Notes under the pieces: model-generated
What the model was told of the DNA's origin: nothing
The model's database searches: none
The model's input: only the letters and a program-made list of their open reading frames with translations
Part shown: positions 1 to 64,000 of the stretch, piece by piece
How positions within the stretch are numbered: position 1 is the first letter of the stretch
Layout of the letters: every line of letters begins with the position of its first letter
NCBI RefSeq assembly: GCF_000019905.1
Contig: NC_010556.1
Location: 2,258,001 to 2,322,000, forward strand
DNA length: 64,000 nt
Direction of reading: 5' to 3'
Source: Exiguobacterium artemiae 255-15
GTDB lineage: Bacteria > Bacillota > Bacilli > Exiguobacteriales > Exiguobacteriaceae
Translations under genes and position numbers: made by a program

Positions 1-1308
1 TCCAGGTTTACCGAGTAAGGCAAACATGTTTTTCTTGTACGCTTCAACACCCGGCTGATCGAACGGGTTCACACCAAGCAGGTATCCACTCATGGCACAT
101 GCTTTTTCGAAGAAGTAGAACAAGAATCCGAGATGATACGGTGTCATCTCAGGCAATTCGACCGTCAAGTTCGGAACTTGTCCATCTGTGTGGGCAAGCA
201 ACGTTCCTTCCGCTGCCTTGTCGTTGACGAATTGAATCGATTTTCCTTCCAGGAAGTTTAAACCGTCGAGATCCTGGGCGTCTTTTTCAATCGTTAATGC
301 ATGACGCGCTTGTCCGACTTTAATAACTGTTTCGAACAAATCACGACGTCCTTCCTGGACATATTGTCCCATCGAGTGAAGATCCGTTGAGAAGTCGACG
401 GCAGCCGGGAAGATTCCTTTGAAGTCTTTTCCTTCTGACTCTCCGTACAACTGTTTCCACCACTCGGACACATAGTGTAAGGCCGGTTCGTAGTTAACGA
501 GCAACTCGATCGTTTTCCCTTTAGCGTATAATGCGTTCCGGACGACTGCGTACTGGTACGCTTCGTTTTCCGCCAAGTTCTCGTTTGAGAACTGAACCTG
601 GGCATCACGTGCACCTGCCATCAACTCTTCGATCGAAATGCCGGCTGCTGCGATCGGCAACAGACCAACCGGTGTCAAGACAGAGAAACGACCTCCGACG
701 TCATCCGGGATCACAAATGTCTGGTATCCTTCCGAGTCCGCAAGTGTTTTCAAAGCGCCGCGTGCTTTATCCGTCGTTGCGTAAATCCGGTCTTTCGCAC
801 CCGCTTTACCGTACTTGTCTTCCATGAACGTTTTTAACAGACGGAACGAAATCGCCGGTTCTGTCGTCGTGCCTGATTTCGAGATGATGTTGACCGACAC
901 ATCTTTTCCTTCAAGTACTTGGAACAAATCGTGTAAGTACGTCGAAGAAATGTTATGTCCAGCATAAATGATTTGCGGAGCTTTCCGCTCTTCTTTTGAC
1001 AATAAGTTGTGGAACGAATGACCCAGCATCTCGATTGCAGCACGTGCACCAAGATACGATCCGCCGATTCCGACGACCAACAAGACGTCTGAATCCGACT
1101 TGATTTTTTCAGCTGCTGCCTGAATTTTTTCAAATTCCGCTTTGTCATAGTTTGTCGGTAAATCGACCCATCCTAAGAAATCACTGCCGGCACCTGTGCC
1201 GTTGTGGATTGCTCCGTGTAATGTTTTTACCGTATCCGCCATATAGTCTACTTCATGTTGTCCTACGAATTGTAGGGCCTTCGAATAATCAAAACGTACC
1301 GTTGTCAT
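1..1308 (-). CDS. pgi: glucose-6-phosphate isomerase, C-terminus cut by window edge
   Basis: Interconverts glucose-6-phosphate and fructose-6-phosphate in the cytoplasm. The 436 codons visible begin [12 protein letters not shown] and carry the PGI hallmarks [11 protein letters not shown] (about residues 80-90) and [11 protein letters not shown] (sugar-phosphate loop, about 140-150), then the [12 protein letters not shown] signature. The ATG at 1306-1308 follows a purine-rich GAGGACGAGTG ribosome site. The family is about 450 residues, so only a short C-terminal piece is missing beyond base 1. The gene lies downstream of the iron alcohol dehydrogenase on the same strand, as pgi and yugJ/yugK do in Bacillus. 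Function is clear from family motifs. Confidence 0.97.
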
Positions 1309-1342
1309 TCACTCGTCCTCCTTATTCATTCGCAAACAAATG

Positions 1343-1380
1343 CGACCTTCCTTTTCATTAAAACGCAAGAAGGAAGGTCG
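1343..1380 (-). terminator. inverted repeat between yugJ and pgi
   Basis: CGACCTTCCTT at 1343-1353 is the perfect complement of AAGGAAGGTCG at 1370-1380, an 11-bp stem with a 16-nt loop. It lies 40 bp past the alcohol dehydrogenase stop and just before the pgi ribosome site. The U-run on the minus strand is poor (CATTTGTTTG), so it may be a weak terminator or a pgi leader structure. Confidence 0.5.
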
Positions 1381-1420
1381 TTCAAGTCTTTTGTGAAAAG
1401 ATTAGCAAATGTTATGGCGC

Positions 1421-2587
1421 TTACAAAGCCGCTGTTACGATTTGGCGGACATCTTCGTTGCCAAGTGATTTGAAGTTACCGAAGTCTCCGCGTGTCATTG
1501 CTGATTTTACGATTGAGTCGACTGTATCTTCTTTGATGTCGTAATCTGCAAGACGGTTTGGAGCACCGAGTGACGTCCAGAACGCACTGATGGCATCGAT
1601 TGTAGCGTGTGCTGCTTCCATTTCTGATTTACCAGTCGTATCAACGTCAAAGACATTTTCACCGAGCGTGACGAAACGGTGTGCGTTTGACTCGTCGAGG
1701 ACATGACGCATCCAGTTCGGGAAGAGAATCGCCAGACCACCTGCGTGCGGGATATCATGAACAGCTGAAACCGCATGCTCAATGTTGTGTGACGCCCAGT
1801 CACCGCGTGCGCCCATTTGCAGGACACCATTGAGTGCCATCGTACCGGCAAACAGGATGGTACCGCGGAGTTCAACGTTCTCAAGATCGTTGACGAGTTT
1901 CGGTGCTGCTTCGACGACCGCTTTCATGACGCCTTCCGTCATCCGTTCTTGAACCGGTGCATGTGCCGTATGGAAGTATTGCTCAAGGCAATGACTCATC
2001 ATATCGACGATTCCGTAAATCGTTTGGTCTTTCGGTACACTGACTGTGTACTTCGGATCAAGGACTGAGAACGTCGGGAATGTTAACGGGCTGCCCCAAC
2101 CGTATTTTTCTTGTGTCTTCCAGTTCGTGATGACCGAGCCTGAATTCATTTCCGAACCTGTTGCAGCAAGCGTCAAGACTGTTCCGAACGGGATGACCGT
2201 TTTTGGTGTTGCTTTCCCGATGACGAGATCCCATGCTTCGCCTTCGTACGGGATACCGGCAGCAATCAGTTTCGTACAGTCGATGACTGAACCGCCACCT
2301 AGTGCAAGCAATGCGTCAACGCCAGCTTCACGTGCGATTTTAATACCGCGTTCCGCTGTTTCAATACGCGGGTTTGGTTCGACGCCATCGCATTCAACGT
2401 ATTCGATCCCTGCCGCACTCAGTTCGCGTGTCACGTCATCATAAACACCGTTGCGTTTAATACTGCCGCCGCCAAATACGAGCATGACTTTTTTAGCATC
2501 TAAAGCTTTCAATTCGTCTGTAATTTTGCTGACTTGACCGTCACCAAAAATAAGTTTCGTTGGATTACGATATTCGAAGTTTTCCAT
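1421..2587 (-). CDS. yugJ: iron-containing (NADH-dependent) alcohol dehydrogenase, YugJ/BdhA type
   Basis: Predicted cytoplasmic group III alcohol or butanol dehydrogenase reducing aldehydes with NAD(P)H. The 388 residues begin [15 protein letters not shown], typical of the family, with the nucleotide loop [11 protein letters not shown] (about 38-48) and [10 protein letters not shown] (about 97-106). Metal ligands of the Fe-ADH fold appear in [13 protein letters not shown] (Asp and His) and [15 protein letters not shown] (His residues). Length matches the family. The ATG follows AAGGGGGCAACACAC. The gene sits between pgi and the S1-domain gene as in Bacillus. Physiological substrate is not visible from sequence. 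Confidence 0.93.
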
Positions 2588-2671
2588 TGTGTGTTGCCCC
2601 CTTGATAAGTAATGAACACTTTACATTATCCACACATTCCCCTTTTCCATCTATTTTAATGCTTATAACGC

Positions 2672-2700
2672 AAAAAAAGAGAACCGACCGATGTCGATTC
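2672..2700 (-). terminator. intrinsic terminator of the S1-domain gene
   Basis: On the minus strand GAATCGAC pairs with GGTCGGTTC region (2681-2688 with 2693-2700, one G-T pair) and is followed by a run of seven U at 2672-2678, directly after the stop at 2713. Confidence 0.75.
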
Positions 2701-2712
2701 CCTTTCAAAATC

Positions 2713-3105
2713 TTATTTTTGGAAGTTTGATTTTTCAATCCATTCTTCCAATTTGCCTTTTAACACGTTGAAGCCAGGAGCTTCTTCTTGTTTGAAAGCA
2801 GGACCCGCATCGCGACGGCCAGCGTTTTTGCGTGGGCCTTTAGCGCGTGCTTCGCGTTTTGGAGCTTCTTGTGTTGCTTTGATCGAAAGCTTCATTTTTT
2901 TGTTAGCTTCGTCGATGTCGAGAACTTTAACAGTTACTTCATCGCCAACTTTTACGTAATCGTTGATGTCTTTTACGTAATCGTGTGAGATTTCTGAGAT
3001 GTGGACGAGACCTTGTGTTTGCTCGTCAAGTGCTACGAAAGCACCGAAGTTTTGAATACCAGTTACTTTACCAGTAACGACTTGGTCTTTTTCAAAGTTT
3101 GCCAT
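2713..3105 (-). CDS. yugI: S1-domain RNA-binding general stress protein (YugI/GSP13-like)
   Basis: A 130-residue protein with one N-terminal S1 OB-fold domain (about residues 5-75; VVTGKVTGIQNFGAFVALDEQ, then GLVHISEIS and VGDEVTVKVLDID), followed by a basic low-complexity stretch (KREARAKGPRKNAGRRD) that probably adds RNA contacts. Homologues bind ribosomes or RNA in the cytoplasm. The start is set by AGGGAGTG upstream of ATG. A sigma-A-like promoter is visible on the minus strand near 3135-3170 (TTTACC, 17 nt, TATTAT). It is a single-gene unit bounded by its own terminator. Confidence 0.9.
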   Translation of the reverse strand: MANFEKDQVVTGKVTGIQNFGAFVALDEQTQGLVHISEISHDYVKDINDYVKVGDEVTVKVLDIDEANKKMKLSIKATQEAPKREARAKGPRKNAGRRDAGPAFKQEEAPGFNVLKGKLEEWIEKSNFQK

Positions 3106-3213
3106 AGTTTATACACTCCCTAACTAAATTCATCAACTTATAATAACATACTTTTTACGGATGGTAAAAAATATTTTTCAAATTGTTTATTTTTTATTTT
3201 ACGAGGGAACAAA

Positions 3214-3411
3214 TTAGTAGTAAGACTTCAAGTATTCCCCCTGATTCTGCCGGACTTTTTGAGTCCGGCCCTTTTTTTGTTTCTTCTTACTTTTCAACGC
3301 AAAAAGGACCGATTCGGTCTGCTCGCTTTCCGCTGACAAGTCATCCTGCCGCTTCAGATGCAGTGCATCTTCCAGGGTCAGATCGGCTTGTTTTCCGCAG
3401 GAGTCGAGCAT
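3214..3411 (-). CDS. doubtful small ORF, possible 65-residue basic protein
   Basis: An open frame of 65 codons from ATG at 3409-3411, with AGGTGAGG just upstream. The predicted product starts MLDSCGKQADLTLEDALHL and ends in a Lys/Arg/Gln-rich tail (KSKKKQKKGRTQKV). I recognise no family. The frame is in phase with the nrdF stop codon at 3481 and overlaps a plus-strand terminator hairpin at 3249-3278, which argues against it being a conserved gene. It could equally be intergenic sequence. Kept only because the frame is open and has a possible ribosome site. Confidence 0.25.
   Translation of the reverse strand: MLDSCGKQADLTLEDALHLKRQDDLSAESEQTESVLFALKSKKKQKKGRTQKVRQNQGEYLKSYY
3249..3278 (+). 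terminator. orphan plus-strand intrinsic terminator
   Basis: GCCGGAC (3249-3255) pairs with GTCCGGC (3263-3269) and is followed by CCTTTTTTTG. It is a textbook terminator for plus-strand transcription, yet no plus-strand gene ends here: both neighbours (yugI and nrdF) are on the minus strand. It may end a small RNA whose last unpaired segment is the C-rich TATTCCCCCTG at about 3234-3244. Confidence 0.6.
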
Positions 3412-3416
3412 GACCT
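3316..3416. other. nrdF-yugI intergenic stem structure
   Basis: This gap is about 375 bases apart from the doubtful ORF. It contains a long closing stem (GGTC-TGCTCG at 3316-3325 with CGAGCA-T-GACC at 3405-3415), an internal perfect hairpin AGATGCA/TGCATCT near 3356-3370, and an ACAAG/CTTGT pair. The 3' side reads TTTTCCGCAGGAGTCGAG, resembling the 3' side of the repeated element at 17.3 and 63.4 kb. Relationship to that family is tentative. Confidence 0.35.
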
Positions 3417-3480
3417 CACCTGTCCTAGCGTAAAGGAAATTGCATGGTGAAGCAATCAAAATTTCTGTCCGTTTACAGAC

Positions 3481-4524
3481 TTACAAATCATCAAATCCGT
3501 TTGCATCCGTTACTTTTGCATACGAGCGCGATTTTTGCTCGAAGAAATCGGATTTCGTCGCATTCATCGAGTCGTCGGAATAGGCGCGGATCCATGGCAT
3601 GACGTCTTCATCATGTCCTTCATACAAATCGTCAAGTCCGATGACACGGAGACGCTTGTTGGCGAGGTATTTGACATAGTCACGCATTTCGCTGACATCA
3701 AGTCCGTCCAAGTCACGTAACACGTATTCGCTCCACTCGATTTCAAGATCAACGGCACGCTCGAATGTCGCGTAGACAAATTTCGTGAATGAACCGTCGG
3801 CGTCGATATCCGGATGTTCTGTCAAGACGGCACGCAACAGCTGACTGATGAAGTATGAGTGTTGCAGTTCGTCACGCTGGATATAACTGATCATCGTCGA
3901 CGTTCCGACCATTTTCTGATGGCGCGCCAAGTTATAGAAGAAAGCAAATCCGGAATAGAAGTTGATTCCTTCAAGAACGATCGAGGCCACCAGTGACTTC
4001 GCAAAGTTTTCCGGTGTCCGGTCGTTTTGGAAATCTTCATACAGATCCAAAATGAAGGCATTTCGTTTCATGACCATATCGTCGTCTTTCGCGATGTCGA
4101 AAATCCTGTTCTGCTCCGACAGTGGGACAAGACTCGACAGCACATAGCTGTAAGATTGGTTATGAACGACTTCCTGTTGGGCGACAATCGCGAGAATCGC
4201 ATGAATTGACGCGTCCGATGTGAACATCGCCGACTCCAAAATATAACGGGTCTGGACGGAGTCGAGAATCGACAATAAGCCGATGATGCGTTTGAAGGCA
4301 TCCTGTTCCCGCTCGCTTAATTGATTCCATTGTTGCATGTCTTTTGACATTGAAATCTCATCCGGAATCCAGAAGTTCGATAACAGCTGTTTATAGATGG
4401 AATAGAACTGCGGATACGCAATGTCGTTCCAATTGACGATTGAGCTTGTTTCCCCGCCGATGATCGCGGTCGCGCGATTCGGGTGTCGGGCATCAAGCAG
4501 TTTGATTTTTTGTAGTTGTTCCAT
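3481..4524 (-). CDS. nrdF: class I ribonucleoside-diphosphate reductase, beta (radical) subunit
   Basis: Houses the metal-radical cofactor that initiates deoxyribonucleotide synthesis with NrdE. The 347-residue product starts MEQLQKIKLLDARHPNRAT. The ATG at 4522-4524 follows GAGGGAGCCGAACAAC, whereas the longer open frame upstream has no ribosome site and runs inside the flavodoxin gene. Metal ligands and the radical tyrosine fit the family: Asp in LSILDSVQTR, and Glu, His and Tyr in QQEVVHNQSYSYV. The C-terminal tail (DANGFDDL) should dock onto NrdE. The start overlaps the flavodoxin gene by 32 bp, implying translational coupling. Last gene of the nrd operon. Confidence 0.95.
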   Translation of the reverse strand: MEQLQKIKLLDARHPNRATAIIGGETSSIVNWNDIAYPQFYSIYKQLLSNFWIPDEISMSKDMQQWNQLSEREQDAFKRIIGLLSILDSVQTRYILESAMFTSDASIHAILAIVAQQEVVHNQSYSYVLSSLVPLSEQNRIFDIAKDDDMVMKRNAFILDLYEDFQNDRTPENFAKSLVASIVLEGINFYSGFAFFYNLARHQKMVGTSTMISYIQRDELQHSYFISQLLRAVLTEHPDIDADGSFTKFVYATFERAVDLEIEWSEYVLRDLDGLDVSEMRDYVKYLANKRLRVIGLDDLYEGHDEDVMPWIRAYSDDSMNATKSDFFEQKSRSYAKVTDANGFDDL

Positions 4525-4981
4525 GTTGTTCGGCTCCCTCTTGCTGTAATTGCAGTAGTGTTCGACGTGTCCACTCTTTGACCGCATGCGGTCGGTTACG
4601 CGGCGATTGTTCGATTTTGAGTAATTCACCTGCGAGCGGAACCCCGAACTTCGCGAGATGGTACGCCATCTCATCGACGGCACGGCAATATTTGACGAAC
4701 ATCTTATCGCCCGTCCCGAAGACAGCCGCCTGCGGAATCGCGTGCGGGCTTTCTTTTAAGACGACCTTCAGACAATCCCGCATCTCATCCGGCAGTTGTC
4801 CGTCTCCCCAGGTGTAAGAACCAAAATAGACGATATCATAAGGGACCAGCTGATACGTCGTCACATCATCGGCAAAGATCATCGTCGGTTCGACCTGCAT
4901 TTCGGAACATGCTTTTGCAATCAGTTCCGCAACCTCCTCTGTATTTCCGCTCATTGACGCATATACGATTGCTGCCTTCAT
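4493..4981 (-). CDS. short-chain flavodoxin in the nrd operon (position of NrdI)
   Basis: A 162-residue flavodoxin. The FMN phosphate loop is YASMSGNTEEVAE (about residues 7-19), followed by the YFGSYTWGDGQLPDEM loop (about 52-67) and FGTGDKMF. It resembles YkuN/YkuP flavodoxins more than the shorter NrdI of class Ib systems, but its place between nrdE and nrdF suggests it gives electrons for assembly or repair of the NrdF radical cofactor; that is inference. The start follows AAGGAGGACGATATC. It begins 18 bp after the nrdE stop and overlaps nrdF by 32 bp. Confidence 0.85.
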   Translation of the reverse strand: MKAAIVYASMSGNTEEVAELIAKACSEMQVEPTMIFADDVTTYQLVPYDIVYFGSYTWGDGQLPDEMRDCLKVVLKESPHAIPQAAVFGTGDKMFVKYCRAVDEMAYHLAKFGVPLAGELLKIEQSPRNRPHAVKEWTRRTLLQLQQEGAEQHGTTTKNQTA

Positions 4982-4999
4982 GATATCGTCCTCCTTCTC

Positions 5000-7267
5000 T
5001 TATGATGAACACGACTCACATTCATCGATTTCGACAGTCGTCGAACGTGTGTAGTAAATCGTCTTCATCCCGAGTTGCCATGCTTCCATGTGCATCTCGA
5101 GTAACTCTTTTGCTTTGACGCTGTTTTTAACGTAGAGATTAAAACTGATCGCTTGGTCAATATGACGTTGACGTGAGGCATTTTGACGAATGCTCCAGAG
5201 TTGATCAATCTCAAACGCTGATTTATAGAACCAGTTCGTTTCCGGTGTTAAATCGGGCACTGTGACCGGAATCTTGTAGTTTTTCTTTTCTTCCGCGTAA
5301 ACTTTCTTGTAAATCGGATCAATCGACGCTGTACTGCCGGCGATGATCGCCGTCGACGAGTTCGGTGCGACCGCCATCAGATAGGCATTCCGCATACCAT
5401 GTGCTGTGATATCTGCCTGCAGACGATCCCAGTTCAGTTCAGGCGTTGTTTTGTAGTGACGGCGGGCAATGTATTCCCCGGTCTGCCACTCCGATCCTTC
5501 AAAGAGACGGTAAGCCCCTTTTTCTTTCGCCAGTTGCATCGACGCGTCAATCGTCAAATAGGCGATTTTTTCATAAAGACGGTCGGCGTACTGGACGGCC
5601 TCGACCGACTCCCAGCGGATGCCTTCGAGAGCGAGCAGATGGTGCCAGCCGAATGTCCCGAGACCGACGGCACGGTATTTTTGGTTCGTGATCTGTGCTT
5701 GCGGTACGTCGATCGTATTGAGATCGATGACGTTATCGAGCATCCGCATCTGAATCGGAATCAACCGTTCGAGCACATTTTCACGGACTGCACGTGCGAG
5801 TGCGATCGAAGACAAGTTACAGACAACAAAATCGCCCGGTGTTTTCGTGATGATGATTTTGCCGTCTTCCGTGTACTCTTCCGTCACCGTCGTCGGACTC
5901 ATGTTTTGCATGATTTCCGAACAGAGGTTGGACGAGTAAATCATTCCCGCATGTTTATTTGGGTTGGCACGGTTCACCGCATCGCGGAAGAACATGTACG
6001 GTGTACCCGTTTCAAGCTGCGAACGCATATAACGTTTGACGAGATCGATCGCCGGTACTTTCGTCCGGCTCAGACGCGGTTCGTTGACACAGGCTGTATA
6101 TTTTTCCGTGAAACTGCCACCTTGTTCCGTTTCGTCAAACGAATCTTCAAGGCTGAAGCCCATGACGGTCCGAATTTCGTGCGGGTCAAACAAGTACCAG
6201 TCGCCGCGTGCTTCGACCGTCCGCATAAAATGGTCCGGTAAGCTGACGCCTGTGAACAAATCGTGTGTCCGTAACCGCTCGTCCCCGTTATTTAATTTCG
6301 CATCAAGGAACTCAAGGATGTCTTTATGCCAGATATCGAGGTAAACAGCAATCGAACCTTGGCGCATACCAAGCTGATCGACACTGACTGCTGTATTGTT
6401 TAATTGTTTCATCCACGGAATGACACCGCTCGATACGCCTTTAAAGCCTTTGATATCCGATCCGCGTGACCGGATTTTCCCCATGTAGACGCCGATTCCG
6501 CCGCCGCCTTTTGAGAGCGTCGCGACATCGGTGTTGGAATCATAGATGCCCCGAAGCGAATCATCGACCGTGTCGATGAAGCATGAAGACAGTTGGCCGT
6601 ATGATTTACCGGCGTTTGATAAAGTCGGTGTCGCAACCGTCATGTAGAGGTTCGACAGTGCCCAGTAAGACTCTTTGACGAGCTCGATCCGGCGCTCTTT
6701 CGGTTCTGTCTGCATGAGTGTCATGGCGATGATCATGAAACGTTCCTGCGGCAATTCGTATAATTTTTTGACGTGGTCGCGCGCTAAGTAACGGTCGGAT
6801 AATGTCCGGAGTCCGATATACGTGAACAGATGATCACGTGACGGATCAATCGATGCCGCAAGTTCTTCGACTTCTTCTTTCGTATATGTTTCTAAGAGGT
6901 GTGGCGTAAAAATACCAATCTCCGTTAATTTTTCAATCAAGTGATAAAGTGAACCGTACCGTTCTTCCGCTGCGTAGCCGCGATTTTCACTTGCTTCCAG
7001 ATACAACCGGTTCAAGTACGTTGCTGTCGCAACGAATGTCCAATTCGGTTCCTCTGCCTTTAACATGTCAAGTGCATGCATTGTTAAGAGTTCATAGACT
7101 TGATCCGCCTGTAACGTCTTCCCTTCGAGTGCCCGAATCGCCCGTTCTGTATAACGTTCGACGTCGAGCTCTGAGTACGCTGCCGTAATCTGACGGATCA
7201 CCGTATATACATCTTCTATTGTCATTGCACCTTGATAGATGCGTGCTGTATTCAGTGGAGATGCCAC
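5000..7267 (-). CDS. nrdE: class I ribonucleoside-diphosphate reductase, alpha (catalytic) subunit
   Basis: Reduces ribonucleoside diphosphates to deoxyribonucleotides. The 755 residues contain the RNR N-terminal helical domain, then the ten-stranded barrel with the substrate-site cysteines in QLSSCFIDT and SSNLCSEIMQ, the specificity-loop region GKIRSRGSDIKGFKG, and VAPNSSTAIIAGSTASIDP. The C-terminal CESC pair is the redox shuttle. The N-terminus is too short for a complete ATP-cone, so activity-site allostery is probably absent. A GTG start at 7265-7267 is favoured by GGGAGTGG 6-8 nt upstream; an internal ATG at 7223-7225 is the alternative. Two NrdR-like boxes lie upstream. Confidence 0.95.
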   Translation of the reverse strand: MASPLNTARIYQGAMTIEDVYTVIRQITAAYSELDVERYTERAIRALEGKTLQADQVYELLTMHALDMLKAEEPNWTFVATATYLNRLYLEASENRGYAAEERYGSLYHLIEKLTEIGIFTPHLLETYTKEEVEELAASIDPSRDHLFTYIGLRTLSDRYLARDHVKKLYELPQERFMIIAMTLMQTEPKERRIELVKESYWALSNLYMTVATPTLSNAGKSYGQLSSCFIDTVDDSLRGIYDSNTDVATLSKGGGGIGVYMGKIRSRGSDIKGFKGVSSGVIPWMKQLNNTAVSVDQLGMRQGSIAVYLDIWHKDILEFLDAKLNNGDERLRTHDLFTGVSLPDHFMRTVEARGDWYLFDPHEIRTVMGFSLEDSFDETEQGGSFTEKYTACVNEPRLSRTKVPAIDLVKRYMRSQLETGTPYMFFRDAVNRANPNKHAGMIYSSNLCSEIMQNMSPTTVTEEYTEDGKIIITKTPGDFVVCNLSSIALARAVRENVLERLIPIQMRMLDNVIDLNTIDVPQAQITNQKYRAVGLGTFGWHHLLALEGIRWESVEAVQYADRLYEKIAYLTIDASMQLAKEKGAYRLFEGSEWQTGEYIARRHYKTTPELNWDRLQADITAHGMRNAYLMAVAPNSSTAIIAGSTASIDPIYKKVYAEEKKNYKIPVTVPDLTPETNWFYKSAFEIDQLWSIRQNASRQRHIDQAISFNLYVKNSVKAKELLEMHMEAWQLGMKTIYYTRSTTVEIDECESCSS

Positions 7268-7341
7268 TATGAACCACTCCCATTCTCTAACTTTAAAATA
7301 GGTTCCGTTACCGTAAAAAATGCGCTAAACTAAAAAAAGAC

Positions 7342-7389
7342 GCCCTACATATAGAAAGAACATTTTAATCCTCACTCTATATATAGACG
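7342..7389 (-). promoter_or_regulatory. tandem NrdR-box pair upstream of nrdE
   Basis: Two 16-bp boxes resemble the NrdR consensus ACACTATATATAGTGT: one centred at 7349/7350 (CCTACATATAG core, about 10 of 16) and one centred at 7381/7382 (ACTCTATATATAGACG, about 12 of 16). Centre-to-centre spacing is 32 bp, three helical turns, which is the usual arrangement for NrdR operators in front of RNR operons. Confidence 0.75.
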
Positions 7390-7393
7390 TTTC

Positions 7394-7445
7394 AGGCATT
7401 TTTAAACCTATTTATCTACAAGATATAGGTTATCACTGAATGCCT
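7394..7445. repeat. nested inverted repeat between nrdE and yugE
   Basis: AGGCATT (7394-7400) pairs with AATGCCT (7439-7445), and inside it AACCTAT (7405-7411) pairs with ATAGGTT (7425-7431). There is no U-run on either side, so it is not a terminator. It could be an operator or leader structure in the divergent nrdE/yugE control region. Confidence 0.6.
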
Positions 7446-7488
7446 AAAAAATAACCCCTTGCATTGAAAATCAGGTCAAACAAATTTG

Positions 7489-7510
7489 AAAAGGCGGATT
7501 ACCGCCTTTT
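7489..7510. terminator. AAAAGGCGG/CCGCCTTTT hairpin ahead of yugE
   Basis: A perfect 9-bp stem with an ATTA loop and T-runs in both directions (CCTTTTGAG; CCTTTTCAAATTTG). It sits 16 bp before the yugE ribosome site with no gene ending here, so it may insulate the divergent promoters or attenuate yugE. Confidence 0.5.
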
Positions 7511-7542
7511 GAGATATATTGAGATAAGGAGTTTTATTGATT

Positions 7543-7776
7543 ATGAGTTCAGAAGAACTTTTAAAAAAATATGATCCATTTCACCTAGGAGAAGGAAATT
7601 ATCCGACGGAAATGTCTGCTATACTAAGATTACTGACGGTTCATGATCAAATAAGCCCGCTTGCGGAAGCAATCGGGATCGTTTTTGAAGAATCTTTTGA
7701 TGAAAGACCGGATCAGCAGGAATTGATTTTACTCGCAACGAACTTACTTTTATGTGAAGATTCGTGTGAACTTTGA
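7543..7776 (+). CDS. yugE: DUF1871 (YugE-like) small protein
   Basis: A 77-residue acidic protein of unknown function. The pattern KKYDPFHLGEGNYPTEMS at the N-terminus and IVFEESFDE later in the chain match the DUF1871/YugE family as I know it. AAGGAG at 7526-7531 could serve either TTG at 7537 (5-nt spacing) or ATG at 7543 (11 nt); ATG was chosen as the commoner start. The gene is divergent from nrdE and lies 13 bp before an Nfu-N gene. YugE lies in the same neighbourhood (yugE-alaR-alaT) in Bacillus. Confidence 0.75.
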   Translation: MSSEELLKKYDPFHLGEGNYPTEMSAILRLLTVHDQISPLAEAIGIVFEESFDERPDQQELILLATNLLLCEDSCEL

Positions 7777-7789
7777 AAGGAGACTGATT

Positions 7790-8029
7790 ATGCAAGTTGA
7801 TTACACGCCTAACCCGAACTCAGTAAAAATCACCCTCGACGGAGACCGCTTCGGTGCCAAAAGCACCAGCGTCAAAAAAGGGGATACACCGGAAGACGCT
7901 TTGCTCGCATCACTCATCACGATTGACGGCATCGATAATCTATTTGCATACGGTGATTTCGTCACCGTCACAAAAGAAGCTGACGCTGAATGGAATGTCT
8001 TACTTCCGACAATCGAAGAAAAAATGTAA
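7790..8029 (+). CDS. Nfu/NifU N-terminal domain protein
   Basis: A 79-residue stand-alone Nfu-N domain, seen in VDYTPNPNSVKITLDG at the start and ITIDGIDNLFAYGDFVTV further on. In larger proteins this domain precedes a cysteine-bearing NifU C-terminal domain; here there is no CxxC, so any Fe-S role would be as an accessory or adaptor. The ATG at 7790 follows GAAAGGAGACTGATT. A longer frame from 7754 overlaps the upstream gene and lacks a ribosome site. It lies 13 bp behind yugE and is closed by a terminator. Confidence 0.8.
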   Translation: MQVDYTPNPNSVKITLDGDRFGAKSTSVKKGDTPEDALLASLITIDGIDNLFAYGDFVTVTKEADAEWNVLLPTIEEKM

Positions 8030-8040
8030 ATATCTCACAA

Positions 8041-8070
8041 GGACACCTGAATTTCAAGGGTGTCTTTGTT
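8041..8070 (+). terminator. terminator after the Nfu-N gene
   Basis: GGACACC/GGTGTCT (8041-8047 with 8059-8065) followed by TTGTT. Moderate strength because the U-run is interrupted. Confidence 0.6.
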
Positions 8071-8087
8071 CTAAGGAGACGACTTAA

Positions 8088-8882
8088 ATGCCGATGGTCT
8101 CAGTCATCATCCCCACATATAACCGGTTGCGTGAGTTGCGCGAAGCACTGACCGCACTGACCAAACAAATCTATCAGGATTTTGAAGTCATCATCTTGAA
8201 CAATAATGGAGAGCCGCTGACTTCCGTCGTTGCCGATTTTCAGGACAAGCTGACGATCACGGCAATTGATTTGCCGGAAAATCACCATGTCCGGGCAAGA
8301 AACCACGGTGTCTCGTTAGCAAACGGAAGGTATATTCTTCTCCACGACGATGATGATTTATTGTTACCTTCACATATCGAAGAAGCCGTCGGCGATCTCG
8401 AAGCCGGAGCGGACTTAACGTACGTCGATGCGGAACTGTTCACCTACGAATGGCAACAGGATCATCGTGTCGTCAAAACAACGGAACCGTTCGCTTATCC
8501 GTATGACCGGGAAGCGATGAAAGAGGATTCGACTTATATCCCGTCCGGTTCACTTTACCGGAAGTCGCTTCACGAAGAGCTTGGTTTATTTGACGAAGAC
8601 GTCTTCAACTATTGGGACTGGGACTGGATTTTACGTGTCGGGCAGGATCATCTCGTTCTGCACCCGGCCCGGGCGACCGTCCTGTATGCGTTTAATCCTT
8701 CGGGTAACCACCAATCGGCGAAGCAGGATGCATCGCGCCGCGTCTATTTCGACCGTCTCGTCGAGAAGCATCATCTTCCGACAACTGATATGAAAAATTT
8801 CCACATCGTGCAAGAGGAACGCCGCTCGCGCCTGCGCGAGACACGCCGGACGTTCAATGGTTGCCTGACAGAAAGCGAGTGA
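8088..8882 (+). CDS. family 2 (GT-A fold) glycosyltransferase
   Basis: A 264-residue cytoplasmic or membrane-peripheral sugar transferase. The N-terminus VSVIIPTYNRLRELREAL is the nucleotide-sugar binding start of GT2, and LLHDDDDLLLPSHIEEA (about residues 83-99) is the metal-binding DxD region. WDWDWILRVG may form the acceptor-side ED-type motif. There are no membrane segments. GGAGACGACTTAA precedes the ATG. It overlaps alaR by one base (TGATG), so the two are coupled. Acceptor and sugar cannot be told. Confidence 0.88.
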   Translation: MPMVSVIIPTYNRLRELREALTALTKQIYQDFEVIILNNNGEPLTSVVADFQDKLTITAIDLPENHHVRARNHGVSLANGRYILLHDDDDLLLPSHIEEAVGDLEAGADLTYVDAELFTYEWQQDHRVVKTTEPFAYPYDREAMKEDSTYIPSGSLYRKSLHEELGLFDEDVFNYWDWDWILRVGQDHLVLHPARATVLYAFNPSGNHQSAKQDASRRVYFDRLVEKHHLPTTDMKNFHIVQEERRSRLRETRRTFNGCLTESE

Positions 8883-9385
8883 TGATTGTGTATACAGACA
8901 AACAACTGGAACTACTTGAATTATTGACACAGAACGGACCGGTCGATCCTGTCCTGGCCGCTCAAATGCTTAATTTGACAGAGGATGAGGTGTTATCCTC
9001 ACTCGAAACATTTAAACAAGACGGTGTCCTGCTCGGTTATACAGCCGTCATCGACTGGCAAAAAATCCACGCCCATCACGGCGTGACCGCCTTTATCGAT
9101 GTTAAAGTAACGCCGAAACGGGGGCGCGGTTTTGATGAAGTCGCAGAACGGATTCATCGTTTCCCGGAAGTGACATCACTCTACCTGATGTCAGGAGCCT
9201 ACGATTTACAAGTCGTCCTCGATGGAAAATCACTGCAGGAAGTCTCACAGTTCGTCTCGGAAAAACTATCGACACTCGATTCCGTGATTTCGACGACAAC
9301 ACACTTCCGTCTGAAAACGTATAAACATGATGGTGTTTTATTCAGCCAGGATGATGAGGACAAACGATTGAAGGTGTCTCCATGA
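8882..9385 (+). CDS. alaR: Lrp/AsnC-family transcriptional regulator (AlaR-like)
   Basis: A 167-residue regulator. The N-terminal winged helix-turn-helix spans about residues 5-60 (LELLTQNGPVDPVLAAQML), followed by the RAM ligand-binding domain (about 70-150; GVTAFIDVKVTPKRG, LMSGAYDLQVVLDG). It starts at ATG 8882, overlapping the glycosyltransferase stop; GTG at 8888 is possible. It ends in a 4-bp ATGA overlap with the aminotransferase gene. In B. subtilis the equivalent pair yugG/yugH is AlaR/AlaT, where AlaR activates alanine transaminase, and the same role is inferred here. Confidence 0.85.
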   Translation: MIVYTDKQLELLELLTQNGPVDPVLAAQMLNLTEDEVLSSLETFKQDGVLLGYTAVIDWQKIHAHHGVTAFIDVKVTPKRGRGFDEVAERIHRFPEVTSLYLMSGAYDLQVVLDGKSLQEVSQFVSEKLSTLDSVISTTTHFRLKTYKHDGVLFSQDDEDKRLKVSP

Positions 9386-10572
9386 AACATTTATCTGAAC
9401 GTGTCGAACGGTTGGCACCCTCCGGCATCCGGCGATTTTTCGATTTGGCCGGTTCGATGGAAGATGTCATCTCGCTTGGTGTCGGTGAGCCCGATTTCGT
9501 TACGCCTTGGAACGTTCGGGAAGCCAGCTTCGCGGCGCTCGAACAAGGTTATACGGCATACAGTGCCAATGCCGGATTAGTCGAATTACGCCAAGAAATC
9601 AAGTTGTACATGCAAGAAAAATTTTCGATTGATTACCGGGTCGCAGATGAAATCATCGTCACGACCGGTGCGTCGGAAGGACTGGATTTGGCCTTCCGGA
9701 CCTTGATCAATCCGGGTGATGAAGTCATCGTCGTCGAACCTGCCTTCGTCTCTTATGCTCCGTTGATTGAACTGGCGGGCGGTATTCCGGTCGCGGCAGC
9801 CTGTCGCGCAGAGGACGGGTTTACGATTCAGCCGGAAACGATTGAAGCCGTCATGACAGAGCGGACAAAAGCCATCATCTTTTGTTTCCCGTCGAATCCG
9901 ACCGGTTCCGTCATGACACGCGATCAATTGGCCGATCTTGCGTTACTCGCGAAGAAACATGATCTTTATGTCATCAGCGATGAAATCTACGCCGAACTTT
10001 CGTATGAAGATGAGCCGACCTGTTTTGCGACTCTCCCTGACATGCGGGAGCGGACGATTGTCATCAACGGATTCTCTAAAGCCTTTGCAATGACCGGTTG
10101 GCGGCTCGGTTTCACCTGTGCTCCTCCCGCGATCAGCCAGGCGATGCTTAAAGTTCATCAGTACGGGATGATGTGTGCCCCGACGCTCGTTCAGTTCGCC
10201 GGAATCGAAGCGTTACGCTCGCGTCACAAGACCGTTCCGGATATGGTCCGCAGTTACCGCCAACGCCGGAACTACTTCGTCAAGGCGCTCAACGATGCCG
10301 GATTGCCGACGCATTCGCCGGGCGGAGCATTTTATGCCTTCCCGTATATCGGTGGGACGGGTTTGACGAGCGAAGAGTTCGCAGAACAACTGTTGCTCGC
10401 GGAACGCGTTGCGGTCGTCCCCGGTTCTGTCTTCGGCGCAAGCGGTGAAGGGTATGTCCGGGCCAGTTATGCCAGTTCGATCGAACAGCTCCAGCAGGCG
10501 ATTCACCGGATCAACCGTTTCATGCAACACTTGAATCAAAAGCAAGTCGAATTATCGAATCCTTCAAGATAA
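9382..10572 (+). CDS. alaT: class I aminotransferase, probable alanine transaminase AlaT
   Basis: A 396-residue PLP-dependent fold-type I aminotransferase. The Schiff-base lysine lies in INGFSKAFAMTGWRLGF (about residues 231-247). SNPTGSVMTRDQL carries the cofactor-contacting Asn, and ISDEIYAEL the pyridine-binding Asp. The C-terminal Arg that grips the substrate carboxylate is in EGYVRASYASS. It is coupled to the alaR-like gene. Aromatic aminotransferases look similar; the alanine assignment rests mainly on gene order. Confidence 0.87.
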   Translation: MKHLSERVERLAPSGIRRFFDLAGSMEDVISLGVGEPDFVTPWNVREASFAALEQGYTAYSANAGLVELRQEIKLYMQEKFSIDYRVADEIIVTTGASEGLDLAFRTLINPGDEVIVVEPAFVSYAPLIELAGGIPVAAACRAEDGFTIQPETIEAVMTERTKAIIFCFPSNPTGSVMTRDQLADLALLAKKHDLYVISDEIYAELSYEDEPTCFATLPDMRERTIVINGFSKAFAMTGWRLGFTCAPPAISQAMLKVHQYGMMCAPTLVQFAGIEALRSRHKTVPDMVRSYRQRRNYFVKALNDAGLPTHSPGGAFYAFPYIGGTGLTSEEFAEQLLLAERVAVVPGSVFGASGEGYVRASYASSIEQLQQAIHRINRFMQHLNQKQVELSNPSR

Positions 10573-10580
10573 ACCATACA

Positions 10581-10615
10581 AAAAACGTCCGTTCCGACTG
10601 GAATGGACGTTTTTT
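10581..10615. terminator. bidirectional terminator between alaT and mazG
   Basis: AAAAACGTCC-GTTCC pairs with GGAA-TGGACGTTTTTT around a GACT loop, with T-runs both ways, serving the convergent alaT and MazG genes. Confidence 0.85.
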
Positions 10616-10618
10616 GGT

Positions 10619-11509
10619 TTACTCATCGACATGTAGTACGAGGAACATCCGGTGATCATCTTCCGCATGATACGGTGACACGGGACCCAGTTGCGGTGCG
10701 TAGACATCAATCCGGTACGGTGCTTCTTTAAACGACAACGGTGTCTGCTCTTTAACGATCCGGCCGATTTCATCCGCTTGATCTTTGACGCTCCGCAAAC
10801 TGTCCGTCCGTTCCATCGGAGCTTCGATAACGAATCCGGCAATCCCTTCAATCCGGGCGCAACGCAGGAACCGGCGGAGCGACGGTAAAGCCGCTTGAAT
10901 ATGCGCCTCAAGCGCGAGATCACTTTCATAAGCCGGTGCCCCCCAGAGACGTTCCGTATTACCGGTCGCACTCCGGAAATGATCAATCGTCGCTTCCGTC
11001 ACCGGATCACGTGTTAACGCAAACCGTTTGCGGTCACGATTTAAATTCTTTTCGTTTGTACGATCGATTTCCTGCAGAAGATTGATGCCGTGAGGACGGA
11101 CCAGTCGGAACAACTCCCGTTGAAGACGGGCAAGCGACATCCCGATCGGAATGATATCTTCCGTCTGTTTTGGGGGTTTGTCCCCTTCATATCCGTTCAT
11201 CACACGGGCGACCTGCCCCGCTTCATGAACGAGGCGGTAAAACGAACCTTGCCCCTCGTCTTCCATCGTTCCGAGCTGTTGATGCTGCTGTGCCAAATCC
11301 GTAACGTATTGATTCGCAAGACAGGTCGAGATCATCAGGACATCCACCAGTTCCGCCTGAAATGACAACTCATCTCCAGTTTCGAGCGCTTCCCCCACTT
11401 CACCGACTTCCTCAATCAAACGGGCTAGTCCAGACAATGGACGAAAGTATCCGCCAAGCGCCCGAATCGTTTCATCAACCTTTTGCTGAAGAAGAATCAT
11501 CTCCTGCAT
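10619..11509 (-). CDS. MazG-like nucleotide pyrophosphohydrolase fused to an unknown C-terminal domain
   Basis: A 296-residue protein. Residues about 1-70 carry a MazG four-helix signature (GGYFRPLSGLARLIEEVGEVGEAL, with EExxE metal ligands, and ELVDVLM). Residues about 88-150 look like a second, degenerate copy (FYRLVHEAGQVARVMNGYEGDKP; SLARLQRELFRLVRPHGI). Residues about 165-296 form an additional region I do not recognise, ending HRMFLVLHVDE. MazG enzymes hydrolyse NTPs or aberrant nucleotides to monophosphates. The start at 11507-11509 lies inside the upstream small gene (35-bp overlap). Confidence 0.7.
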   Translation of the reverse strand: MQEMILLQQKVDETIRALGGYFRPLSGLARLIEEVGEVGEALETGDELSFQAELVDVLMISTCLANQYVTDLAQQHQQLGTMEDEGQGSFYRLVHEAGQVARVMNGYEGDKPPKQTEDIIPIGMSLARLQRELFRLVRPHGINLLQEIDRTNEKNLNRDRKRFALTRDPVTEATIDHFRSATGNTERLWGAPAYESDLALEAHIQAALPSLRRFLRCARIEGIAGFVIEAPMERTDSLRSVKDQADEIGRIVKEQTPLSFKEAPYRIDVYAPQLGPVSPYHAEDDHRMFLVLHVDE

Positions 11510-11660
11510 CGTCCTGCACCTCCGCCATTCCTTTCACGATTCGGTCTTCCGATTGTTCCTTAAATCGTTTGGCAAACTGTTTATTCTTACGCCATTCACG
11601 GACAGCGAGACCGCTTGCAACGGCGAGTGAGACGAGTACTCCCATTTCTTTTCGTTTCAT
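11475..11660 (-). CDS. small single-pass membrane protein
   Basis: A 61-residue protein starting MKRKEMGVLVSLAVASGLAV: a short basic N-terminus then one hydrophobic segment (about residues 7-20), followed by a charged, Lys/Glu/Asp-rich cytoplasmic tail (EWRKNKQFAKRFKEQSEDR). AAGGAGGAATTCAG sets the ATG at 11658-11660; the longer open frame lacks a site. It overlaps the MazG gene by 35 bp. No family recognised. Confidence 0.65.
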   Translation of the reverse strand: MKRKEMGVLVSLAVASGLAVREWRKNKQFAKRFKEQSEDRIVKGMAEVQDDAGDDSSSAKG

Positions 11661-11744
11661 CTGAATTCCTCCTTTTGAATGATACGTTCGTCTGGCAAAC
11701 ATGATATGATGATGACATTACATACATAGTAAGAGGTGTTGCTT

Positions 11745-12869
11745 ATGTCGACTGAACGTTTATGGCAAATAGCCCGTTTCATTGGCGTCATCCTTGCCAT
11801 CTTTTTCACCGGTTGGCTGATAATTCGCTTGTCTTCTTTCATGTACCCGTTCGTCTTTGCTTTTTTACTGGCTTTATTCAGTCGGCCGCTCGTCGACTTT
11901 TTCCAAAAGCGGCTTCGGATCAACCGCGGTTGGGGCGCTCTGCTATCGATTATTTTAATGAGCGGTTTGTTGATCGGCTCACTCGTCCTGATCATCATGC
12001 AGTTGATTCGCGGACTTGTGTTTGTCGCCAATCAGTTGCCGGCCCAAATCCAGGAGCTGAGTCTTTATTTCCAGAAACTCTACAATGAAAAGCTGGCTCC
12101 CATTTGGAACGATGCGTCGGAAGCCCTCCGGTCGCTTGAACCGTCACAACAAAACACCGTCCAAAACAGTATCCAGTCACTCGGCAGTTCACTTGCCAGT
12201 GCCATCGGTGAAGGCTCGAAAAGCGTTGCCGGGATGTTGCAGACGGTTTTAGCCACACTGCCGTCCATCGCGTTGATTTTAGTCATCGTCTTGCTCGCCT
12301 GGTTCTTCATCTCCAAAGACTGGCACCGGTATGAGCTGCGATTGAAAAAATACGAGATGTTACCGTGGTTCGCCCGTGCCGAATCGGTCGTCACGAGTCT
12401 CCGGTCTGCTTTATTCGGTTATATTAAAGCGCAACTGACATTGATTACGATTACCTTTTTCATCGTCCTGATTGGACTGTTGATCATCGGCGTCGAGCAT
12501 CCGTTTGCCATCGCCTTTATCGCAGCATTTTTTGATATCCTGCCCTACCTTGGAACCGGCTCCGTCTTCTTGCCTTGGATTGCCTATTCCATCATTACGG
12601 GAGATACGGGTCTCGCCATCGGTCTCGCTATCCTTTATGCAATCGTCATCTTACAACGCAATATCATGGAACCTAAAATCGTCGGCGATAATATCGGTAT
12701 CCAACCGATCACCGCTTTGATCGCCTTGTTTGTCGGCATTCAGGTATTCGGTGTCTTCGGATTAATTTTAGGCCCCTTGATTGCGGTCATCATTAAAGCA
12801 CTACACAACGCTCAAATCTTTCATTATCTTTGGGACTTTATCAAAGGATCACCTACACCGTTTCGGTGA
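11745..12869 (+). CDS. AI-2E/UPF0118 family permease, YtvI-like
   Basis: A 374-residue integral membrane protein with about seven or eight hydrophobic segments (near residues 8-30, 32-50, 62-90, 155-180, 215-260, 275-300, 310-345). The conserved block FFDILPYLGTGSVFLPW followed by EPKIVGDNIGIQP identifies the AI-2E transporter/YtvI family. Members export small solutes or are annotated as sporulation membrane proteins; substrate unknown. AAGAGG at 11731-11736 favours ATG 11745 over the upstream GTG. The stop codon lies inside the shared terminator. Confidence 0.85.
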   Translation: MSTERLWQIARFIGVILAIFFTGWLIIRLSSFMYPFVFAFLLALFSRPLVDFFQKRLRINRGWGALLSIILMSGLLIGSLVLIIMQLIRGLVFVANQLPAQIQELSLYFQKLYNEKLAPIWNDASEALRSLEPSQQNTVQNSIQSLGSSLASAIGEGSKSVAGMLQTVLATLPSIALILVIVLLAWFFISKDWHRYELRLKKYEMLPWFARAESVVTSLRSALFGYIKAQLTLITITFFIVLIGLLIIGVEHPFAIAFIAAFFDILPYLGTGSVFLPWIAYSIITGDTGLAIGLAILYAIVILQRNIMEPKIVGDNIGIQPITALIALFVGIQVFGVFGLILGPLIAVIIKALHNAQIFHYLWDFIKGSPTPFR

Positions 12870-12883
12870 AGGTGATCTTTTTT
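12847..12883. terminator. terminator overlapping both convergent stop codons
   Basis: GATCACCT-A-CACCG pairs with CGGTG-A-AGGTGATC around a TTT loop, followed by six T. The hairpin contains the TGA of the permease (12867-12869) and the TAG of the DUF429 gene (12853-12855), so the two genes share 17 bp at their 3' ends. Confidence 0.9.
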
Positions 12884-13521
12884 GGTAAAGCTGCATATAA
12901 GGGAAATCCGGTTATATCAACGGGGCAATCAGCCGGCAAATAAACCGCCGGTAACGTTGCCGCAATCGCAAGCAGACAAGCATCGATCCAATCGTCCGTC
13001 GCGACACCACGCACGTTGAGTTCCCAGTAAGCCGGACAAGCATACCGTTGCAACAATGCAATCCGTTCCGTCACTCCCTCGACCGTCCGTTTACTGTGAC
13101 GTGCCGGATGACCCGTCAGTCGGGCAAAACAGACTTCCGGATGGGATTCGACCCATCCCGGTTGGTAATGGGTCCGAACCTGCTCGATTTTCGGCAACAG
13201 GTACCAGGCTTGTTTCGATAAACCAAAACCTGCGTGTTGCTTTGAATAGTCGTTTGCTGTGTGATAGTCCGGTTGTTCAAGTGCAGTCCGTAACGGGGCG
13301 TTAAAGACGCTACTCGTCCGGCCGGGCTTCAATTCTTCCCGTAGTAACCGGTCGACCGCCCGCCGTGTGTTTTCTTCCAGTCCGACCGGCATGTCGATAT
13401 AGGTCCGGGTCCCGCATTCGATTTCGTCGAGCGATGAAGCGACGGTCCAGGAAAACTGACCGTCTTTAATCGAAACGGCGACCCATCCGGCTTTTGCCGC
13501 ATCAATTCCGGTGACGTCCAT
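12853..13521 (-). CDS. DUF429 family protein (predicted RNase H-fold)
   Basis: A 222-residue protein opening MDVTGIDAAKAGWVAVSI, the first beta-hairpin with the conserved GID..GW pattern of DUF429. YIDMPVGLEE and DDWIDACLLAIAA supply the further acidic residues expected of an RNase H-like active centre. VESHPEVCFARLTG is also typical. Activity is unproven in the family. Its start overlaps the 56-residue membrane protein gene by 20 bp, and the pepA operon reads into it. Confidence 0.8.
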   Translation of the reverse strand: MDVTGIDAAKAGWVAVSIKDGQFSWTVASSLDEIECGTRTYIDMPVGLEENTRRAVDRLLREELKPGRTSSVFNAPLRTALEQPDYHTANDYSKQHAGFGLSKQAWYLLPKIEQVRTHYQPGWVESHPEVCFARLTGHPARHSKRTVEGVTERIALLQRYACPAYWELNVRGVATDDWIDACLLAIAATLPAVYLPADCPVDITGFPLYAALPKKITFTETV

Positions 13522-13672
13522 TGGACTTCTCCCGCAGACTCTTGAGCAGCGATAATATCGTAAAGACGCCGAAGAAAGTCGCTGCTGCTAAAGGAATCTG
13601 TTCCCGTGAATCCAGGTACCAAACAATACTGATGATCGTTACCAACACGAGGACACTGTTTAGGCGCATCAT
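13502..13672 (-). CDS. 56-residue membrane protein between pepA and DUF429
   Basis: A short gene easily missed. ATG at 13670-13672 overlaps the pepA stop (ATGA), and translation runs 56 codons to TGA at 13502-13504. The product has two hydrophobic stretches, LNSVLVLVTIISIVWYL (about residues 4-20) and IPLAAATFFGVFTILSLL (about 26-43), ending in a basic tail (KSLREKSNGRHRN), so it is a likely hairpin membrane protein. Tight coupling to pepA and a 20-bp overlap with the DUF429 start argue it is translated. No family recognised. Confidence 0.7.
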   Translation of the reverse strand: MMRLNSVLVLVTIISIVWYLDSREQIPLAAATFFGVFTILSLLKSLREKSNGRHRN

Positions 13673-15102
13673 TTTTCGCGTTCGACGAAATGATAGAGAC
13701 TGCGGACCATGACACCGGTCGCCCCTTTTGGACCGAGCTCCGTCGCGGCTTTCTGTTCGGACGTCCCCGCGATATCAAGGTGGAGCCATGGTGTGTCGCC
13801 CACAAATTCACCAACGAACGCACCACCGAAAATCATATGTCCCATTCGTCCCGGTGAATTGTTTAAGTCGGCGACATCCGAGCGGCGGACTTGCTTGATG
13901 AACTGATCGACGTACGGCATCTGCCAGACCATCTCATTCGTCTCTTTTGTTACGGCTTCGAATCGTTCGTACAGACCGGCATCATTCGTCAAGGCGCCGG
14001 TAATTTCTGTCCCGAGTGCCACTAACACTCCGCCTGTCAGCGTAGCAAGATCAATGATCATCTTCGGTTTATATTCTTTCGCATAGGTGACAGCGTCTGC
14101 GAGGACAAGTCGTCCTTCTGCATCCGTATTCAGAATTTCAATTGTTTTCCCTGCCATCGACGTGATGACATCATCCGGTTTGAAGGCGTCACCGGAAATC
14201 ATGTTATCCGTCGCCGGAATGACACCGAGGACATTGACGTTCGGTTTTAGGTGACCGAGCGCTTCGAATAATCCGAGGACGGCTGCCGCTCCCCCCATAT
14301 CCCCTTTCATCCCGACAATCCCGTCTTTTGGTTTAATCGAGTAACCGCCGGTATCGAACGTCACGCCTTTTCCGACGACTGCAATCGGAGCGTCGTCGCC
14401 TGCTCCTTTGTATTCAAGGACAATCAGCTTCGGTGGAATTGTTGATCCTTGATTGACCGCAAGCAATGCGCCCATTCCGAGTGCTTCCATGTCGGCTTTT
14501 TCAAGAATCTTCAACTCATGCCCGTGACGCTCGGCAATAAAGCGGGCTTCATCCGCCAAAGCCGGTGCCGTCAATAAGTTTCCGGGCATCGTGACAAGGC
14601 GGCGCGCGAGATTCGTCGCTTGTGCGAGTGCCGCTCCACGTTCGACCGCCTGTTCGCCGGCGTCTGACCAGATTGTTACATCCAGATCATATGTCGCACG
14701 GGTGTTGGTTTTGTAATGTTTGACTTCATATGTAGATAAGCCAAACGTCTCGGCAATCAGTTCGACCGGTTGATCCGGGAAGGTCGTCGCGTCAATCGTT
14801 ACTTTGGACAGCTGGCGTGCCTTCAGGAACTGAGCCGCTTTTCCGAATAACCGGCGCAGACCGTCCGTCGTAAGTCCTTCCGCCTTGCCAAGACCGACGA
14901 ATAACACTCGTTCCACCGTTCCCGTCAGTGTCGGCAGCAAACGGAGTTCTCCTTGTTTCGTTGAGATATCCCCGCGGCGTACCCATTCATCCAAACGATC
15001 CGGATATAGTGACCGGATCCGTTCCTCAACCGGCTGGTTTCCTGAAATACCGACAACGAGTACTTCGACATGAGCTTGTGGATCTACTTGATTCCATCGC
15101 AT
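13669..15102 (-). CDS. pepA: leucyl aminopeptidase (M17 family)
   Basis: A cytosolic two-metal aminopeptidase removing N-terminal residues from peptides, 477 residues. The C-terminal catalytic domain has KGVTFDTGGYSIKP (Lys and Asp) and the family signature EILNTDAEGRLVLADA. The N-terminal regulatory domain begins MRWNQVDPQAHVEVLV. ATG at 15100-15102 follows AAAGGGGGATTTGAAT; the longer frame has no site. A sigma-A-like promoter lies at 15132-15160 (TTGGAA, 17 nt, CATACT on the minus strand). It heads a unit with the small membrane protein and DUF429. Confidence 0.95.
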   Translation of the reverse strand: MRWNQVDPQAHVEVLVVGISGNQPVEERIRSLYPDRLDEWVRRGDISTKQGELRLLPTLTGTVERVLFVGLGKAEGLTTDGLRRLFGKAAQFLKARQLSKVTIDATTFPDQPVELIAETFGLSTYEVKHYKTNTRATYDLDVTIWSDAGEQAVERGAALAQATNLARRLVTMPGNLLTAPALADEARFIAERHGHELKILEKADMEALGMGALLAVNQGSTIPPKLIVLEYKGAGDDAPIAVVGKGVTFDTGGYSIKPKDGIVGMKGDMGGAAAVLGLFEALGHLKPNVNVLGVIPATDNMISGDAFKPDDVITSMAGKTIEILNTDAEGRLVLADAVTYAKEYKPKMIIDLATLTGGVLVALGTEITGALTNDAGLYERFEAVTKETNEMVWQMPYVDQFIKQVRRSDVADLNNSPGRMGHMIFGGAFVGEFVGDTPWLHLDIAGTSEQKAATELGPKGATGVMVRSLYHFVEREK

Positions 15103-15455
15103 ATTCAAATCCCCCTTTAGTGATAGGTATAAGTATGAAGCGTTTGATCTGATTTTCCAACTGATAGCCTTCGAGACGAATGAAACCGCTCTCAAAAAAG
15201 ACGTTCTTTAATTTGTCGATTTGGAACGTTTCAAACAATTGTTGCCCGTTTCACAATATGATAGGATTAAACAGGTGAAAAGGACAGGCACTTCTATTTA
15301 ACGGTCATTTGGCAACGACAGAAATGTCTACGTTTTCATTCAAAGGGAGAGTCCGCAAGCGACCCGTTAAGAGAGATGCGTTTATGGGTATCTATAGATA
15401 GCAAAGAAATGACGTCGCTGCGGCGAAAAAACTTACTGAAAAGAGGGTAATGCAC
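15103..15455. other. divergent pepA/ptsI control region, 353 bp
   Basis: Contains the pepA promoter and, for ptsI, a possible promoter at 15239-15267 on the plus strand (TTGTTG, 17 nt, TAGGAT). That implies a ptsI leader near 190 nt, which includes AAGGGAGAGTCCGCAAGCGACCC and several short stems. There is no ptsH gene and no clear terminator, so I can assign no known riboswitch. Confidence 0.5.
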
Positions 15456-17180
15456 ATGGCACAGCACATCAAAGGAATTGGCGCTTCTGCAGGGATTGCG
15501 ATTGCAAAGGCATTCGTAATGGAAACACCTGTCTTTGACATTCCGACGCATAAAATCGAGGACTCGGCAGCAGAAAAGGAACGTTTCCAAGCCGCCATCG
15601 TTAAGTCGAAGGGTGAACTTGAAATCATCCGCGAAAACACATTAAAAGAACTCGGTGCAGACAAAGCGGAAATCTTCTCAGCTCACTTGTTGATCCTGGA
15701 AGACCCGGAAATCGTCAGCCAAGTCAACGCAAAAATTGACGATGAAAAAACCAATGCAGCACAAGCACTTGATGAAGTGTCACAGATGATGGTCATGATT
15801 TTTGAATCGATGGATAACGAATACATGCGCGAGCGTGCAGCCGATGTCCGTGACGTTACAAAACGGACAATGGCCCACTTGCTCGGTATCACATTCGTTA
15901 CACCGGCTCAAATCAATGAAGAGGTCATCATCATTGCCGAAGATTTAACACCTTCAGATACAGCACAACTCAACCGGAAGTATGCAAAAGGATTTGCTAC
16001 GAACATCGGTGGACGGACTTCGCACTCGGCAATCATGTCCCGTTCTCTTGAAATCCCGGCTGTCGTCGGAACAAAAGTCGTCTTGACGGAAGTCAAACAC
16101 GGTGATTTCTTGATCCTTGACGGAACAGAGGGTGACGTCATCGTCAATCCTTCAAGCGAACAAATCGCAGAATACGAAGAAAAACGTTCAGCGTACATCG
16201 CGCAAAAAGAAGAGTGGAAAAAACTCAAAAACGAAAAAACAGTCACTGCTGACGGACATCATGTCGAGCTTGCAGCAAACATCGGAACACCAAACGATGT
16301 TAAAGGTGTCCTTGAGAACGGCGCGGAAGCAGTCGGACTCTACCGGACAGAGTTCCTTTACATGGATGCGGAAACGTTCCCGACGGAAGACGAGCAGTTC
16401 ACAGCATACAAAACGGTTCTCGAATCGATGGGCGATAAAAAAGTCGTCATCCGGACGCTCGATATCGGTGGCGACAAGGAATTGTCTTATCTCGATCTCC
16501 CGCATGAGATGAACCCGTTCCTCGGATACCGCGCGATTCGTCTTTGCCTCGATCAAACGGATCTCTTCCGGACGCAACTCCGTGCCCTTCTCCGGGCGAG
16601 CGCGTATGGAAAACTTGCTGTCATGTTCCCAATGATCGCGACACTCGAAGAATTCCGTGCAGCAAAAGCACTTCTTCTCGAAGAAAAAGCAAACCTTCAA
16701 GCAGAAGGTGTGACAGTTTCAGAAGACGTTGAAGTCGGTATGATGGTCGAGATTCCTTCAACAGCTGTCATGGCGAAACAATTCGCAAAAGAAGTCGACT
16801 TCTTCTCAGTCGGAACAAACGACTTGATTCAATACACGATGGCGGCTGACCGGATGAATGAGAAAGTTTCATACCTCTATCAACCGTTTAACCCGGCTAT
16901 CTTGAACCTTTTGAACAACGTCATCACAGAAGCACACAAAGCAGGCAAATGGGTCGGCATGTGTGGTGAGATGGCAGGAGAAGAACTCGCACTTCCAATC
17001 CTTCTCGGACTCGGACTCGACGAATTCTCAATGTCTGCTTCTTCAGTCCTTCGCGCACGTAGCTTGATGACTCGCTTGAACAAAGCAGAGTGTGAAGCAA
17101 TCGTCGAACAAGTACTCGATATGGACACAGCGGAAGATGTCGTTAACTTCCTCAGCACAACGTTCGATATCAAAAAATAA
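15456..17180 (+). CDS. ptsI: phosphoenolpyruvate-protein phosphotransferase (PTS Enzyme I)
   Basis: Transfers phosphate from PEP to HPr, the first step of all PTS sugar uptake; cytoplasmic. The 574 residues show the N-terminal domain with the phosphorylated histidine in [13 protein letters not shown], and the C-terminal PEP barrel with [15 protein letters not shown] and the cysteine-bearing [11 protein letters not shown] 15456 is used because AGAGGG lies 8 nt upstream; ATG 15450 would leave only 2 nt. Unlike most Bacilli, no ptsH precedes it. Codon choice is strongly biased, consistent with high expression. Confidence 0.97.
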
Positions 17181-17190
17181 GGTATTTCGG

Positions 17191-17219
17191 ACACGTCCCA
17201 TCTCGGGGCGTGTTTTTTT
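17191..17219 (+). terminator. ptsI terminator
   Basis: ACACGTCCC pairs with GGGGCGTGT followed by seven T, 10 bp after the ptsI stop. Confidence 0.9.
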
Positions 17220-17225
17220 GTCGTG

Positions 17226-17254
17226 TTAACAAAGTACTCTCTTTTCCTTATACT
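17226..17254 (+). promoter_or_regulatory. sigma-A promoter driving the structured element at 17.3 kb
   Basis: TTAACA (17226-17231), exactly 17 nt, then TATACT (17249-17254). It lies after the ptsI terminator and points into the structured repeat, with no coding gene downstream on this strand. Expected transcript start is about 17261. Confidence 0.7.
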
Positions 17255-17283
17255 TTGTGCGGGAACTCGGATTAGCCTACGTC

Positions 17284-17436
17284 GAAATCATCCCTCCCTG
17301 CACTCGCTTTCCTCAGGCGAGACACAAGCCAGTTTTCCTGCCCAGTGTGGGCAGAAAAGCGGGTCTTGTTTTTCTCTGACAGCGCAGTTTGCACGTGCGC
17401 TTTTTCCTGTAAGAGTCTCGTGCATCGAATGATTTC
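17284..17436 (+). ncRNA. structured repeat element, copy A (candidate RNA)
   Basis: Closing stem GAAATCAT (17284-17291) with ATGATTTC (17429-17436). Inside: CTCGC/GCGAG hairpin (17303-17307 with 17317-17321), ACAAG/CTTGT (17324-17328 with 17365-17369), an apical CTGCCC/GGGCAG hairpin, and AGCGCA/TGCGCT (17381-17386 with 17396-17401) followed by TTTTTCC. It shares the cores GAGACACAAGCC, CGGGTCTTG and CTGACAGCGCA with copy B at 63.4 kb (minus) and more distantly with copy C at 63.2 kb. It has its own promoter, no ORF, and is not a known RNA class to me. This element accounts for most of the 336-bp ptsI-MFS gap. Confidence 0.65.
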
Positions 17437-17443
17437 AAACAAC

Positions 17444-17484
17444 AAAAAAAGGAAAGCGGATTCGACATCCCCTTTCCTTTTTTG
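17444..17484. terminator. bidirectional terminator upstream of 17.5 kb
   Basis: AAAAAAAGGAAAG pairs with CTTTCCTTTTTTG. It terminates the MFS gene on the minus strand and could end the copy A transcript on the plus strand. Confidence 0.85.
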
Positions 17485-17516
17485 TTGATGCTTAACTAAA
17501 CAGATTTACCTACATG

Positions 17517-19028
17517 TTATGCTTGCTTTGTTTTCGGTCGTTCACCTTGTCCTTCTTTTAACGTCGGGCGTTCATTGCCCATCAGGCAGACAAAGACGAC
17601 ACCGAGTACGGCTGGAATCAATGCCCACAGATAGACCGACGAAATTGATTCGGCACGTGACGATTTGATCGCATTCGCTACTTCCGGCGGCATTTTCGCA
17701 AGGGCTGAAGCCGTCGGGAATTGTCCGCCATCCGGTGCGTTTCCACCCGGCAACTGTTCACTGATCGTCGATGAGAAGGTCCGCGATTGGACGATGCCAA
17801 GGACGGTAACACCGAGCGTCATGCCGATCGTTCGGAACGTCGACCCCATTGATGTGGCCGCACCCCGTCGTTGCATCTCAATCCCGTTGATACTTGCCAG
17901 GTTGAGTAACGAGAAGCTGAAGCCGACACCAAATCCTAAAATGATCATATAGATTGTGATGGCGGTACGCGATGTTTCAAGCGACATCGTACTTAAGAGA
18001 TACACTCCTAACAAGAAGAAGACCGCTGAGACAAGCATGACATTCCGGAATCCGTATTTATTCGGTAATCGTCCGCCGAGCTGGGCGGAGACAACGGATG
18101 CAATCAGCATCGGCATCAAGATCAGACCCGAGTTGGTCGCACTGCCCCCGAAGACACCTTGGACAAAAATCGGAATGAAGACACTGGCAGAGATGAAGAC
18201 AAAACCGTAAAAGAAGGCTACGCCTTGTGTCGCCGCAAACAGTTGCCGTCTAAATAAACTGAACGTGATGACAGGGTCCGCTGCCCGGCGTTCGATGAAC
18301 CCGAAGACGATGAAGGCAACAAGCGCCCCGCCAAATAAACCGAGAATTTGCGGTGAGTTCCACGCATAGTCTTTTCCGCCCATCTCAAGGGCCAGCAAGA
18401 ACAAAACAAGTCCTGCCACTAACGTCACAGCACCGGCATAATCGATTTTTTGTGTCCGGTGAATCGGTGACTCCTTGTAAAACAGAGAAACAAGGGCAAG
18501 CGCCAATAATCCGAGGGGAATATTGATGTAAAAGACCCAACGCCAGTTGATGGCATCTGTTAAGACGGCACCCAGCAACGGACCAAAAATACTTGAAATT
18601 CCGAAGACGGCCCCGAACAAACCACTGACTTTCCCACGTTTTTCAGGCGGGAAAATATCAAAGATGATGGTAAAGGCAATCGGCATTAACGCTCCGCCAC
18701 CCAAACCTTGAATCGCACGATACACGGAAAGTTCAACAATCGAGTCTGCCATTCCACACAGGATACTCCCTGTGATGAACAGCAACATGCCGAATAAGAA
18801 GAATCGCTTCCGCCCGTACATATCACTTAACTTACCAAAGATCGGCATCCCCGCTACAGTCGCAATCATGTAAGCCGATGTGACCCACGCATATTGGTCG
18901 AAGCCGTTTAATTCGCTGACAATCGTCGGCATCGCTGTCGCAACAATCGTATTATCCATTGCTGCCACTAAAATCCCGATCAGTAATCCTAACACGACAT
19001 AACGTGTTTTTGTCGAAGTCGTAGCCAT
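17517..19028 (-). CDS. MFS drug:H+ antiporter, DHA2 (14-TM, EmrB/QacA type)
   Basis: A 503-residue multidrug-type exporter. Motif A is GKLSDMYGRKRFFLFG after TM2, and motif C-like GAVFGISSIFGPLLGAVLTD lies in TM5. Asp and Arg in AAMDNTIV and YRAIQGLGGG fit DHA2 proteins. About 14 hydrophobic segments are seen, with a large loop before the last one (about residues 425-470). The ATG follows AAAGAGGTGAGTCG. It stands alone, convergent with element A. Substrate unknown. Confidence 0.9.
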   Translation of the reverse strand: MATTSTKTRYVVLGLLIGILVAAMDNTIVATAMPTIVSELNGFDQYAWVTSAYMIATVAGMPIFGKLSDMYGRKRFFLFGMLLFITGSILCGMADSIVELSVYRAIQGLGGGALMPIAFTIIFDIFPPEKRGKVSGLFGAVFGISSIFGPLLGAVLTDAINWRWVFYINIPLGLLALALVSLFYKESPIHRTQKIDYAGAVTLVAGLVLFLLALEMGGKDYAWNSPQILGLFGGALVAFIVFGFIERRAADPVITFSLFRRQLFAATQGVAFFYGFVFISASVFIPIFVQGVFGGSATNSGLILMPMLIASVVSAQLGGRLPNKYGFRNVMLVSAVFFLLGVYLLSTMSLETSRTAITIYMIILGFGVGFSFSLLNLASINGIEMQRRGAATSMGSTFRTIGMTLGVTVLGIVQSRTFSSTISEQLPGGNAPDGGQFPTASALAKMPPEVANAIKSSRAESISSVYLWALIPAVLGVVFVCLMGNERPTLKEGQGERPKTKQA

Positions 19029-19130
19029 CGACTCACCTCTTTCTTATCAAAAAATAGCTAATCTTCATAATAGCTTATTCATTGTATCATCATATGTGCA
19101 AAATCTCATCGTTAAATGTTCACGGAATAC

Positions 19131-19163
19131 AAAAAAAACACGACTCCAAAATCGGAGCCGTGT
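19131..19163 (-). terminator. terminator of the IICBA gene
   Basis: ACACGGCTCCG/GGAGTCGTGT hairpin on the minus strand followed by eight U, 15 bp past the stop at 19178. Confidence 0.9.
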
Positions 19164-19177
19164 TCAGCATCCACTTC

Positions 19178-21283
19178 TTATTTAATGTCATACGAAATCT
19201 TTTCACCCGCTTCAACGGTTTTACCAACATCAACGGAGACTTTCCGGTCGCCGCTGTTCGTGACGATGATTGGTGTGAGCAATGATGGGACAAGTGGTCG
19301 GATTTGTTCCAGATCGACGTTCAATAACGGTGAACCTGGTTCGACCCGGTCGCCGGCTTTCGCGAGCGCTTCAAATCCTTTTCCTTCGAGCGATACTGTA
19401 TCAATACCGATATGAATCAAAATTTCATCCCCGTTATCGGCCAAAATACCAATCGCATGTTTGGTCGGGAAGAAGGTCGTAATTTCACCGGAAACAGGTG
19501 ACACGACATATCCTTCCGTCGGTTCGATGGCATAACCGTCACCCATCATCCGTCCGGAGAAGACTTGATCCGGTACATCATCGAGAGAACGAATCACACC
19601 GCTGAGTGGCGAGACGTATCCTTCGCTCGGGACATAGGCACCATCTGTTCCGGCTAATCCGGACCGGTCATCTGTCCGGTTTTCCGTCCGTGCTTCCGCG
19701 CCTGTCGGAACCTGCGGAATCGGATCGGCTTCCGGTTTGACTGGTGGTTGATAATTCGGATCGTTCATGATTTCTGCCATCTCAGTCTTGATACCGTCCG
19801 ATTTCGGACCGAAGATAGCCTGAACGTTATCCCCGACTTCGAGGACACCGGCAGCACCCAACTGTTTCAAGCGCTCTTTATTGACACCGGATTTATCATT
19901 GACGGTAATCCGGAGCCGTGTGATACAGGCATCCAAATGTTTGATATTGGAAGGTCCGCCAAATGCCTGGAGAATTTCATATGGCAATTCACCAGCTGTC
20001 GCACCGGCTGTCGCTGCCCCTTCCTGAATCGCTTCACGTCCAGGAATCTTCAGATCAAATTTCTGGATGACGAAACGGAAGCCGAAGTAATAAATGACCG
20101 CGAAGACAAGACCGACCGGAATGACGAGCCACCAGGAGGTTCGGTTTGGTAAAATACCGAACAACGTATAGTCAATCAATCCTCCGGAGAAGGTCATCCC
20201 GATCTTGACGTTTAAGATGTCCATGATCATGAATGACAATCCGGCAAACACAGCGTGAACTGCAAACAATAACGGGGCAACGAATACGAATGAAAACTCG
20301 ACAGGTTCAGTAATCCCTGTCAGGAAAGAAGTCAGGGCAGCCGAGAAGTATAACCCTTCAACCGCTTTCCGGCGATCCTTCGCAACCGTATGATACATCG
20401 CAAGACACGCAGCAGGAAGTCCAAACATCATGAACGGGTATTTCCCGGTCATATACGTTCCGGCTGTAAATGGAACACCATCTTTTAACTGGGCGAAGAA
20501 GATCCGCTGATCCCCGTTAACGAGATTACCGGCTTTATCGGTATATTCACCGAACTGGAACCAAAAACTTGAATACCAAATATGGTGGAGACCAAACGGA
20601 ATGAGAGAACGTTCGACTAATCCAAAGATGAAGGCAGATAACGTTTCGTTTGATTCGATGATGGTTTTCGAGAACGTATTGATCCCCGTCCCGATTGGTG
20701 GCCAAATATAAGACAGGGCAAAACCAGCGACTAAACTGAATAGCGCTGTAGCAATCGGTACAAATCGTTTACCGGCAAAGAATCCAAGGAAATCCGGAAG
20801 TTTAATCTTAAAGAATTTATTATAGCTGTACGCCGCAATCAACCCGGCGATAATCCCTCCGAACACCCCCATTTGCAGGGTCGGAATTCCTAAAACGGTC
20901 GCATACGATAAATCACTCGATTTTTGTGCTTCTGTAATCTTTTCAGGCGTAATCTGTAAAAATGAACTGATAACTTTGTTCATGATCAGGAATCCGACGA
21001 TTGCGGCCAATCCTGCGACCCCTTCACCGTTCGCAAGACCAATCGCAACCCCGACGGCAAACAGTAATCCTAAGTTGGCAAAGATGATATCCCCTGCATC
21101 CTGCATGACCCGCCAAATGACGACCAGTGCGTCATTTTCGAGAAACGGAAGATACTGCGTCAGATTCGGGTTTTGAAACGCCGTACCAAACGCCAGGAGC
21201 AACCCCGCTGCCGGTAGGATTGCGACCGGTAACATCAAAGCTTTACCGATCCGTTGCAATACACCGAACACATTTTTCCACAT
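19178..21283 (-). CDS. PTS glucose/N-acetylglucosamine-type transporter, EIICBA
   Basis: Imports and phosphorylates a hexose at the membrane. The 701 residues run EIIC (about 1-400; start [20 protein letters not shown], ten hydrophobic segments, sugar-site block [12 protein letters not shown]), then EIIB (about 430-505; phosphorylated cysteine in [10 protein letters not shown]), then EIIA (about 555-690; PTKHAIG and the phospho-histidine in [10 protein letters not shown]). AAAGGAGGGAAATCACTG precedes the ATG. It is a close paralogue of the adjacent 507-residue IICB but less codon-biased. Glucose or GlcNAc specificity cannot be settled from sequence. Confidence 0.92.
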
Positions 21284-21373
21284 CAGTGATTTCCCTCCTT
21301 TTTTTGACCAAACTACTTACTTCATACCCTTAATGTTTCTTGCGCAAAACTATTTGTCTGATGTTTCTTTCCA

Positions 21374-21410
21374 CAAAAAAAGAGCCTTCCCAAATTGGGA
21401 AAGCTCTTTT
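21374..21410 (-). terminator. terminator of the IICB gene
   Basis: AAAGAGC-TTTCCC/GGGAAG-GCTCTTT stem with a seven-U tail on the minus strand, immediately after the stop at 21416. Confidence 0.9.
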
Positions 21411-21415
21411 AAATA

Positions 21416-22939
21416 TTAGACTGACTTTTCTTGTTTACGTGAGTTGATGACGGCTTGAATCTCAGATTTAATGTTATCTGATTTTGGTCCGTAGATGGCT
21501 TGAACGTTGTTACCAACTTCAAGTACTCCAGCCGCACCTAATTTTTTCAATTCGTTTTTATCAACTTTTGATTTATCAAGAACTTCAACACGAAGACGTG
21601 TGATACATGCGTCAAGGTGTTTGATGTTTGATTCAGAACCGAGTGCATCAAGGATACCAGCTGCGAGTTCAGAACCTTGTGCCATTGATGTCTCTTGTAC
21701 TTCGTCTTCACGACCTGGTGTTTTCAAGTTGAACTTGCGGATTGCGAAACGGAATCCGACGTAGTAAACAACTGCAAGAACAAGACCGACGACGATGACG
21801 AGCCACCACTGCGTGCGTCCTGGAAGGACACCGAAGAGAAGGAAGTCAATCAATCCACCTGAGAATGTCATACCGATTTTAACGTTCAACAATTGCATTG
21901 TCATGAACGAAAGACCTGCGAAGACTGCGTGAACTGCGAACAAGATCGGAGCAACGAACAAGAATGCGAATTCGATTGGCTCTGTGATACCTGTCAAGAA
22001 AGCTGTAAGTGCTGCTGATCCAAGAAGACCACCAACGACTGCGCGACGCTCTGGGCGTGCTTCATGGTACATAGCAAGTGCTGCTGCAGGAAGACCGAAC
22101 ATCATGAACGGGAATTTACCAGTCATGAATGTACCAGCTGTCAATGCAACGTTATCTTTCAACTGAGCGAAGAAGATCGCTTGGTCACCGTGAACAACTG
22201 TGCCGGCTTTGTTCGTGTAAGAACCGAACTCGAACCAGAATGGTGCGTAGAAGATATGGTGAAGACCAAATGGAATCAATGAACGTTCAATGAGACCAAA
22301 GACGAATGCTGCAAGAGTCGGGTTTTTCTCCATCATGAAGTGGGAGAATGTGTTCAATCCGTCTTGAGCGAACGGCCAAACGAAAACAAGTACAAGACCT
22401 GCGAATAATGAAACAACTGCTGTAACGATTGGAACAAAACGTTTTCCTGCGAAGAATCCGAGGAACTGCGGCAATTCGAGATTATGATACTTCCCGTAGG
22501 CCCAGGCTGCGATTAAACCGATGATGATACCACCGAAAACCCCTGTTTGAAGTGTCGGGATACCGAGTACGTTAGAGTACCCTTGTCCGTTAGCGACCAT
22601 TTCTGGTGTAACGCCGAGCCAAACGCTCATTGTTTTGTTCATGATCAGGAATCCGACGATGGCTGCAAGTCCGGCTGCGCCGTCCCCTGCTAATCCGATC
22701 GCGACACCGACCGCGAATAAGAGTGCTAAGTTACCGAAGATGATATCTCCGGCTGCTTCCATCAATTTTGCAACCTTGATGACTGCATCATTTTTTAAGA
22801 ACTCGAGTTTTGACGTCAAGTTCGGATTTTGCATCGCGTTACCGAATCCAAGTAAGATCCCGGCAGCAGGCAAAATCGCAACAGGAAGCATCAACGCTTT
22901 ACCAACACGTTGAAGAACAGCGAAAATCTGTTTGAACAT
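21416..22939 (-). CDS. ptsG: PTS glucose-type transporter, EIICB, GlcT-controlled
   Basis: A 507-residue membrane EIIC (start [18 protein letters not shown]; about 10 hydrophobic segments to residue 400; [12 protein letters not shown]) fused to EIIB (phospho-cysteine in [14 protein letters not shown]). There is no EIIA domain, so it needs EIIA from elsewhere, possibly from the neighbouring IICBA. Strong codon bias suggests high expression. The long leader holds a GlcT-type antiterminator/terminator pair, which supports glucose as inducer. AAAGGAGGAAACACAC sets the start. Confidence 0.9.
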
Positions 22940-22999
22940 GTGTGTTTCCTCCTTTTGATGTACGAGCTAAGAATAAGGAATAATACCAATGACAGGTCG

Positions 23000-23019
23000 A
23001 AAAAAGTCAGACATCTGAC
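23000..23019 (-). terminator. second, RAT-independent terminator in the ptsG leader
   Basis: On the minus strand GTCAG-ATGT-CTGAC followed by six U. It lies between the GlcT-controlled terminator and the ptsG ribosome site and does not overlap the antiterminator sequence. Confidence 0.6.
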
Positions 23020-23031
23020 CGATTTTCACAG

Positions 23032-23143
23032 AAAAAAATCAGGCACGAGCGGATTGTAGACAAAATACACTTATCCCGTAAAAATAACGGAAATAAATCA
23101 TCTTGCCCGACATCCCACTCATGCCTGATCGTATCAGTAACAC
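23032..23143 (-). promoter_or_regulatory. GlcT RNA antiterminator (RAT) and overlapping terminator
   Basis: On the minus strand GTTACTGATACGATCAGGC begins the RAT, at about 23114-23143. The downstream terminator pairs ATCAGGCATGAG-GGGAT with ATCCGCTCGTGCCTGAT and ends in seven U (23032-23038). The 5' arm of the terminator overlaps the RAT, so bound GlcT would prevent termination and allow ptsG expression, as in B. subtilis ptsG. Confidence 0.88.
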
Positions 23144-23156
23144 GTAGTCCGTGCGG

Positions 23157-24014
23157 TCATTTACCTAAATCGTACTGCACTAAGCGTTGCAGATGCATCG
23201 TAAGATACGTCGCTTCACCGCGCGGTACCGCTTTCTTCAACTGACGTTCCATGATGGACATCAGCTCCCAAGCAGTATCATAGCACAGCGGATATTCTTC
23301 GCGCAATAGCTTTTCTACTTTTTCTGGCGCCTCTAGGTACTCCCCATTGGAAACCCTTTCAATCGCTGAACGCAAGTGCCGGATTAAACGCTTGTAATCC
23401 AGTGATTTCCGGTCGATTTTAATCTGTAATCGTTGTTCAATATGACTGGCAATCAATCCGACCAATTGATGATGCCGGTTCACTTCGAGGACATCTTTGA
23501 AGTTCGTCGCCGAGTGAATATGAAGGGCGATAAATCCTGTTTCGGCCGGAGGTAAATAAAAGTTCATCTCGGCACTGATGAATTCGACGATTTCTTCAGC
23601 GAGCGCATACTCTTCCGGATATAACGCTTCCGTTTCCGCAAGAAACGGATTTGTGACTTCCATTCCCTGTTCGAGCCGCTTGAACGTAAACGTCAAATGG
23701 TCCGTCAATCCGATATGAATGTGCTCATCGACCCGTTTTCCGAATCGCGTTTCGATCATTGAAACGATCTCATTCATCAAAGCGATGAAGTTTTCATCCA
23801 GATGTCCGACAAGCGCCTTGTACTGCGCTTGCTCGTCTTTATCTTTTAACGTATACACTTTTTCCAATTTATCAAGATCCGTTAGTTGATCGCCTGGCTT
23901 CCGACCGAAGCCAATCCCTTTTGCGAGGATAATGACTTCCTGGTTGGCACCAGTCGAACAAATGACGACATTATTATTTAAGACTTTGATAACGTGGTAC
24001 ATTTGTTTATCCAT
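23157..24014 (-). CDS. glcT: BglG-family transcription antiterminator, GlcT
   Basis: A 285-residue RNA-binding antiterminator. The N-terminal CAT domain (about residues 5-58; MYHVIKVLNNNVVICS, ILAKGIGFGRKPGD) binds the RAT. Two PTS-regulation domains follow, with conserved His in EHIHIGLTDHL (PRD1, about 95-105) and in HIHSATNF and TMHLQRL. PRD phosphorylation by PTS proteins would switch it off without substrate. GAGAG just before ATG supports the start; a second ATG four codons on is possible. It sits directly upstream of its target, ptsG. Confidence 0.92.
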   Translation of the reverse strand: MDKQMYHVIKVLNNNVVICSTGANQEVIILAKGIGFGRKPGDQLTDLDKLEKVYTLKDKDEQAQYKALVGHLDENFIALMNEIVSMIETRFGKRVDEHIHIGLTDHLTFTFKRLEQGMEVTNPFLAETEALYPEEYALAEEIVEFISAEMNFYLPPAETGFIALHIHSATNFKDVLEVNRHHQLVGLIASHIEQRLQIKIDRKSLDYKRLIRHLRSAIERVSNGEYLEAPEKVEKLLREEYPLCYDTAWELMSIMERQLKKAVPRGEATYLTMHLQRLVQYDLGK

Positions 24015-24088
24015 TCGCTCTCAACCCTATCTGCTCTTACACATTTTTTTAAAGACACTGATTTTATTATAACGTGTTTTCACATACT

Positions 24089-24117
24089 AAAAAAGCCTAC
24101 TCACTCAAGTAGACTTT
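24089..24117 (-). terminator. terminator of yuiB
   Basis: AAGTCTACTT/AGTAGGCTT-type imperfect stem on the minus strand followed by UUUU, overlapping the yuiB stop region. Confidence 0.7.
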
Positions 24118-24433
24118 AAAACATTTGGTAACCGCTCTTACGCAGGAAGCGAATTGACATTCCGGCGATGATGATTCCGGCAAGACCGGCAACGAACATC
24201 GTGATATCCGCCGTCTGCAGACCCATGATGCGTTCCCCGAGTTTCGGGATTGCTTCACGCGCATTCGTGAAATAATCCAGTGTCGACTGATTATCAATCA
24301 TCATGATGATGATAATCGGATACAGGACAAGCATGATCCACGTACTGCGTAACAACATGTTTAAGATAAAACCGATACTAAAGAACATGACGAGATATAG
24401 AACACTCCCGATCACGGCTTGAATGATATGCAT
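24116..24433 (-). CDS. yuiB: YuiB-like membrane protein
   Basis: A 105-residue protein with three hydrophobic segments (about residues 5-30, 33-45 and 78-92). The block FILNMLLRSTWIMLVLYPIII and the C-terminal RKSGYQMF match B. subtilis YuiB closely as remembered. Function unknown. AAGGGGGAACATT sets ATG 24433; the longer frame from 24487 would overlap the previous gene's terminator region. It lies 81 bp behind the NADH dehydrogenase, as yuiB lies near yumB in Bacillus. Confidence 0.85.
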   Translation of the reverse strand: MHIIQAVIGSVLYLVMFFSIGFILNMLLRSTWIMLVLYPIIIIMMIDNQSTLDYFTNAREAIPKLGERIMGLQTADITMFVAGLAGIIIAGMSIRFLRKSGYQMF

Positions 24434-24514
24434 AATGTTCCCCCTTTGAATCTCTTTTAGTATAACCGACAAAAAAGGCAAATGCACGAGTGTACATTTG
24501 CCTAAAACGTGAAC

Positions 24515-25726
24515 TTAGAATTTACCTTTTTTGATGGCAAGACCAATCTTTTTAAGCTCAAGGAAATGTTTGTTGTCGATGACTTTTTTCATGAACGATG
24601 CGTTACGGCCGTAAATCTTCTTACCGAAGACCATTCCGATTCCATCTTTATGACCAAGTGAAGCGACAGTTCCTTTGTTCTCGTATGTGAATGTCGATGT
24701 TTGACGTCCACCGATGAGTGCAGCAATGTTTTCAGCCACTTTATGTGCCTGTTGTGTTGCGATTTGTGCTGTCGGCGGGTATGGGCGGTTTGAAGCCGGA
24801 TCCATAACAGCTGAACAGTCACCGATCATGAAGACATTTTCATGCCCAGGAACGCGGAGGTCTTCTTGAACGACAACACGGTTACGCATTGCTTCAAAAC
24901 CAGACGCTGCAACAACAGGGTTACCGCTGACGCCACCAGTCCAGATGATTGTGTTCGCTTCGATTGTTTCTGTTGTATCCCCTTGGAGCGGTCCGAATGT
25001 AACGCTGCCCGGTCCACATTCCTTGATGCCGTTACCGAGTTTAAACTCGATGCCTTGGCGCTCAAGCCATTTATGTGCGTAGTTTACGAGATCTGCATCG
25101 AATCCTGGAAGAACAGTCGGTGCAGCTTCGATGTTGACGACACGAACGAGTTCGCGCGGGATGTCATATTGTTTGCAAAGTTCAGGAATCCGGTTGACGA
25201 GCTCACCCATGAACTCGATACCCGTGAACCCAGCGCCACCGACGACGATCGTCAAGAGTGAACGGTTTGTTGAACCTGTCGTTTTGTACTCTGCGAATGA
25301 GTAGTCGATGTGCTCTTTGATTTTACGGACACTGTTCAATGAACTGATTGTTAGAGCGTTCTCTTTCAATCCTTTGATTCCGAATGTTTCAGGAACTCCG
25401 CCGAGTGCCACGACGACATAATCGTAAGGGACTGTTCCACCGTCGACGAGTTTCACTGTGTTGCTTGCTGTATCGACTTTTTCGACGATTCCTTTTACAA
25501 GCTTGACGCGTGAAGGGTTGATGACATCGTTGATATAGATACGCGCTTGTTCAGCAGACATCGTACCTGCTGCTGGTTCATGTAGCCACGTTGTTTGGTA
25601 ATGGTAATCGTGCTTGTTGATTAATGTGATGTTGGCTTGGTCGACGCCAAGTTTCTTTTGAAGGTTGACTGCTGTGATCAATCCACCGTAGCCGGCTCCA
25701 AGAATAACAATGTTTGGTGTGTTCAT
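24515..25726 (-). CDS. ndh: type II NADH dehydrogenase (Ndh, YumB/YjlD-like)
   Basis: A 403-residue, single-subunit, non-proton-pumping NADH:menaquinone oxidoreductase at the inner membrane face. The FAD Rossmann motif is IVILGAGYGGL (about residues 5-15). The NADH motif is VVGGAGFTGIEFMGEL (about 165-180), and FMIGDCSAVMD contacts FAD. NRPYPPTAQIATQQA is the quinone-site region of the family. ATG 25726 follows AGGGGTATCAGAAC. A Rex-like operator 32 bp upstream suggests control by NADH/NAD+ ratio. Confidence 0.92.
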   Translation of the reverse strand: MNTPNIVILGAGYGGLITAVNLQKKLGVDQANITLINKHDYHYQTTWLHEPAAGTMSAEQARIYINDVINPSRVKLVKGIVEKVDTASNTVKLVDGGTVPYDYVVVALGGVPETFGIKGLKENALTISSLNSVRKIKEHIDYSFAEYKTTGSTNRSLLTIVVGGAGFTGIEFMGELVNRIPELCKQYDIPRELVRVVNIEAAPTVLPGFDADLVNYAHKWLERQGIEFKLGNGIKECGPGSVTFGPLQGDTTETIEANTIIWTGGVSGNPVVAASGFEAMRNRVVVQEDLRVPGHENVFMIGDCSAVMDPASNRPYPPTAQIATQQAHKVAENIAALIGGRQTSTFTYENKGTVASLGHKDGIGMVFGKKIYGRNASFMKKVIDNKHFLELKKIGLAIKKGKF

Positions 25727-25757
25727 GTTCTGATACCCCTTACGCATAATAGTTTTG

Positions 25758-25775
25758 TTGTGATTTTCTTCACAT
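25758..25775 (-). promoter_or_regulatory. Rex-like operator upstream of ndh
   Basis: The minus strand reads ATGTGAAGAAAATCACAA, 12 of 14 defined positions of the Rex consensus TTGTGAA-N4-TTCACAA. It lies 32 bp before the ndh start. Rex represses ndh in B. subtilis until NADH rises, so the site makes biological sense. Confidence 0.7.
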
Positions 25776-25907
25776 TCAATTGCAGATAAATGCTCAAAAA
25801 CTTTGTTCAAATAATGTTCACACGTCTATACGTTTATTGAACCATTTTCTATCATAGATTGCAAAGGGAAATTATGCAAACCCAAAAAAATGTGAGATGT
25901 CCCGTAC

Positions 25908-25938
25908 TTGCAACATCGAACCCTACTTCCTATATAAT
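25908..25938 (+). promoter_or_regulatory. yumC promoter
   Basis: TTGCAA, 17 nt, TATATA (overlapping TATAAT) 30 bp before the yumC start. Confidence 0.75.
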
Positions 25939-25967
25939 AGAGGTATCCAATTTTAGGAGGGACTCAG

Positions 25968-26963
25968 ATGCACCAACCATATGATGTCACGATTATCGGG
26001 GGCGGTCCGGTCGGGCTGTTCACCGCGTTTTACTCAGGGATGCGTCAAATGAAGACGAAAGTCATCGAAAGTCTGCCGCAACTCGGCGGACAGCTAGCGA
26101 CGCTCTACCCTGAAAAATATATATACGATATTGCCGGCTTCCCGAAAGTCAAAGCCCAGGACCTGGTCGATCGGCTGCTGGAACAGGCAAATGAATTTGA
26201 TCCGACGTATGTGCTCGGCGAAACCGTCCTTGCATACGAACGTCTCGATGATGGACTGATCCGTCTTGTCACGAACAAGGGGGAACATTATACGAAAACC
26301 GTCATCCTGACAGCCGGGAACGGTTCATTTGCTGCTCGTCCCCTCGGTGTCGCGGACGCAGAACGATTTGAAGGCAGTAACTTACACTACTTCGTCAACG
26401 AGATGGACCGCTTCAAAGATCGCCAGGTCGTCCTGCTCGGCGGTGGTGATTCCGCAGTCGACTGGTCGCTGATGCTCGAGCCAATCGCGAAATCCGTCAC
26501 ACTCGTTCACCGACGCGATAAATTCCGCGCCCATGAGCATACGGTCGAATTGTTGCATAACTCGTCCGTCAATGTCATGACACCTTATACCCTTGAATCC
26601 GTCACCGGAGAAGACAGTATCGAGACGCTGACATTCAAACATGCCGAAACGGATGAAGTGATTGTCGTCGGTGCTGATGATGTCGTCTGTAACTTTGGTT
26701 TCGTCTCATCACTCGGACCGCTTAAAGAGTGGGAGGTCGAATTCGAACGGAATTCCATCCGTGTCAACTCGAAGATGGAAACTGCGATTCCCGGCGTATT
26801 TGCCTGCGGCGACATCGCGACGTATGACGGTCGTGTCAAATTGATCGCGACCGGTTTCGGAGAAGCACCGATTGCCGTTAACCAGGCGAAGTTGCTTGTT
26901 GATCCATCAGCCCGCCATCCGCAACACTCAACAAGTCTGTTCGAAAAAGTGAAAAATCATTAA
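25968..26963 (+). CDS. yumC: ferredoxin/flavodoxin--NADP+ reductase, thioredoxin-reductase-like (YumC type)
   Basis: A 331-residue flavoenzyme passing electrons from NADPH to ferredoxin or flavodoxin in the cytoplasm. The FAD motif is [18 protein letters not shown] at the N-terminus, and the NADPH motif [17 protein letters not shown] lies at about residues 147-163. The CxxC of true thioredoxin reductases is absent at the usual position, as expected of Yum[26 protein letters not shown] binds FAD at the C-terminus. AGGAGGGACTCAG precedes the ATG. It is divergent from ndh and could supply the flavodoxin of the nrd operon. Confidence 0.92.
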
Positions 26964-26978
26964 GTGATCACGAACAAC

Positions 26979-27020
26979 AGCGTCCCTTCGATTTCGGAAA
27001 TCGAAGGGACGCTGTTTTTT
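26979..27020 (+). terminator. yumC terminator
   Basis: CAGCGTCCCTTCGATTT pairs perfectly with AAATCGAAGGGACGCTG, followed by six T. Confidence 0.93.
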
Positions 27021-27024
27021 GGGC

Positions 27025-27546
27025 TTATGCGTTGGATACGGGATCGAGTGTAATTCGGTACGTCCACTCACTCAGCTGTTTCCCACCCCGCTCGATGGTT
27101 TTTTCGGAAACGAGTCGTCCGCCGAAACGTTCGTAAAAATGACGGGACGGGTTATCTGCCAGCACACTTACCATGCAAGACAAGAAGCCTTTCCGCCTGA
27201 GATCTTCCAACACGTGATCAAACAACCGTTTACCGGTTCGTTGCCCCTGATGGCTTTTCAACAGATAGAGCGCGTACAGCTCTCCCTCCGTCGTATCATT
27301 TTCCCTATTTGGTCCACCATTCGCAAAACCGACGATTTCGTTTGTCTGATCAAGTGCCACAAAAACCGGACCTTCGGCAAGACTGTTCCGCCAACCCGGT
27401 TCCCGCTTCTCCGCAGATAACTGATCGAGATATGCATCCGGAATAATCGTCCGATATGTTTCCCGCCAAGATGCGACATGAATCCGGGCAATCGCAGCAG
27501 CGTCTTCCATGTCGGCTCGTCGAATCGTTAAAAATCCGGTATTCAT
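27025..27546 (-). CDS. GNAT family N-acetyltransferase
   Basis: A 173-residue acetyl-CoA-dependent transferase. Motif A is LYALYLLKSHQGQRTGKRLFDHVL (about residues 91-114), where QGQRTG is the pyrophosphate loop. IRRADMEDAAAIARIHVASWRETY is the typical N-terminal helix pair, and FYERFGG the motif B end. The start overlaps the preceding GNAT stop by 4 bp (ATGA), so the two acetyltransferases are co-translated. Substrate unknown. Confidence 0.87.
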   Translation of the reverse strand: MNTGFLTIRRADMEDAAAIARIHVASWRETYRTIIPDAYLDQLSAEKREPGWRNSLAEGPVFVALDQTNEIVGFANGGPNRENDTTEGELYALYLLKSHQGQRTGKRLFDHVLEDLRRKGFLSCMVSVLADNPSRHFYERFGGRLVSEKTIERGGKQLSEWTYRITLDPVSNA

Positions 27547-28049
27547 AGTGGAATGATAAATCGCCGGACCCGTGTTCCATCTTCTTTGATGTAAGATTCG
27601 ATTTCTTGACCACCGTTTGTCAAAATGACACGACCGGATGCGGTGTTATCCGCACTACAGGTGATCAAGACGAAGGCAAGTCCCCGCTTTCGCGCAAATT
27701 CAAGCGCTTGCCGTAATCCTTCCGTCGCATACCCCTTATTGCGCGCACTCGGTCGAATGCCATAACCGATATGCCCTCCGACTTGTTGCAATTGATCGTT
27801 TAAATCATGCCGGAAATTGACTGCACCGACAATCGTTTCCCCGTCATACAACCAATACGTCGAGTGGGTCACCCAGTTCGTCGGGGCCACCCGTTCCTCT
27901 TGTTCCTGTTCTTCCAAAAAATCCTCCAACGGCAGAAACGTTTTACTGACGACACTCGGAACGATGCTTTCACCGGATTCTTGCCACTCTGATACATAAT
28001 CAAGGTATTCCGGTTCCAAGTGCAGCGATGGTTTAATTAAGGTAATCAT
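27543..28049 (-). CDS. GNAT family N-acetyltransferase
   Basis: A 168-residue member resembling ribosomal-protein-acetylating-type GNATs. GHIGYGIRPSARNKGYATEGLRQAL (about residues 92-116) is the acetyl-CoA loop, with RNKGYA as the P-loop-like turn. It is coupled by 4-bp overlaps on both sides, to the epimerase upstream and the second GNAT downstream, so the three form one translational unit. It could be a resistance or housekeeping acetyltransferase; the target is not visible. Confidence 0.87.
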   Translation of the reverse strand: MITLIKPSLHLEPEYLDYVSEWQESGESIVPSVVSKTFLPLEDFLEEQEQEERVAPTNWVTHSTYWLYDGETIVGAVNFRHDLNDQLQQVGGHIGYGIRPSARNKGYATEGLRQALEFARKRGLAFVLITCSADNTASGRVILTNGGQEIESYIKEDGTRVRRFIIPL

Positions 28050-28912
28050 TTGTGGTTCCGGACCTCCTCTTCAATCAAACGATCAAGCCAGTCATCAACA
28101 TGTTGGAAGATATATCCTGCTTGTTTGGCTGCCGTCGTATCCATATAGAAATCGTGATCCGGTGCAAGCGGTGACGGCTCTTCGCCTGTCGTCTCAAACC
28201 GTGACGTCGTTCCTGCCACGTGATCAATCTTATCCATTAAGTCCTGAATCGATAATACGCCGTCACTCGCGGCATTAATTGGTCCTGTCATCGTCGAACG
28301 GCCGCACCACTCGAGGAAAGCTGCCGCTTCATAACTCGAGATATATCCCATCTTCGCATACAGATTTTCAGCGATGACCGGTTGATCGGCTAGTGCCCGT
28401 TTGACATGAAAGATCAGCCGCTCCGTGTAATCATCCGGTCCGAGGACAACCGGGAAACGGACGGCAATGACCGGGAAAGTCGCCCGTTGGAAGAAATAAC
28501 TTTCCGCCTGACGTTTTCCTTCGCCGTAATCATGTTCTTTTTCAAGATCATATTTCCCGGGAAACGGATTATAGGACCGCTCGGAAATGTTTGTCCCGCC
28601 CTGCTCATAGACCGACATCGTCGACGTCAGAATGTAACGCCCGACTTTTCCTTCGAAGGCATCGACCGCAAGCTTCGCCTGATACGGATTAAAACAAATA
28701 TTGTCATAGATGATATCCCAGTTTTGACTTCCAAGATCCTTCATCGTACTGCTTGATGTCCGGTCCCCTTTAAAAAATGTCAAGCCCTTCGCGACCGGCG
28801 GCCTATGTTCCCCACGCGTGACAATCGTCACATCATCCCCCGATTCCGCGAGCCGTAATGCCAACCGTCGACCAAAGTAGCGTGTTCCACCGAAAATCAG
28901 TACCTTTCGCAT
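28046..28912 (-). CDS. NAD-dependent epimerase/dehydratase-like (SDR extended) protein
   Basis: A 288-residue Rossmann protein. The NAD loop is VLIFGGTRYFGRRLALRL (about residues 4-21). The usual YxxxK catalytic pair is not obvious: YGEGKRQAESYF gives Y-x-x-x-K only at YGEGK, which fits in place. SSYEAAAFLEWC and the C-terminal DWLDRLIEE are as in epimerase-like proteins. GGGAGGACTATCG sets ATG 28912; the longer frame reaches back into the ErpA-like gene's terminator. First gene of a three-gene unit with two GNATs. Confidence 0.82.
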   Translation of the reverse strand: MRKVLIFGGTRYFGRRLALRLAESGDDVTIVTRGEHRPPVAKGLTFFKGDRTSSSTMKDLGSQNWDIIYDNICFNPYQAKLAVDAFEGKVGRYILTSTMSVYEQGGTNISERSYNPFPGKYDLEKEHDYGEGKRQAESYFFQRATFPVIAVRFPVVLGPDDYTERLIFHVKRALADQPVIAENLYAKMGYISSYEAAAFLEWCGRSTMTGPINAASDGVLSIQDLMDKIDHVAGTTSRFETTGEEPSPLAPDHDFYMDTTAAKQAGYIFQHVDDWLDRLIEEEVRNHK

Positions 28913-29001
28913 CGATAGTCCTCCCTCATCATAGCGTGCTAACGTTCCTGTTAGTCCTTCTCCATCTCCATTGAAAAGTCCTGTCAATCGCTCGTGAAAA
29001 C

Positions 29002-29031
29002 AAAAAAATCGCAGACGGCAATCGTCTGCGA
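29002..29031 (-). terminator. terminator of the ErpA-like gene
   Basis: TCGCAGACG/CGTCTGCGA perfect 9-bp stem followed by seven U on the minus strand. Confidence 0.92.
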
Positions 29032-29045
29032 TACAAGTCATTTCA

Positions 29046-29396
29046 TTAACAGCCGCCCGGTGTGCCGGCATTCGTCGCCGTTCGGAACGACGTTCCGCAA
29101 CCGCATGTCGCGATTGCATTTGGATTCGTAATCGTGAATCCGCCTCCGAGCATGGATTGTTTATAATCTACTTCCAGTCCTTTAACGACCGGATAATCTT
29201 TTTGATCAACGATGACTTTGACTCCGTGTTGCTCAAAGGTCAAGTCCGTCTCTTTTTCACTGTCAAACCCCATGCCGTAGGAGAGACCACTGCATCCGCC
29301 GCCTTGGACGAGCATGCGCAGATTTTGTTCATCGTCCGGCGCCTGCAACATCATTTCTTTGACTTGCAGTGCGGCCGCTTCTGTTAAATGAATCAT
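29046..29396 (-). CDS. A-type iron-sulfur carrier (HesB/ErpA, YutM-like)
   Basis: A 116-residue carrier that receives Fe-S clusters from the scaffold and passes them to apo-enzymes. The three conserved cysteines are in GGGCSGLSYGM (about residue 35) and ATCGCGTSF (about 98-100). MIHLTEAAALQVKEMM opens the chain as in the family. The C-terminal tail (TATNAGTPGGC) adds an extra Cys. It fits with yutI and suf in the same window. The ATG follows AAGGGAAGGTGATGAC. Confidence 0.92.
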   Translation of the reverse strand: MIHLTEAAALQVKEMMLQAPDDEQNLRMLVQGGGCSGLSYGMGFDSEKETDLTFEQHGVKVIVDQKDYPVVKGLEVDYKQSMLGGGFTITNPNAIATCGCGTSFRTATNAGTPGGC

Positions 29397-29457
29397 GTCA
29401 TCACCTTCCCTTTTTTATTAGTATACGCAATTTTAAGGGGAATCGAAACCTAGTTGC

Positions 29458-29486
29458 TTGAAACAATCTTGAATTCGTTGTATAAA
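29458..29486 (+). promoter_or_regulatory. promoter of the FMN riboswitch-ribU transcript
   Basis: TTGAAA (29458-29463), 17 nt, TATAAA (29481-29486), 30 bp before the aptamer. Confidence 0.75.
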
Positions 29487-29515
29487 TAAGTTGTATTAAA
29501 AAAAATTAAATCGTT

Positions 29516-29652
29516 CCATCTTCAGGGCAGGGTGAAATTCCCGACCGGCGGTAAACAGGCGATTCGCCTGAAGCCCGCGAGCGAATAGGGCGCTATTTGC
29601 TGATTCTGTGTAACTCAGGAGCCGACAGTATAGTCTGGATGGGAGAAGATGG
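29516..29652 (+). ncRNA. FMN riboswitch (RFN element)
   Basis: Closing stem CCATCTTC (29516-29523) pairs with GAAGATGG (29645-29652). Conserved blocks GGGCAGGGTGAAATTCCCG, GACCGGCGGTA, AAGCCCGCGAGC and GCCGACAGTATAGTC are all present. It senses FMN and controls the riboflavin transporter downstream. Confidence 0.97.
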
Positions 29653-29716
29653 CGGCATGTTTCTTTCTTGAACCGATTTTGCAAAAATCGGTCAGGCTTA
29701 GTTTACTGCGGACTTC

Positions 29717-29750
29717 TCCCCCATCGAACACTTCGATGGGGGTTTATTTT
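29717..29750 (+). terminator. riboswitch expression-platform terminator
   Basis: CCCCCATCGA/TCGATGGGGG with GTTTATTTT tail. GGGAGAAG at the aptamer 3' side is complementary to CTTCTCCC at the terminator foot, and a CGATTTT/AAAATCG hairpin lies between; together they suggest termination on FMN binding. Confidence 0.85.
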
Positions 29751-29808
29751 GAACGCAGACATGCCAATACTTCATCGAGAGGAACGAGCAAAAGGAGATT
29801 ATACTCGT

Positions 29809-30375
29809 ATGAAACGCACACAAAAAATGGTCACATTATCGATGTTAGGTTCAATTTCATTTGTTCTTATGCTACTGAATTTCCCGCTTCCGTTTTTACC
29901 GAACTATTTGAAGATTGACTTCAGTGATGTTCCTGCTTTGATCGCCGCAATCATGTTCTCACCTGTTGCCGGCGTCATCGTCGAAGCACTCAAAAACGTC
30001 CTGTACTACATCTTACGTGGAAGTGGTGTTCCGGTCGGTGAGCTTGCCAACTTCGCAGCTGGCGTTGCCTTCATTCTTCCGGTCAGTTGGTTCTATCATA
30101 AAAAGAAATCGACAAAAGGTCTCGCAACCGGTCTTGTCGCAGGTACGATCACGATGGCACTCGGTCTTGCCATCCTCAACTATATCTTGATTCTTCCAGC
30201 GTACGCTTGGTTCTTCGGTATGGACTACATGCTTGACCCTGCCGTCAAGTGGACGACGATTACAGCCGGTATCTTACCGTTTAACATCATCAAGGCGATG
30301 TTCATCTCAGCACTCTTCATCCCGCTGTTCCTGAAACTAAAACCTTGGATGACACGTCGTCAACAAACTGTCTAA
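29809..30375 (+). CDS. ribU: riboflavin ECF transporter S component
   Basis: A 188-residue membrane substrate-binding subunit of an ECF riboflavin importer, which needs the shared EcfAA'T module encoded elsewhere. Six hydrophobic segments are seen. FPLPFLPNYLKIDFSDVPALIA (about residues 24-45) is the RibU signature, followed by SPVAGVIVEALKN. AAAGGAG lies 11 nt before ATG 29809; an upstream in-frame extension runs through the terminator and is not used. The FMN riboswitch in front fixes the substrate class. Confidence 0.95.
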   Translation: MKRTQKMVTLSMLGSISFVLMLLNFPLPFLPNYLKIDFSDVPALIAAIMFSPVAGVIVEALKNVLYYILRGSGVPVGELANFAAGVAFILPVSWFYHKKKSTKGLATGLVAGTITMALGLAILNYILILPAYAWFFGMDYMLDPAVKWTTITAGILPFNIIKAMFISALFIPLFLKLKPWMTRRQQTV

Positions 30376-30403
30376 GTCCGAAGCCGCGCCCGCTGACAGA
30401 CAC

Positions 30404-30440
30404 AAATCCCCGGTCTCTTGTGAGACACGGGGATTTTTTT
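30404..30440. terminator. ribU/yuzB convergent terminator
   Basis: AAATCCCCG-TCTC/GAGA-CGGGGATTT followed by seven T; it serves ribU and also reaches the end of yuzB. Confidence 0.88.
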
Positions 30441-30672
30441 AGAGCTCGTTTTCTTCGATTTTCTGATAAATCTTTTCAAGCAGTTCTTCCGGTGTCTCCC
30501 CGACAACGGTTTCTCCATCGACGAGACAAAAATGGTCAAGCGAACAAATCCCGCAATAACCGAGGCAACCATATTCGACGACATCGACATTCGGGTCCCG
30601 TTCGAGCTGTTGCATGACGACCTGAGTCCCTGTCGCTAAGTTACTGATACAAAATTCAATAATCGGATTCAC
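30439..30672 (-). CDS. yuzB: DUF1450 protein YuzB
   Basis: A 77-residue protein of the DUF1450/YuzB family. Four cysteines are seen (EFCISN near the start, then YGCLGYCGICSLDHFCLV), a ferredoxin-2Fe-2S-like arrangement that could bind metal or an Fe-S cluster. The C-terminus VGETPEELLEKIYQ is typical. It is divergent from yutJ, the same arrangement as yuzB/yutJ in Bacillus. Function not established. Confidence 0.88.
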   Translation of the reverse strand: MNPIIEFCISNLATGTQVVMQQLERDPNVDVVEYGCLGYCGICSLDHFCLVDGETVVGETPEELLEKIYQKIEENEL

Positions 30673-30764
30673 TTTTTTTCCTCCTTCAGGCAGGAATTAT
30701 CTTTCCTCATGTCGTATTATACAAGGTCAGACTGATTTAGGGGAACTAAGGGGGATTTTAAGTT

Positions 30765-31817
30765 ATGAAGCAACTGGTTGTTTTAGGTGGCGGATATGGT
30801 GGCATGCGGATTTGTGAACGATTCAAGGATGAAGATGTCGCTGTGACGCTCGTCGATCGTTTACCGTACCACGCGTTAAAAACAGAGTACTATGCACTTG
30901 CTGCCGGAACATTGTCGGACCGGGATGTCCGGATCGCGTTTCCGGAAGGGGAACATCTCTCATATAAGTATGGACATGTCGTAAAGATTTCACCAGAGAC
31001 GAACTCCGTTCATCTGCAAGACGGAACGGAATTGTTTTATGATGATTTGATCATCGCCTTAGGTTGTGAAGATAAATACCATAACATACCGGGGGCACAA
31101 GAGTTTACTTACAGCATCCAGACACTCGAAGAGTCACGGAAAACACAACAGGCGATTTGCGGACTTTCACCCGGTGCGATCGTTTCCATCGTCGGAGCCG
31201 GATTATCCGGAGTCGAGCTCGCGAGTGAACTGCACGAAAGCCGGAAAGATTTGAAAATTCGCCTATTCGACCGGGGACCGTCCGTTCTGTCCTTCCTCTC
31301 GGATAAAGTGTCGACCTACGTCCAGGAATGGTTCGAGGAGCATGACGTCGAAGTCATCAATAACTCGAACGTCACCTTCGTCACGGCGGATGATGTTCAA
31401 AACGGGGATGACGCCTATCCATCGAACTTAACGATTTGGACAGCGGGTACGCAACCGGTTAAAGTCGTCCGTGATCTTGGTTTTGAAGCTGACAGCGGCG
31501 GACGGATCAAGCTGACGGAACACCACCACGTGCCGGAACATGAAAATGTGTTCGTCATCGGGGATTGTGCCAGTCTCCCGTATGCGCCAAGCGGTCAGCT
31601 TGCGGAGCATCAAGCGGATCAGGTCGTCGATGTCCTGCAGGCAAAATGGGCCGGCAAGAAATTACCGAAACTGCCGGAAATCAAATTGCGCGGTATGCTC
31701 GGATCACTTGGAAAGTCAGACGGCTTCGGCATCGTCATGGGGAAACAGGCGTTGACAGGGAAAGTTCCACGTCTTCTGAAGTCCGGTGTGCTCTGGAAAC
31801 ATAAAAAAATTAAATAA
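30765..31817 (+). CDS. yutJ: NADH dehydrogenase-like FAD oxidoreductase YutJ
   Basis: A 350-residue pyridine-nucleotide flavoprotein. FAD loop LVVLGGGYGGMRICERF at the N-terminus, NADH loop VSIVGAGLSGVELASEL (about residues 142-158), and FVIGDCASLPYAPSGQLAEHQADQV near the C-terminus. It is related to type II NADH dehydrogenases but shorter, with a reduced C-terminal membrane-binding part. AGGGGGATTTTAAGTT precedes the ATG. Electron acceptor unknown. Confidence 0.9.
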   Translation: MKQLVVLGGGYGGMRICERFKDEDVAVTLVDRLPYHALKTEYYALAAGTLSDRDVRIAFPEGEHLSYKYGHVVKISPETNSVHLQDGTELFYDDLIIALGCEDKYHNIPGAQEFTYSIQTLEESRKTQQAICGLSPGAIVSIVGAGLSGVELASELHESRKDLKIRLFDRGPSVLSFLSDKVSTYVQEWFEEHDVEVINNSNVTFVTADDVQNGDDAYPSNLTIWTAGTQPVKVVRDLGFEADSGGRIKLTEHHHVPEHENVFVIGDCASLPYAPSGQLAEHQADQVVDVLQAKWAGKKLPKLPEIKLRGMLGSLGKSDGFGIVMGKQALTGKVPRLLKSGVLWKHKKIK

Positions 31818-31852
31818 AAAAAACGGCGCCGGTCATTCCGGGGCCGTTTTTT
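31816..31852. terminator. bidirectional yutJ/yuzD terminator
   Basis: ACGGCGCCGG pairs with CCGGGGCCGT, with A-run before and six T after; both convergent genes use it. Confidence 0.88.
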
Positions 31853-32138
31853 CAAGTCTTCTGTCAATTGCCTGCGTGATTTTTTTCAACTGGACGTATC
31901 CTTCATCGACCATCTCACCGTCAAGCAGAACAAGCGGATAAAAATAAACATCGTCCTGAAGAGCCGTAATCCATTCATCCTCGACCGGTGCCGCTTCGAA
32001 ATCCACATATTCAAAAGTCAATGCCGTCTCGTACTTCCGTCCAAGAACGGCCTGCAGCCAACTGTATGTCTCCTCTGAACTTGGTGCCCCAACGCAACTC
32101 GGACACGTCTGTGCCGCCCCATATACCTTGATTTCCAT
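31833..32138 (-). CDS. yuzD: DUF1462 protein YuzD (thioredoxin-like)
   Basis: A 101-residue protein starting MEIKVYGAAQTCPSCVGAP: a short beta strand then CPSC, the redox-like motif of a thioredoxin/glutaredoxin fold, matching the YuzD/DUF1462 family. YFYPLVLLDGEMVDEGYVQL contains the cis-Pro-like region. It is convergent with yutJ and divergent from the NifU-like yutI, hinting at a link to Fe-S or disulfide handling. The ATG follows AGGGGGGACCACAG. Confidence 0.87.
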   Translation of the reverse strand: MEIKVYGAAQTCPSCVGAPSSEETYSWLQAVLGRKYETALTFEYVDFEAAPVEDEWITALQDDVYFYPLVLLDGEMVDEGYVQLKKITQAIDRRLEKTAPE

Positions 32139-32191
32139 CTGTGGTCCCCCCTATTTGTTACACTTCTTTTTTAGTATACAAGTTTTCCAGA

Positions 32192-32220
32192 TTGAGAACA
32201 TTTTTCAACCCTGTTACAAT
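32192..32220 (+). promoter_or_regulatory. yutI promoter
   Basis: TTGAGA, exactly 17 nt, TACAAT, 28 bp before the start codon. Confidence 0.8.
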
Positions 32221-32248
32221 GATTCTATAAGAAAGGATGTGTTTACGC

Positions 32249-32476
32249 ATGGAAATGTTTGATCAAGTAAACGAAGTACTCGAAAAATTGCGTCCGTTCC
32301 TTCTTCGTGACGGAGGAGACGTTGAACTCGTAGATGTAGAAGATGGTATCGTCAAACTCCGTTTGATGGGAGCTTGCGGCAGCTGCCCAAGTTCAACAAT
32401 CACACTGAAAGCTGGTATCGAACGTGCCCTGCTTGAAGAAGTAGCCGGCGTCGTTGAAGTCGAACAAGTTTTCTAA
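32249..32476 (+). CDS. yutI: NifU C-terminal-type Fe-S scaffold/carrier YutI
   Basis: A 75-residue Nfu domain. [20 protein letters not shown] then [14 protein letters not shown] carries the cluster-binding CxxC, and [16 protein letters not shown] closes the domain. It accepts or delivers [Fe-S] clusters. ATG 32249 or 32255 is preferred, because ATG 32237 lies directly on the GAAAGG ribosome site. A single gene with its own promoter and terminator. Confidence 0.93.
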
Positions 32477-32482
32477 TGAAGT

Positions 32483-32517
32483 AAAATCCCCACTGACATC
32501 CGTCAATGGGGATTTTT
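32483..32517. terminator. bidirectional yutI/yutF terminator
   Basis: AAATCCCCA-TGAC/GTCA-TGGGGATTTTT around ATCC, between convergent genes. Confidence 0.88.
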
Positions 32518-32521
32518 GTGT

Positions 32522-33286
32522 TTAAAGAATCCATTCTGCCAACGTATCGACCATGTAGGTCGGTTGGGCATCCTGTCCTTGAATGAAGACCGGTGTATGA
32601 ACGCCGGAGTTGACATGCATCGTCCGGATACCGCCGTTGATCCCGAATAAAATGTCGGTATGGTAATTATCTCCGACCATGATGAGATCTTCTTTCGCAA
32701 GACCGATCATCTCAGCCGCAATATTGACCATGACCGGTTCCGGTTTCCCGATATAAAACGGTTCTTTTTCCGTCGTCACGCGTAACACCGATGTCAACGC
32801 CCCGTTCCCCGGTAAGAAGCCGCGCTCTGTCGGAATCGCGATATCTCCGTTCGTCGAGATAAAACGGGCGCCGGCCCGAATCGCGAGGGCTCCGATCGCT
32901 AACTTCTCATACGTGATCTGACGGTCAAGACCAATCACGACATAATCGGCATGCTCATCCGCAACGACTTGTAAGCCTTGACGCTCAAGAGCATCAATCA
33001 ATCCGCCTTCTCCGATGGCATAGACTTTCGCACCCGGATCGAGTTCTGCGATGTAGCGACCTGTCGCCATCGCACTGGTTAAGACATGTTCCGCGTTCGA
33101 GTGAACACCCATGCCTCGTAATTTCTCAGCGACGGCTTCTGCCGTCATCGAAGCATTATTCGTAACGAACAGATACGGTACATCTTCTTCCTGCAACCGG
33201 TTGACGAAATCAACCGCTTCTTTGACGGGTTCTGTCCCGTTATACATCGTACCGTCTAAATCAAATAAATAGCCTTTTGCCTTCAT
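32522..33286 (-). CDS. yutF: HAD-superfamily phosphatase, NagD/YutF-like
   Basis: A 254-residue HAD hydrolase with C2A cap. Motif I is FDLDGTMYNGTEP with the nucleophile Asp, motif II VTNNAS, and motif IV MVGDNYHTDILFG binds Mg2+. KPEPVMVNIAAEM carries the motif III lysine. B. subtilis YutF/AraL-type NagD proteins dephosphorylate nucleotides and sugar phosphates promiscuously. It is followed upstream by yutE with 6-bp spacing, so it is the second gene of a yutE-yutF unit. Confidence 0.92.
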   Translation of the reverse strand: MKAKGYLFDLDGTMYNGTEPVKEAVDFVNRLQEEDVPYLFVTNNASMTAEAVAEKLRGMGVHSNAEHVLTSAMATGRYIAELDPGAKVYAIGEGGLIDALERQGLQVVADEHADYVVIGLDRQITYEKLAIGALAIRAGARFISTNGDIAIPTERGFLPGNGALTSVLRVTTEKEPFYIGKPEPVMVNIAAEMIGLAKEDLIMVGDNYHTDILFGINGGIRTMHVNSGVHTPVFIQGQDAQPTYMVDTLAEWIL

Positions 33287-33292
33287 GCTGAC

Positions 33293-33736
33293 TCACTCCT
33301 CATTTGGTAAAAATGCCGAGACGGGTCCGAGTTCTGTCTCTAGATAATGTCGGACCGCGTCCGGGAAACGACGTAATTGTGTTTCTTCCTCAAACAAAAC
33401 GTTGCGGATTTCCGCTGTACTTGATGTCGTAAATTCACGGACGATTTGTGTCCGGAGTGCCACGATGCGCTTCAAACTCGTCGCAAGTGACGCGTCGATG
33501 ACCCGCTCATCTTCTAAAATCATGACGATATCTTCATAACTTCCCGGATCACGCATGATGAAACCATCAATCATACTGTTTCCGATGTCGATGATGCTTT
33601 CAATCACTAAAAATCCAATCCGTTCCCACGCCAGTGAAACCGTCAAAGCGTCCCCCGTTAACTCTTTACTTTGACGCAATGCCGTTTCCAAACAAACTAC
33701 GGTTTGTTCAATCTTTTCACGATTCACAAAATACAT
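33293..33736 (-). CDS. yutE: DUF86/HepT-like protein YutE
   Basis: A 147-residue all-helical protein of the HEPN/DUF86 group. RIVALRTQIVREF gives the RxxxxxxR pattern where HepT toxins have Rx4-6H; the His is absent, so RNase activity is doubtful. GFLVIESIIDIGNSMIDGF is the conserved helix. There is no MNT-type nucleotidyltransferase antitoxin next to it; instead it is joined to yutF as in Bacillus. Role unknown. Confidence 0.85.
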   Translation of the reverse strand: MYFVNREKIEQTVVCLETALRQSKELTGDALTVSLAWERIGFLVIESIIDIGNSMIDGFIMRDPGSYEDIVMILEDERVIDASLATSLKRIVALRTQIVREFTTSSTAEIRNVLFEEETQLRRFPDAVRHYLETELGPVSAFLPNEE

Positions 33737-33802
33737 CTTCCATTCCCCCTCACACCCTTCATTTTAGCTCTATCGGCGAAACATGAAAAGCAGAAAGGCT
33801 GT

Positions 33803-33831
33803 TTGCATCACATTGCGCAATGTGTTATCCT
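33803..33831 (+). promoter_or_regulatory. glpX promoter with palindromic operator in the spacer
   Basis: TTGCAT, 17 nt, TATCCT. The spacer holds the perfect 16-bp palindrome CACATTGCGCAATGTG (33809-33824), so a dimeric repressor bound there would block RNA polymerase directly. A second inverted repeat, GTCAC-ATTAG-GTGAC (33859-33873), touches the ribosome site. Confidence 0.75.
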
Positions 33832-33890
33832 CAATTTAGATTTTTACGAAAATAGTATGTCACATTAGGTGACTTGGAGGTTATTCATAG

Positions 33891-34871
33891 ATGGAACGCG
33901 AATTAGCACTAGAAATCGTCCGAGCAACAGAAGCAGCTGCACTGGCATCCGCCAAATGGATTGGCCGGGGCAAGAAGAACGAAGCCGATGATGCGGCAAC
34001 AACAGCCATGCGCGAAGTCTTAAACACCGTTAACATGGCGGGAACAGTCGTCATCGGTGAAGGGGAACTCGACGAAGCACCGATGTTATTCATCGGCGAA
34101 AAAGTTGGTACGACAAGCGGTCCTATCGTCGATATCGCCGTCGATCCGCTCGAAGGAACGAACATCGTGGCAAAAGGTCTCGGTAACGCCATGGTCGTCA
34201 TCGCAGTCGCTGACCAGGGAGCATTGTTACACGCACCGGATATGTATATGGATAAACTGACAGTCGGACCAAACTTAAAAGGACATGTCTCACTTGACGA
34301 TCCCCTTGAAGTCATCATTCAAAAAGCAGCAGAACTAAATCAGAAAAGGATTGAAGATGTCACGGTCATCATGCAGGATCGTCCGCGCCATGATCACTTC
34401 CGAGAAGCGGCAATGCGTGTCGGCGCACGTGTCCGTCTGTTTGAAGACGGCGATGTATCAGCCGGAATCGCTCCGCTCTCACCATCAACGGGCATCGATA
34501 TCTTCATTGGAACCGGTGGGGCACCGGAAGGCGTCATCACAGCGGCTGCCGTCAAAGCAATGGGCGGCGATATGCAGGCACGTCTGCACCCGATGAACGA
34601 GGAAGAAACAGCACGCGTCATCCGGATGGGGCTTGCGGATCCGTTGCAATTGTTGACGCTTGATGATCTGATCAAAAGTGACGACTGCATCTTCGCAGCA
34701 ACAGGCGTGACGACAGGTGAAATGCTCGACGGCGTCCGCTTCTTGACGGATGATATCGTCGAGACGACATCACTCGTCATGCGTTCAAAAACACGGACGA
34801 TCCGGAAAGTCATCGCCGAACATAGCTTGTCACGTAAACCGTACTTGCAAAAGGTTCCTCAAACCCTTTAA
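33891..34871 (+). CDS. glpX: class II fructose-1,6-bisphosphatase
   Basis: A 326-residue gluconeogenic phosphatase converting fructose-1,6-bisphosphate to fructose-6-phosphate. The lithium-sensitive phosphatase motif DIAVDPLEGTNIVAKG (about residues 81-96), VVIGEGELDEAPM before it, and FIGTGGAPEGVITAAA (about 205-220) identify GlpX. CTTGGAGGTTATTCATAG precedes the ATG. It shares direction with the DUF3055 gene 36 bp downstream. The palindromic promoter suggests regulation by carbon source. Confidence 0.95.
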   Translation: MERELALEIVRATEAAALASAKWIGRGKKNEADDAATTAMREVLNTVNMAGTVVIGEGELDEAPMLFIGEKVGTTSGPIVDIAVDPLEGTNIVAKGLGNAMVVIAVADQGALLHAPDMYMDKLTVGPNLKGHVSLDDPLEVIIQKAAELNQKRIEDVTVIMQDRPRHDHFREAAMRVGARVRLFEDGDVSAGIAPLSPSTGIDIFIGTGGAPEGVITAAAVKAMGGDMQARLHPMNEEETARVIRMGLADPLQLLTLDDLIKSDDCIFAATGVTTGEMLDGVRFLTDDIVETTSLVMRSKTRTIRKVIAEHSLSRKPYLQKVPQTL

Positions 34872-34907
34872 TCTAAGCAGAGATGAAGGAAATGAGGGAA
34901 CTGACAG

Positions 34908-35183
34908 ATGATGCAAGAACGCGATTTTTTATATGATGACGTCGAACAGACAAAAACCCGATTCGTTTGCTGGATTGGTGAGACGAGCCGGTTTGATTTA
35001 GCGATCACCCATTCCGAACATTTTTTCGGAAAGATTTTAGTGTTGAATCTCTTATCCAACCGGTTTGCCATCATCGGTCCGGATGACTTCGATGAACCCG
35101 GCTATATCGCTCATGCCTTTGATCTTGAGGATGAAGTGGCGGATGAACTTGAAGGATACTTACGCGACTATATCGGATTATAA
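34908..35183 (+). CDS. DUF3055 family protein
   Basis: A 91-residue acidic protein. FLYDDVEQTKTRFVCWIG and LVLNLLSNRFAIIGPDDF, followed by a Glu/Asp-rich C-terminal helix, match DUF3055 as remembered from Bacillales. GAGGGA lies 8 nt before ATG 34908. It is probably co-transcribed with glpX. An insertion sequence starts 6 bp after its stop, having displaced whatever terminator it had. Confidence 0.8.
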   Translation: MMQERDFLYDDVEQTKTRFVCWIGETSRFDLAITHSEHFFGKILVLNLLSNRFAIIGPDDFDEPGYIAHAFDLEDEVADELEGYLRDYIGL

Positions 35184-35225
35184 GCAAAAAAACGAGGCTG
35201 GGACATAACTCAGTTTTATAAATGA

Positions 35226-35262
35226 GAAGGCCCTCGAAACGTTTTTCGTTTCAAGGGCCTTC
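35226..35262. terminator. IS left-end hairpin
   Basis: GAAGGCCCT-GAAACG pairs with CGTTTC-AGGGCCTTC. It sits between the left terminal repeat and the transposase and would stop outside transcription from entering tnp. Confidence 0.75.
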
Positions 35263-35354
35263 TTCTATGATGAAAAACCGATTTTAAGTAAACAAATAAG
35301 GACTGCCTCTGATAAAGTTAAAGTGACCAAACCATAACTATCGGAGGTGTCCTT

Positions 35355-36938
35355 ATGTTTAAAAATTATACCATGAACCAGCTGGTTCTACCTTTAGATT
35401 TAGAAATTCGTCTTCAAGAAAACGATATCGCATTCGCCGTTCATCATCTTGTCGAGTCCATTCCCGACGATGCCTTTGAACCTTTTACTCGAACGACAGG
35501 CTGCCCCGCCTATCATCCACGCATGATGATGAAGATCATTTTATGCGCCTATACGCAATCGGTCTTCTCTGGTCGGAAGATCGAAGGACTCCTTCAAGAC
35601 AGCCTGCGTATGATGTGGCTCGCTCAAGGGAATGAACCGAGCTATCGTACTATCAATCGCTTTCGAGTGCACCCGGCAGTCACACCTATCCTTAAGCAGG
35701 CGTTCGTCACCTTCCGTTGCCATCTCGTCGAGATGGGAGAAATTAAGGAAGAAGCGATCTTCATTGATGGTACGAAACTAGAAGCGAATGCGAATCGATA
35801 TACGTTCGTCTGGCGAAAATCCGTCGAGCGATATAGTGCGTCGCTCGTTGAAAAGTCTAATCTTCTCTATGAAGAACTCGTCGCACAAGAAATCTTACCG
35901 GAGATTGAACGAGAAAGTCCAGACGAACTGACCCTTCCTGAACTCGAGCACATCGGTGATGTTTTGGAGGGACGAATCGCTTCTATCAATCAAGAAATCG
36001 AGGCAAGTTCAGATACGCAGGAGAGAAAACGGCTTCGTTCCGAACGAAAGCAACCCCATCTTTTCCGAAAAAAGTTCGCTGAGTTCGTGGAAAGAAAAAG
36101 GAAGTATGCCGTCCAAAAGGAAACGTTCGATGGACGGAACAGCTATTCGAAAACGGATACGGATGCGACGTTTATGCGGATGAAGGAAGATCATATGCAA
36201 AATGGACAACTCAAGCCGGGGTACAACGTGCAGATTGCGACCGAAGGTCAATATACCCTCGCTTATGATGTCTATCCCAATCCGACCGATGCCCGCACGT
36301 TAATCCCATTTTTAGATGAGGTTTCCTCGTATCTTACTTTACCGAAACATATCGTTGCGGACGCCGGCTATGGAAGCCAAGAAAATTATCAGGAGATTCT
36401 GATGCGCCGAGGGCGCATTCCGCTCGTTCCCTATACGATGTTTCAAAAAGAGAAGACGCGAAAATGGCGTGATGATCCTTTTAATCTCGTCAACTGGTCC
36501 TACGATGAAACGACCGATCACTTTGTATGCCCGAACGGGCAGAACGTGACGTTCCGTTACATGTCTAAGAGAACGGATCGATATGGTTTTACCCGCGATT
36601 TCAAGGTGTACGAAAGTGAGAGTTGTGATGACTGCCCGCTTCGATCCCTCTGTACCAAGGCAGAGAAGGGTCGTCATCGCCAAGTCCGAGTAAACGTTTC
36701 GTGGGAAGAGCAAAAGGAACAGGTAAAGGACCTGCTTTCAGATCAAAAAACCGGGAAAATCTACGCGAAACGTAAGATAGACGTAGAACCAGTTTTTGGG
36801 AATCTGAAGGCTAATTTGCGTTTCACTCGTTTTTCCGTAAGAGGAAAAGCAAAGGTGAAACGTGAGCTTGGCTTCATCCTTATGGCAGTAAATCTGAGAA
36901 AGTGGCTCACCCAAAGTATTGCCCGAGGGGCATTTTAA
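35355..36938 (+). CDS. IS1182-family transposase (DDE)
   Basis: A 527-residue, apparently intact transposase. The N-terminal DUF772 domain (about residues 15-110; HHLVESIPDDAFEPF, MMMKIILCAYTQSVFSGRKIEGL) is followed by the DDE nuclease fold (FIDGTKLEANANRYTF supplies the first Asp; HIVADAGYGSQENYQ the second; YAKRKIDVEPVFGNLK the Glu). CDDCPLRSLC is the zinc-like cysteine cluster of this family. GGAGGTG precedes the ATG. Codon use differs from neighbours (more ATA, CGA and AGA). Confidence 0.95.
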   Translation: MFKNYTMNQLVLPLDLEIRLQENDIAFAVHHLVESIPDDAFEPFTRTTGCPAYHPRMMMKIILCAYTQSVFSGRKIEGLLQDSLRMMWLAQGNEPSYRTINRFRVHPAVTPILKQAFVTFRCHLVEMGEIKEEAIFIDGTKLEANANRYTFVWRKSVERYSASLVEKSNLLYEELVAQEILPEIERESPDELTLPELEHIGDVLEGRIASINQEIEASSDTQERKRLRSERKQPHLFRKKFAEFVERKRKYAVQKETFDGRNSYSKTDTDATFMRMKEDHMQNGQLKPGYNVQIATEGQYTLAYDVYPNPTDARTLIPFLDEVSSYLTLPKHIVADAGYGSQENYQEILMRRGRIPLVPYTMFQKEKTRKWRDDPFNLVNWSYDETTDHFVCPNGQNVTFRYMSKRTDRYGFTRDFKVYESESCDDCPLRSLCTKAEKGRHRQVRVNVSWEEQKEQVKDLLSDQKTGKIYAKRKIDVEPVFGNLKANLRFTRFSVRGKAKVKRELGFILMAVNLRKWLTQSIARGAF

Positions 36939-36956
36939 CAAGAGGTGATGAAAAAA

Positions 36957-36997
36957 AATAAGGGATTGCCATCGTGACGATGGCAATCCCTTATTTT
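36957..36997. terminator. IS right-end bidirectional terminator
   Basis: A perfect 16-bp stem AAGGGATTGCCATCGT/ACGATGGCAATCCCTT with single-base loop, A-run before and TTATTTTCTTT after. Confidence 0.85.
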
Positions 36998-37038
36998 CTT
37001 TAAAAGCCAGCTAGTTATGTCCCAGCCTCGTTTTACTG

Positions 37039-37491
37039 TTACAGTAACCGGTCGTTACGCTCGTTGAGTGTGTTGGGACCGCTGAAGACATTCGTATTGT
37101 CGGATTCATCATGGGCTTTACGTTCCGAATGTTGATCCGCTTCATCGCCGACGAGTAAGACGAATTGTCCCTCTTCCGCTGCTTTATTGGCACGGTTGAC
37201 ATCATCTTTCGTTAATCCACTCGCTTCGAGGACATCGCTGTGTGAAGAAGGTCCGTTGCTGTCTTTTTTAAAGATTCCTTTGATCTCCTGCCACAGATTC
37301 ATATGTTCTTCCTGCGACAGACGTGTTGATGTTTGATGATTTTTCAAATCGGCCAATTCCTCGATCTGTTCCAGATCATATCGATCATGGGCAACGACTT
37401 TCAAATCTGTTGATACAACACCTGCGACACGTAAATCATGAACAGCACTGACAACTTCTGGTACAGACTTGTAAATCCCGACGATTCTCAT
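37039..37491 (-). CDS. general stress protein 17M-like (YflT domain) protein
   Basis: A 150-residue protein. Residues about 1-60 (MRIVGIYKSVPEVVSAVHDLRVAGV, LKVVAHDRYDLEQIEEL) match the heat-induced YflT domain, and a second hydrophobic strand FVLLVGDEA (about 110) may complete the fold. The tail is hydrophilic (NTLNERNDRLL). Its stop is 5 bp from the IS right end. The family is stress-induced; I find no convincing sigma-B promoter upstream. Confidence 0.8.
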   Translation of the reverse strand: MRIVGIYKSVPEVVSAVHDLRVAGVVSTDLKVVAHDRYDLEQIEELADLKNHQTSTRLSQEEHMNLWQEIKGIFKKDSNGPSSHSDVLEASGLTKDDVNRANKAAEEGQFVLLVGDEADQHSERKAHDESDNTNVFSGPNTLNERNDRLL

Positions 37492-37575
37492 GGATAGTTC
37501 CCCCTATAGGTGCGTGATACTATACTATTAGCCGAAAACACCCAATCAGAAACATCCTTTCAGATGTCATTTTGA

Positions 37576-37956
37576 TTACTGCTCGTCCTGTGTCTCTTCT
37601 TTCGTCGCTGAAAACTTCCGTTTCAGTTTTAACGTATTCGCTGAAGATCCGTCGAAGCGAGGTGGTGCTTCTTCTCCTTCTACGAATTCCATCCGTTTGA
37701 CGATAAAATACGCACAGCCGAAATTGCAGTATTCATACAAATAATCCGCCACGTGGGAGATTTTTGTATCAAACGTTGCTTTTTCATGGTTGTCGTCATA
37801 GAAACCACGGAGGCGCAATTGTCCGTGTCCCCAATCTCCGACGATGTAGTCGTATTTTTCGAGCACATCACTAAACCGGCCGATGAAGGCTTCTTCGTTG
37901 AATCCTTCTCGTTTTTCTTCCACGATTTCATATCTTTCACGATTGACTTGTATCAT
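37576..37956 (-). CDS. yutD: YutD family protein (DUF1027)
   Basis: A 126-residue protein. EKYDYIVGDWGHGQLRLRGFYDD and YLYEYCNFGCAYFIVKR (with a CNFGC pair) match the YutD/DUF1027 family. The tail is charged and variable. It is next to lipA as in Bacillus (yutD-yutC-lipA). Function unknown; the paired cysteines could bind metal. Confidence 0.87.
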   Translation of the reverse strand: MIQVNRERYEIVEEKREGFNEEAFIGRFSDVLEKYDYIVGDWGHGQLRLRGFYDDNHEKATFDTKISHVADYLYEYCNFGCAYFIVKRMEFVEGEEAPPRFDGSSANTLKLKRKFSATKEETQDEQ

Positions 37957-38021
37957 TTTTCCACCCCCTGCTTCCTTTATCTTACCATAATCATACTTGA
38001 AAACGAATCGTCAGACAGCAG

Positions 38022-38054
38022 AAAACCGTCCTCGCACGCGGCGTGGACGGTCCT
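38022..38054 (-). terminator. lipA terminator
   Basis: ACCGTCC/GGACGGT stem ending in UUUUC on the minus strand, 7 bp after the lipA stop. Confidence 0.8.
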
Positions 38055-38060
38055 TGATCA

Positions 38061-38960
38061 TCAATCGATCGGCAGAGCCGCTTTATTTTTTTTCGCCGCG
38101 TTGACTTGCTCGTCAGCATGGTACGACGAACGGACAAGCGGACCGGCCTCACAATGCGAGAAGCCTTTTCCGAGCGCAATCTGTTTTAATTCAGCAAATT
38201 CTTGTGGCGTGTAGTACTTGATAACGTCCAAGTGCTTTTTCGTCGGTTGGAGATACTGACCAATCGTCATGATGTCGACGTCGTTCGCACGCAGGTCGTC
38301 CATCGTCTGTAAGATTTCGTCCCACGTCTCCCCGAGTCCGAGCATCAGACTCGATTTCGTCGGAATTTCCGGTGCGAGTTCTTTGGAACGACGCAGGAAT
38401 TCAAGTGTTCGGTCGTATGTCGCTTTCGCCCGGACCGTTGGTGTCAGACGGCGAACCGTCTCGATGTTATGGTTCATGATGTCCGGTTTGGCTTCAATCA
38501 GCGTCTGCAACGCCTCGAAGTTCCCACCCATGTCGGACGGTAAAACTTCAATCGATGTTTCCGGGTTCATGCGACGGACTTCCCGTACCGTCTCCGCATA
38601 TACCCCTGCCCCGAAATCATTTAAATCATCACGTGCAACCGCTGTAATGACGGCATGCTTCAGATTCATCAGACGAACGGATTCCGCTACGCGTTTCGGT
38701 TCTTCTAAGTCAAGTTCATTTGGACGTCCTGTCGTCACGGCACAAAAACGGCAGGCCCGTGTACAAATGCTTCCAAGAATCATGAATGTCGCCGTCCGGC
38801 GAACCGCCCAACACTCGTGAATGTTCGGACATTTTGCTTCCTCACATACCGTGTGAAGCTTTTTTTCACGCATCATACTTTTGAGTTCTGTGTAAGTCTC
38901 ATTCGTGTTCAGCTTGATCTTCAGCCATTCTGGTTTACGTTGTATCTCTCTGCGTCCCAT
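38061..38960 (-). CDS. lipA: lipoyl synthase
   Basis: A 299-residue radical-SAM enzyme inserting two sulfurs into octanoyl groups on GcvH and 2-oxoacid dehydrogenase E2 proteins. The auxiliary cluster cysteines are in [14 protein letters not shown] and the radical-SAM triad in [10 protein letters not shown]. The C-terminal Arg-Ser-Ser-Tyr ([13 protein letters not shown]) supplies the auxiliary-cluster serine. ATG follows AAAGGGGGAAACCGATTC. Its cluster supply (suf) and lipoyl acceptor (gcvH) lie in the same window. Confidence 0.97.
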
Positions 38961-39023
38961 GAATCGGTTTCCCCCTTTATCCGTAAAAAACTGACCTGAT
39001 TTCTGTTACAGTATAACAAATAT

Positions 39024-40319
39024 TCAGTGTTTGCGGATGGGTAATTCACCAAATTCTGACTTCTCCGATAGGCGATCAAAGAGCAGATCCCGTAACAATT
39101 CCGGCATGAAATATTCTTTCGGCATTTCTTTGATTTCCGGAAATAAAGGACCAAATGTAAACATATCCGGAAGGACCACGGTGTAATGTTTCGCATCGTC
39201 CAGATGTTGCCGGTTTCCGGCATAATGCATCTTGCCCATCAGCTTTCCCCGGAAGCCGAGTCCGCGGACTTTTAACTGTTCAAAGCGGTTCGTATCGACT
39301 TCGGCGATGAATTGTTTTAATTCTTTTCCGGTCATCGTCACTTTACACGGATTGATCGGATGCGGACAAAGCCGGTGTAAATCGTAAGACGAAACCGGTC
39401 CCGGGGACAACGAACCGAGCAGCATACCGGCCGGCACACAGGCAAGATCCGCCTGACACCAGTCACGCATCGTATCAGCAAGCAGTTGTGTAAACGGCGA
39501 TGGATTAAACCAGTCATTCGCTAGACCTGATGTCCGGCCAATCGGTTGTTTCATCTGACGTTCTGCCAAATACTGTTCCTTATCAAGCAGAACGGCTGTC
39601 GCTTCATCTTCCGGATAGGATTCGAGCGGATGAAGAACCGCTTCTTTTTCGCCCGTATCCGTATTCAGATAAATCTCACCCGCATATTGTCCGTGTTTTC
39701 CTGCCTGGGCAATCAGTACACCGTTTCGGACGACACCATCATCGAGAACATGATGCGTATGCGATCCAATGATCAAGTCCAGTTCCGGGAACCGTTCCGC
39801 CAAGTCTTCATCCTGATAAAAACCAAGATGACTCAGACAGATCAGCACATCGACCTGATCCCGCAAGGCTTCGATTTCGCGGGCCGCTGCTTCAAACGGA
39901 TTCTCAATCGACCAACCGAGTAACTCGTACAATTCATAATACGGCGCCGTCAGTCCAAAAATACCGACTTTCCCAGTCGGTAATTCCTGAATCATCCCGG
40001 CTTTGGCGAATGGGGCCGACAAGTTCGAGACAAGCACCGGGAACGTCGCATCGCTGTATAGTTCTGCCAGCCAGTCATGCGGAAATGTGATGCCTTCATT
40101 GTTTCCAATCGTGACAGCCGTCGGCGATAATTCGTTTAAGAGATGGGTGTTAATTTTTCCTTGCGTCGCTTCCGTTGCCGGGGCAACCCGGTCGGCATGG
40201 TCCCCCAAGTCAAAGACGAGGGAGTCATATGTCCGGTGTTCTTTCATAAACGACATATAGCGAGGCCACATATCAAAGTGTGAATGCAGATCGTTATAAT
40301 GAATGACGTGTAACTTCAC
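39024..40319 (-). CDS. yunD: 5'-nucleotidase/metallophosphoesterase YunD-like
   Basis: A 431-residue two-domain 5'-nucleotidase/UDP-sugar hydrolase. N-terminal metallophosphatase motifs: HYNDLHSHFD, FDLGDHADR, TIGNNEGITF (family variant of GNHE), CLSHLGFYQDE and IGSHTHHVLDDG. The C-terminal 5'-nucleotidase domain (about 255-425) binds substrate. There is no signal peptide, so it is probably cytoplasmic, as YunD appears to be. It is followed upstream by yunF with a 20-bp gap. Confidence 0.9.
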   Translation of the reverse strand: MKLHVIHYNDLHSHFDMWPRYMSFMKEHRTYDSLVFDLGDHADRVAPATEATQGKINTHLLNELSPTAVTIGNNEGITFPHDWLAELYSDATFPVLVSNLSAPFAKAGMIQELPTGKVGIFGLTAPYYELYELLGWSIENPFEAAAREIEALRDQVDVLICLSHLGFYQDEDLAERFPELDLIIGSHTHHVLDDGVVRNGVLIAQAGKHGQYAGEIYLNTDTGEKEAVLHPLESYPEDEATAVLLDKEQYLAERQMKQPIGRTSGLANDWFNPSPFTQLLADTMRDWCQADLACVPAGMLLGSLSPGPVSSYDLHRLCPHPINPCKVTMTGKELKQFIAEVDTNRFEQLKVRGLGFRGKLMGKMHYAGNRQHLDDAKHYTVVLPDMFTFGPLFPEIKEMPKEYFMPELLRDLLFDRLSEKSEFGELPIRKH

Positions 40320-40339
40320 GCATAAGCCTCCTCCAGGTA

Positions 40340-41185
40340 TTAAAACAGTGAAATTTGCCGGGGCGCGAGCGATTCATAATCGAGACCTAAAATCTCGATG
40401 AGACGTTTCGCATTCGGTACGGCATCCCCTGCCGAGTTGTTATTAAAGAAAACATACACGTCTTTTGCCTGTTCGGCAAGTGAACGGATATGTAAGGCCA
40501 ACTCTTGTAATTCTTCTTCTGAATAACGGTATAGACACCGGACTTTCCGCCAGTCCTCACTGCTTTGTCCGGGCTTCTTCAGCCATCCGGCGACATTTCG
40601 GCCGTGCAGACGCACAAATGCTGTCTCCTGTGTGACGACCGGGACGAAGGGCACCGATCCGTCTTCCGTCTGCGGCTCATCACAAATCGTATGAATGAAC
40701 TGATGCTCGGCTAAGAACCGGAGCGTTCGTTCCTGGTAGGCGTCCGAATACCAGGACGGATTCCGAAATTCGATTGCGACCGGGAGGCCGGCAAGCGACT
40801 TCCGAATCGTCTGAAGATATTCAAGATGTACTTTGCTGACGTCAAACCACGGTGGCAGTTGGACGAGAATCGCGGCAATCTTGCCACTTTGCCGCATCGG
40901 CTCGATCGAAGCGAGATACTGTTCAAAGATGGGACCGAGTGGATCCTTGTTTTCCCGATCATGACCGCTCATCGCCCGGTGGACCTTGACGATGAACCGG
41001 AAATCATCCGGTGTTTCCGAAACCCACTTCTGATAGTTGCGTTCCGGCTGAATCGCATAATACGTTGAATCGACTTCGACTGCCGGAAAGTGTCCTGCAT
41101 AAGCAGCGAGCTTCTCTTTCCGATCCTGTGGTGTCGGATAGAGGCTGTCATGATCGCCCCAACCGGTCACGCCGACATAAATCAT
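40340..41185 (-). CDS. yunF: DUF72 family protein (YunF)
   Basis: A 281-residue TIM-barrel-like DUF72 protein. The N-terminal IYVGVTGWGDHDSLYP and AGHFPAVEVDSTYYAI, and LPVAIEFRNPSWYSD and FVRLHGRN in the body, are the family signatures. KDVYVFFNNNSAGDAVPNAKRL closes the barrel. ATG 41185 follows GGAGGGAGCAGG; the longer frame lacks a site. Enzymatic role unknown. It forms a pair with yunD. Confidence 0.9.
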   Translation of the reverse strand: MIYVGVTGWGDHDSLYPTPQDRKEKLAAYAGHFPAVEVDSTYYAIQPERNYQKWVSETPDDFRFIVKVHRAMSGHDRENKDPLGPIFEQYLASIEPMRQSGKIAAILVQLPPWFDVSKVHLEYLQTIRKSLAGLPVAIEFRNPSWYSDAYQERTLRFLAEHQFIHTICDEPQTEDGSVPFVPVVTQETAFVRLHGRNVAGWLKKPGQSSEDWRKVRCLYRYSEEELQELALHIRSLAEQAKDVYVFFNNNSAGDAVPNAKRLIEILGLDYESLAPRQISLF

Positions 41186-41292
41186 CCTGCTCCCTCCGTT
41201 CCGTTTTCTCTGCTTATTGTTCATCATAGCATAGCAGAATCGGGAATTTCTTCTTCAAGACTCTTCTCGGAAAACACGTGTGTTTTTCATAT

Positions 41293-41350
41293 AAAAAACA
41301 AGCAATTCCTTCCTACTCCTTGAAAAATAAGGAGGAAAAATTGCTTGTTT
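41293..41350 (-). terminator. terminator after the RibD_C pseudogene
   Basis: AAACAAGCAATT pairs with AATTGCTTGTTT, with an inner CTCCTT/AAGGAG stem, followed by six U on the minus strand. Confidence 0.8.
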
Positions 41351-41367
41351 CATGATTCCACTGAGGG

Positions 41368-41928
41368 TTATAAGAAGTCGGTTCGCATCATACGTCAAGG
41401 CGATGCAACCGGAAGCAAAGGTCTGTTGATCTACAAGCTGTAAGGACAACGATTGCTCAAACAGCGGAAACATTCGTTTCCCTCCACCGAGTAAGACGGG
41501 ATAGATGACGACATGATAACAGTCCACCAAATCCAAACGGATGGCTTCCGCGGCAAGGGTCGCCCCGCCGATCGCAATCTGTTTACCCGGTGCCTGCTTT
41601 ATGCCGCGAGTTCCTCGGCAAGCGGCCGGGTCGCAAGACGGGCATTGCCCTCGACGGCCGTCAACGTTTGCGAGAAGACGACTTTTTCAAGGGCCTGCCA
41701 TGTTTTCGCATACTCGATGATGATCGGTTCATCTTCCTGATCGGCTGTTTCCCAGTAGTGCATCATCTCATACAGACGACGGCCGTAGACATGGGTATCA
41801 AATGCTTTTTCATAATCATTGAAGTACTGATGCAGTTCCGCATCCGGTGACGCAAAGGCGATGCTGCCCGACGCATCCTCGATGTATCCGTCGAGCGAGA
41901 CTTGAAAAGAATAGACGATATCACGCAT
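41368..41928 (-). pseudogene. RibD C-terminal/DHFR-like reductase, frameshifted
   Basis: A YyaP/YwjB-type reductase broken by a frameshift. The first frame starts MRDIVYSFQVSLDGYIED behind GAGGGAGTCATC and ends LATRPLAEELAA-stop at about 41599. Another frame then continues APGKQIAIGGATLAAEAIRLDLVD and VVIYPVLLGGGKRMFP, the normal second half with the GG nucleotide loop. A one-base loss near GAACTCGCGGCATAAAG (about 41590-41605) would explain it. At the far end the expected stop is also one base out of frame, so there may be a second lesion. A sequencing error is the alternative. Confidence 0.8.
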
Positions 41929-41975
41929 GATGACTCCCTCCTTTTTCAATCCTTTACCCGCTTTTGCCTGTGTAC

Positions 41976-42005
41976 AAAAAACTCTCTCATCCAAAGATGA
42001 GAGAG
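41976..42005 (-). terminator. suf operon terminator
   Basis: CTCTCTCATC/GATGAGAGAG perfect 10-bp stem with a six-U tail on the minus strand. Confidence 0.92.
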
Positions 42006-42013
42006 CAGAAACA

Positions 42014-43411
42014 TTATCCGATTGAACCTTCCATCTCGAACTTGATGAGACGGTTCATTTCGACCGCATATTCCATCGGCAATTCTTTTGTGAACGGCTC
42101 GATGAAGCCCATGACGATCATTTCAGTTGCTTCTTCTTGTGAAATCCCGCGGCTCATCAGGTAGAACAATTGCTCTTCCGAGACCTTCGATACTTTCGCT
42201 TCGTGTTCAAGCGAAATGTTGTCGTTGAGAATTTCGTTGTACGGAATCGTATCTGATGTCGACTGGTTGTCCATAATCAACGTGTCACATTCGATATTCG
42301 AACGTGCGCCAGTTGCTTTACGGCCAAAGTGGACAATCCCACGGTACGTGACTTTCCCACCGTGTTTCGAAATCGATTTCGAGACGATCGTGGACGACGT
42401 GTTTGGTGCGAGGTGAATCATTTTCGCGCCTGCGTCCTGGTGTTGTCCTTTACCAGCGATGGCGATTGATAATGTCATACCGCGTGAGCCTTCCCCTTTA
42501 AGGATGACGGCAGGGTATTTCATCGTCAATTTCGAACCGATGTTACCATCGACCCATTCCATCGTTGCGCCGGCTTCACAGATCGCACGTTTCGTAACGA
42601 GGTTGTAGACGTTGTTTGCCCAGTTTTGGATTGTCGTGTAACGGCAATACGCATTTTTGTTGATGAAGATCTCAACGACGGCCGAGTGAAGCGAGTTCGT
42701 TGTGTAGACCGGTGCTGTACATCCTTCGACGTAGTGAACCGATGCTTCTTCGTCAACGATGATCAACGTCCGCTCGAATTGACCCATGTTTTCCGAGTTG
42801 ATCCGGAAGTAGGCTTGAAGCGGCGTATCCATCTTGACGCCTTTTGGTACATAGATGAACGATCCACCTGACCAAACCGCTGTATTGAGGGCAGCGAATT
42901 TGTTGTCTGTCGGCGGGATCAATTTACCGAAGTACTCACGGAATAAATCTTCGTTTTCTTTCAGTGCTGTATCTGTATCTTTGAAGACGATCCCTTGATC
43001 TTCCAGTTCGCTCTTCATGTTGTGATACACGACTTCTGATTCGTACTGTGCCGAAACACCTGCAAGGTATTTTTGCTCAGCTTCCGGGATTCCGAGTTTA
43101 TCAAACGTGCGTTTGATTTCTTCCGGTACTTCATCCCAAGATTTTTCAGCACGTTCTGACGGCTTAACGTAGTACGTGATGTCATCAAAACGAAGATCTG
43201 ATAAATCGCCGCCCCATGCTGGCATCGATTGTTCGTTGAAAATCTTAAGCGATTTCAGACGGAAATCAAGCATCCATTGCGGTTCTTCCTTCATTTTCGA
43301 AATCGTCTCGACAACTTCTGTCGTCAAGCCGCGTCCTGAACGGAAGATCGAGATATCGCGATCGTGGAAACCATATTTATAATCGCCAATTTCAGGCATG
43401 TTCTTAGCCAT
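42014..43411 (-). CDS. sufB: Fe-S cluster assembly protein SufB
   Basis: A 465-residue scaffold subunit of the SufBCD complex that builds Fe-S clusters. The parallel beta-helix core is seen with [39 protein letters not shown] and the C-terminal [22 protein letters not shown] block shared with SufD. The cysteine in IECDTLIMD and His/Glu residues near it are the likely assembly site. Last gene of sufCDSUB. It follows sufU by 32 bp. Confidence 0.96.
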
Positions 43412-43443
43412 GTTCGTTTCCTCCTCTTACTTACTGACCGAAG

Positions 43444-46373
<2,930 letters not shown>

Positions 46374-46388
46374 GCTTCCTCCCTCGTC

Positions 46389-47174
46389 TTACGCTTTTGT
46401 TTCGATTTCGACTTCTTCGATGCCGAGTTCTTTTTTAACCCAGTCATAACCTTCTGCTTCGAGACGGTGAGCAAGTTCTTTACCACCAGACATGACGATT
46501 TTTCCGCCCATCATGATATGGATGAAATCAGGCTCGATATAGTTCAAGAGACGTTGATAGTGCGTGATGATCAAGCAGCCGAATTCAGGTGAACGCATTT
46601 CGTTCACACCTTTTGCGACAACTTTAAGCGCATCGATATCAAGACCTGAATCGATTTCGTCAAGGATGGCGATCGCTGGTTTCAGCATCGTCATTTGGAG
46701 AATTTCATTCCGTTTCTTCTCTCCGCCCGAGAAACCTTCGTTGAGGTAACGGTGTGCCATTTCGCCTGGCATTTCGAGAAGACCCATTTGCGCGTCGAGT
46801 TGACGGATGAATTTCATGAGTGAGATTTCATCGCCTTCTTCGCGGCGTGAGTTGATTGCTGAACGCAGGAAGTCTGAGTTCGTCACACCACTGATTTCGC
46901 TTGGGTATTGCATTGCAAGGAACATACCTGCTTGCGCACGTTCGTTGACTTCCATTTCGAGGACGTCTTCGCCGTCGAGTGTGACTGATCCTGATGTCAC
47001 TTCATACGTCGGGTGACCCATCAATGCAGATGCGAGTGTTGATTTACCAGTCCCGTTTGGTCCCATGACCGCGTGGATTTCGCCGCCTTTGATTTCTAAG
47101 TTGACGCCTTTCAAGATTTCTTTGCCGTCGATTGCAACGTGTAAATCTTCAATCTTTAAGTGTGAAGCCTTCAT
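46389..47174 (-). CDS. sufC: Fe-S cluster assembly ATPase SufC
   Basis: A 261-residue ABC-type ATPase powering SufBCD. Walker A is GPNGTGKSTLASALMG, the ABC signature FSGGEKKRNEI, and Walker B PAIAILDEIDSGLDIDAL. GGAGGGATTCTAC sets ATG 47174. First gene of sufCDSUB. Its upstream 110 bp carry an AT-rich region with a TGATACTAA extended minus-10-like box but no clear operator. Confidence 0.97.
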   Translation of the reverse strand: MKASHLKIEDLHVAIDGKEILKGVNLEIKGGEIHAVMGPNGTGKSTLASALMGHPTYEVTSGSVTLDGEDVLEMEVNERAQAGMFLAMQYPSEISGVTNSDFLRSAINSRREEGDEISLMKFIRQLDAQMGLLEMPGEMAHRYLNEGFSGGEKKRNEILQMTMLKPAIAILDEIDSGLDIDALKVVAKGVNEMRSPEFGCLIITHYQRLLNYIEPDFIHIMMGGKIVMSGGKELAHRLEAEGYDWVKKELGIEEVEIETKA

Positions 47175-47330
47175 GTAGAATCCCTCCATCTATTCATTTC
47201 GTGTCTGACGATTCAGTTCACGAGAGTTACTAATTTAGTATCATTCTAATCTTAATGAATCATACCACATTATTCAAGCGTCATCGCTCATGGTTTTTTC
47301 TCAAAACCGAGCCTTTTAGTGAGAATGACT

Positions 47331-48557
47331 TTAAAGTGAGACGACTTCCTTCTCTTCTTCCGGTTTCGTTTGTCGATGAACCCGCTGTGACAGTAAGAGC
47401 AGTGGTATTCCGAGAACTGTCAAGAGGGCTAAAATACCGAAAATCGGCAACGGACGTTCCGGTCCAAAATAAAGTAACAATTGTCCGCCGATGACCGGTC
47501 CGACCGATTGACCAATCGACGTCAAGCCCATCGCCCCGAAATAACTTCCCCGTAATTCCGGTGTCGCAAAGCTGTCCGTCAAAATGTCCGTCATCGTAAA
47601 CATCATCACTTCCCCGCACGTGAAGATGAACATCGCACCGATCATCAGCCAGACCGTGCCGGCCGTTCCCATGACGAATAATCCGACGGCAACGGTCGCA
47701 ATCCCGACCGTGATCGAGACGAGCGGTGACGTCTTGACACCGAACTTCATGATCGGATACTGAACGACGAGCACGGTGATGGCATTAATCGTAATCAATA
47801 AGGCAAACAGACTCGTTCCCCCGGACAATAAGGTCGTCGTCGTCAAAAACTGAGGCAACGTCGAGTTGAACTGACTGTATCCGAAGACGCCGAAGATGAT
47901 ACCGGCGAGTGCGAACGTAAAGGCGACATCGGTTTTCAGCAGACGGACCGTCGCTCCGAACGACACCTTTTTCCCGCCGTGGCTTTCCGTAATCGGATGA
48001 CGTCGGAACAGAATGAAAATCGCGACGCCGTAGCCGAAGTAAACGAACGCCGTAATATAGAAGGTAATCGACGTATTCCCCGCACTGAGTAGTAAGGCAA
48101 TCCCCGGTCCGATCGCCGCTGCGATATTGATGCACGTATAACGGATATTAAAGACGAACAACCGGTTTTCTTCCTCCGTCGTATCACTGATCAATGCCCG
48201 GGCGGACGGTTCGAAGATGGACCGGAAAATACCATTTAAGGCACTCAGGATGAAGAACGCCCAAAAGGTCTCGACTTGAGCCAGTCCGATGAAGACAAGC
48301 ACAAAACCGAACGTTCCGCTGAGCATCATCGTCCGGCGGCCGTAGCGGTCGGATAATGTCCCGCCGACGAAACTCATGACGAGACTCGCGATGGCTGAAA
48401 TACTGAGAATCCAGCCGACGTCGACCGGACTGAATTTCAGGACGACCGATAAGTAAATCGCAAAAAATGGCATCGTGATGAAGGTTCCGAGCCGGGCGAA
48501 AAACGTCCCGAGTAACACGCCGACCGTCAGCGGATGAAGCTGTTTCAAACGTTGCAT
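47331..48557 (-). CDS. MFS transporter, 12-TM
   Basis: A 408-residue permease. Motif A is GGTLSDRYGRRTMMLSG after TM2, and the repeat-like motif appears in the second half. Twelve hydrophobic segments are visible. An internal TTEENRLFVFNIRYTCINIAAAIGP is typical of the MdtH/YttB-type DHA1 exporters. The start MQRLKQLHPLT follows AAAGGGGGATTCCC; the longer frame crosses the metQ terminator. Substrate unknown. It sits between suf and metQ without coupling. Confidence 0.88.
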   Translation of the reverse strand: MQRLKQLHPLTVGVLLGTFFARLGTFITMPFFAIYLSVVLKFSPVDVGWILSISAIASLVMSFVGGTLSDRYGRRTMMLSGTFGFVLVFIGLAQVETFWAFFILSALNGIFRSIFEPSARALISDTTEEENRLFVFNIRYTCINIAAAIGPGIALLLSAGNTSITFYITAFVYFGYGVAIFILFRRHPITESHGGKKVSFGATVRLLKTDVAFTFALAGIIFGVFGYSQFNSTLPQFLTTTTLLSGGTSLFALLITINAITVLVVQYPIMKFGVKTSPLVSITVGIATVAVGLFVMGTAGTVWLMIGAMFIFTCGEVMMFTMTDILTDSFATPELRGSYFGAMGLTSIGQSVGPVIGGQLLLYFGPERPLPIFGILALLTVLGIPLLLLSQRVHRQTKPEEEKEVVSL

Positions 48558-48576
48558 GGGAATCCCCCTTTCGCAC

Positions 48577-48618
48577 AAAAAAATAATGCATTCTTCCATT
48601 ATATAGGAAGAATGCATT
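48577..48618 (-). terminator. metNPQ operon terminator
   Basis: AATGCATTCTTCC/GGAAGAATGCATT perfect 13-bp stem with seven-U tail on the minus strand. Confidence 0.93.
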
Positions 48619-48629
48619 CATCGAGCAGA

Positions 48630-49463
48630 TTATTTACTGACCGGTACGACCGCACCTTTGTATTCTTTTGTGATCCAGTCCTGGTTCTTTTTCTCGTGGA
48701 GAATATCGAGCAATGTCGTGACGCGTTTGTCTTTTTCATCGCCATCACGTGTGACGATGATGTTGACGTACGGTGAAGACTCGTCTTCCAGGGCAATTGT
48801 ATCTTTCAACGGGTTCAACCCGTTGTCAATCGCATAGTTCGTGTTGATGAGGACCGCGTCGCCTTCGTTGTTTTTGTAAGCTTGCGGTAAGAGTGACGCT
48901 TCAATGTTTGTTTTGAACTTGATGTTTTTTGGGTTTTCCGCGATGTCTTTGAGCTGTGCATCGGTTGTTTTACCGTCTTTCAACTTGATCAGTCCTTCGT
49001 TTTGAAGGAACGTCAAGACACGTCCGCGTTCAGCGACGTTTGAGCTCGTTAAAATCGTTGCACCTTTTGGCAGTTCATCCAAAGACTTGTATTTTTTAGA
49101 GTAAACACCAAGCGGTTCGACGTGAACGCCGCCGGCACTCGCGAATTTGTAGTCTTTGTTTTCTTTTTCCTGTTGCTCCAGGTACGGCACGTGTTGGAAA
49201 TAGTTCGCATCGATTTCTTTTTCAGCGAGTGCTTTGTTCGGCAGGACGTAATCCTGGAACTTTTTGATTTCGAGTTTATAGCCTTTTGCTTCATATTCTT
49301 TTTGGACGTGCTCGAGAATTTCAGCATGGGGAACGTTTGACGCTCCGATGACGAGTGTTTTTGAATCGCTGCTGCCTGATGAAGATTCTTCTCCACATGC
49401 TGCAAGACTGACTGCTAAGACCGATACGGCTGCTGTGCCGACGAATTTTTTCCAAAGTTTCAT
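48630..49463 (-). CDS. metQ: methionine ABC transporter substrate-binding lipoprotein
   Basis: A 277-residue NlpA/MetQ lipoprotein. The signal MKLWKKFVGTAAVSVLAVSLAACG has the lipobox LAAC (Cys at about residue 23), so it is anchored outside the membrane. The TLVIGASNVPHAEILEHV start of the mature domain and DAVLINTNYAIDNGL ligand loop match MetQ. Last gene of metN-metP-metQ under the SAM-I riboswitch. AACCTTGGGAGGAATCATTC sets the start. Confidence 0.95.
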   Translation of the reverse strand: MKLWKKFVGTAAVSVLAVSLAACGEESSSGSSDSKTLVIGASNVPHAEILEHVQKEYEAKGYKLEIKKFQDYVLPNKALAEKEIDANYFQHVPYLEQQEKENKDYKFASAGGVHVEPLGVYSKKYKSLDELPKGATILTSSNVAERGRVLTFLQNEGLIKLKDGKTTDAQLKDIAENPKNIKFKTNIEASLLPQAYKNNEGDAVLINTNYAIDNGLNPLKDTIALEDESSPYVNIIVTRDGDEKDKRVTTLLDILHEKKNQDWITKEYKGAVVPVSK

Positions 49464-49497
49464 GAATGATTCCTCCCAAGGTTAAATAAGATAGGTG

Positions 49498-50163
49498 TTA
49501 CCGTTTATCGATGGCTTTGACGAGCAGGTCACCGATAATTTGAATGATGAAGACGATGACAAGAATCAACAGTGTCGCGATGACCGTGATGTTATTTTGT
49601 GAACGCTGGAATCCTTCGATGAAGGCCATGTCTCCCAGTCCACCACCACCGGCTAACCCGGCCATTGCCGTGTAACCGACGAGTGCGACGAGCGTCACGG
49701 TGATACCGGAGACGATTGCCGGAAGAGCTTCCGGAATCAGGACTTTATAGATGATTTGGAACTTCGTTGCGCCCATCGATTCGGCTGCCTCGATGACACC
49801 CTTATCGACTTCACGAAGCGCCAGTTCGACCATCCGGCCGTAAAACGGTGCTGCACCTAGAATTAACGCAGGTAGCGCAGCCGTTGGTCCTAAGAATGAT
49901 CCAACGATGATTTTCGTGATCGGGATTAACAGGATCAATAGAATGATAAACGGGATCGAACGGAAGATATTGACTAAAAAGCTGAGCACGGAATACAGTG
50001 TCCGGTTTTTAAACAATAATTCTTCGTTCGTCGCATATAACAACAGACCGATTGCCAGTCCAAGGACAAACGTTGCAAGTCCCGCAACGGCCGTCATATA
50101 GATCGTACTGCCTGTTGCTTCCCAGACCATATCCCAATCTACATCTGCAAAAAATGTACTCAT
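49498..50163 (-). CDS. metP: methionine ABC transporter permease
   Basis: A 221-residue permease with five hydrophobic segments. The EAA loop (EAAESMGATKFQIIYKVLIPEALPAIVSG, about residues 130-158) contacts the MetN ATPase. It overlaps metN by 4 bp (ATGA) and precedes metQ by 34 bp. Confidence 0.95.
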   Translation of the reverse strand: MSTFFADVDWDMVWEATGSTIYMTAVAGLATFVLGLAIGLLLYATNEELLFKNRTLYSVLSFLVNIFRSIPFIILLILLIPITKIIVGSFLGPTAALPALILGAAPFYGRMVELALREVDKGVIEAAESMGATKFQIIYKVLIPEALPAIVSGITVTLVALVGYTAMAGLAGGGGLGDMAFIEGFQRSQNNITVIATLLILVIVFIIQIIGDLLVKAIDKR

Positions 50164-51182
50164 CGGTGATCCACCTCCACTTCAACGTCACTCGCTTGAA
50201 GTTTGGCGATGACCACTTGTGCTTCCTGTTCCGAACCGAGCAACTGAATGAACAGCGTTCCGAGTGCCCCGTCCTGCGTCTGTCCGACGTTTCCGCCGAT
50301 GATATTGAATAATAAGTTCGAGTCTTTCATGACTTCAGCAAGGATTGGACTTTCCGCCGTCGAACCGACGAACGTCAGCTGGACGATTTTTCCGGTCGGA
50401 TAGCGTTCGCGTAATTTCGAAAACGTCAATTCGTTTTCAGATGGTGACGTCAATTGTTTGACGAATTCTTTTGTCATCGCCTGTTTCGGGTGACGGAACA
50501 CTTCTGCGACCGGTCCCTGTTCGACGATTTTCCCGGCTTCCATGACGGCGACCCGGTGACAGATTTTCTGAATGACGTGCATCTCGTGTGTGATCAAGAC
50601 GATCGTCAGTTTTAATTTTTTGTTGATGTCGACCAACAACTCGAGGATCGAGTCGGTCGTTTTTGGATCCAGCGCACTTGTCGCTTCGTCACAGAGTAAG
50701 ACGTCCGGATTGGATGCCAGTGCCCGGGCAATCCCGACCCGTTGTTTTTGTCCACCAGACAGTTGCGACGGATAAGCGCCTTCACGTCCGTCGAGTCCGA
50801 CGAGCTGAATCAGTTCGGCAACCCGTTCTTTACGACGGGCTTTCGGATAACCGCCGAGCTCAAGCGGGAACATGATGTTTTCTTCGACTGTCCGTGACCA
50901 AAGCAGATTAAAGTGTTGGAACACCATTGAGACGTTTTTACGGACGCCCCGTAATTCTTTTGGTTTGAGCGTCGTCATTTCGACACCGTCGATTTGAATC
51001 GAGCCGCTCGTCGGTGCCTCCAGCATGTTCAGCAAACGAATCAGTGTTGATTTCCCTGCCCCTGAATAACCGATTATTCCAAAAATTTCACCGCGCTCGA
51101 TTGACAAGTCGACATTGACGACGGCTTCAACCGATCCGCGCTTCGAGCGATAAATCTTTCCTACATCCTGTAAGCGAATCAA
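50160..51182 (-). CDS. metN: methionine ABC transporter ATPase
   Basis: A 340-residue ATPase. Walker A GYSGAGKSTLIRL, signature LSGGQKQRVGIARAL, Walker B VLLCDEATSALDP. The C-terminal NIL domain (about 265-340) binds methionine and mediates trans-inhibition. GGAGGGACCGTATT precedes the ATG. It is immediately downstream of the SAM-I riboswitch. Confidence 0.96.
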   Translation of the reverse strand: MIRLQDVGKIYRSKRGSVEAVVNVDLSIERGEIFGIIGYSGAGKSTLIRLLNMLEAPTSGSIQIDGVEMTTLKPKELRGVRKNVSMVFQHFNLLWSRTVEENIMFPLELGGYPKARRKERVAELIQLVGLDGREGAYPSQLSGGQKQRVGIARALASNPDVLLCDEATSALDPKTTDSILELLVDINKKLKLTIVLITHEMHVIQKICHRVAVMEAGKIVEQGPVAEVFRHPKQAMTKEFVKQLTSPSENELTFSKLRERYPTGKIVQLTFVGSTAESPILAEVMKDSNLLFNIIGGNVGQTQDGALGTLFIQLLGSEQEAQVVIAKLQASDVEVEVDHR

Positions 51183-51201
51183 TACGGTCCCTCCTAAACA
51201 T

Positions 51202-51372
51202 AAAAAAAGTGCGCACGTTTTAGAGCAAACGCGCGCACTTTTTCAGTACACAAAACCATTTGCTCTCATCTTGCAGACAATCGTCTGCTGGAATTAGCAC
51301 CACTTCGGAATAAATTCCGCGGTTGCCGGGTTTCATCGGGCCAGTCCCTCCACCACTCTCGATAAGAGTTAT
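51202..51372 (-). ncRNA. SAM-I riboswitch (S-box) with terminator
   Basis: On the minus strand the aptamer has GGTGGAGGGACTGGCCCGATG, AAACCCGGCAACC, GTGCTAATTCC and GATGAGAG, all conserved S-box blocks (about 51260-51370). The terminator AAAAAGTGCGCGCGTTTG...CGTGCGCAC with seven U (51202-51243) stops metNPQ transcription when SAM is bound. Confidence 0.97.
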
Positions 51373-51427
51373 CGGTATTTAGTTATTTTTAATATAATCT
51401 GAATATTAGCAGGGGTTATTTTGCTTG

Positions 51428-52594
51428 TCAAACAGTTTTTTCTGAAACCGGTTGAAGCAGACTGAAAGCACGTGCCAAATCTTCTTTCAAGTCTTCCGCG
51501 TCCTCAAGACCGACCGAGATCCGAACGAGACCATCTGTAATTCCGAGTTCTGCGCGACGCTCTGCTGGAATCGACGCATGCGTCATCCGTGCCGGAACGG
51601 AAATCAAACTCTCGACCGCTCCAAGACTTTCAGCCAATGTGAAGAAATGTGTCGCTTCGACGAGTTTCTCCGCATTTTCTGCTGAACCGACATCAAAACT
51701 GATCATTCCGCCGAAACCGGTCGCCTGTTTCTGTTGTGTCGCGTGACCCGGATGTGTTGGAAGTCCCGGATAGAAGATGTTTGAAACGACGTCCTGTTCC
51801 TGTAAGAAGTGAACGAGATCGTGTGATGTTTCTTCGATTGCATCCATCCGGATACCAAGTGTCCGTAATCCACGGACGAGCAGGAAGCTGTCCTGCGGTC
51901 CAAGAATACCGCCGGTCGAGTTTTGGATGAAGTGAAGATCTTCTCCGAGCTCGTCGCTGTTGACAACGACAAGTCCGGCGACGACGTCCGAATGACCGCC
52001 GATGTATTTTGTCGCGCTGTGCAAGACGATATCTGCGCCGAGAGCGAGTGGTTGTTGCAAGTACGGTGTCGCGAATGTGTTATCGACGACGAGTTTCAAG
52101 TTGTTGCGTTTCGCGATCTCAGCAACTGCTGCGATATCTGTAACTTTCAACAATGGGTTCGTCGGTGTTTCGACATACAGCATCTTCGTGTTGTCTTGCA
52201 CCGCAGCTTCCGTCGCCGCGAGATCCGTCGTATCGACGAACGTCACTTGGATGTTGAACTTCGGTAAGACACGCTGCATCAAACGGAATGTCCCGCCGTA
52301 GACGTCATCTGTCATGACGATGTGGTCGCCTGATTCGAGCAGGTTAAAGACAGCGTGAATCGCTGCCATCCCTGATCCGAAGGCAAAACCGCGTGCACCG
52401 CCTTCAAGATCGGCAATCAGACGTTCGATGCTCGTCCGTGTCGGGTTCGCTGTCCGGGAATACTCATATCCTTCTTTTAACTGACCGATTTTTTCCTGTT
52501 TGTATGTGCTTGTTTGATAAATCGGGGGTGTAACGGCACCTGTTGCTCGATCGACGCCTGTTCCTCCATGAATCAATGCTGTCTTTTTACGCAT
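51428..52594 (-). CDS. mccB: cystathionine gamma-lyase/homocysteine gamma-lyase (MccB)
   Basis: A 388-residue Cys/Met-metabolism PLP enzyme. The PLP lysine is in VLHSATKYIGGHSDVVAG. ALIHGGTGVDRATGAVTPPIYQTSTY opens the domain, and EYSRTANPTRTSIERLIADLEGG contacts PLP. It splits cystathionine to cysteine, completing reverse transsulfuration with MccA upstream. The ATG at 52594 overlaps the mccA 3' end by 8 bp. AAGGTGG precedes it. Confidence 0.93.
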   Translation of the reverse strand: MRKKTALIHGGTGVDRATGAVTPPIYQTSTYKQEKIGQLKEGYEYSRTANPTRTSIERLIADLEGGARGFAFGSGMAAIHAVFNLLESGDHIVMTDDVYGGTFRLMQRVLPKFNIQVTFVDTTDLAATEAAVQDNTKMLYVETPTNPLLKVTDIAAVAEIAKRNNLKLVVDNTFATPYLQQPLALGADIVLHSATKYIGGHSDVVAGLVVVNSDELGEDLHFIQNSTGGILGPQDSFLLVRGLRTLGIRMDAIEETSHDLVHFLQEQDVVSNIFYPGLPTHPGHATQQKQATGFGGMISFDVGSAENAEKLVEATHFFTLAESLGAVESLISVPARMTHASIPAERRAELGITDGLVRISVGLEDAEDLKEDLARAFSLLQPVSEKTV

Positions 52595-53510
52595 GTGTCT
52601 CGTCCACCTTTTCAAAGATTTGTTGGCTTAAATACCGTTCGGCACTGTCCGCAAAGACGGTGACGATGGTACTGCCGGGAAAACGATGTGCCAGATCAAG
52701 TGCTGCAACGAGTGCCGCGCCGGCCGAACTGCCGACGAGCAATCCTTCACGGGCCGCTAGCTCATGGACTTTCGTAAAAGCGTCATGATCGGAAATCGTA
52801 TGAATTTCATCCACTAAGTCACGGGAAACGAGACTTGGCCATTTGGCCGTCCCGATGCCTTCCGTCTTATGCGGTCCGGCCGGTCCCCCGTTGAGGACTG
52901 AGCCTTCCGGTTCAACGATTGCACCTTTTGTCCCGAGACGTTCTTTTAAATACGCCGCTGTTCCGGCAAACGTTCCACCTGATCCGCATCCCGCAACGAA
53001 CCAATCAATCTGATCCAGCTCCGCCATCAGCTCAGGACCAAGTGTCCGCTGATACGTAACCGGATTTTCTTCGTTTTCGAATTGAAGCGGAACATAGCTG
53101 TTTGGAATCGTTTGTCCGAGTTCTTTGGCTTTATCGATCGCACCCTGCATATCGAGCTCAGTCGGTGTGTTGACGACAGTCGCGCCGAGTGCCCGCATCA
53201 ACGTCTGTTTCTCCTGGCTGAACTTTTCCGGAACGACACAGATGACTTGAAGGTCATATTTTTTAGCGGCGAGCGCCAAACCGATGCCGGTGTTGCCGGC
53301 AGTCGGTTCGATGATCGTTCCGCCTCGTGTCACATATCCCTGTTCGATCGCGGCATCAACGAGTTGAATGCCCAGGCGGTCTTTGACGCTGCCCCCAGGG
53401 TTCATCCATTCGAGCTTCGCCAAAATCCGCGTACCAGCAGGCAAATCGAATGAAGTAATCTCGTAGAGCGGCGTATTTCCGACGAGGTCGCGGACTGATT
53501 TCGCGATCAT
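52587..53510 (-). CDS. mccA: cysteine synthase-type cystathionine beta-synthase (MccA)
   Basis: A 307-residue fold-type II PLP enzyme. The PLP lysine is in [13 protein letters not shown], and [14 protein letters not shown] and [15 protein letters not shown] hold substrate and phosphate. It is placed with mccB and luxS, so it probably joins homocysteine to serine or O-acetylserine rather than acting as the main CysK. The start ATG overlaps the luxS stop (ATGA), so translation is coupled. Confidence 0.92.
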
Positions 53511-53971
53511 CCGAAGACGATGTCCCATTCATCACGACCGGCAAGCATTTTCTCGGCATAGTGCTTCGCTCCTTTAAGGTCGTGGGCGCTTGCGAATCCG
53601 CATTGGACTTCGTTTTGCGCTGGAATTTCTTCTGCTGCTAAGACGTCTTTTAATGTTTTCTCAACGAGTTCGCTCATTTTTTCGACCGAATCGAAGTTCA
53701 TCATCGCCATGTAGAAACCTGTTTGGCATCCCATCGGCGACACATCGATGACGTCATCCGAGTAATTGCGGATATTTTCAGCGAGTAAGTGCTCGAGTGT
53801 GTGCATCGCACGCATCGGCATTTGTTCCACGTTCGGTTGTGTGAAGCGGATGTCGTATTTGACGACTTGATCGACTTTACCGTCTTTGTAACCGGCGACG
53901 CGGATATAAGGTGCTTTGACTTTCGTATGGTCCAGGTTAAAGCTTTCTACGTTCATTTTTTTGATTGTCAT
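53507..53971 (-). CDS. luxS: S-ribosylhomocysteine lyase
   Basis: A 154-residue Fe/Zn enzyme cleaving S-ribosylhomocysteine to homocysteine and DPD (autoinducer-2 precursor). The metal ligands are His-His-Cys: [10 protein letters not shown] and [30 protein letters not shown] opens the fold. It occupies the slot of mtnN in the Bacillus yrrT-mtnN-mccA-mccB operon. It lies 3 bp after yrrT and overlaps mccA by 4 bp. Confidence 0.97.
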
Positions 53972-53974
53972 GAT

Positions 53975-54613
53975 TTATTCCCCCATTTTCTCGGCTTCTA
54001 CGAGCCAGACGAAGTGATTGTATTGTGTGAATGTCACGTCAAATCCACGTGACGCAAAAATTTGTTCCATGACCGGAATCAGTGGATAAAACTCACGTTC
54101 CAAGTCTTCTGCCAAACCGTTGAATCCTTGTGCTTTCGCTTCAGCGATCGTCTGCAGACGCGCTTCTTCCGATACGAACATCGTGTCGGCGTAGACGATT
54201 TTTCCGTCTTGCGGCAAAATCTGCGCCATCAGATCAACTGCTTCTCCCTTTTCCTCATCCGTCAGATGATGAAACGCATAGGTCGAAACAAAACTTTTCG
54301 CATGGTCTGCCGTAAAGGACAGGAAGTGTCCGTCCTGTACAGGTAACGTTGGAATCTTATCGATGAGAATTTCCCGCATCTCCGGGCTCGGTTCCACCGC
54401 CAAAACGTCTTGATGCCGATCGAGCAATCGTTGGGTCAGGTTCCCTGTTCCAGCCCCGAACTCGACGACCGGTGAGATCGCTTTTGTTGCCACCGTATCT
54501 AATATTTCTTCATAACGACGAAAGACTTCTTTGTACTCCGGATCGTGCCCCGTAACCGTGTCGTCGTATGTTGACGCCCACTCTGTAAATACATCCATAA
54601 AACGTACTGTCAT
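53975..54613 (-). CDS. yrrT: SAM-dependent methyltransferase YrrT-like
   Basis: A 212-residue class I methyltransferase. The SAM loop VVEFGAGTGNLTQRLL (about residues 45-60) and AVEPSPEMREIL after it are typical. FVSTYAFHHLTDEEK gives motif IV. Head of the yrrT-luxS-mccA-mccB sulfur salvage operon. GAGGACGAACAGGC precedes the ATG. The methyl acceptor is unknown in the family. Confidence 0.9.
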   Translation of the reverse strand: MTVRFMDVFTEWASTYDDTVTGHDPEYKEVFRRYEEILDTVATKAISPVVEFGAGTGNLTQRLLDRHQDVLAVEPSPEMREILIDKIPTLPVQDGHFLSFTADHAKSFVSTYAFHHLTDEEKGEAVDLMAQILPQDGKIVYADTMFVSEEARLQTIAEAKAQGFNGLAEDLEREFYPLIPVMEQIFASRGFDVTFTQYNHFVWLVEAEKMGE

Positions 54614-54643
54614 GCCTGTTCGTCCTCCGTATCTCTTTTTAAT

Positions 54644-54657
54644 TCCGACTAATCGGA
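54644..54657. promoter_or_regulatory. inverted repeat in the yrrT leader
   Basis: TCCGA-CTAA-TCGGA, flanked by AATT on both sides, between promoter and start codon. It could be an operator for a sulfur regulator such as CymR, but the match to that consensus is only approximate. Confidence 0.4.
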
Positions 54658-54686
54658 TATGAATTAAAGTAATTTACCTTAATCGC

Positions 54687-54715
54687 ATTGTAGCAGGGAG
54701 AATTCGGCTTGGCAA
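54687..54715 (-). promoter_or_regulatory. yrrT operon promoter
   Basis: Minus strand TTGCCA, 17 nt, TACAAT. It lies just after the terminator of the 54.7-55.06 kb RNA, so the two transcripts are separate. Confidence 0.75.
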
Positions 54716-54743
54716 GGTGACTGCTCGAAAATCTTTCGAAAAC

Positions 54744-55062
54744 AAAAAAAAGGCGCTGCCGGTGAACCGGCAACACGAATAATGTGGTTAGAAACACTAC
54801 GAAGGAAAACCCAGCTCTGACACGAACTTCTTCGTTCGTCGTACCAGAGGACGGCGCCCTTTCGACATATAAACCAAACTGTCCTCGCATTCAGATTACC
54901 TGCTCCAATCCAGGATTGTCTTTTTGGGCCGCTTCGTCTTTGGGGGACGACTTAAGGGGAGACAAACAAACAACCTAGGATTTTGTTGAACGGTTCTGTC
55001 ATGAAAAGAAACAGCCGATTTACATCTCTGCCAGACTTCCTATAAAGTATTTCTAGAAGTTG
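54744..55062 (-). ncRNA. candidate structured RNA of about 318 nt, unidentified
   Basis: The minus strand has a promoter, TTGACA-18 nt-TATATT (55068-55097), and ends in a strong terminator, TGCCGG-TTCA-CCGGCA-GCGCC with eight U (54744-54772). Between them are several stems: ACTTC/GAAGT, TCGTC/GACGA, CAATC/GATTG, GAGGAC/GTCCTC, and GACGAAC/GTTCGTGTC. A 5' GGCGC may pair with the final GCGCC. It lacks the SRP domain IV sequence, RNase P and tmRNA signatures, and S-box or T-box blocks. An internal ORF (MRGQFGLYVERAPSS...) runs through the terminator, so it is unlikely to be the function. It fills the 547-bp yrrT-yusE gap. Confidence 0.6.
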
Positions 55063-55067
55063 ATATG

Positions 55068-55097
55068 AATATACCATTCATAAATTGTCATTGTCAA
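55068..55097 (-). promoter_or_regulatory. promoter of the 318-nt RNA
   Basis: Perfect TTGACA (minus strand, 55092-55097), 18 nt, TATATT (55068-55073). Confidence 0.75.
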
Positions 55098-55130
55098 CGG
55101 ATTATTGTAAATATTCCGACAATTTAGCGT

Positions 55131-55157
55131 AAAGAGAAATCATTTTTTTGATTTCTC
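55131..55157 (-). terminator. yusE terminator
   Basis: GAGAAATCA/TGATTTCTC stem with a short UUU tail, directly after the stop at 55161. Confidence 0.55.
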
Positions 55158-55160
55158 TCC

Positions 55161-55439
55161 TTATTCTGCACAAAATGCAAAGACGTTCTGAACCGACTGA
55201 AACGCATAAAGCCTTGATACGACTTGGTTATCCTCGATTTTTAATAAGGCGGGAACACTCATGACTTGGGCGTGTTCTAAAAACTCCGGAATGAAGTTTC
55301 CGTTCGCTTGTTGAATCCATTCCCCGTCTTTTGTCGCTTCGACGATCTCAAGCATCCGGCTTGCGATGGCACACGTCCCACACATCGGTGCATAGACATA
55401 CAAAAAACCGTTTTCTGGTGCTGCTGTGACTTCCTTCAT
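55161..55439 (-). CDS. yusE: thioredoxin-like protein YusE
   Basis: A 92-residue minimal thioredoxin fold. LYVYAPMCGTCAIASRML carries a CxxC (CGTC) and SVPALLKIEDNQVV the cis-Pro loop. B. subtilis yusE lies beside gcvH in the same order. Redox partner not known. GGGAGAACGGGATTA precedes the ATG. Confidence 0.88.
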   Translation of the reverse strand: MKEVTAAPENGFLYVYAPMCGTCAIASRMLEIVEATKDGEWIQQANGNFIPEFLEHAQVMSVPALLKIEDNQVVSRLYAFQSVQNVFAFCAE

Positions 55440-55485
55440 TAATCCCGTTCTCCCTTCCTCTTTCTTATCTTGTGCCAGTATACAG

Positions 55486-55527
55486 AAAAAAAGACGACGA
55501 GGAAACGAAATCGTTTCCTTGTCATCT
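55486..55527 (-). terminator. gcvH terminator
   Basis: GATGAC-AGGAAACGA/TCGTTTCCT-GTCGTC stem with seven U on the minus strand. Confidence 0.92.
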
Positions 55528-55539
55528 TTTCGTTAAGTA

Positions 55540-55923
55540 TTACTCGTTGATCATCGATTTGTAAGCAGCAGCGTCCATCAATGCTTCGACTTGTGCTTCG
55601 TCTGCGATCTCGATATCAACCATCCAAGCACCTTCGAATGGTGATTCGTTGACGAGTTCTGGGGAATCTGAAAGTGATTCATTGATGGCAACGACTTTCC
55701 CTGAAATCGGTGCGTACAATTCGGATACCGTTTTAACGGATTCGACTGAACCAAACGGCTCGTTTGCCGAAATCGTATCTCCGACTTCTGGCAGTTCGAC
55801 GAAGACGATATCGCCAAGTTCATGTTGCGCGAAATCCGTGATTCCGATTCGTGCTTTGTTTCCTGTTACTTCGACCCATTCATGCTCTTCCGAATAACGT
55901 AGATTGTCTTTGACTTGACTCAT
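55540..55923 (-). CDS. gcvH: glycine cleavage system H protein
   Basis: A 127-residue lipoyl carrier. The lipoylation lysine is in [19 protein letters not shown] (about residue 63). [30 protein letters not shown] is the conserved N-terminal half. In Firmicutes GcvH is also the entry point for lipoate relay to E2 proteins, tying it to lipA in this window. No gcvT/gcvP here. CAGGGGGAATCGCAA precedes ATG. Confidence 0.97.
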
Positions 55924-55987
55924 TTGCGATTCCCCCTGTGTTCGATAGTGGACTAACGCCTTCAGTATACCAAATGAACTAGCCTTC

Positions 55988-56341
55988 TTAATACCATTTT
56001 CCTTGATAGAGTTCTTCTTTGAATCCGATGGTCACGTCTTGCCCGTCCGTGACAATCGGACGCTTCAGCAACATCCCGTCACTTGCGAGCAATTCGTATT
56101 GCTCCTGTTCGGAAAGTTCCGGTAAACGATCCTTGATTCCTTGCGACCGGTACGACTGACCACTCGTGTTAAAAAACTTCTTCAGCGGTTCGCCGCTCTT
56201 TTGATGAAGTTCCCGAATTGTTTCGGCACTCGGTGTCTCGTCGACAATATGCTTGTAGTCGACTTCGACCCCGTTCGTTTCCAATGCTTTTTTTGCTTTG
56301 ACACACGTACTGCATTTTGGATAACCGTACATTGTTACCAT
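55988..56341 (-). CDS. yusI: ArsC/Spx-family protein YusI
   Basis: A 117-residue thioredoxin-fold protein. [16 protein letters not shown] carries CxxC, and [16 protein letters not shown] the family RP-I-V loop. It lacks the HX3 arsenate-specific features and the Spx RNA-polymerase-contact pattern, so it is YusI-like with unknown role. GAGGTG lies 10 nt before ATG 56341; an upstream ATG at 56350 is too close to that site. Confidence 0.85.
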
Positions 56342-56378
56342 TTTTTTCATCACCTCTGACTTCAGATTAGCAGATGCA

Positions 56379-56834
56379 TCAGTTGCGTTTCAAGCGCGCC
56401 AATGCCGCATCGATTTGATCTTGATGGTGGTGGTCATGAGCGATGAAGGATTCGACGAACACTTTCGGCTGAAAGGTCCCTTCATACGTCCGCTCATATT
56501 GTTCGTCCGTCAGCCGGTCGAGGAGTGTGACCAGTTCCCGGCGGACACCGATGGCTTTTTTCAATAAGGCGAGAGCATCGATATGATGGGCATATTCGAC
56601 CGCCAGGCGGTTGAACTCATCATAGTCGGTTTGAACAAGCGTCAATCGTTCATCCGGTAACTTCGAGACGGCATGATCGAGATAATACCGGTCCCACAGA
56701 AACAGATGACTGACACATTCTTGAACGGTCCATTTATCGACGGCAAGCGGTAATTCCCATTCTTCCCCGGAAAGCCGTTCGAGTGATTTGTAATAGTCGA
56801 TGGCAAACTGGAGTTCTGTCAATTCGTGTCGCAT
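56379..56834 (-). CDS. DinB family protein
   Basis: A 151-residue four-helix DinB/YfiT-like protein. The metal-binding histidines are expected in VQECVSHLFLWDRYYLDH (His) and FIAHDHHHQDQIDAAL (HxxxH). Members include bacillithiol or mycothiol transferases. GAAGGAGGGAGCAAAC sets ATG 56834. A stand-alone gene upstream of yusI. Substrate unknown. Confidence 0.87.
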   Translation of the reverse strand: MRHELTELQFAIDYYKSLERLSGEEWELPLAVDKWTVQECVSHLFLWDRYYLDHAVSKLPDERLTLVQTDYDEFNRLAVEYAHHIDALALLKKAIGVRRELVTLLDRLTDEQYERTYEGTFQPKVFVESFIAHDHHHQDQIDAALARLKRN

Positions 56835-56853
56835 GTTTGCTCCCTCCTTCAAT

Positions 56854-56897
56854 GAAAAAATTCGCCCTTACAGAGATTTTCCCTGCAAAGGCGAATC
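56854..56897 (-). terminator. fad operon terminator
   Basis: ATTCGCC-TTTGCAGGG/CTCTGTAA-GGGCGAAT stem with six U on the minus strand, right after fadE. Confidence 0.88.
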
Positions 56898-56909
56898 AGT
56901 AAACCTGAC

Positions 56910-58694
56910 TTAGACCGTATATTTATTTGATTCGATCAAACGTTTCGCAATCTGGCGTTTCGTTCCGATCGAATTAATCGGTTGGTATCGGCTGAACTTT
57001 TTCAATGCCGACAGCAGCATCCGGAGTTCATCTCCGCTTGCAGCAGCATAAAGCGTTTCTTTCGCGTCACGCTCGACGCCTTCGAACGCTTGTTGTGCGA
57101 AGACTTCCGTATAACGGATTTTCAATTCGTTTTTCTCGACGCCTTTCGTGGCAATCGCTTTTTCCGTCCGGACGATTGCTGACTCAAGCGCATAAATCGC
57201 ACTCATGATGTCGGCTGTGTTCGCAAGGATTTCCTGCTCGCCTTGGAGCTTGTCCTGATATTTCTGGACCGCTGTTCCGGCCGTCAACAGGAAGATTTTT
57301 TTCATCATCGCGAGCAGATGACGTTCACGGTCAAGCGGCTCCGATCCGACTTCCGTCGGCATGAAGCTCATCACTTCATTTTGCAGACGTTGTGCTTCTG
57401 CGAGCAGCGGCAAGTCGCCTTTCATCGCTTTCTTCAGCAATGTGCCCGGTACAAGCAGACGGTTGATTTCGTTTGTTCCTTCAAAGATTCGGTTGATTCG
57501 CGAATCACGGTACATGTTCTCGACTTCGTATTCGGCCATGAAGCCGTAACCGCCGTGAATCTGGACTGCTTCATCGATGACGTAATCAAATGTCTCGGAT
57601 GCAAAGACTTTATTCATCGAGCATTCGATGGCGTATTCGGCGATTGCATCGGCAATTTTCTTGCCGTCTTTGCTTTCTTCGTCCGACAACTGATCGAGGC
57701 TGTCCTGGAACAGACCACCTGTCCGGTAAACCGAACTTTCCATCGCATACGTCTGCGCTGCCATCGTTGCCAGTTTTTCCTGGATCAACGGGAACGAACT
57801 GATTGGTGTCTTGAACTGTTTGCGTTCGTTCGAATACTGGACGGCGAGATCAATCGCCCGTTTTGATGATCCGACCGCACCGACCGCAAGTTTGTAACGA
57901 CCGACGTTGAGGATATTGAAGGCGATGACGTGACCACGGCCGATTTCTCCGAGGACGTTATCAACCGGTACTTCCGCGTCTTCAAGAATCAATGTCCGCG
58001 TCGACGATCCTTTGATTCCCATCTTCTGTTCTTCGAGTCCTGTCGAGACACCCGGATACGAACCTTCGACGAGGAAAGCCGTGAATTTGTCACCGTCAAT
58101 TTTCGCGTAGACGACAAACAGACTGGCGAAACCGGCATTCGTGATCCATTGTTTTTCTCCGTTTAGGATGTAGTGCGTGCCGGCTTCATTCAAGACTGCC
58201 GTTGTCTTCGCACCGAGGGCATCCGACCCTGAGCCCGGTTCTGTCAACGCGTAAGACGCAATCCATTCACCAGACGACAGTTTCGGCAGGTACTTATGCT
58301 TTTGTTCTTCGTTCCCGAAGAAGACGATCGGCAACGAACCGATCCCGACGTGAGCACCATAACTGAGGGCAAACGAACGACCGCGGGCAAATTTCTCCGT
58401 GATGATCGACGACGAAATCTTGTCCATCTGATAGCCGCCGTAGGCTTCCGGTACATCCGCACCGAGCAGACCAAGCTCACCAGCTTCACGCAGTAAACCG
58501 ACCGATAGCTCGAACTCATGTTTTTCGATCCGGTCAAGAACTGGAACGACACGGTCTTCAACGAATTTCGCCGTCATGTCACCAACCATTTTGTGTTCTT
58601 CCGAGAAATCCTCCGGTGTAAAGAGACGTTCCGGTGCCAACTCATCTAATACAAAACTTCCACCTTTAATTAATTCGTTTGTCGTTTGGCTCAT
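56910..58694 (-). CDS. fadE: acyl-CoA dehydrogenase FadE
   Basis: A 594-residue FAD enzyme doing the first beta-oxidation step. IASYALTEPGSGSDALGAKT and ITNAGFASLFVVYAKID hold FAD and substrate. The catalytic Glu region is MYRDSRINRIFEGTNEINR. The C-terminal extension (about 420-594) is as in YusJ. It overlaps fadA by 4 bp. Last gene of fadN-fadA-fadE. Confidence 0.95.
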   Translation of the reverse strand: MSQTTNELIKGGSFVLDELAPERLFTPEDFSEEHKMVGDMTAKFVEDRVVPVLDRIEKHEFELSVGLLREAGELGLLGADVPEAYGGYQMDKISSSIITEKFARGRSFALSYGAHVGIGSLPIVFFGNEEQKHKYLPKLSSGEWIASYALTEPGSGSDALGAKTTAVLNEAGTHYILNGEKQWITNAGFASLFVVYAKIDGDKFTAFLVEGSYPGVSTGLEEQKMGIKGSSTRTLILEDAEVPVDNVLGEIGRGHVIAFNILNVGRYKLAVGAVGSSKRAIDLAVQYSNERKQFKTPISSFPLIQEKLATMAAQTYAMESSVYRTGGLFQDSLDQLSDEESKDGKKIADAIAEYAIECSMNKVFASETFDYVIDEAVQIHGGYGFMAEYEVENMYRDSRINRIFEGTNEINRLLVPGTLLKKAMKGDLPLLAEAQRLQNEVMSFMPTEVGSEPLDRERHLLAMMKKIFLLTAGTAVQKYQDKLQGEQEILANTADIMSAIYALESAIVRTEKAIATKGVEKNELKIRYTEVFAQQAFEGVERDAKETLYAAASGDELRMLLSALKKFSRYQPINSIGTKRQIAKRLIESNKYTV

Positions 58695-59881
58695 TGTCCT
58701 GTTCCTCCTTCAACTAGTTCGAATACACCGGCTGCACCCATGCCGCCGCCGATACACATCGAGACGACACCATATTGGACGTTCCGTCGTTTCATTTCAT
58801 GCAAGAGTGTTAATGTCAGTTTCGTTCCGGTACATCCGAGCGGATGACCAAGCGCAATCGCGCCGCCGTTGACGTTGACGATGTCTTCATTCAATCCGAG
58901 TTCCCGGATGACACCGAGTGACTGGGACGCAAATGCTTCATTTAATTCAATCAGTCCGACTTCTTCTAAAGTGATGCCGGCCAGTTCCAGTGCCTTTGGA
59001 ATCGCGACGACCGGTCCGATTCCCATGACTTCCGGACGAACACCGCCGACGGCAAACGATTTGAATTTCCCGAGAATCGGTAGTCCCTGGCGTTCTGCTT
59101 CCTCGCGCTCCATGATCAAGACGGCGGCTGCACCGTCTGATGTCTGAGACGAGTTCCCCGCTGTGACACTTCCGCCGAGGCGGAATGCCGGACGGAGTTT
59201 GGCGAGGCCTTCCGGTGATGAATCGGCACGGACACCTTCGTCATGTTCGACGACCCACGTCTTTTCTTCAATCTTCAACTCATCATTGACGAACTGTTCC
59301 GTGACCGTCACCGGCACGATTTCATCGGCGAATTTGCCGGACGCAATTGCAGCGGCTGCTTTTTGATGGCTTTTCAGTGCAAAGGCATCTTGATCTTCGC
59401 GTGAGACTTGATAGGTCGAAGCGACTTGTTCTGCCGTATGTCCCATGCTCATATAATATTCCGGTTCTGTTTCGACGATTGACGGATTCGGTCGAACGAC
59501 GTGCCCCGGCATCGGCACCTGGCTCATGGATTCGAGTCCGCCGGCGATGACGGCCGTTGCTTGACCCGTCATGATTTTCATCGAGGCATCGGCAATCGAC
59601 TGTAAGCCACTTGAGCAATACCGGTTGATCGTGATTGCCGGTACTTCGTGCGACAGTCCCCCGAGGACCGACGCGTAACGGGCGATGTTCATCCCCTGCT
59701 CCGCTTCCGGTAAGGCACATCCGAGAATGACATCATCGATTGCTCCCGTGTAGTTCGCGCGTTTCAACGTTTCCTTGATGACGATGCCTGCGAGTTCATC
59801 AGAACGCATTGATTTAAATGATCCTTTTTTTGCTTTGCCGACCGGTGTTCGTGCACCGGCGACGATTACTGCTTCCTTCAT
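58691..59881 (-). CDS. fadA: acetyl-CoA C-acyltransferase (thiolase) FadA
   Basis: A 396-residue 3-ketoacyl-CoA thiolase. Nucleophile Cys in INRYCSSGLQSIADASM (about residue 88), His in GGAIALGHPLGCTG (about 350), second Cys in CIGGGMGAAGVFE. Ends the beta-oxidation cycle by releasing acetyl-CoA. GGGGGGATTCGA precedes ATG 59881. It lies 17 bp behind fadN. Confidence 0.96.
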   Translation of the reverse strand: MKEAVIVAGARTPVGKAKKGSFKSMRSDELAGIVIKETLKRANYTGAIDDVILGCALPEAEQGMNIARYASVLGGLSHEVPAITINRYCSSGLQSIADASMKIMTGQATAVIAGGLESMSQVPMPGHVVRPNPSIVETEPEYYMSMGHTAEQVASTYQVSREDQDAFALKSHQKAAAAIASGKFADEIVPVTVTEQFVNDELKIEEKTWVVEHDEGVRADSSPEGLAKLRPAFRLGGSVTAGNSSQTSDGAAAVLIMEREEAERQGLPILGKFKSFAVGGVRPEVMGIGPVVAIPKALELAGITLEEVGLIELNEAFASQSLGVIRELGLNEDIVNVNGGAIALGHPLGCTGTKLTLTLLHEMKRRNVQYGVVSMCIGGGMGAAGVFELVEGGTGQ

Positions 59882-59898
59882 TCGAATCCCCCCAGTCA

Positions 59899-62316
59899 TC
59901 AGTTACGAAGCGGCTTGCCTTTGACAAGCATATGTTGCATCCGTTGTTGTGTTTTCAGTTCGCCAATCAAGCTCAAGAAGGCTTCCCGTTCGATATCGAG
60001 CATGTACTGCTCATCGACGTGTGTGCCAAACGAGACGTTTCCGCCGGCAATGACGTGTGCGAGTTTGCTGGCAATTTTTAAATCGTGTTCCGAAATATAA
60101 CCGCCGTAGAACATTTCACGGGTCGCGAGTTCAAGCGTCGCTTTCCCGGCACGGCCGACGACCGGAATCTTCGTATGGGCCGGCGCCGTGTAACCGGTCC
60201 GGTCGAGTTCAAGCACCAGTTGTTTTGCATCAAACGTCAAGTGATCCCGGTTCATCGAAATCTGATCGACGGTCCGGACATAACCGAGTTCCCGTGCTTC
60301 AAAGGCCGATTTCGAAACTTTCGCCATCGCGACATTCTCAAACGTTTTCTGTGCCGCTTTTTCAAGATTGACGAGTCCGTCCGGTGTGTTCTCGAGCAGA
60401 CGACGATACGTGTTGACGTTTCCGCCGCCCCCCGGAATCAGACCGACACCGACTTCGACAAGTCCCATATACGTTTCAAGAGCCGCCTGCATCCGGGCTG
60501 CCGGAAGTGAAATCTCTGTTCCGCCGCCAAGCGTCATGCCATGCGGCGCAACGACGATCGGACGGGACGCGTAACGGATTTTTTGAATCGATTGCTGGAA
60601 CTTGTTGATGATCCAGTCGAGTTCGAACCAGTTTTCATCTTCCGCTTCCATCAACATCATCGCCAGGTTCGCTCCGACACAGAAGTTTTTGCCGTCGTTG
60701 GCGATGACCAGTCCCCGGTGATTTTTTTCAACGAGATCAATCGACTGCTCGATCATCTGCATAATGTCGACGCCGATTGCATTACTCTTCGACGTGAATT
60801 CAAGGACCGCCACATCGTCTCCGAGATCCATCAGACGGGCACCATTGTTTTCAAGGAGAACACCGTTTGATTTGCGGACGTCGCGTAACCGGATTTCCTT
60901 CGGATTGACGGCACTGCCGACGTATTTTTGCGTCTTGGCATCGTAAAATTGACCGTCTTCGTTATAGAAGTTTGTGACGCCTGCTGCCAGCATTTCATCA
61001 ACCCAGGCCGGGACGTCATAGCCGTCCTGTTTCATCTTCGCGACCGTCTTCTCGACACCGAGTGCATCCCACGTCTCGAACGGTCCCATTTTCCAGCCGA
61101 AGCCCCATTTCATCGCTTCATCAATCGCTTTGATATCATCCGCGATTTCGTGTGTCAGTTGAGCCGAGTACAGTAACGTCTTCGCATGGATTGGCCAGAG
61201 TAACGCACCGACACGGTCTTTCGCAAAGACGACGGCTTTCAGTTTATTTTTAGCGCCCGGAAGAGCTTTTGCTTGACCGATTGACGGTTCGGTAAGCGCT
61301 TTCTTTTCAACGTATTCAAAAGTCGCCAGATCGAGTTCGAGAATCTGTTTACCGGCTTTTTTGTAGAAGCCTTGACCCGACTTCGCCCCGAGTGACCCTT
61401 CGTCAACCAATCGTTTCATTTCTGCCGGTACGGCAAACGTCTCTTTTTCCGCTCCGTCCGGTAACAGATCATAGACGTTGTTCGCGACGTGAACGAATGT
61501 GTCGATTCCGACGACATCAAGCGTCCGGAACGTCGCCGAGCTTGGACGACCGAGCAATGGTCCAGTGACGGAATCGACCTCCCCGATCGAATACCCGCCT
61601 TTTTTCATTTCATCCATCGTAACGAGCAGACCGTATGTCCCAATCCGGTTACCGATGAAGTTTGGTGTATCTTTTGCGATGACGACCCCTTTACCGAGAC
61701 GCTCTTCGGCAAACTGTTTCATGAACTGGACGACTTCCGGATTCGTATCGCGTGTCGGAATCAGTTCAAGCAGCTTCAAGTAACGCGGCGGGTTAAAGAA
61801 GTGTGTGCCGAGGAACCGGGCATTAAACGACTCCGACCGTCCTTCGCGCATCGCTTCAATCGAGATACCCGATGTGTTGGAACTGACGATTGCATCTTCA
61901 CGTAAAAACGGTTCAATCGTCGCAAACAATTGTTGTTTGACATCCAATCGTTCGACGATGACTTCAATCACCCAGTCCGCTTCTTTGAGACGGTCGAGAT
62001 CGTCTTCGAGATTTCCGACTTCGATTAACTCAATTAATTGTTTGGAAGCGAGTGGGGCCGGATTTTGTTTCAACAGCTTTTGCCGGTTGTCGCGGGCAAT
62101 TCGTGAGCGGACTGCCGCATCTTCCAGCGTCAATCCTTGTTTCGTCTCCTGCGCGGTTAATTCTTTTGGTACGATATCAAGCATCAATGTCCGGATTCCC
62201 GCGTTCGCAAGGTGTGCGGCAATTCCTGCCCCCATGACCCCTGAACCGATAATGACGGCGAATTGAATATGTTTCGTCGTGTGTACTGTGGTCGGCTGAC
62301 CGATTTGACTCGCCAT
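59899..62316 (-). CDS. fadN: 3-hydroxyacyl-CoA dehydrogenase/enoyl-CoA hydratase FadN
   Basis: An 805-residue bifunctional enzyme. N-terminal NAD Rossmann FAVIIGSGVMGAGIAAHLANAG (residues about 18-39) and the HAD C-terminal domains, then an enoyl-CoA hydratase/isomerase domain (about 510-700; LVIANDGKNFCVGANLAMM, GGGTEISLPAARM). This HAD-then-ECH order is the YusL type, opposite to E. coli FadB. AGGGGGTCTATC sets ATG 62316. First gene of fadNAE, with two FadR-like boxes upstream. Confidence 0.96.
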   Translation of the reverse strand: MASQIGQPTTVHTTKHIQFAVIIGSGVMGAGIAAHLANAGIRTLMLDIVPKELTAQETKQGLTLEDAAVRSRIARDNRQKLLKQNPAPLASKQLIELIEVGNLEDDLDRLKEADWVIEVIVERLDVKQQLFATIEPFLREDAIVSSNTSGISIEAMREGRSESFNARFLGTHFFNPPRYLKLLELIPTRDTNPEVVQFMKQFAEERLGKGVVIAKDTPNFIGNRIGTYGLLVTMDEMKKGGYSIGEVDSVTGPLLGRPSSATFRTLDVVGIDTFVHVANNVYDLLPDGAEKETFAVPAEMKRLVDEGSLGAKSGQGFYKKAGKQILELDLATFEYVEKKALTEPSIGQAKALPGAKNKLKAVVFAKDRVGALLWPIHAKTLLYSAQLTHEIADDIKAIDEAMKWGFGWKMGPFETWDALGVEKTVAKMKQDGYDVPAWVDEMLAAGVTNFYNEDGQFYDAKTQKYVGSAVNPKEIRLRDVRKSNGVLLENNGARLMDLGDDVAVLEFTSKSNAIGVDIMQMIEQSIDLVEKNHRGLVIANDGKNFCVGANLAMMLMEAEDENWFELDWIINKFQQSIQKIRYASRPIVVAPHGMTLGGGTEISLPAARMQAALETYMGLVEVGVGLIPGGGGNVNTYRRLLENTPDGLVNLEKAAQKTFENVAMAKVSKSAFEARELGYVRTVDQISMNRDHLTFDAKQLVLELDRTGYTAPAHTKIPVVGRAGKATLELATREMFYGGYISEHDLKIASKLAHVIAGGNVSFGTHVDEQYMLDIEREAFLSLIGELKTQQRMQHMLVKGKPLRN

Positions 62317-62338
62317 GATAGACCCCCTGATTCGTAAT

Positions 62339-62356
62339 TGAATGAACAACCATTCA
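62339..62356. promoter_or_regulatory. FadR-like operator, proximal
   Basis: TGAATG-GTTGTT-CATTCA (minus strand), matching the Bacillus FadR (YsiA) consensus TGAATGANTANTCATTCA at the conserved half-sites, 23 bp before fadN. Confidence 0.75.
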
Positions 62357-62367
62357 TTATTCTGACA

Positions 62368-62400
62368 AAAAAAGAAGCCGTCCGTTTTTCCACTGCTTCC
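62368..62400 (-). terminator. terminator-like hairpin in the fadN leader
   Basis: Minus strand GAAGC...GCTTC with a run of seven U. It lies between the two FadR boxes, where no minus-strand gene ends. Confidence 0.5.
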
Positions 62401-62416
62401 TTCTACATCTCTATCA

Positions 62417-62434
62417 TAAATGAATTATCATTCA
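62417..62434. promoter_or_regulatory. FadR-like operator, distal
   Basis: Minus strand TGAATGATAATTCATTTA, nearly the full consensus, 78 bp from the proximal box and 68 bp before the methyltransferase start. It may control both directions. Confidence 0.65.
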
Positions 62435-62501
62435 GTAGCAATAAAAAATCAGCTATTGGTCAAATTTTCCTGTTAGACTGAAATCAAAAGGGGGATTTCT
62501 T

Positions 62502-63137
62502 ATGAAATCGACAGAACAATTATGGGATCAACAAGCGACGGACTGGGCCGACCGGTCGGAGATGATGTGGACGACAGGCAGCCGGAAGACGATTATTCCG
62601 TTTTTAACATCGGTCATCGCGTCCGGCAAGTTACTCGATTTAGGATGCGGCGACGGCGCCGCCTGCCGGTTGCTCGCTGAGGCGTTTCAAGTGACGGGTC
62701 TTGATCTGTCGGAAGAGATGATCCGGATCGCCCGTGCCAAATCGCCGGCACTCGACTTCGTCGTCGGAACCGGTGAAGCATTGCCGTTTGCAGATGAGAC
62801 GTTTGACGTCGTCCTTGCCGTCAATTCACTCGAATGGTCGACGCAACCTGTCACGGTCCTGAACGAAATCAGCCGTGTCTCCCCGCTCGTCGTCATCAGT
62901 TTGCTTGGACCGACGGCAGCACCACGGGCATTGTCCTACCGTCGCCTGCACGGGGAAGAGGCACCGATGGGCAATACGATGATGCCGTGGGAACTCGTCC
63001 AACTGGCAGACGAACTCGGATGGACGTTGCTTGACGAAGCCGTCATTCAAAAGGAAGGTGCCGTCATGACCGGTCACCGGTTGCTCGATCAGGCCCATGC
63101 GTTTTCCTGTTTGTTTGCGTTTCGGACAAAGGGTTAA
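62502..63137 (+). CDS. class I SAM-dependent methyltransferase
   Basis: A 211-residue methyltransferase. The SAM loop is KLLDLGCGDGAACRLLAEAF (about residues 44-63), followed by GLDLSEEMIRIA and AVNSLEWSTQP for motif IV. AAGGGGGATTTCTT precedes the ATG. Divergent from fadNAE. No terminator precedes repeat copy C, which follows 21 bp after the stop and would be in its 3' UTR. Acceptor unknown. Confidence 0.87.
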   Translation: MKSTEQLWDQQATDWADRSEMMWTTGSRKTIIPFLTSVIASGKLLDLGCGDGAACRLLAEAFQVTGLDLSEEMIRIARAKSPALDFVVGTGEALPFADETFDVVLAVNSLEWSTQPVTVLNEISRVSPLVVISLLGPTAAPRALSYRRLHGEEAPMGNTMMPWELVQLADELGWTLLDEAVIQKEGAVMTGHRLLDQAHAFSCLFAFRTKG

Positions 63138-63157
63138 AAAATGATCTATTTGCAACA

Positions 63158-63285
63158 GACGTATGTCCACCCGCTTTTCTCGTGCGGGACGCAAGCCGCG
63201 CCTATCTAACGATGACCGGGTCTTGCCTGTCCCTGACGGAAGCAAGCTTTCTTTTCCCGCAGAAGTCGGATGGACACGTCTTTTT
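63158..63285 (+). ncRNA. structured repeat element, copy C (divergent)
   Basis: Closing stem GACG-TA-TGTCCA (63158-63169) with TGGACA-CGTC (63271-63280), followed by TTTTT. Inner hairpins: CCCGC/GCGGG, GCAAG/CTTGC (the A-T pair of copies A and B replaced by G-C), GAC/GTC, and GGAAG/CTTTC before TTTTCCC. Core CGGGTCTTG and CTGAC kept. Sequence of every helix differs from copy A while pairing is retained. Confidence 0.6.
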
Positions 63286-63341
63286 GCTGATAAAACCCAT
63301 TCAGTGCAAGCGTTCATCTGTTCACACGTATCAAGTAGAAA

Positions 63342-63479
63342 AAATCACTCGATTCATGCAACTCCTTCAGGAAAAAGCGCATTTTTTTGCGCTGTCAGAG
63401 ACAGACAAGACCCGACTTGCGAACAGCAAAGTTTGGCTTGTGTCTCGCCTGAGGAAAGGGCATGAATAACGAGTGATTT
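63342..63479 (-). ncRNA. structured repeat element, copy B
   Basis: Closing stem AAATCACTCG-ATTCATG with CATGAAT-AA-CGAGTGATTT (17 bp), followed by U-run. It shares CTTTCCTCAGGCGAGACAC, AAGCC, CGGGTCTTGT, CTCTGACAGCGCA and TGCGCTTTTTCCTG with copy A. The apical stem is different (ACTT-GC/GCAAGT). It lies beyond the proline dehydrogenase terminator, in the same direction as that gene. Copies B and C together occupy most of the 463-bp gap 63138-63600. Confidence 0.65.
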
Positions 63480-63493
63480 CTTTTGAGTCTCCC

Positions 63494-63508
63494 TAGCCAT
63501 ATTGGCTA
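63494..63508. repeat. TAGCCA-TAT-TGGCTA palindrome
   Basis: A perfect inverted repeat upstream of copy B on its transcribing strand; a possible operator or remnant, with no clear promoter next to it. Confidence 0.4.
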
Positions 63509-63549
63509 CGAAAAGCACGGGAAGAGAAAAATCTTTCAAACGATAAAAC

Positions 63550-63580
63550 AAAAAGATGAAGCTATGACAGCTCCATCTTT
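63550..63580 (-). terminator. proline dehydrogenase terminator
   Basis: Minus strand AAGATG-AGCT/AGCT-CATCTT with six U, 20 bp after the stop at 63601. Confidence 0.88.
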
Positions 63581-63600
63581 CACTTCTCTATTATTTGTTA

Positions 63601-64000
63601 TTATCCTTTAACCATTCCTTTAAGGACAAACGCCACGTTTGCCGGACGTTCCGCTAAGCGGCGCATGAAGTAGCCGTACCAGTCACGACCGTAAGGGACG
63701 TAAACACGGACTTTATAGCCGAGCTTCACGAGTTCAAGCTGACGTTCGACGCGGATGCCGTACAGCATCTGGAATTCGAACTTGTCGTTGCCGATGCCGT
63801 TTTCTTTTGCATAACGGATGATCTGTTCAATCATCGCGTCGTCATGCGTTGCGACCGCAGCATAGTTACCGAGTGACAGTTGAAGTTTTACGAGTTTGAT
63901 GTAGTTGTGGTCCACATCTTCTTTTTCCGGGAAAGCAACCGTTGCCGGCTCTTTATAGGCCCCTTTAACGATTCGCAAATTCGTCTCGAATCGTCCGACA
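63601..64000 (-). CDS. proline dehydrogenase, C-terminal part
   Basis: Oxidises proline to pyrroline-5-carboxylate with FAD and respiratory quinone. About 133 codons are visible, the C-terminal part of the TIM barrel. LRIVKGAYKEPATVAFPEKEDV, FEFQMLYGIR and the motif VRVYVPYGRDWYGYFMRRLAERP are the PRODH signatures (YGRDWYGYFMRRL binds substrate). It resembles FadM/PutB, which follows fadN in Bacillus. The N-terminal part lies beyond base 64000. Confidence 0.95.
   Translation of the reverse strand, partial: VGRFETNLRIVKGAYKEPATVAFPEKEDVDHNYIKLVKLQLSLGNYAAVATHDDAMIEQIIRYAKENGIGNDKFEFQMLYGIRVERQLELVKLGYKVRVYVPYGRDWYGYFMRRLAERPANVAFVLKGMVKG

Follow-up and report, generated by a model that had tools for sequence, protein, structure and literature searches.

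Several families of short, structured, intergenic repeats have been described in bacteria. An example is bcr1 of the Bacillus cereus group, which the available portions of two reports (PMC3733652, PMC2267715) present as a dispersed, foldable, intergenic sequence of about 150 bp with mobile character. The family presented here resembles bcr1 in these respects. Unlike bcr1, it occurs in many genera of Bacilli and has arms that vary in sequence yet still pair, and by description the two are set apart. ERIC, RUP, NEMIS and EFAR, as far as the accessible accounts go, are other structured intergenic MITEs of similar character. Another candidate is Bhal-1 of B. halodurans, given in Table 3 of PMC2267715, the part of that report consulted, with a 74 bp model, 36 intergenic copies and a conserved structure. 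By that tabulated description Bhal-1 would match the present family in size, host group, copy number and structure, and may be an earlier sighting of it.

Two groups of mobile elements also offer comparisons. REPINs and the REPs dispersed by RAYT transposases are, like the present repeat, palindromic, non-autonomous and intergenic, but 10 of the 19 genomes of the genus studied here have no matching Y1 transposase. For IS1272, a member of the IS1182 family, insertion targeted to stem-loops has been reported (PMC5678879, in the portion available). Some IS1182-type elements contain the repeat in their left end, and palindromic targets are duplicated around some of these elements; most copies, however, have neither transposase nor IS1182 ends nor target duplication. 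A search of the open-access literature, in which core strings of the repeat also served as queries, returned no description of it.

The window analysed here is a stretch of 64,000 nucleotides from Exiguobacterium artemiae 255-15. It contains four copies, A to D, which are probably members of a structured, non-autonomous mobile repeat that has spread through Bacillales, at least partly by means of IS1182-type transposases. From three of them the original prediction had proposed an RNA family and had rejected a transposon; this choice between RNA and transposon is a false one.

Copies in the window and extent of the family

Two models of the family were built: R1, a covariance model from 17 copies, and R2, a broader model from 41 sequences, some of which come from genomes of the class sample searched below. 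The copies in the window, and the terminators beside copy A, are as follows.

3297..3431, + strand: copy D, absent from the original prediction; R2 match at 3316-3413, E 1e-11
17189..17221, + strand: terminator-like hairpin and T run, 5' of copy A, belonging to the upstream ptsI-like gene (15450-17180)
17284..17436, + strand as first given: copy A; R2 match at 17297-17425
17440..17486, no strand given: terminator-like hairpin adjoining copy A on its 3' side, common to the convergent transporter gene (17517-19028, - strand)
63158..63285, + strand: copy C; R2 match at 63164-63275
63342..63479, - strand: copy B; R2 match at 63352-63468

Copies A, B and C lie where they had been predicted and align to one core. 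The same core is found in copy D, whose paired arms read AAGGAC...GTCCT; a terminator-like hairpin precedes it at about 3250-3278, on its 5' side. Copies B and C are convergent: C lies just downstream of a methyltransferase-like ORF (62502-63137, + strand) and B downstream of a proline-dehydrogenase-like ORF (63601-63978, - strand).

As had been supposed, the family is undescribed in Rfam 15, where several searches found no family for the copies. At gathering thresholds the whole window matches only an FMN riboswitch (29514-29654, + strand) and a SAM riboswitch (51263-51368, - strand). Copy A alone, searched at E <= 10, has matches at chance level, the best being a microRNA model (E 0.011), and loci L089-L096 together with eight Bacillales loci have no match at E <= 0.1.

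Within its own genome, copy A finds 17 places by blastn (E <= 6.4e-8), a similarity that chance cannot explain. Copy C is missed by this search, and its membership is established by structure. R1 matches 31 places in the same genome at E <= 1e-5, 17 of which are its own seeds. A covariance-model search of the genus and its relatives, suggested along with the original prediction, extends the family much further. All 19 genomes of the genus contain matches to R1, with 12-134 per genome (E <= 0.01), and 14 of 19 genomes of the sister genus contain 1-5 each (E <= 1e-4). In the class sample, R2 matches 82 of 299 genomes and 26 of 118 genera (E <= 1e-5).

The distant matches in the class have the words CGCTTTCC, AGCC, GGGTCT and AGGAGTC in common, while their arms are long, paired and different. 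A pattern of core words matches at least 117 stretches in named genomes. The 80 loci among the pattern matches listed bear 35 genus names, namely Arthrobacter and 34 that we take to belong to Bacilli. The Arthrobacter beigongshangensis record, an actinobacterial one, holds a copy (L200), by transfer or contamination.

Copies can also be found on plasmids. A search with a Bacillus copy returned 15 plasmid records; copy A had no match among plasmids, and the phage records searched contained no copy. In four of the four plasmid records examined, from Bacillus subtilis (L264), Priestia megaterium (L265), Paenibacillus urinalis (L266) and Peribacillus frigoritolerans (L269), the same copy lies between gnd and a hypothetical gene, with zwf and a glucose-6-phosphate isomerase gene alongside. 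A Tn3 transposase is nearby in two of the four. This copy hitchhikes on a shared gene cassette. Local tandem amplification is seen in genome G007, where L304 has two and L305 three copies in the same orientation, spaced by about 250 and 370 bp.

Fold, arms and covariation

With a length of roughly 100-190 bp, the repeat forms a long, imperfect palindrome in which a conserved core is enclosed by arms that are free in sequence and pair with each other. On the strand first given, its conserved internal loops are CGCTTTCC / GGAGTC and AGCC / GGGTCT.

The predicted complementarity of the closing arms is borne out. Among 17 copies of the own genome, arms pair at -15.2 kcal/mol with their own partner versus -7.9 when swapped, and among 82 distinct Bacillales copies at -17.8 versus -7.8 kcal/mol. 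The arms had also been called unrelated in sequence, which is true of copy C relative to A and B, but A and B are related to each other. The arms of copy C pair only mutually (-13.3, versus -2.6 to -3.5 with arms of A or B). For the stretches cut for the arm-swap test, the 5' arm of A pairs with the 3' arm of B at -9.3 and with its own 3' arm at -8.5.

Covariation of the stems also holds up in a larger sample. Of 46 pairs predicted from A, B and C, 14 have changed on both sides in some copy. In an alignment of 41 rows, with a structure set by hand and with 500 shuffles and slid structures as controls, the true structure has 74 double-changed cells, compared with 21.6 in shuffles (none of the 500 as high) and 26 at most in slid structures. 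Paired cells amount to 91.4% versus 81.8 when shuffled, and the covariation score is 0.261 versus 0.102 when shuffled and at most 0.119 when slid. Further pair types show no excess in this alignment (24 versus 23.0 in shuffles). Covariation also appears at 5 of 15 pairs in an alignment of 72 rows, and inspection by eye reveals double changes in the outer arm of four copies from one genome of Bacillus infantis.

Compensatory changes can arise without selection, by quasi-palindrome correction. The pairing of the arms could accordingly be functionless, either coincidental or purely mutational through template switching. This is very improbable: over many genera the internal loops stay fixed while the adjoining stems vary, so that mutation bias alone is insufficient.

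Which strand folds is a separate matter. The original prediction gave a strand for each of its three copies, and in all of A to D the better fold is on the other strand, an advantage that the arms alone confer. For copy A the values are -62.7 kcal/mol on the opposite strand and -56.0 on the strand first given. When copies are folded together with 30 nt of flanking sequence, the opposite strand is better in 14 of 17 copies of the own genome and in 67 of 82 Bacillales copies, the reverse being true in 13 of the latter (mean difference 3.75 kcal/mol). The advantage comes from the arms, because the Bacillales core alone has no strand difference (38 versus 42). The conserved loops appear by eye to be purine-rich on the better-folding strand. 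G-U pairs are commoner on the strand first given in the Bacillales set, and the region upstream of that strand has slightly higher promoter-like scores (p 0.014). The functional strand is likely the opposite of the one first given.

Gene context and rearrangement

A conserved core with covarying stems and with purine-rich loops on the better-folding strand is what a genuine non-coding RNA would show, or a cis-acting mRNA structure of a leader or 3' UTR, that had been duplicated often and whose mobility was incidental. In Exiguobacterium, moreover, a terminator-like hairpin often follows the copy on the strand first given (9 of 16). Against this stand the number of copies per genome, given above, and the arrangement of copies relative to genes and promoters, which together make such an RNA unlikely.

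The copies are intergenic. A crude ORF caller placed 58 of 84 copies from named genomes, of which 25 lie between convergent genes and 4 between divergent genes. Between tandem genes the placed copies have no orientation bias (13 versus 16), which speaks against cis regulation oriented to the gene. A scan for promoters on both strands found no consistent signal on either. Terminator-like hairpins that point into the copy from within about 130 nt occur on the 5' side, as first given, of 16 of 82 copies and on the other side of 8 of 82, compared with 7 of 316 random windows.

Syntenic sites show that the element is rearranged in place. Site A was compared in 14 of the 19 genomes of the genus. The element is kept in place in three other genomes, and in two it is inverted where it stands, which also speaks against an RNA gene. 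One genome lacks the middle of the element, between two TTTCCT words; two have enlarged and rearranged regions; and the element is absent from five genomes of another clade. Among the sequences recovered for site B/C, one other genome has the same convergent pair, three have copy C followed by the gene and then by a different inverted copy, and one has copy C and the gene with no inverted copy and a GAAGAA direct repeat at the junction.

Association with IS1182-type elements

On two Peribacillus plasmids a copy lies between the left end and the transposase of an IS1182-family element. A palindrome of 23-24 nt is repeated outside both IS1182 ends on one of these plasmids, whereas on the other the palindromes outside the ends differ. 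The IS1182 elements seen here have palindromic targets, and the duplication takes in the whole palindrome (L270, L271, L292); pB likewise has a palindromic target duplicated around an IS1182-family element.

R1 finds 10 matches at 32 IS1182 loci, and R2 finds 13 at 41 loci; for 11 of the 13, the transposase or its remnant lies no more than 300 nt downstream and runs in the same direction. Of these 41 loci, 29 are from the class. The remaining 12 came from searches of the genus and of plasmids and had been picked in part because R1 matched there, and R2 was itself built with L270 and L278. The class loci, which were not so selected, have a codirectional element upstream in 5 of 29. The window itself encodes a 538-aa IS1182-family transposase (35367-36911, + strand), one of five near-full matches in the genome, with no element upstream.

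IS1182 transposases occur in 12 of the 19 genomes of the genus and, at E <= 1e-60, in 77 of 250 genomes from the class sample. The other 7 genomes of the genus have none at E <= 1e-5, yet hold 12-57 copies each. Beside nearly all solo copies the transposase (NF033551) is absent.

In 11 loci the element is found on the same strand and at the same place, after the left-end terminator and before the start of the transposase. It might on this ground be an integral regulatory module of IS1182, for instance an insulator or an antisense RNA against the transposase, with solo copies as remnants of the IS. Its presence in both deep branches of the transposase tree would suit this account, which is nonetheless rather improbable. 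On a tree of 36 of the 38 transposase sequences, the 10 with the element require at least five gains or losses (2 of 500 shuffles are as low), and the IS ends are missing from most solo copies. In the Peribacillus element L267, moreover, the terminator arm TTTG(T/C)CTACAGT(C)TTTTTT is seen by eye on both sides of the repeat, as if the repeat had inserted there, while its near relative L325 has, again by eye, the arm once and no element. The same flanking repeat of the terminator arm scores 15 in L193. Together with the tree, the doubled arm of L267 and the single arm of L325 suggest repeated entry into IS1182 left ends, not one old partnership.

Dispersal as a REP-like element, by a transposase of the Y1/RAYT or IS200 type, would agree with the palindromic form, intergenic location and high copy number of the repeat. 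It is very improbable and already largely refuted, PF01797 not being general in the genus: only 9 of 19 genomes have it, and it is missing from G015, the genome with the most copies (134).

The family has the features of a MITE in part. It is dispersed and high-copy, its core needs no conserved ORF, and its arms are inverted repeats, although their sequence is not conserved. A subset of copies in the own genome (L004, L007-L010, L012) shares GGCTGACTCAAAA ends on both sides with at most 2 mismatches. The original prediction would have yielded to a MITE if copies showed conserved ends and target duplications, and such duplications exist in a few copies only, for example L177 and L310. L177 is a miniature IS1182-like element: it has IS1182-like ends, which by eye agree with those of L267/L268 in 13 and 14 of 16 letters, a palindrome of 20-22 nt repeated outside both, and the repeat alone inside. 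L310 has an exact repeat of 18 nt inside a longer repeated palindrome.

Elsewhere such traces are scarce. Exact flanking repeats of at least 14 nt occur at 3 of 74 copies and 3 of 291 control places, which is no excess; with mismatches allowed, flanking repeats occur at 6 of 82 copies versus 2 of 323 swapped flanks. No target duplication stands out among 16 copies of the own genome. In 15 regions of the two richest genomes, an IS1182-like end (at most 3 mismatches) is found in 2. In Lentibacillus kapialis, a copy (L199) is enclosed by long inverted repeats that do not resemble IS1182 ends, and the 12 nt CTTTTTAATAGC is repeated outside them; the carrier of this copy is perhaps of another transposon family.

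Covariation does not rule out a transposable element. The step from compensatory change to an RNA and away from a transposon is not supported. The family is a dispersed, rearranging, partly IS1182-borne high-copy repeat: its copies are inverted, deleted and nested in place, have no orientation bias, travel on plasmids and in IS1182 elements and, in one case, form a MITE.

A mechanism for the mobile repeat can be proposed. One strand, as RNA or as single-stranded DNA, would fold into the shape, and the fold, rather than the sequence of the arms, would be recognised. Copies would be placed beside intrinsic terminators, among them the one that IS1182-family elements have in their left ends. IS1182-type transposases would move copies at least sometimes and may move most of them. 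The arms would be kept paired either by selection or because replication copies one arm from the other. A more ambitious and still doubtful proposal is that the family is a structure-guided mobile nucleic acid of Bacillales, as folded RNA or single-stranded DNA. Its internal loops would be recognised while its arms need only pair, and it would insert beside terminators and hitchhike in IS1182 left ends. Among structured elements of Bacilli that have yet to be described, it may then be one of the most numerous.

If the family is a mobile repeat of this kind, its description would name a repeat carried by 82 of 299 sampled Bacilli genomes and would tie it to transposons that read the shape of DNA. 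It would also show that covariation within a family of repeats does not prove an RNA gene. The arms would serve as a natural experiment to tell whether selection or template switching maintains the pairing.
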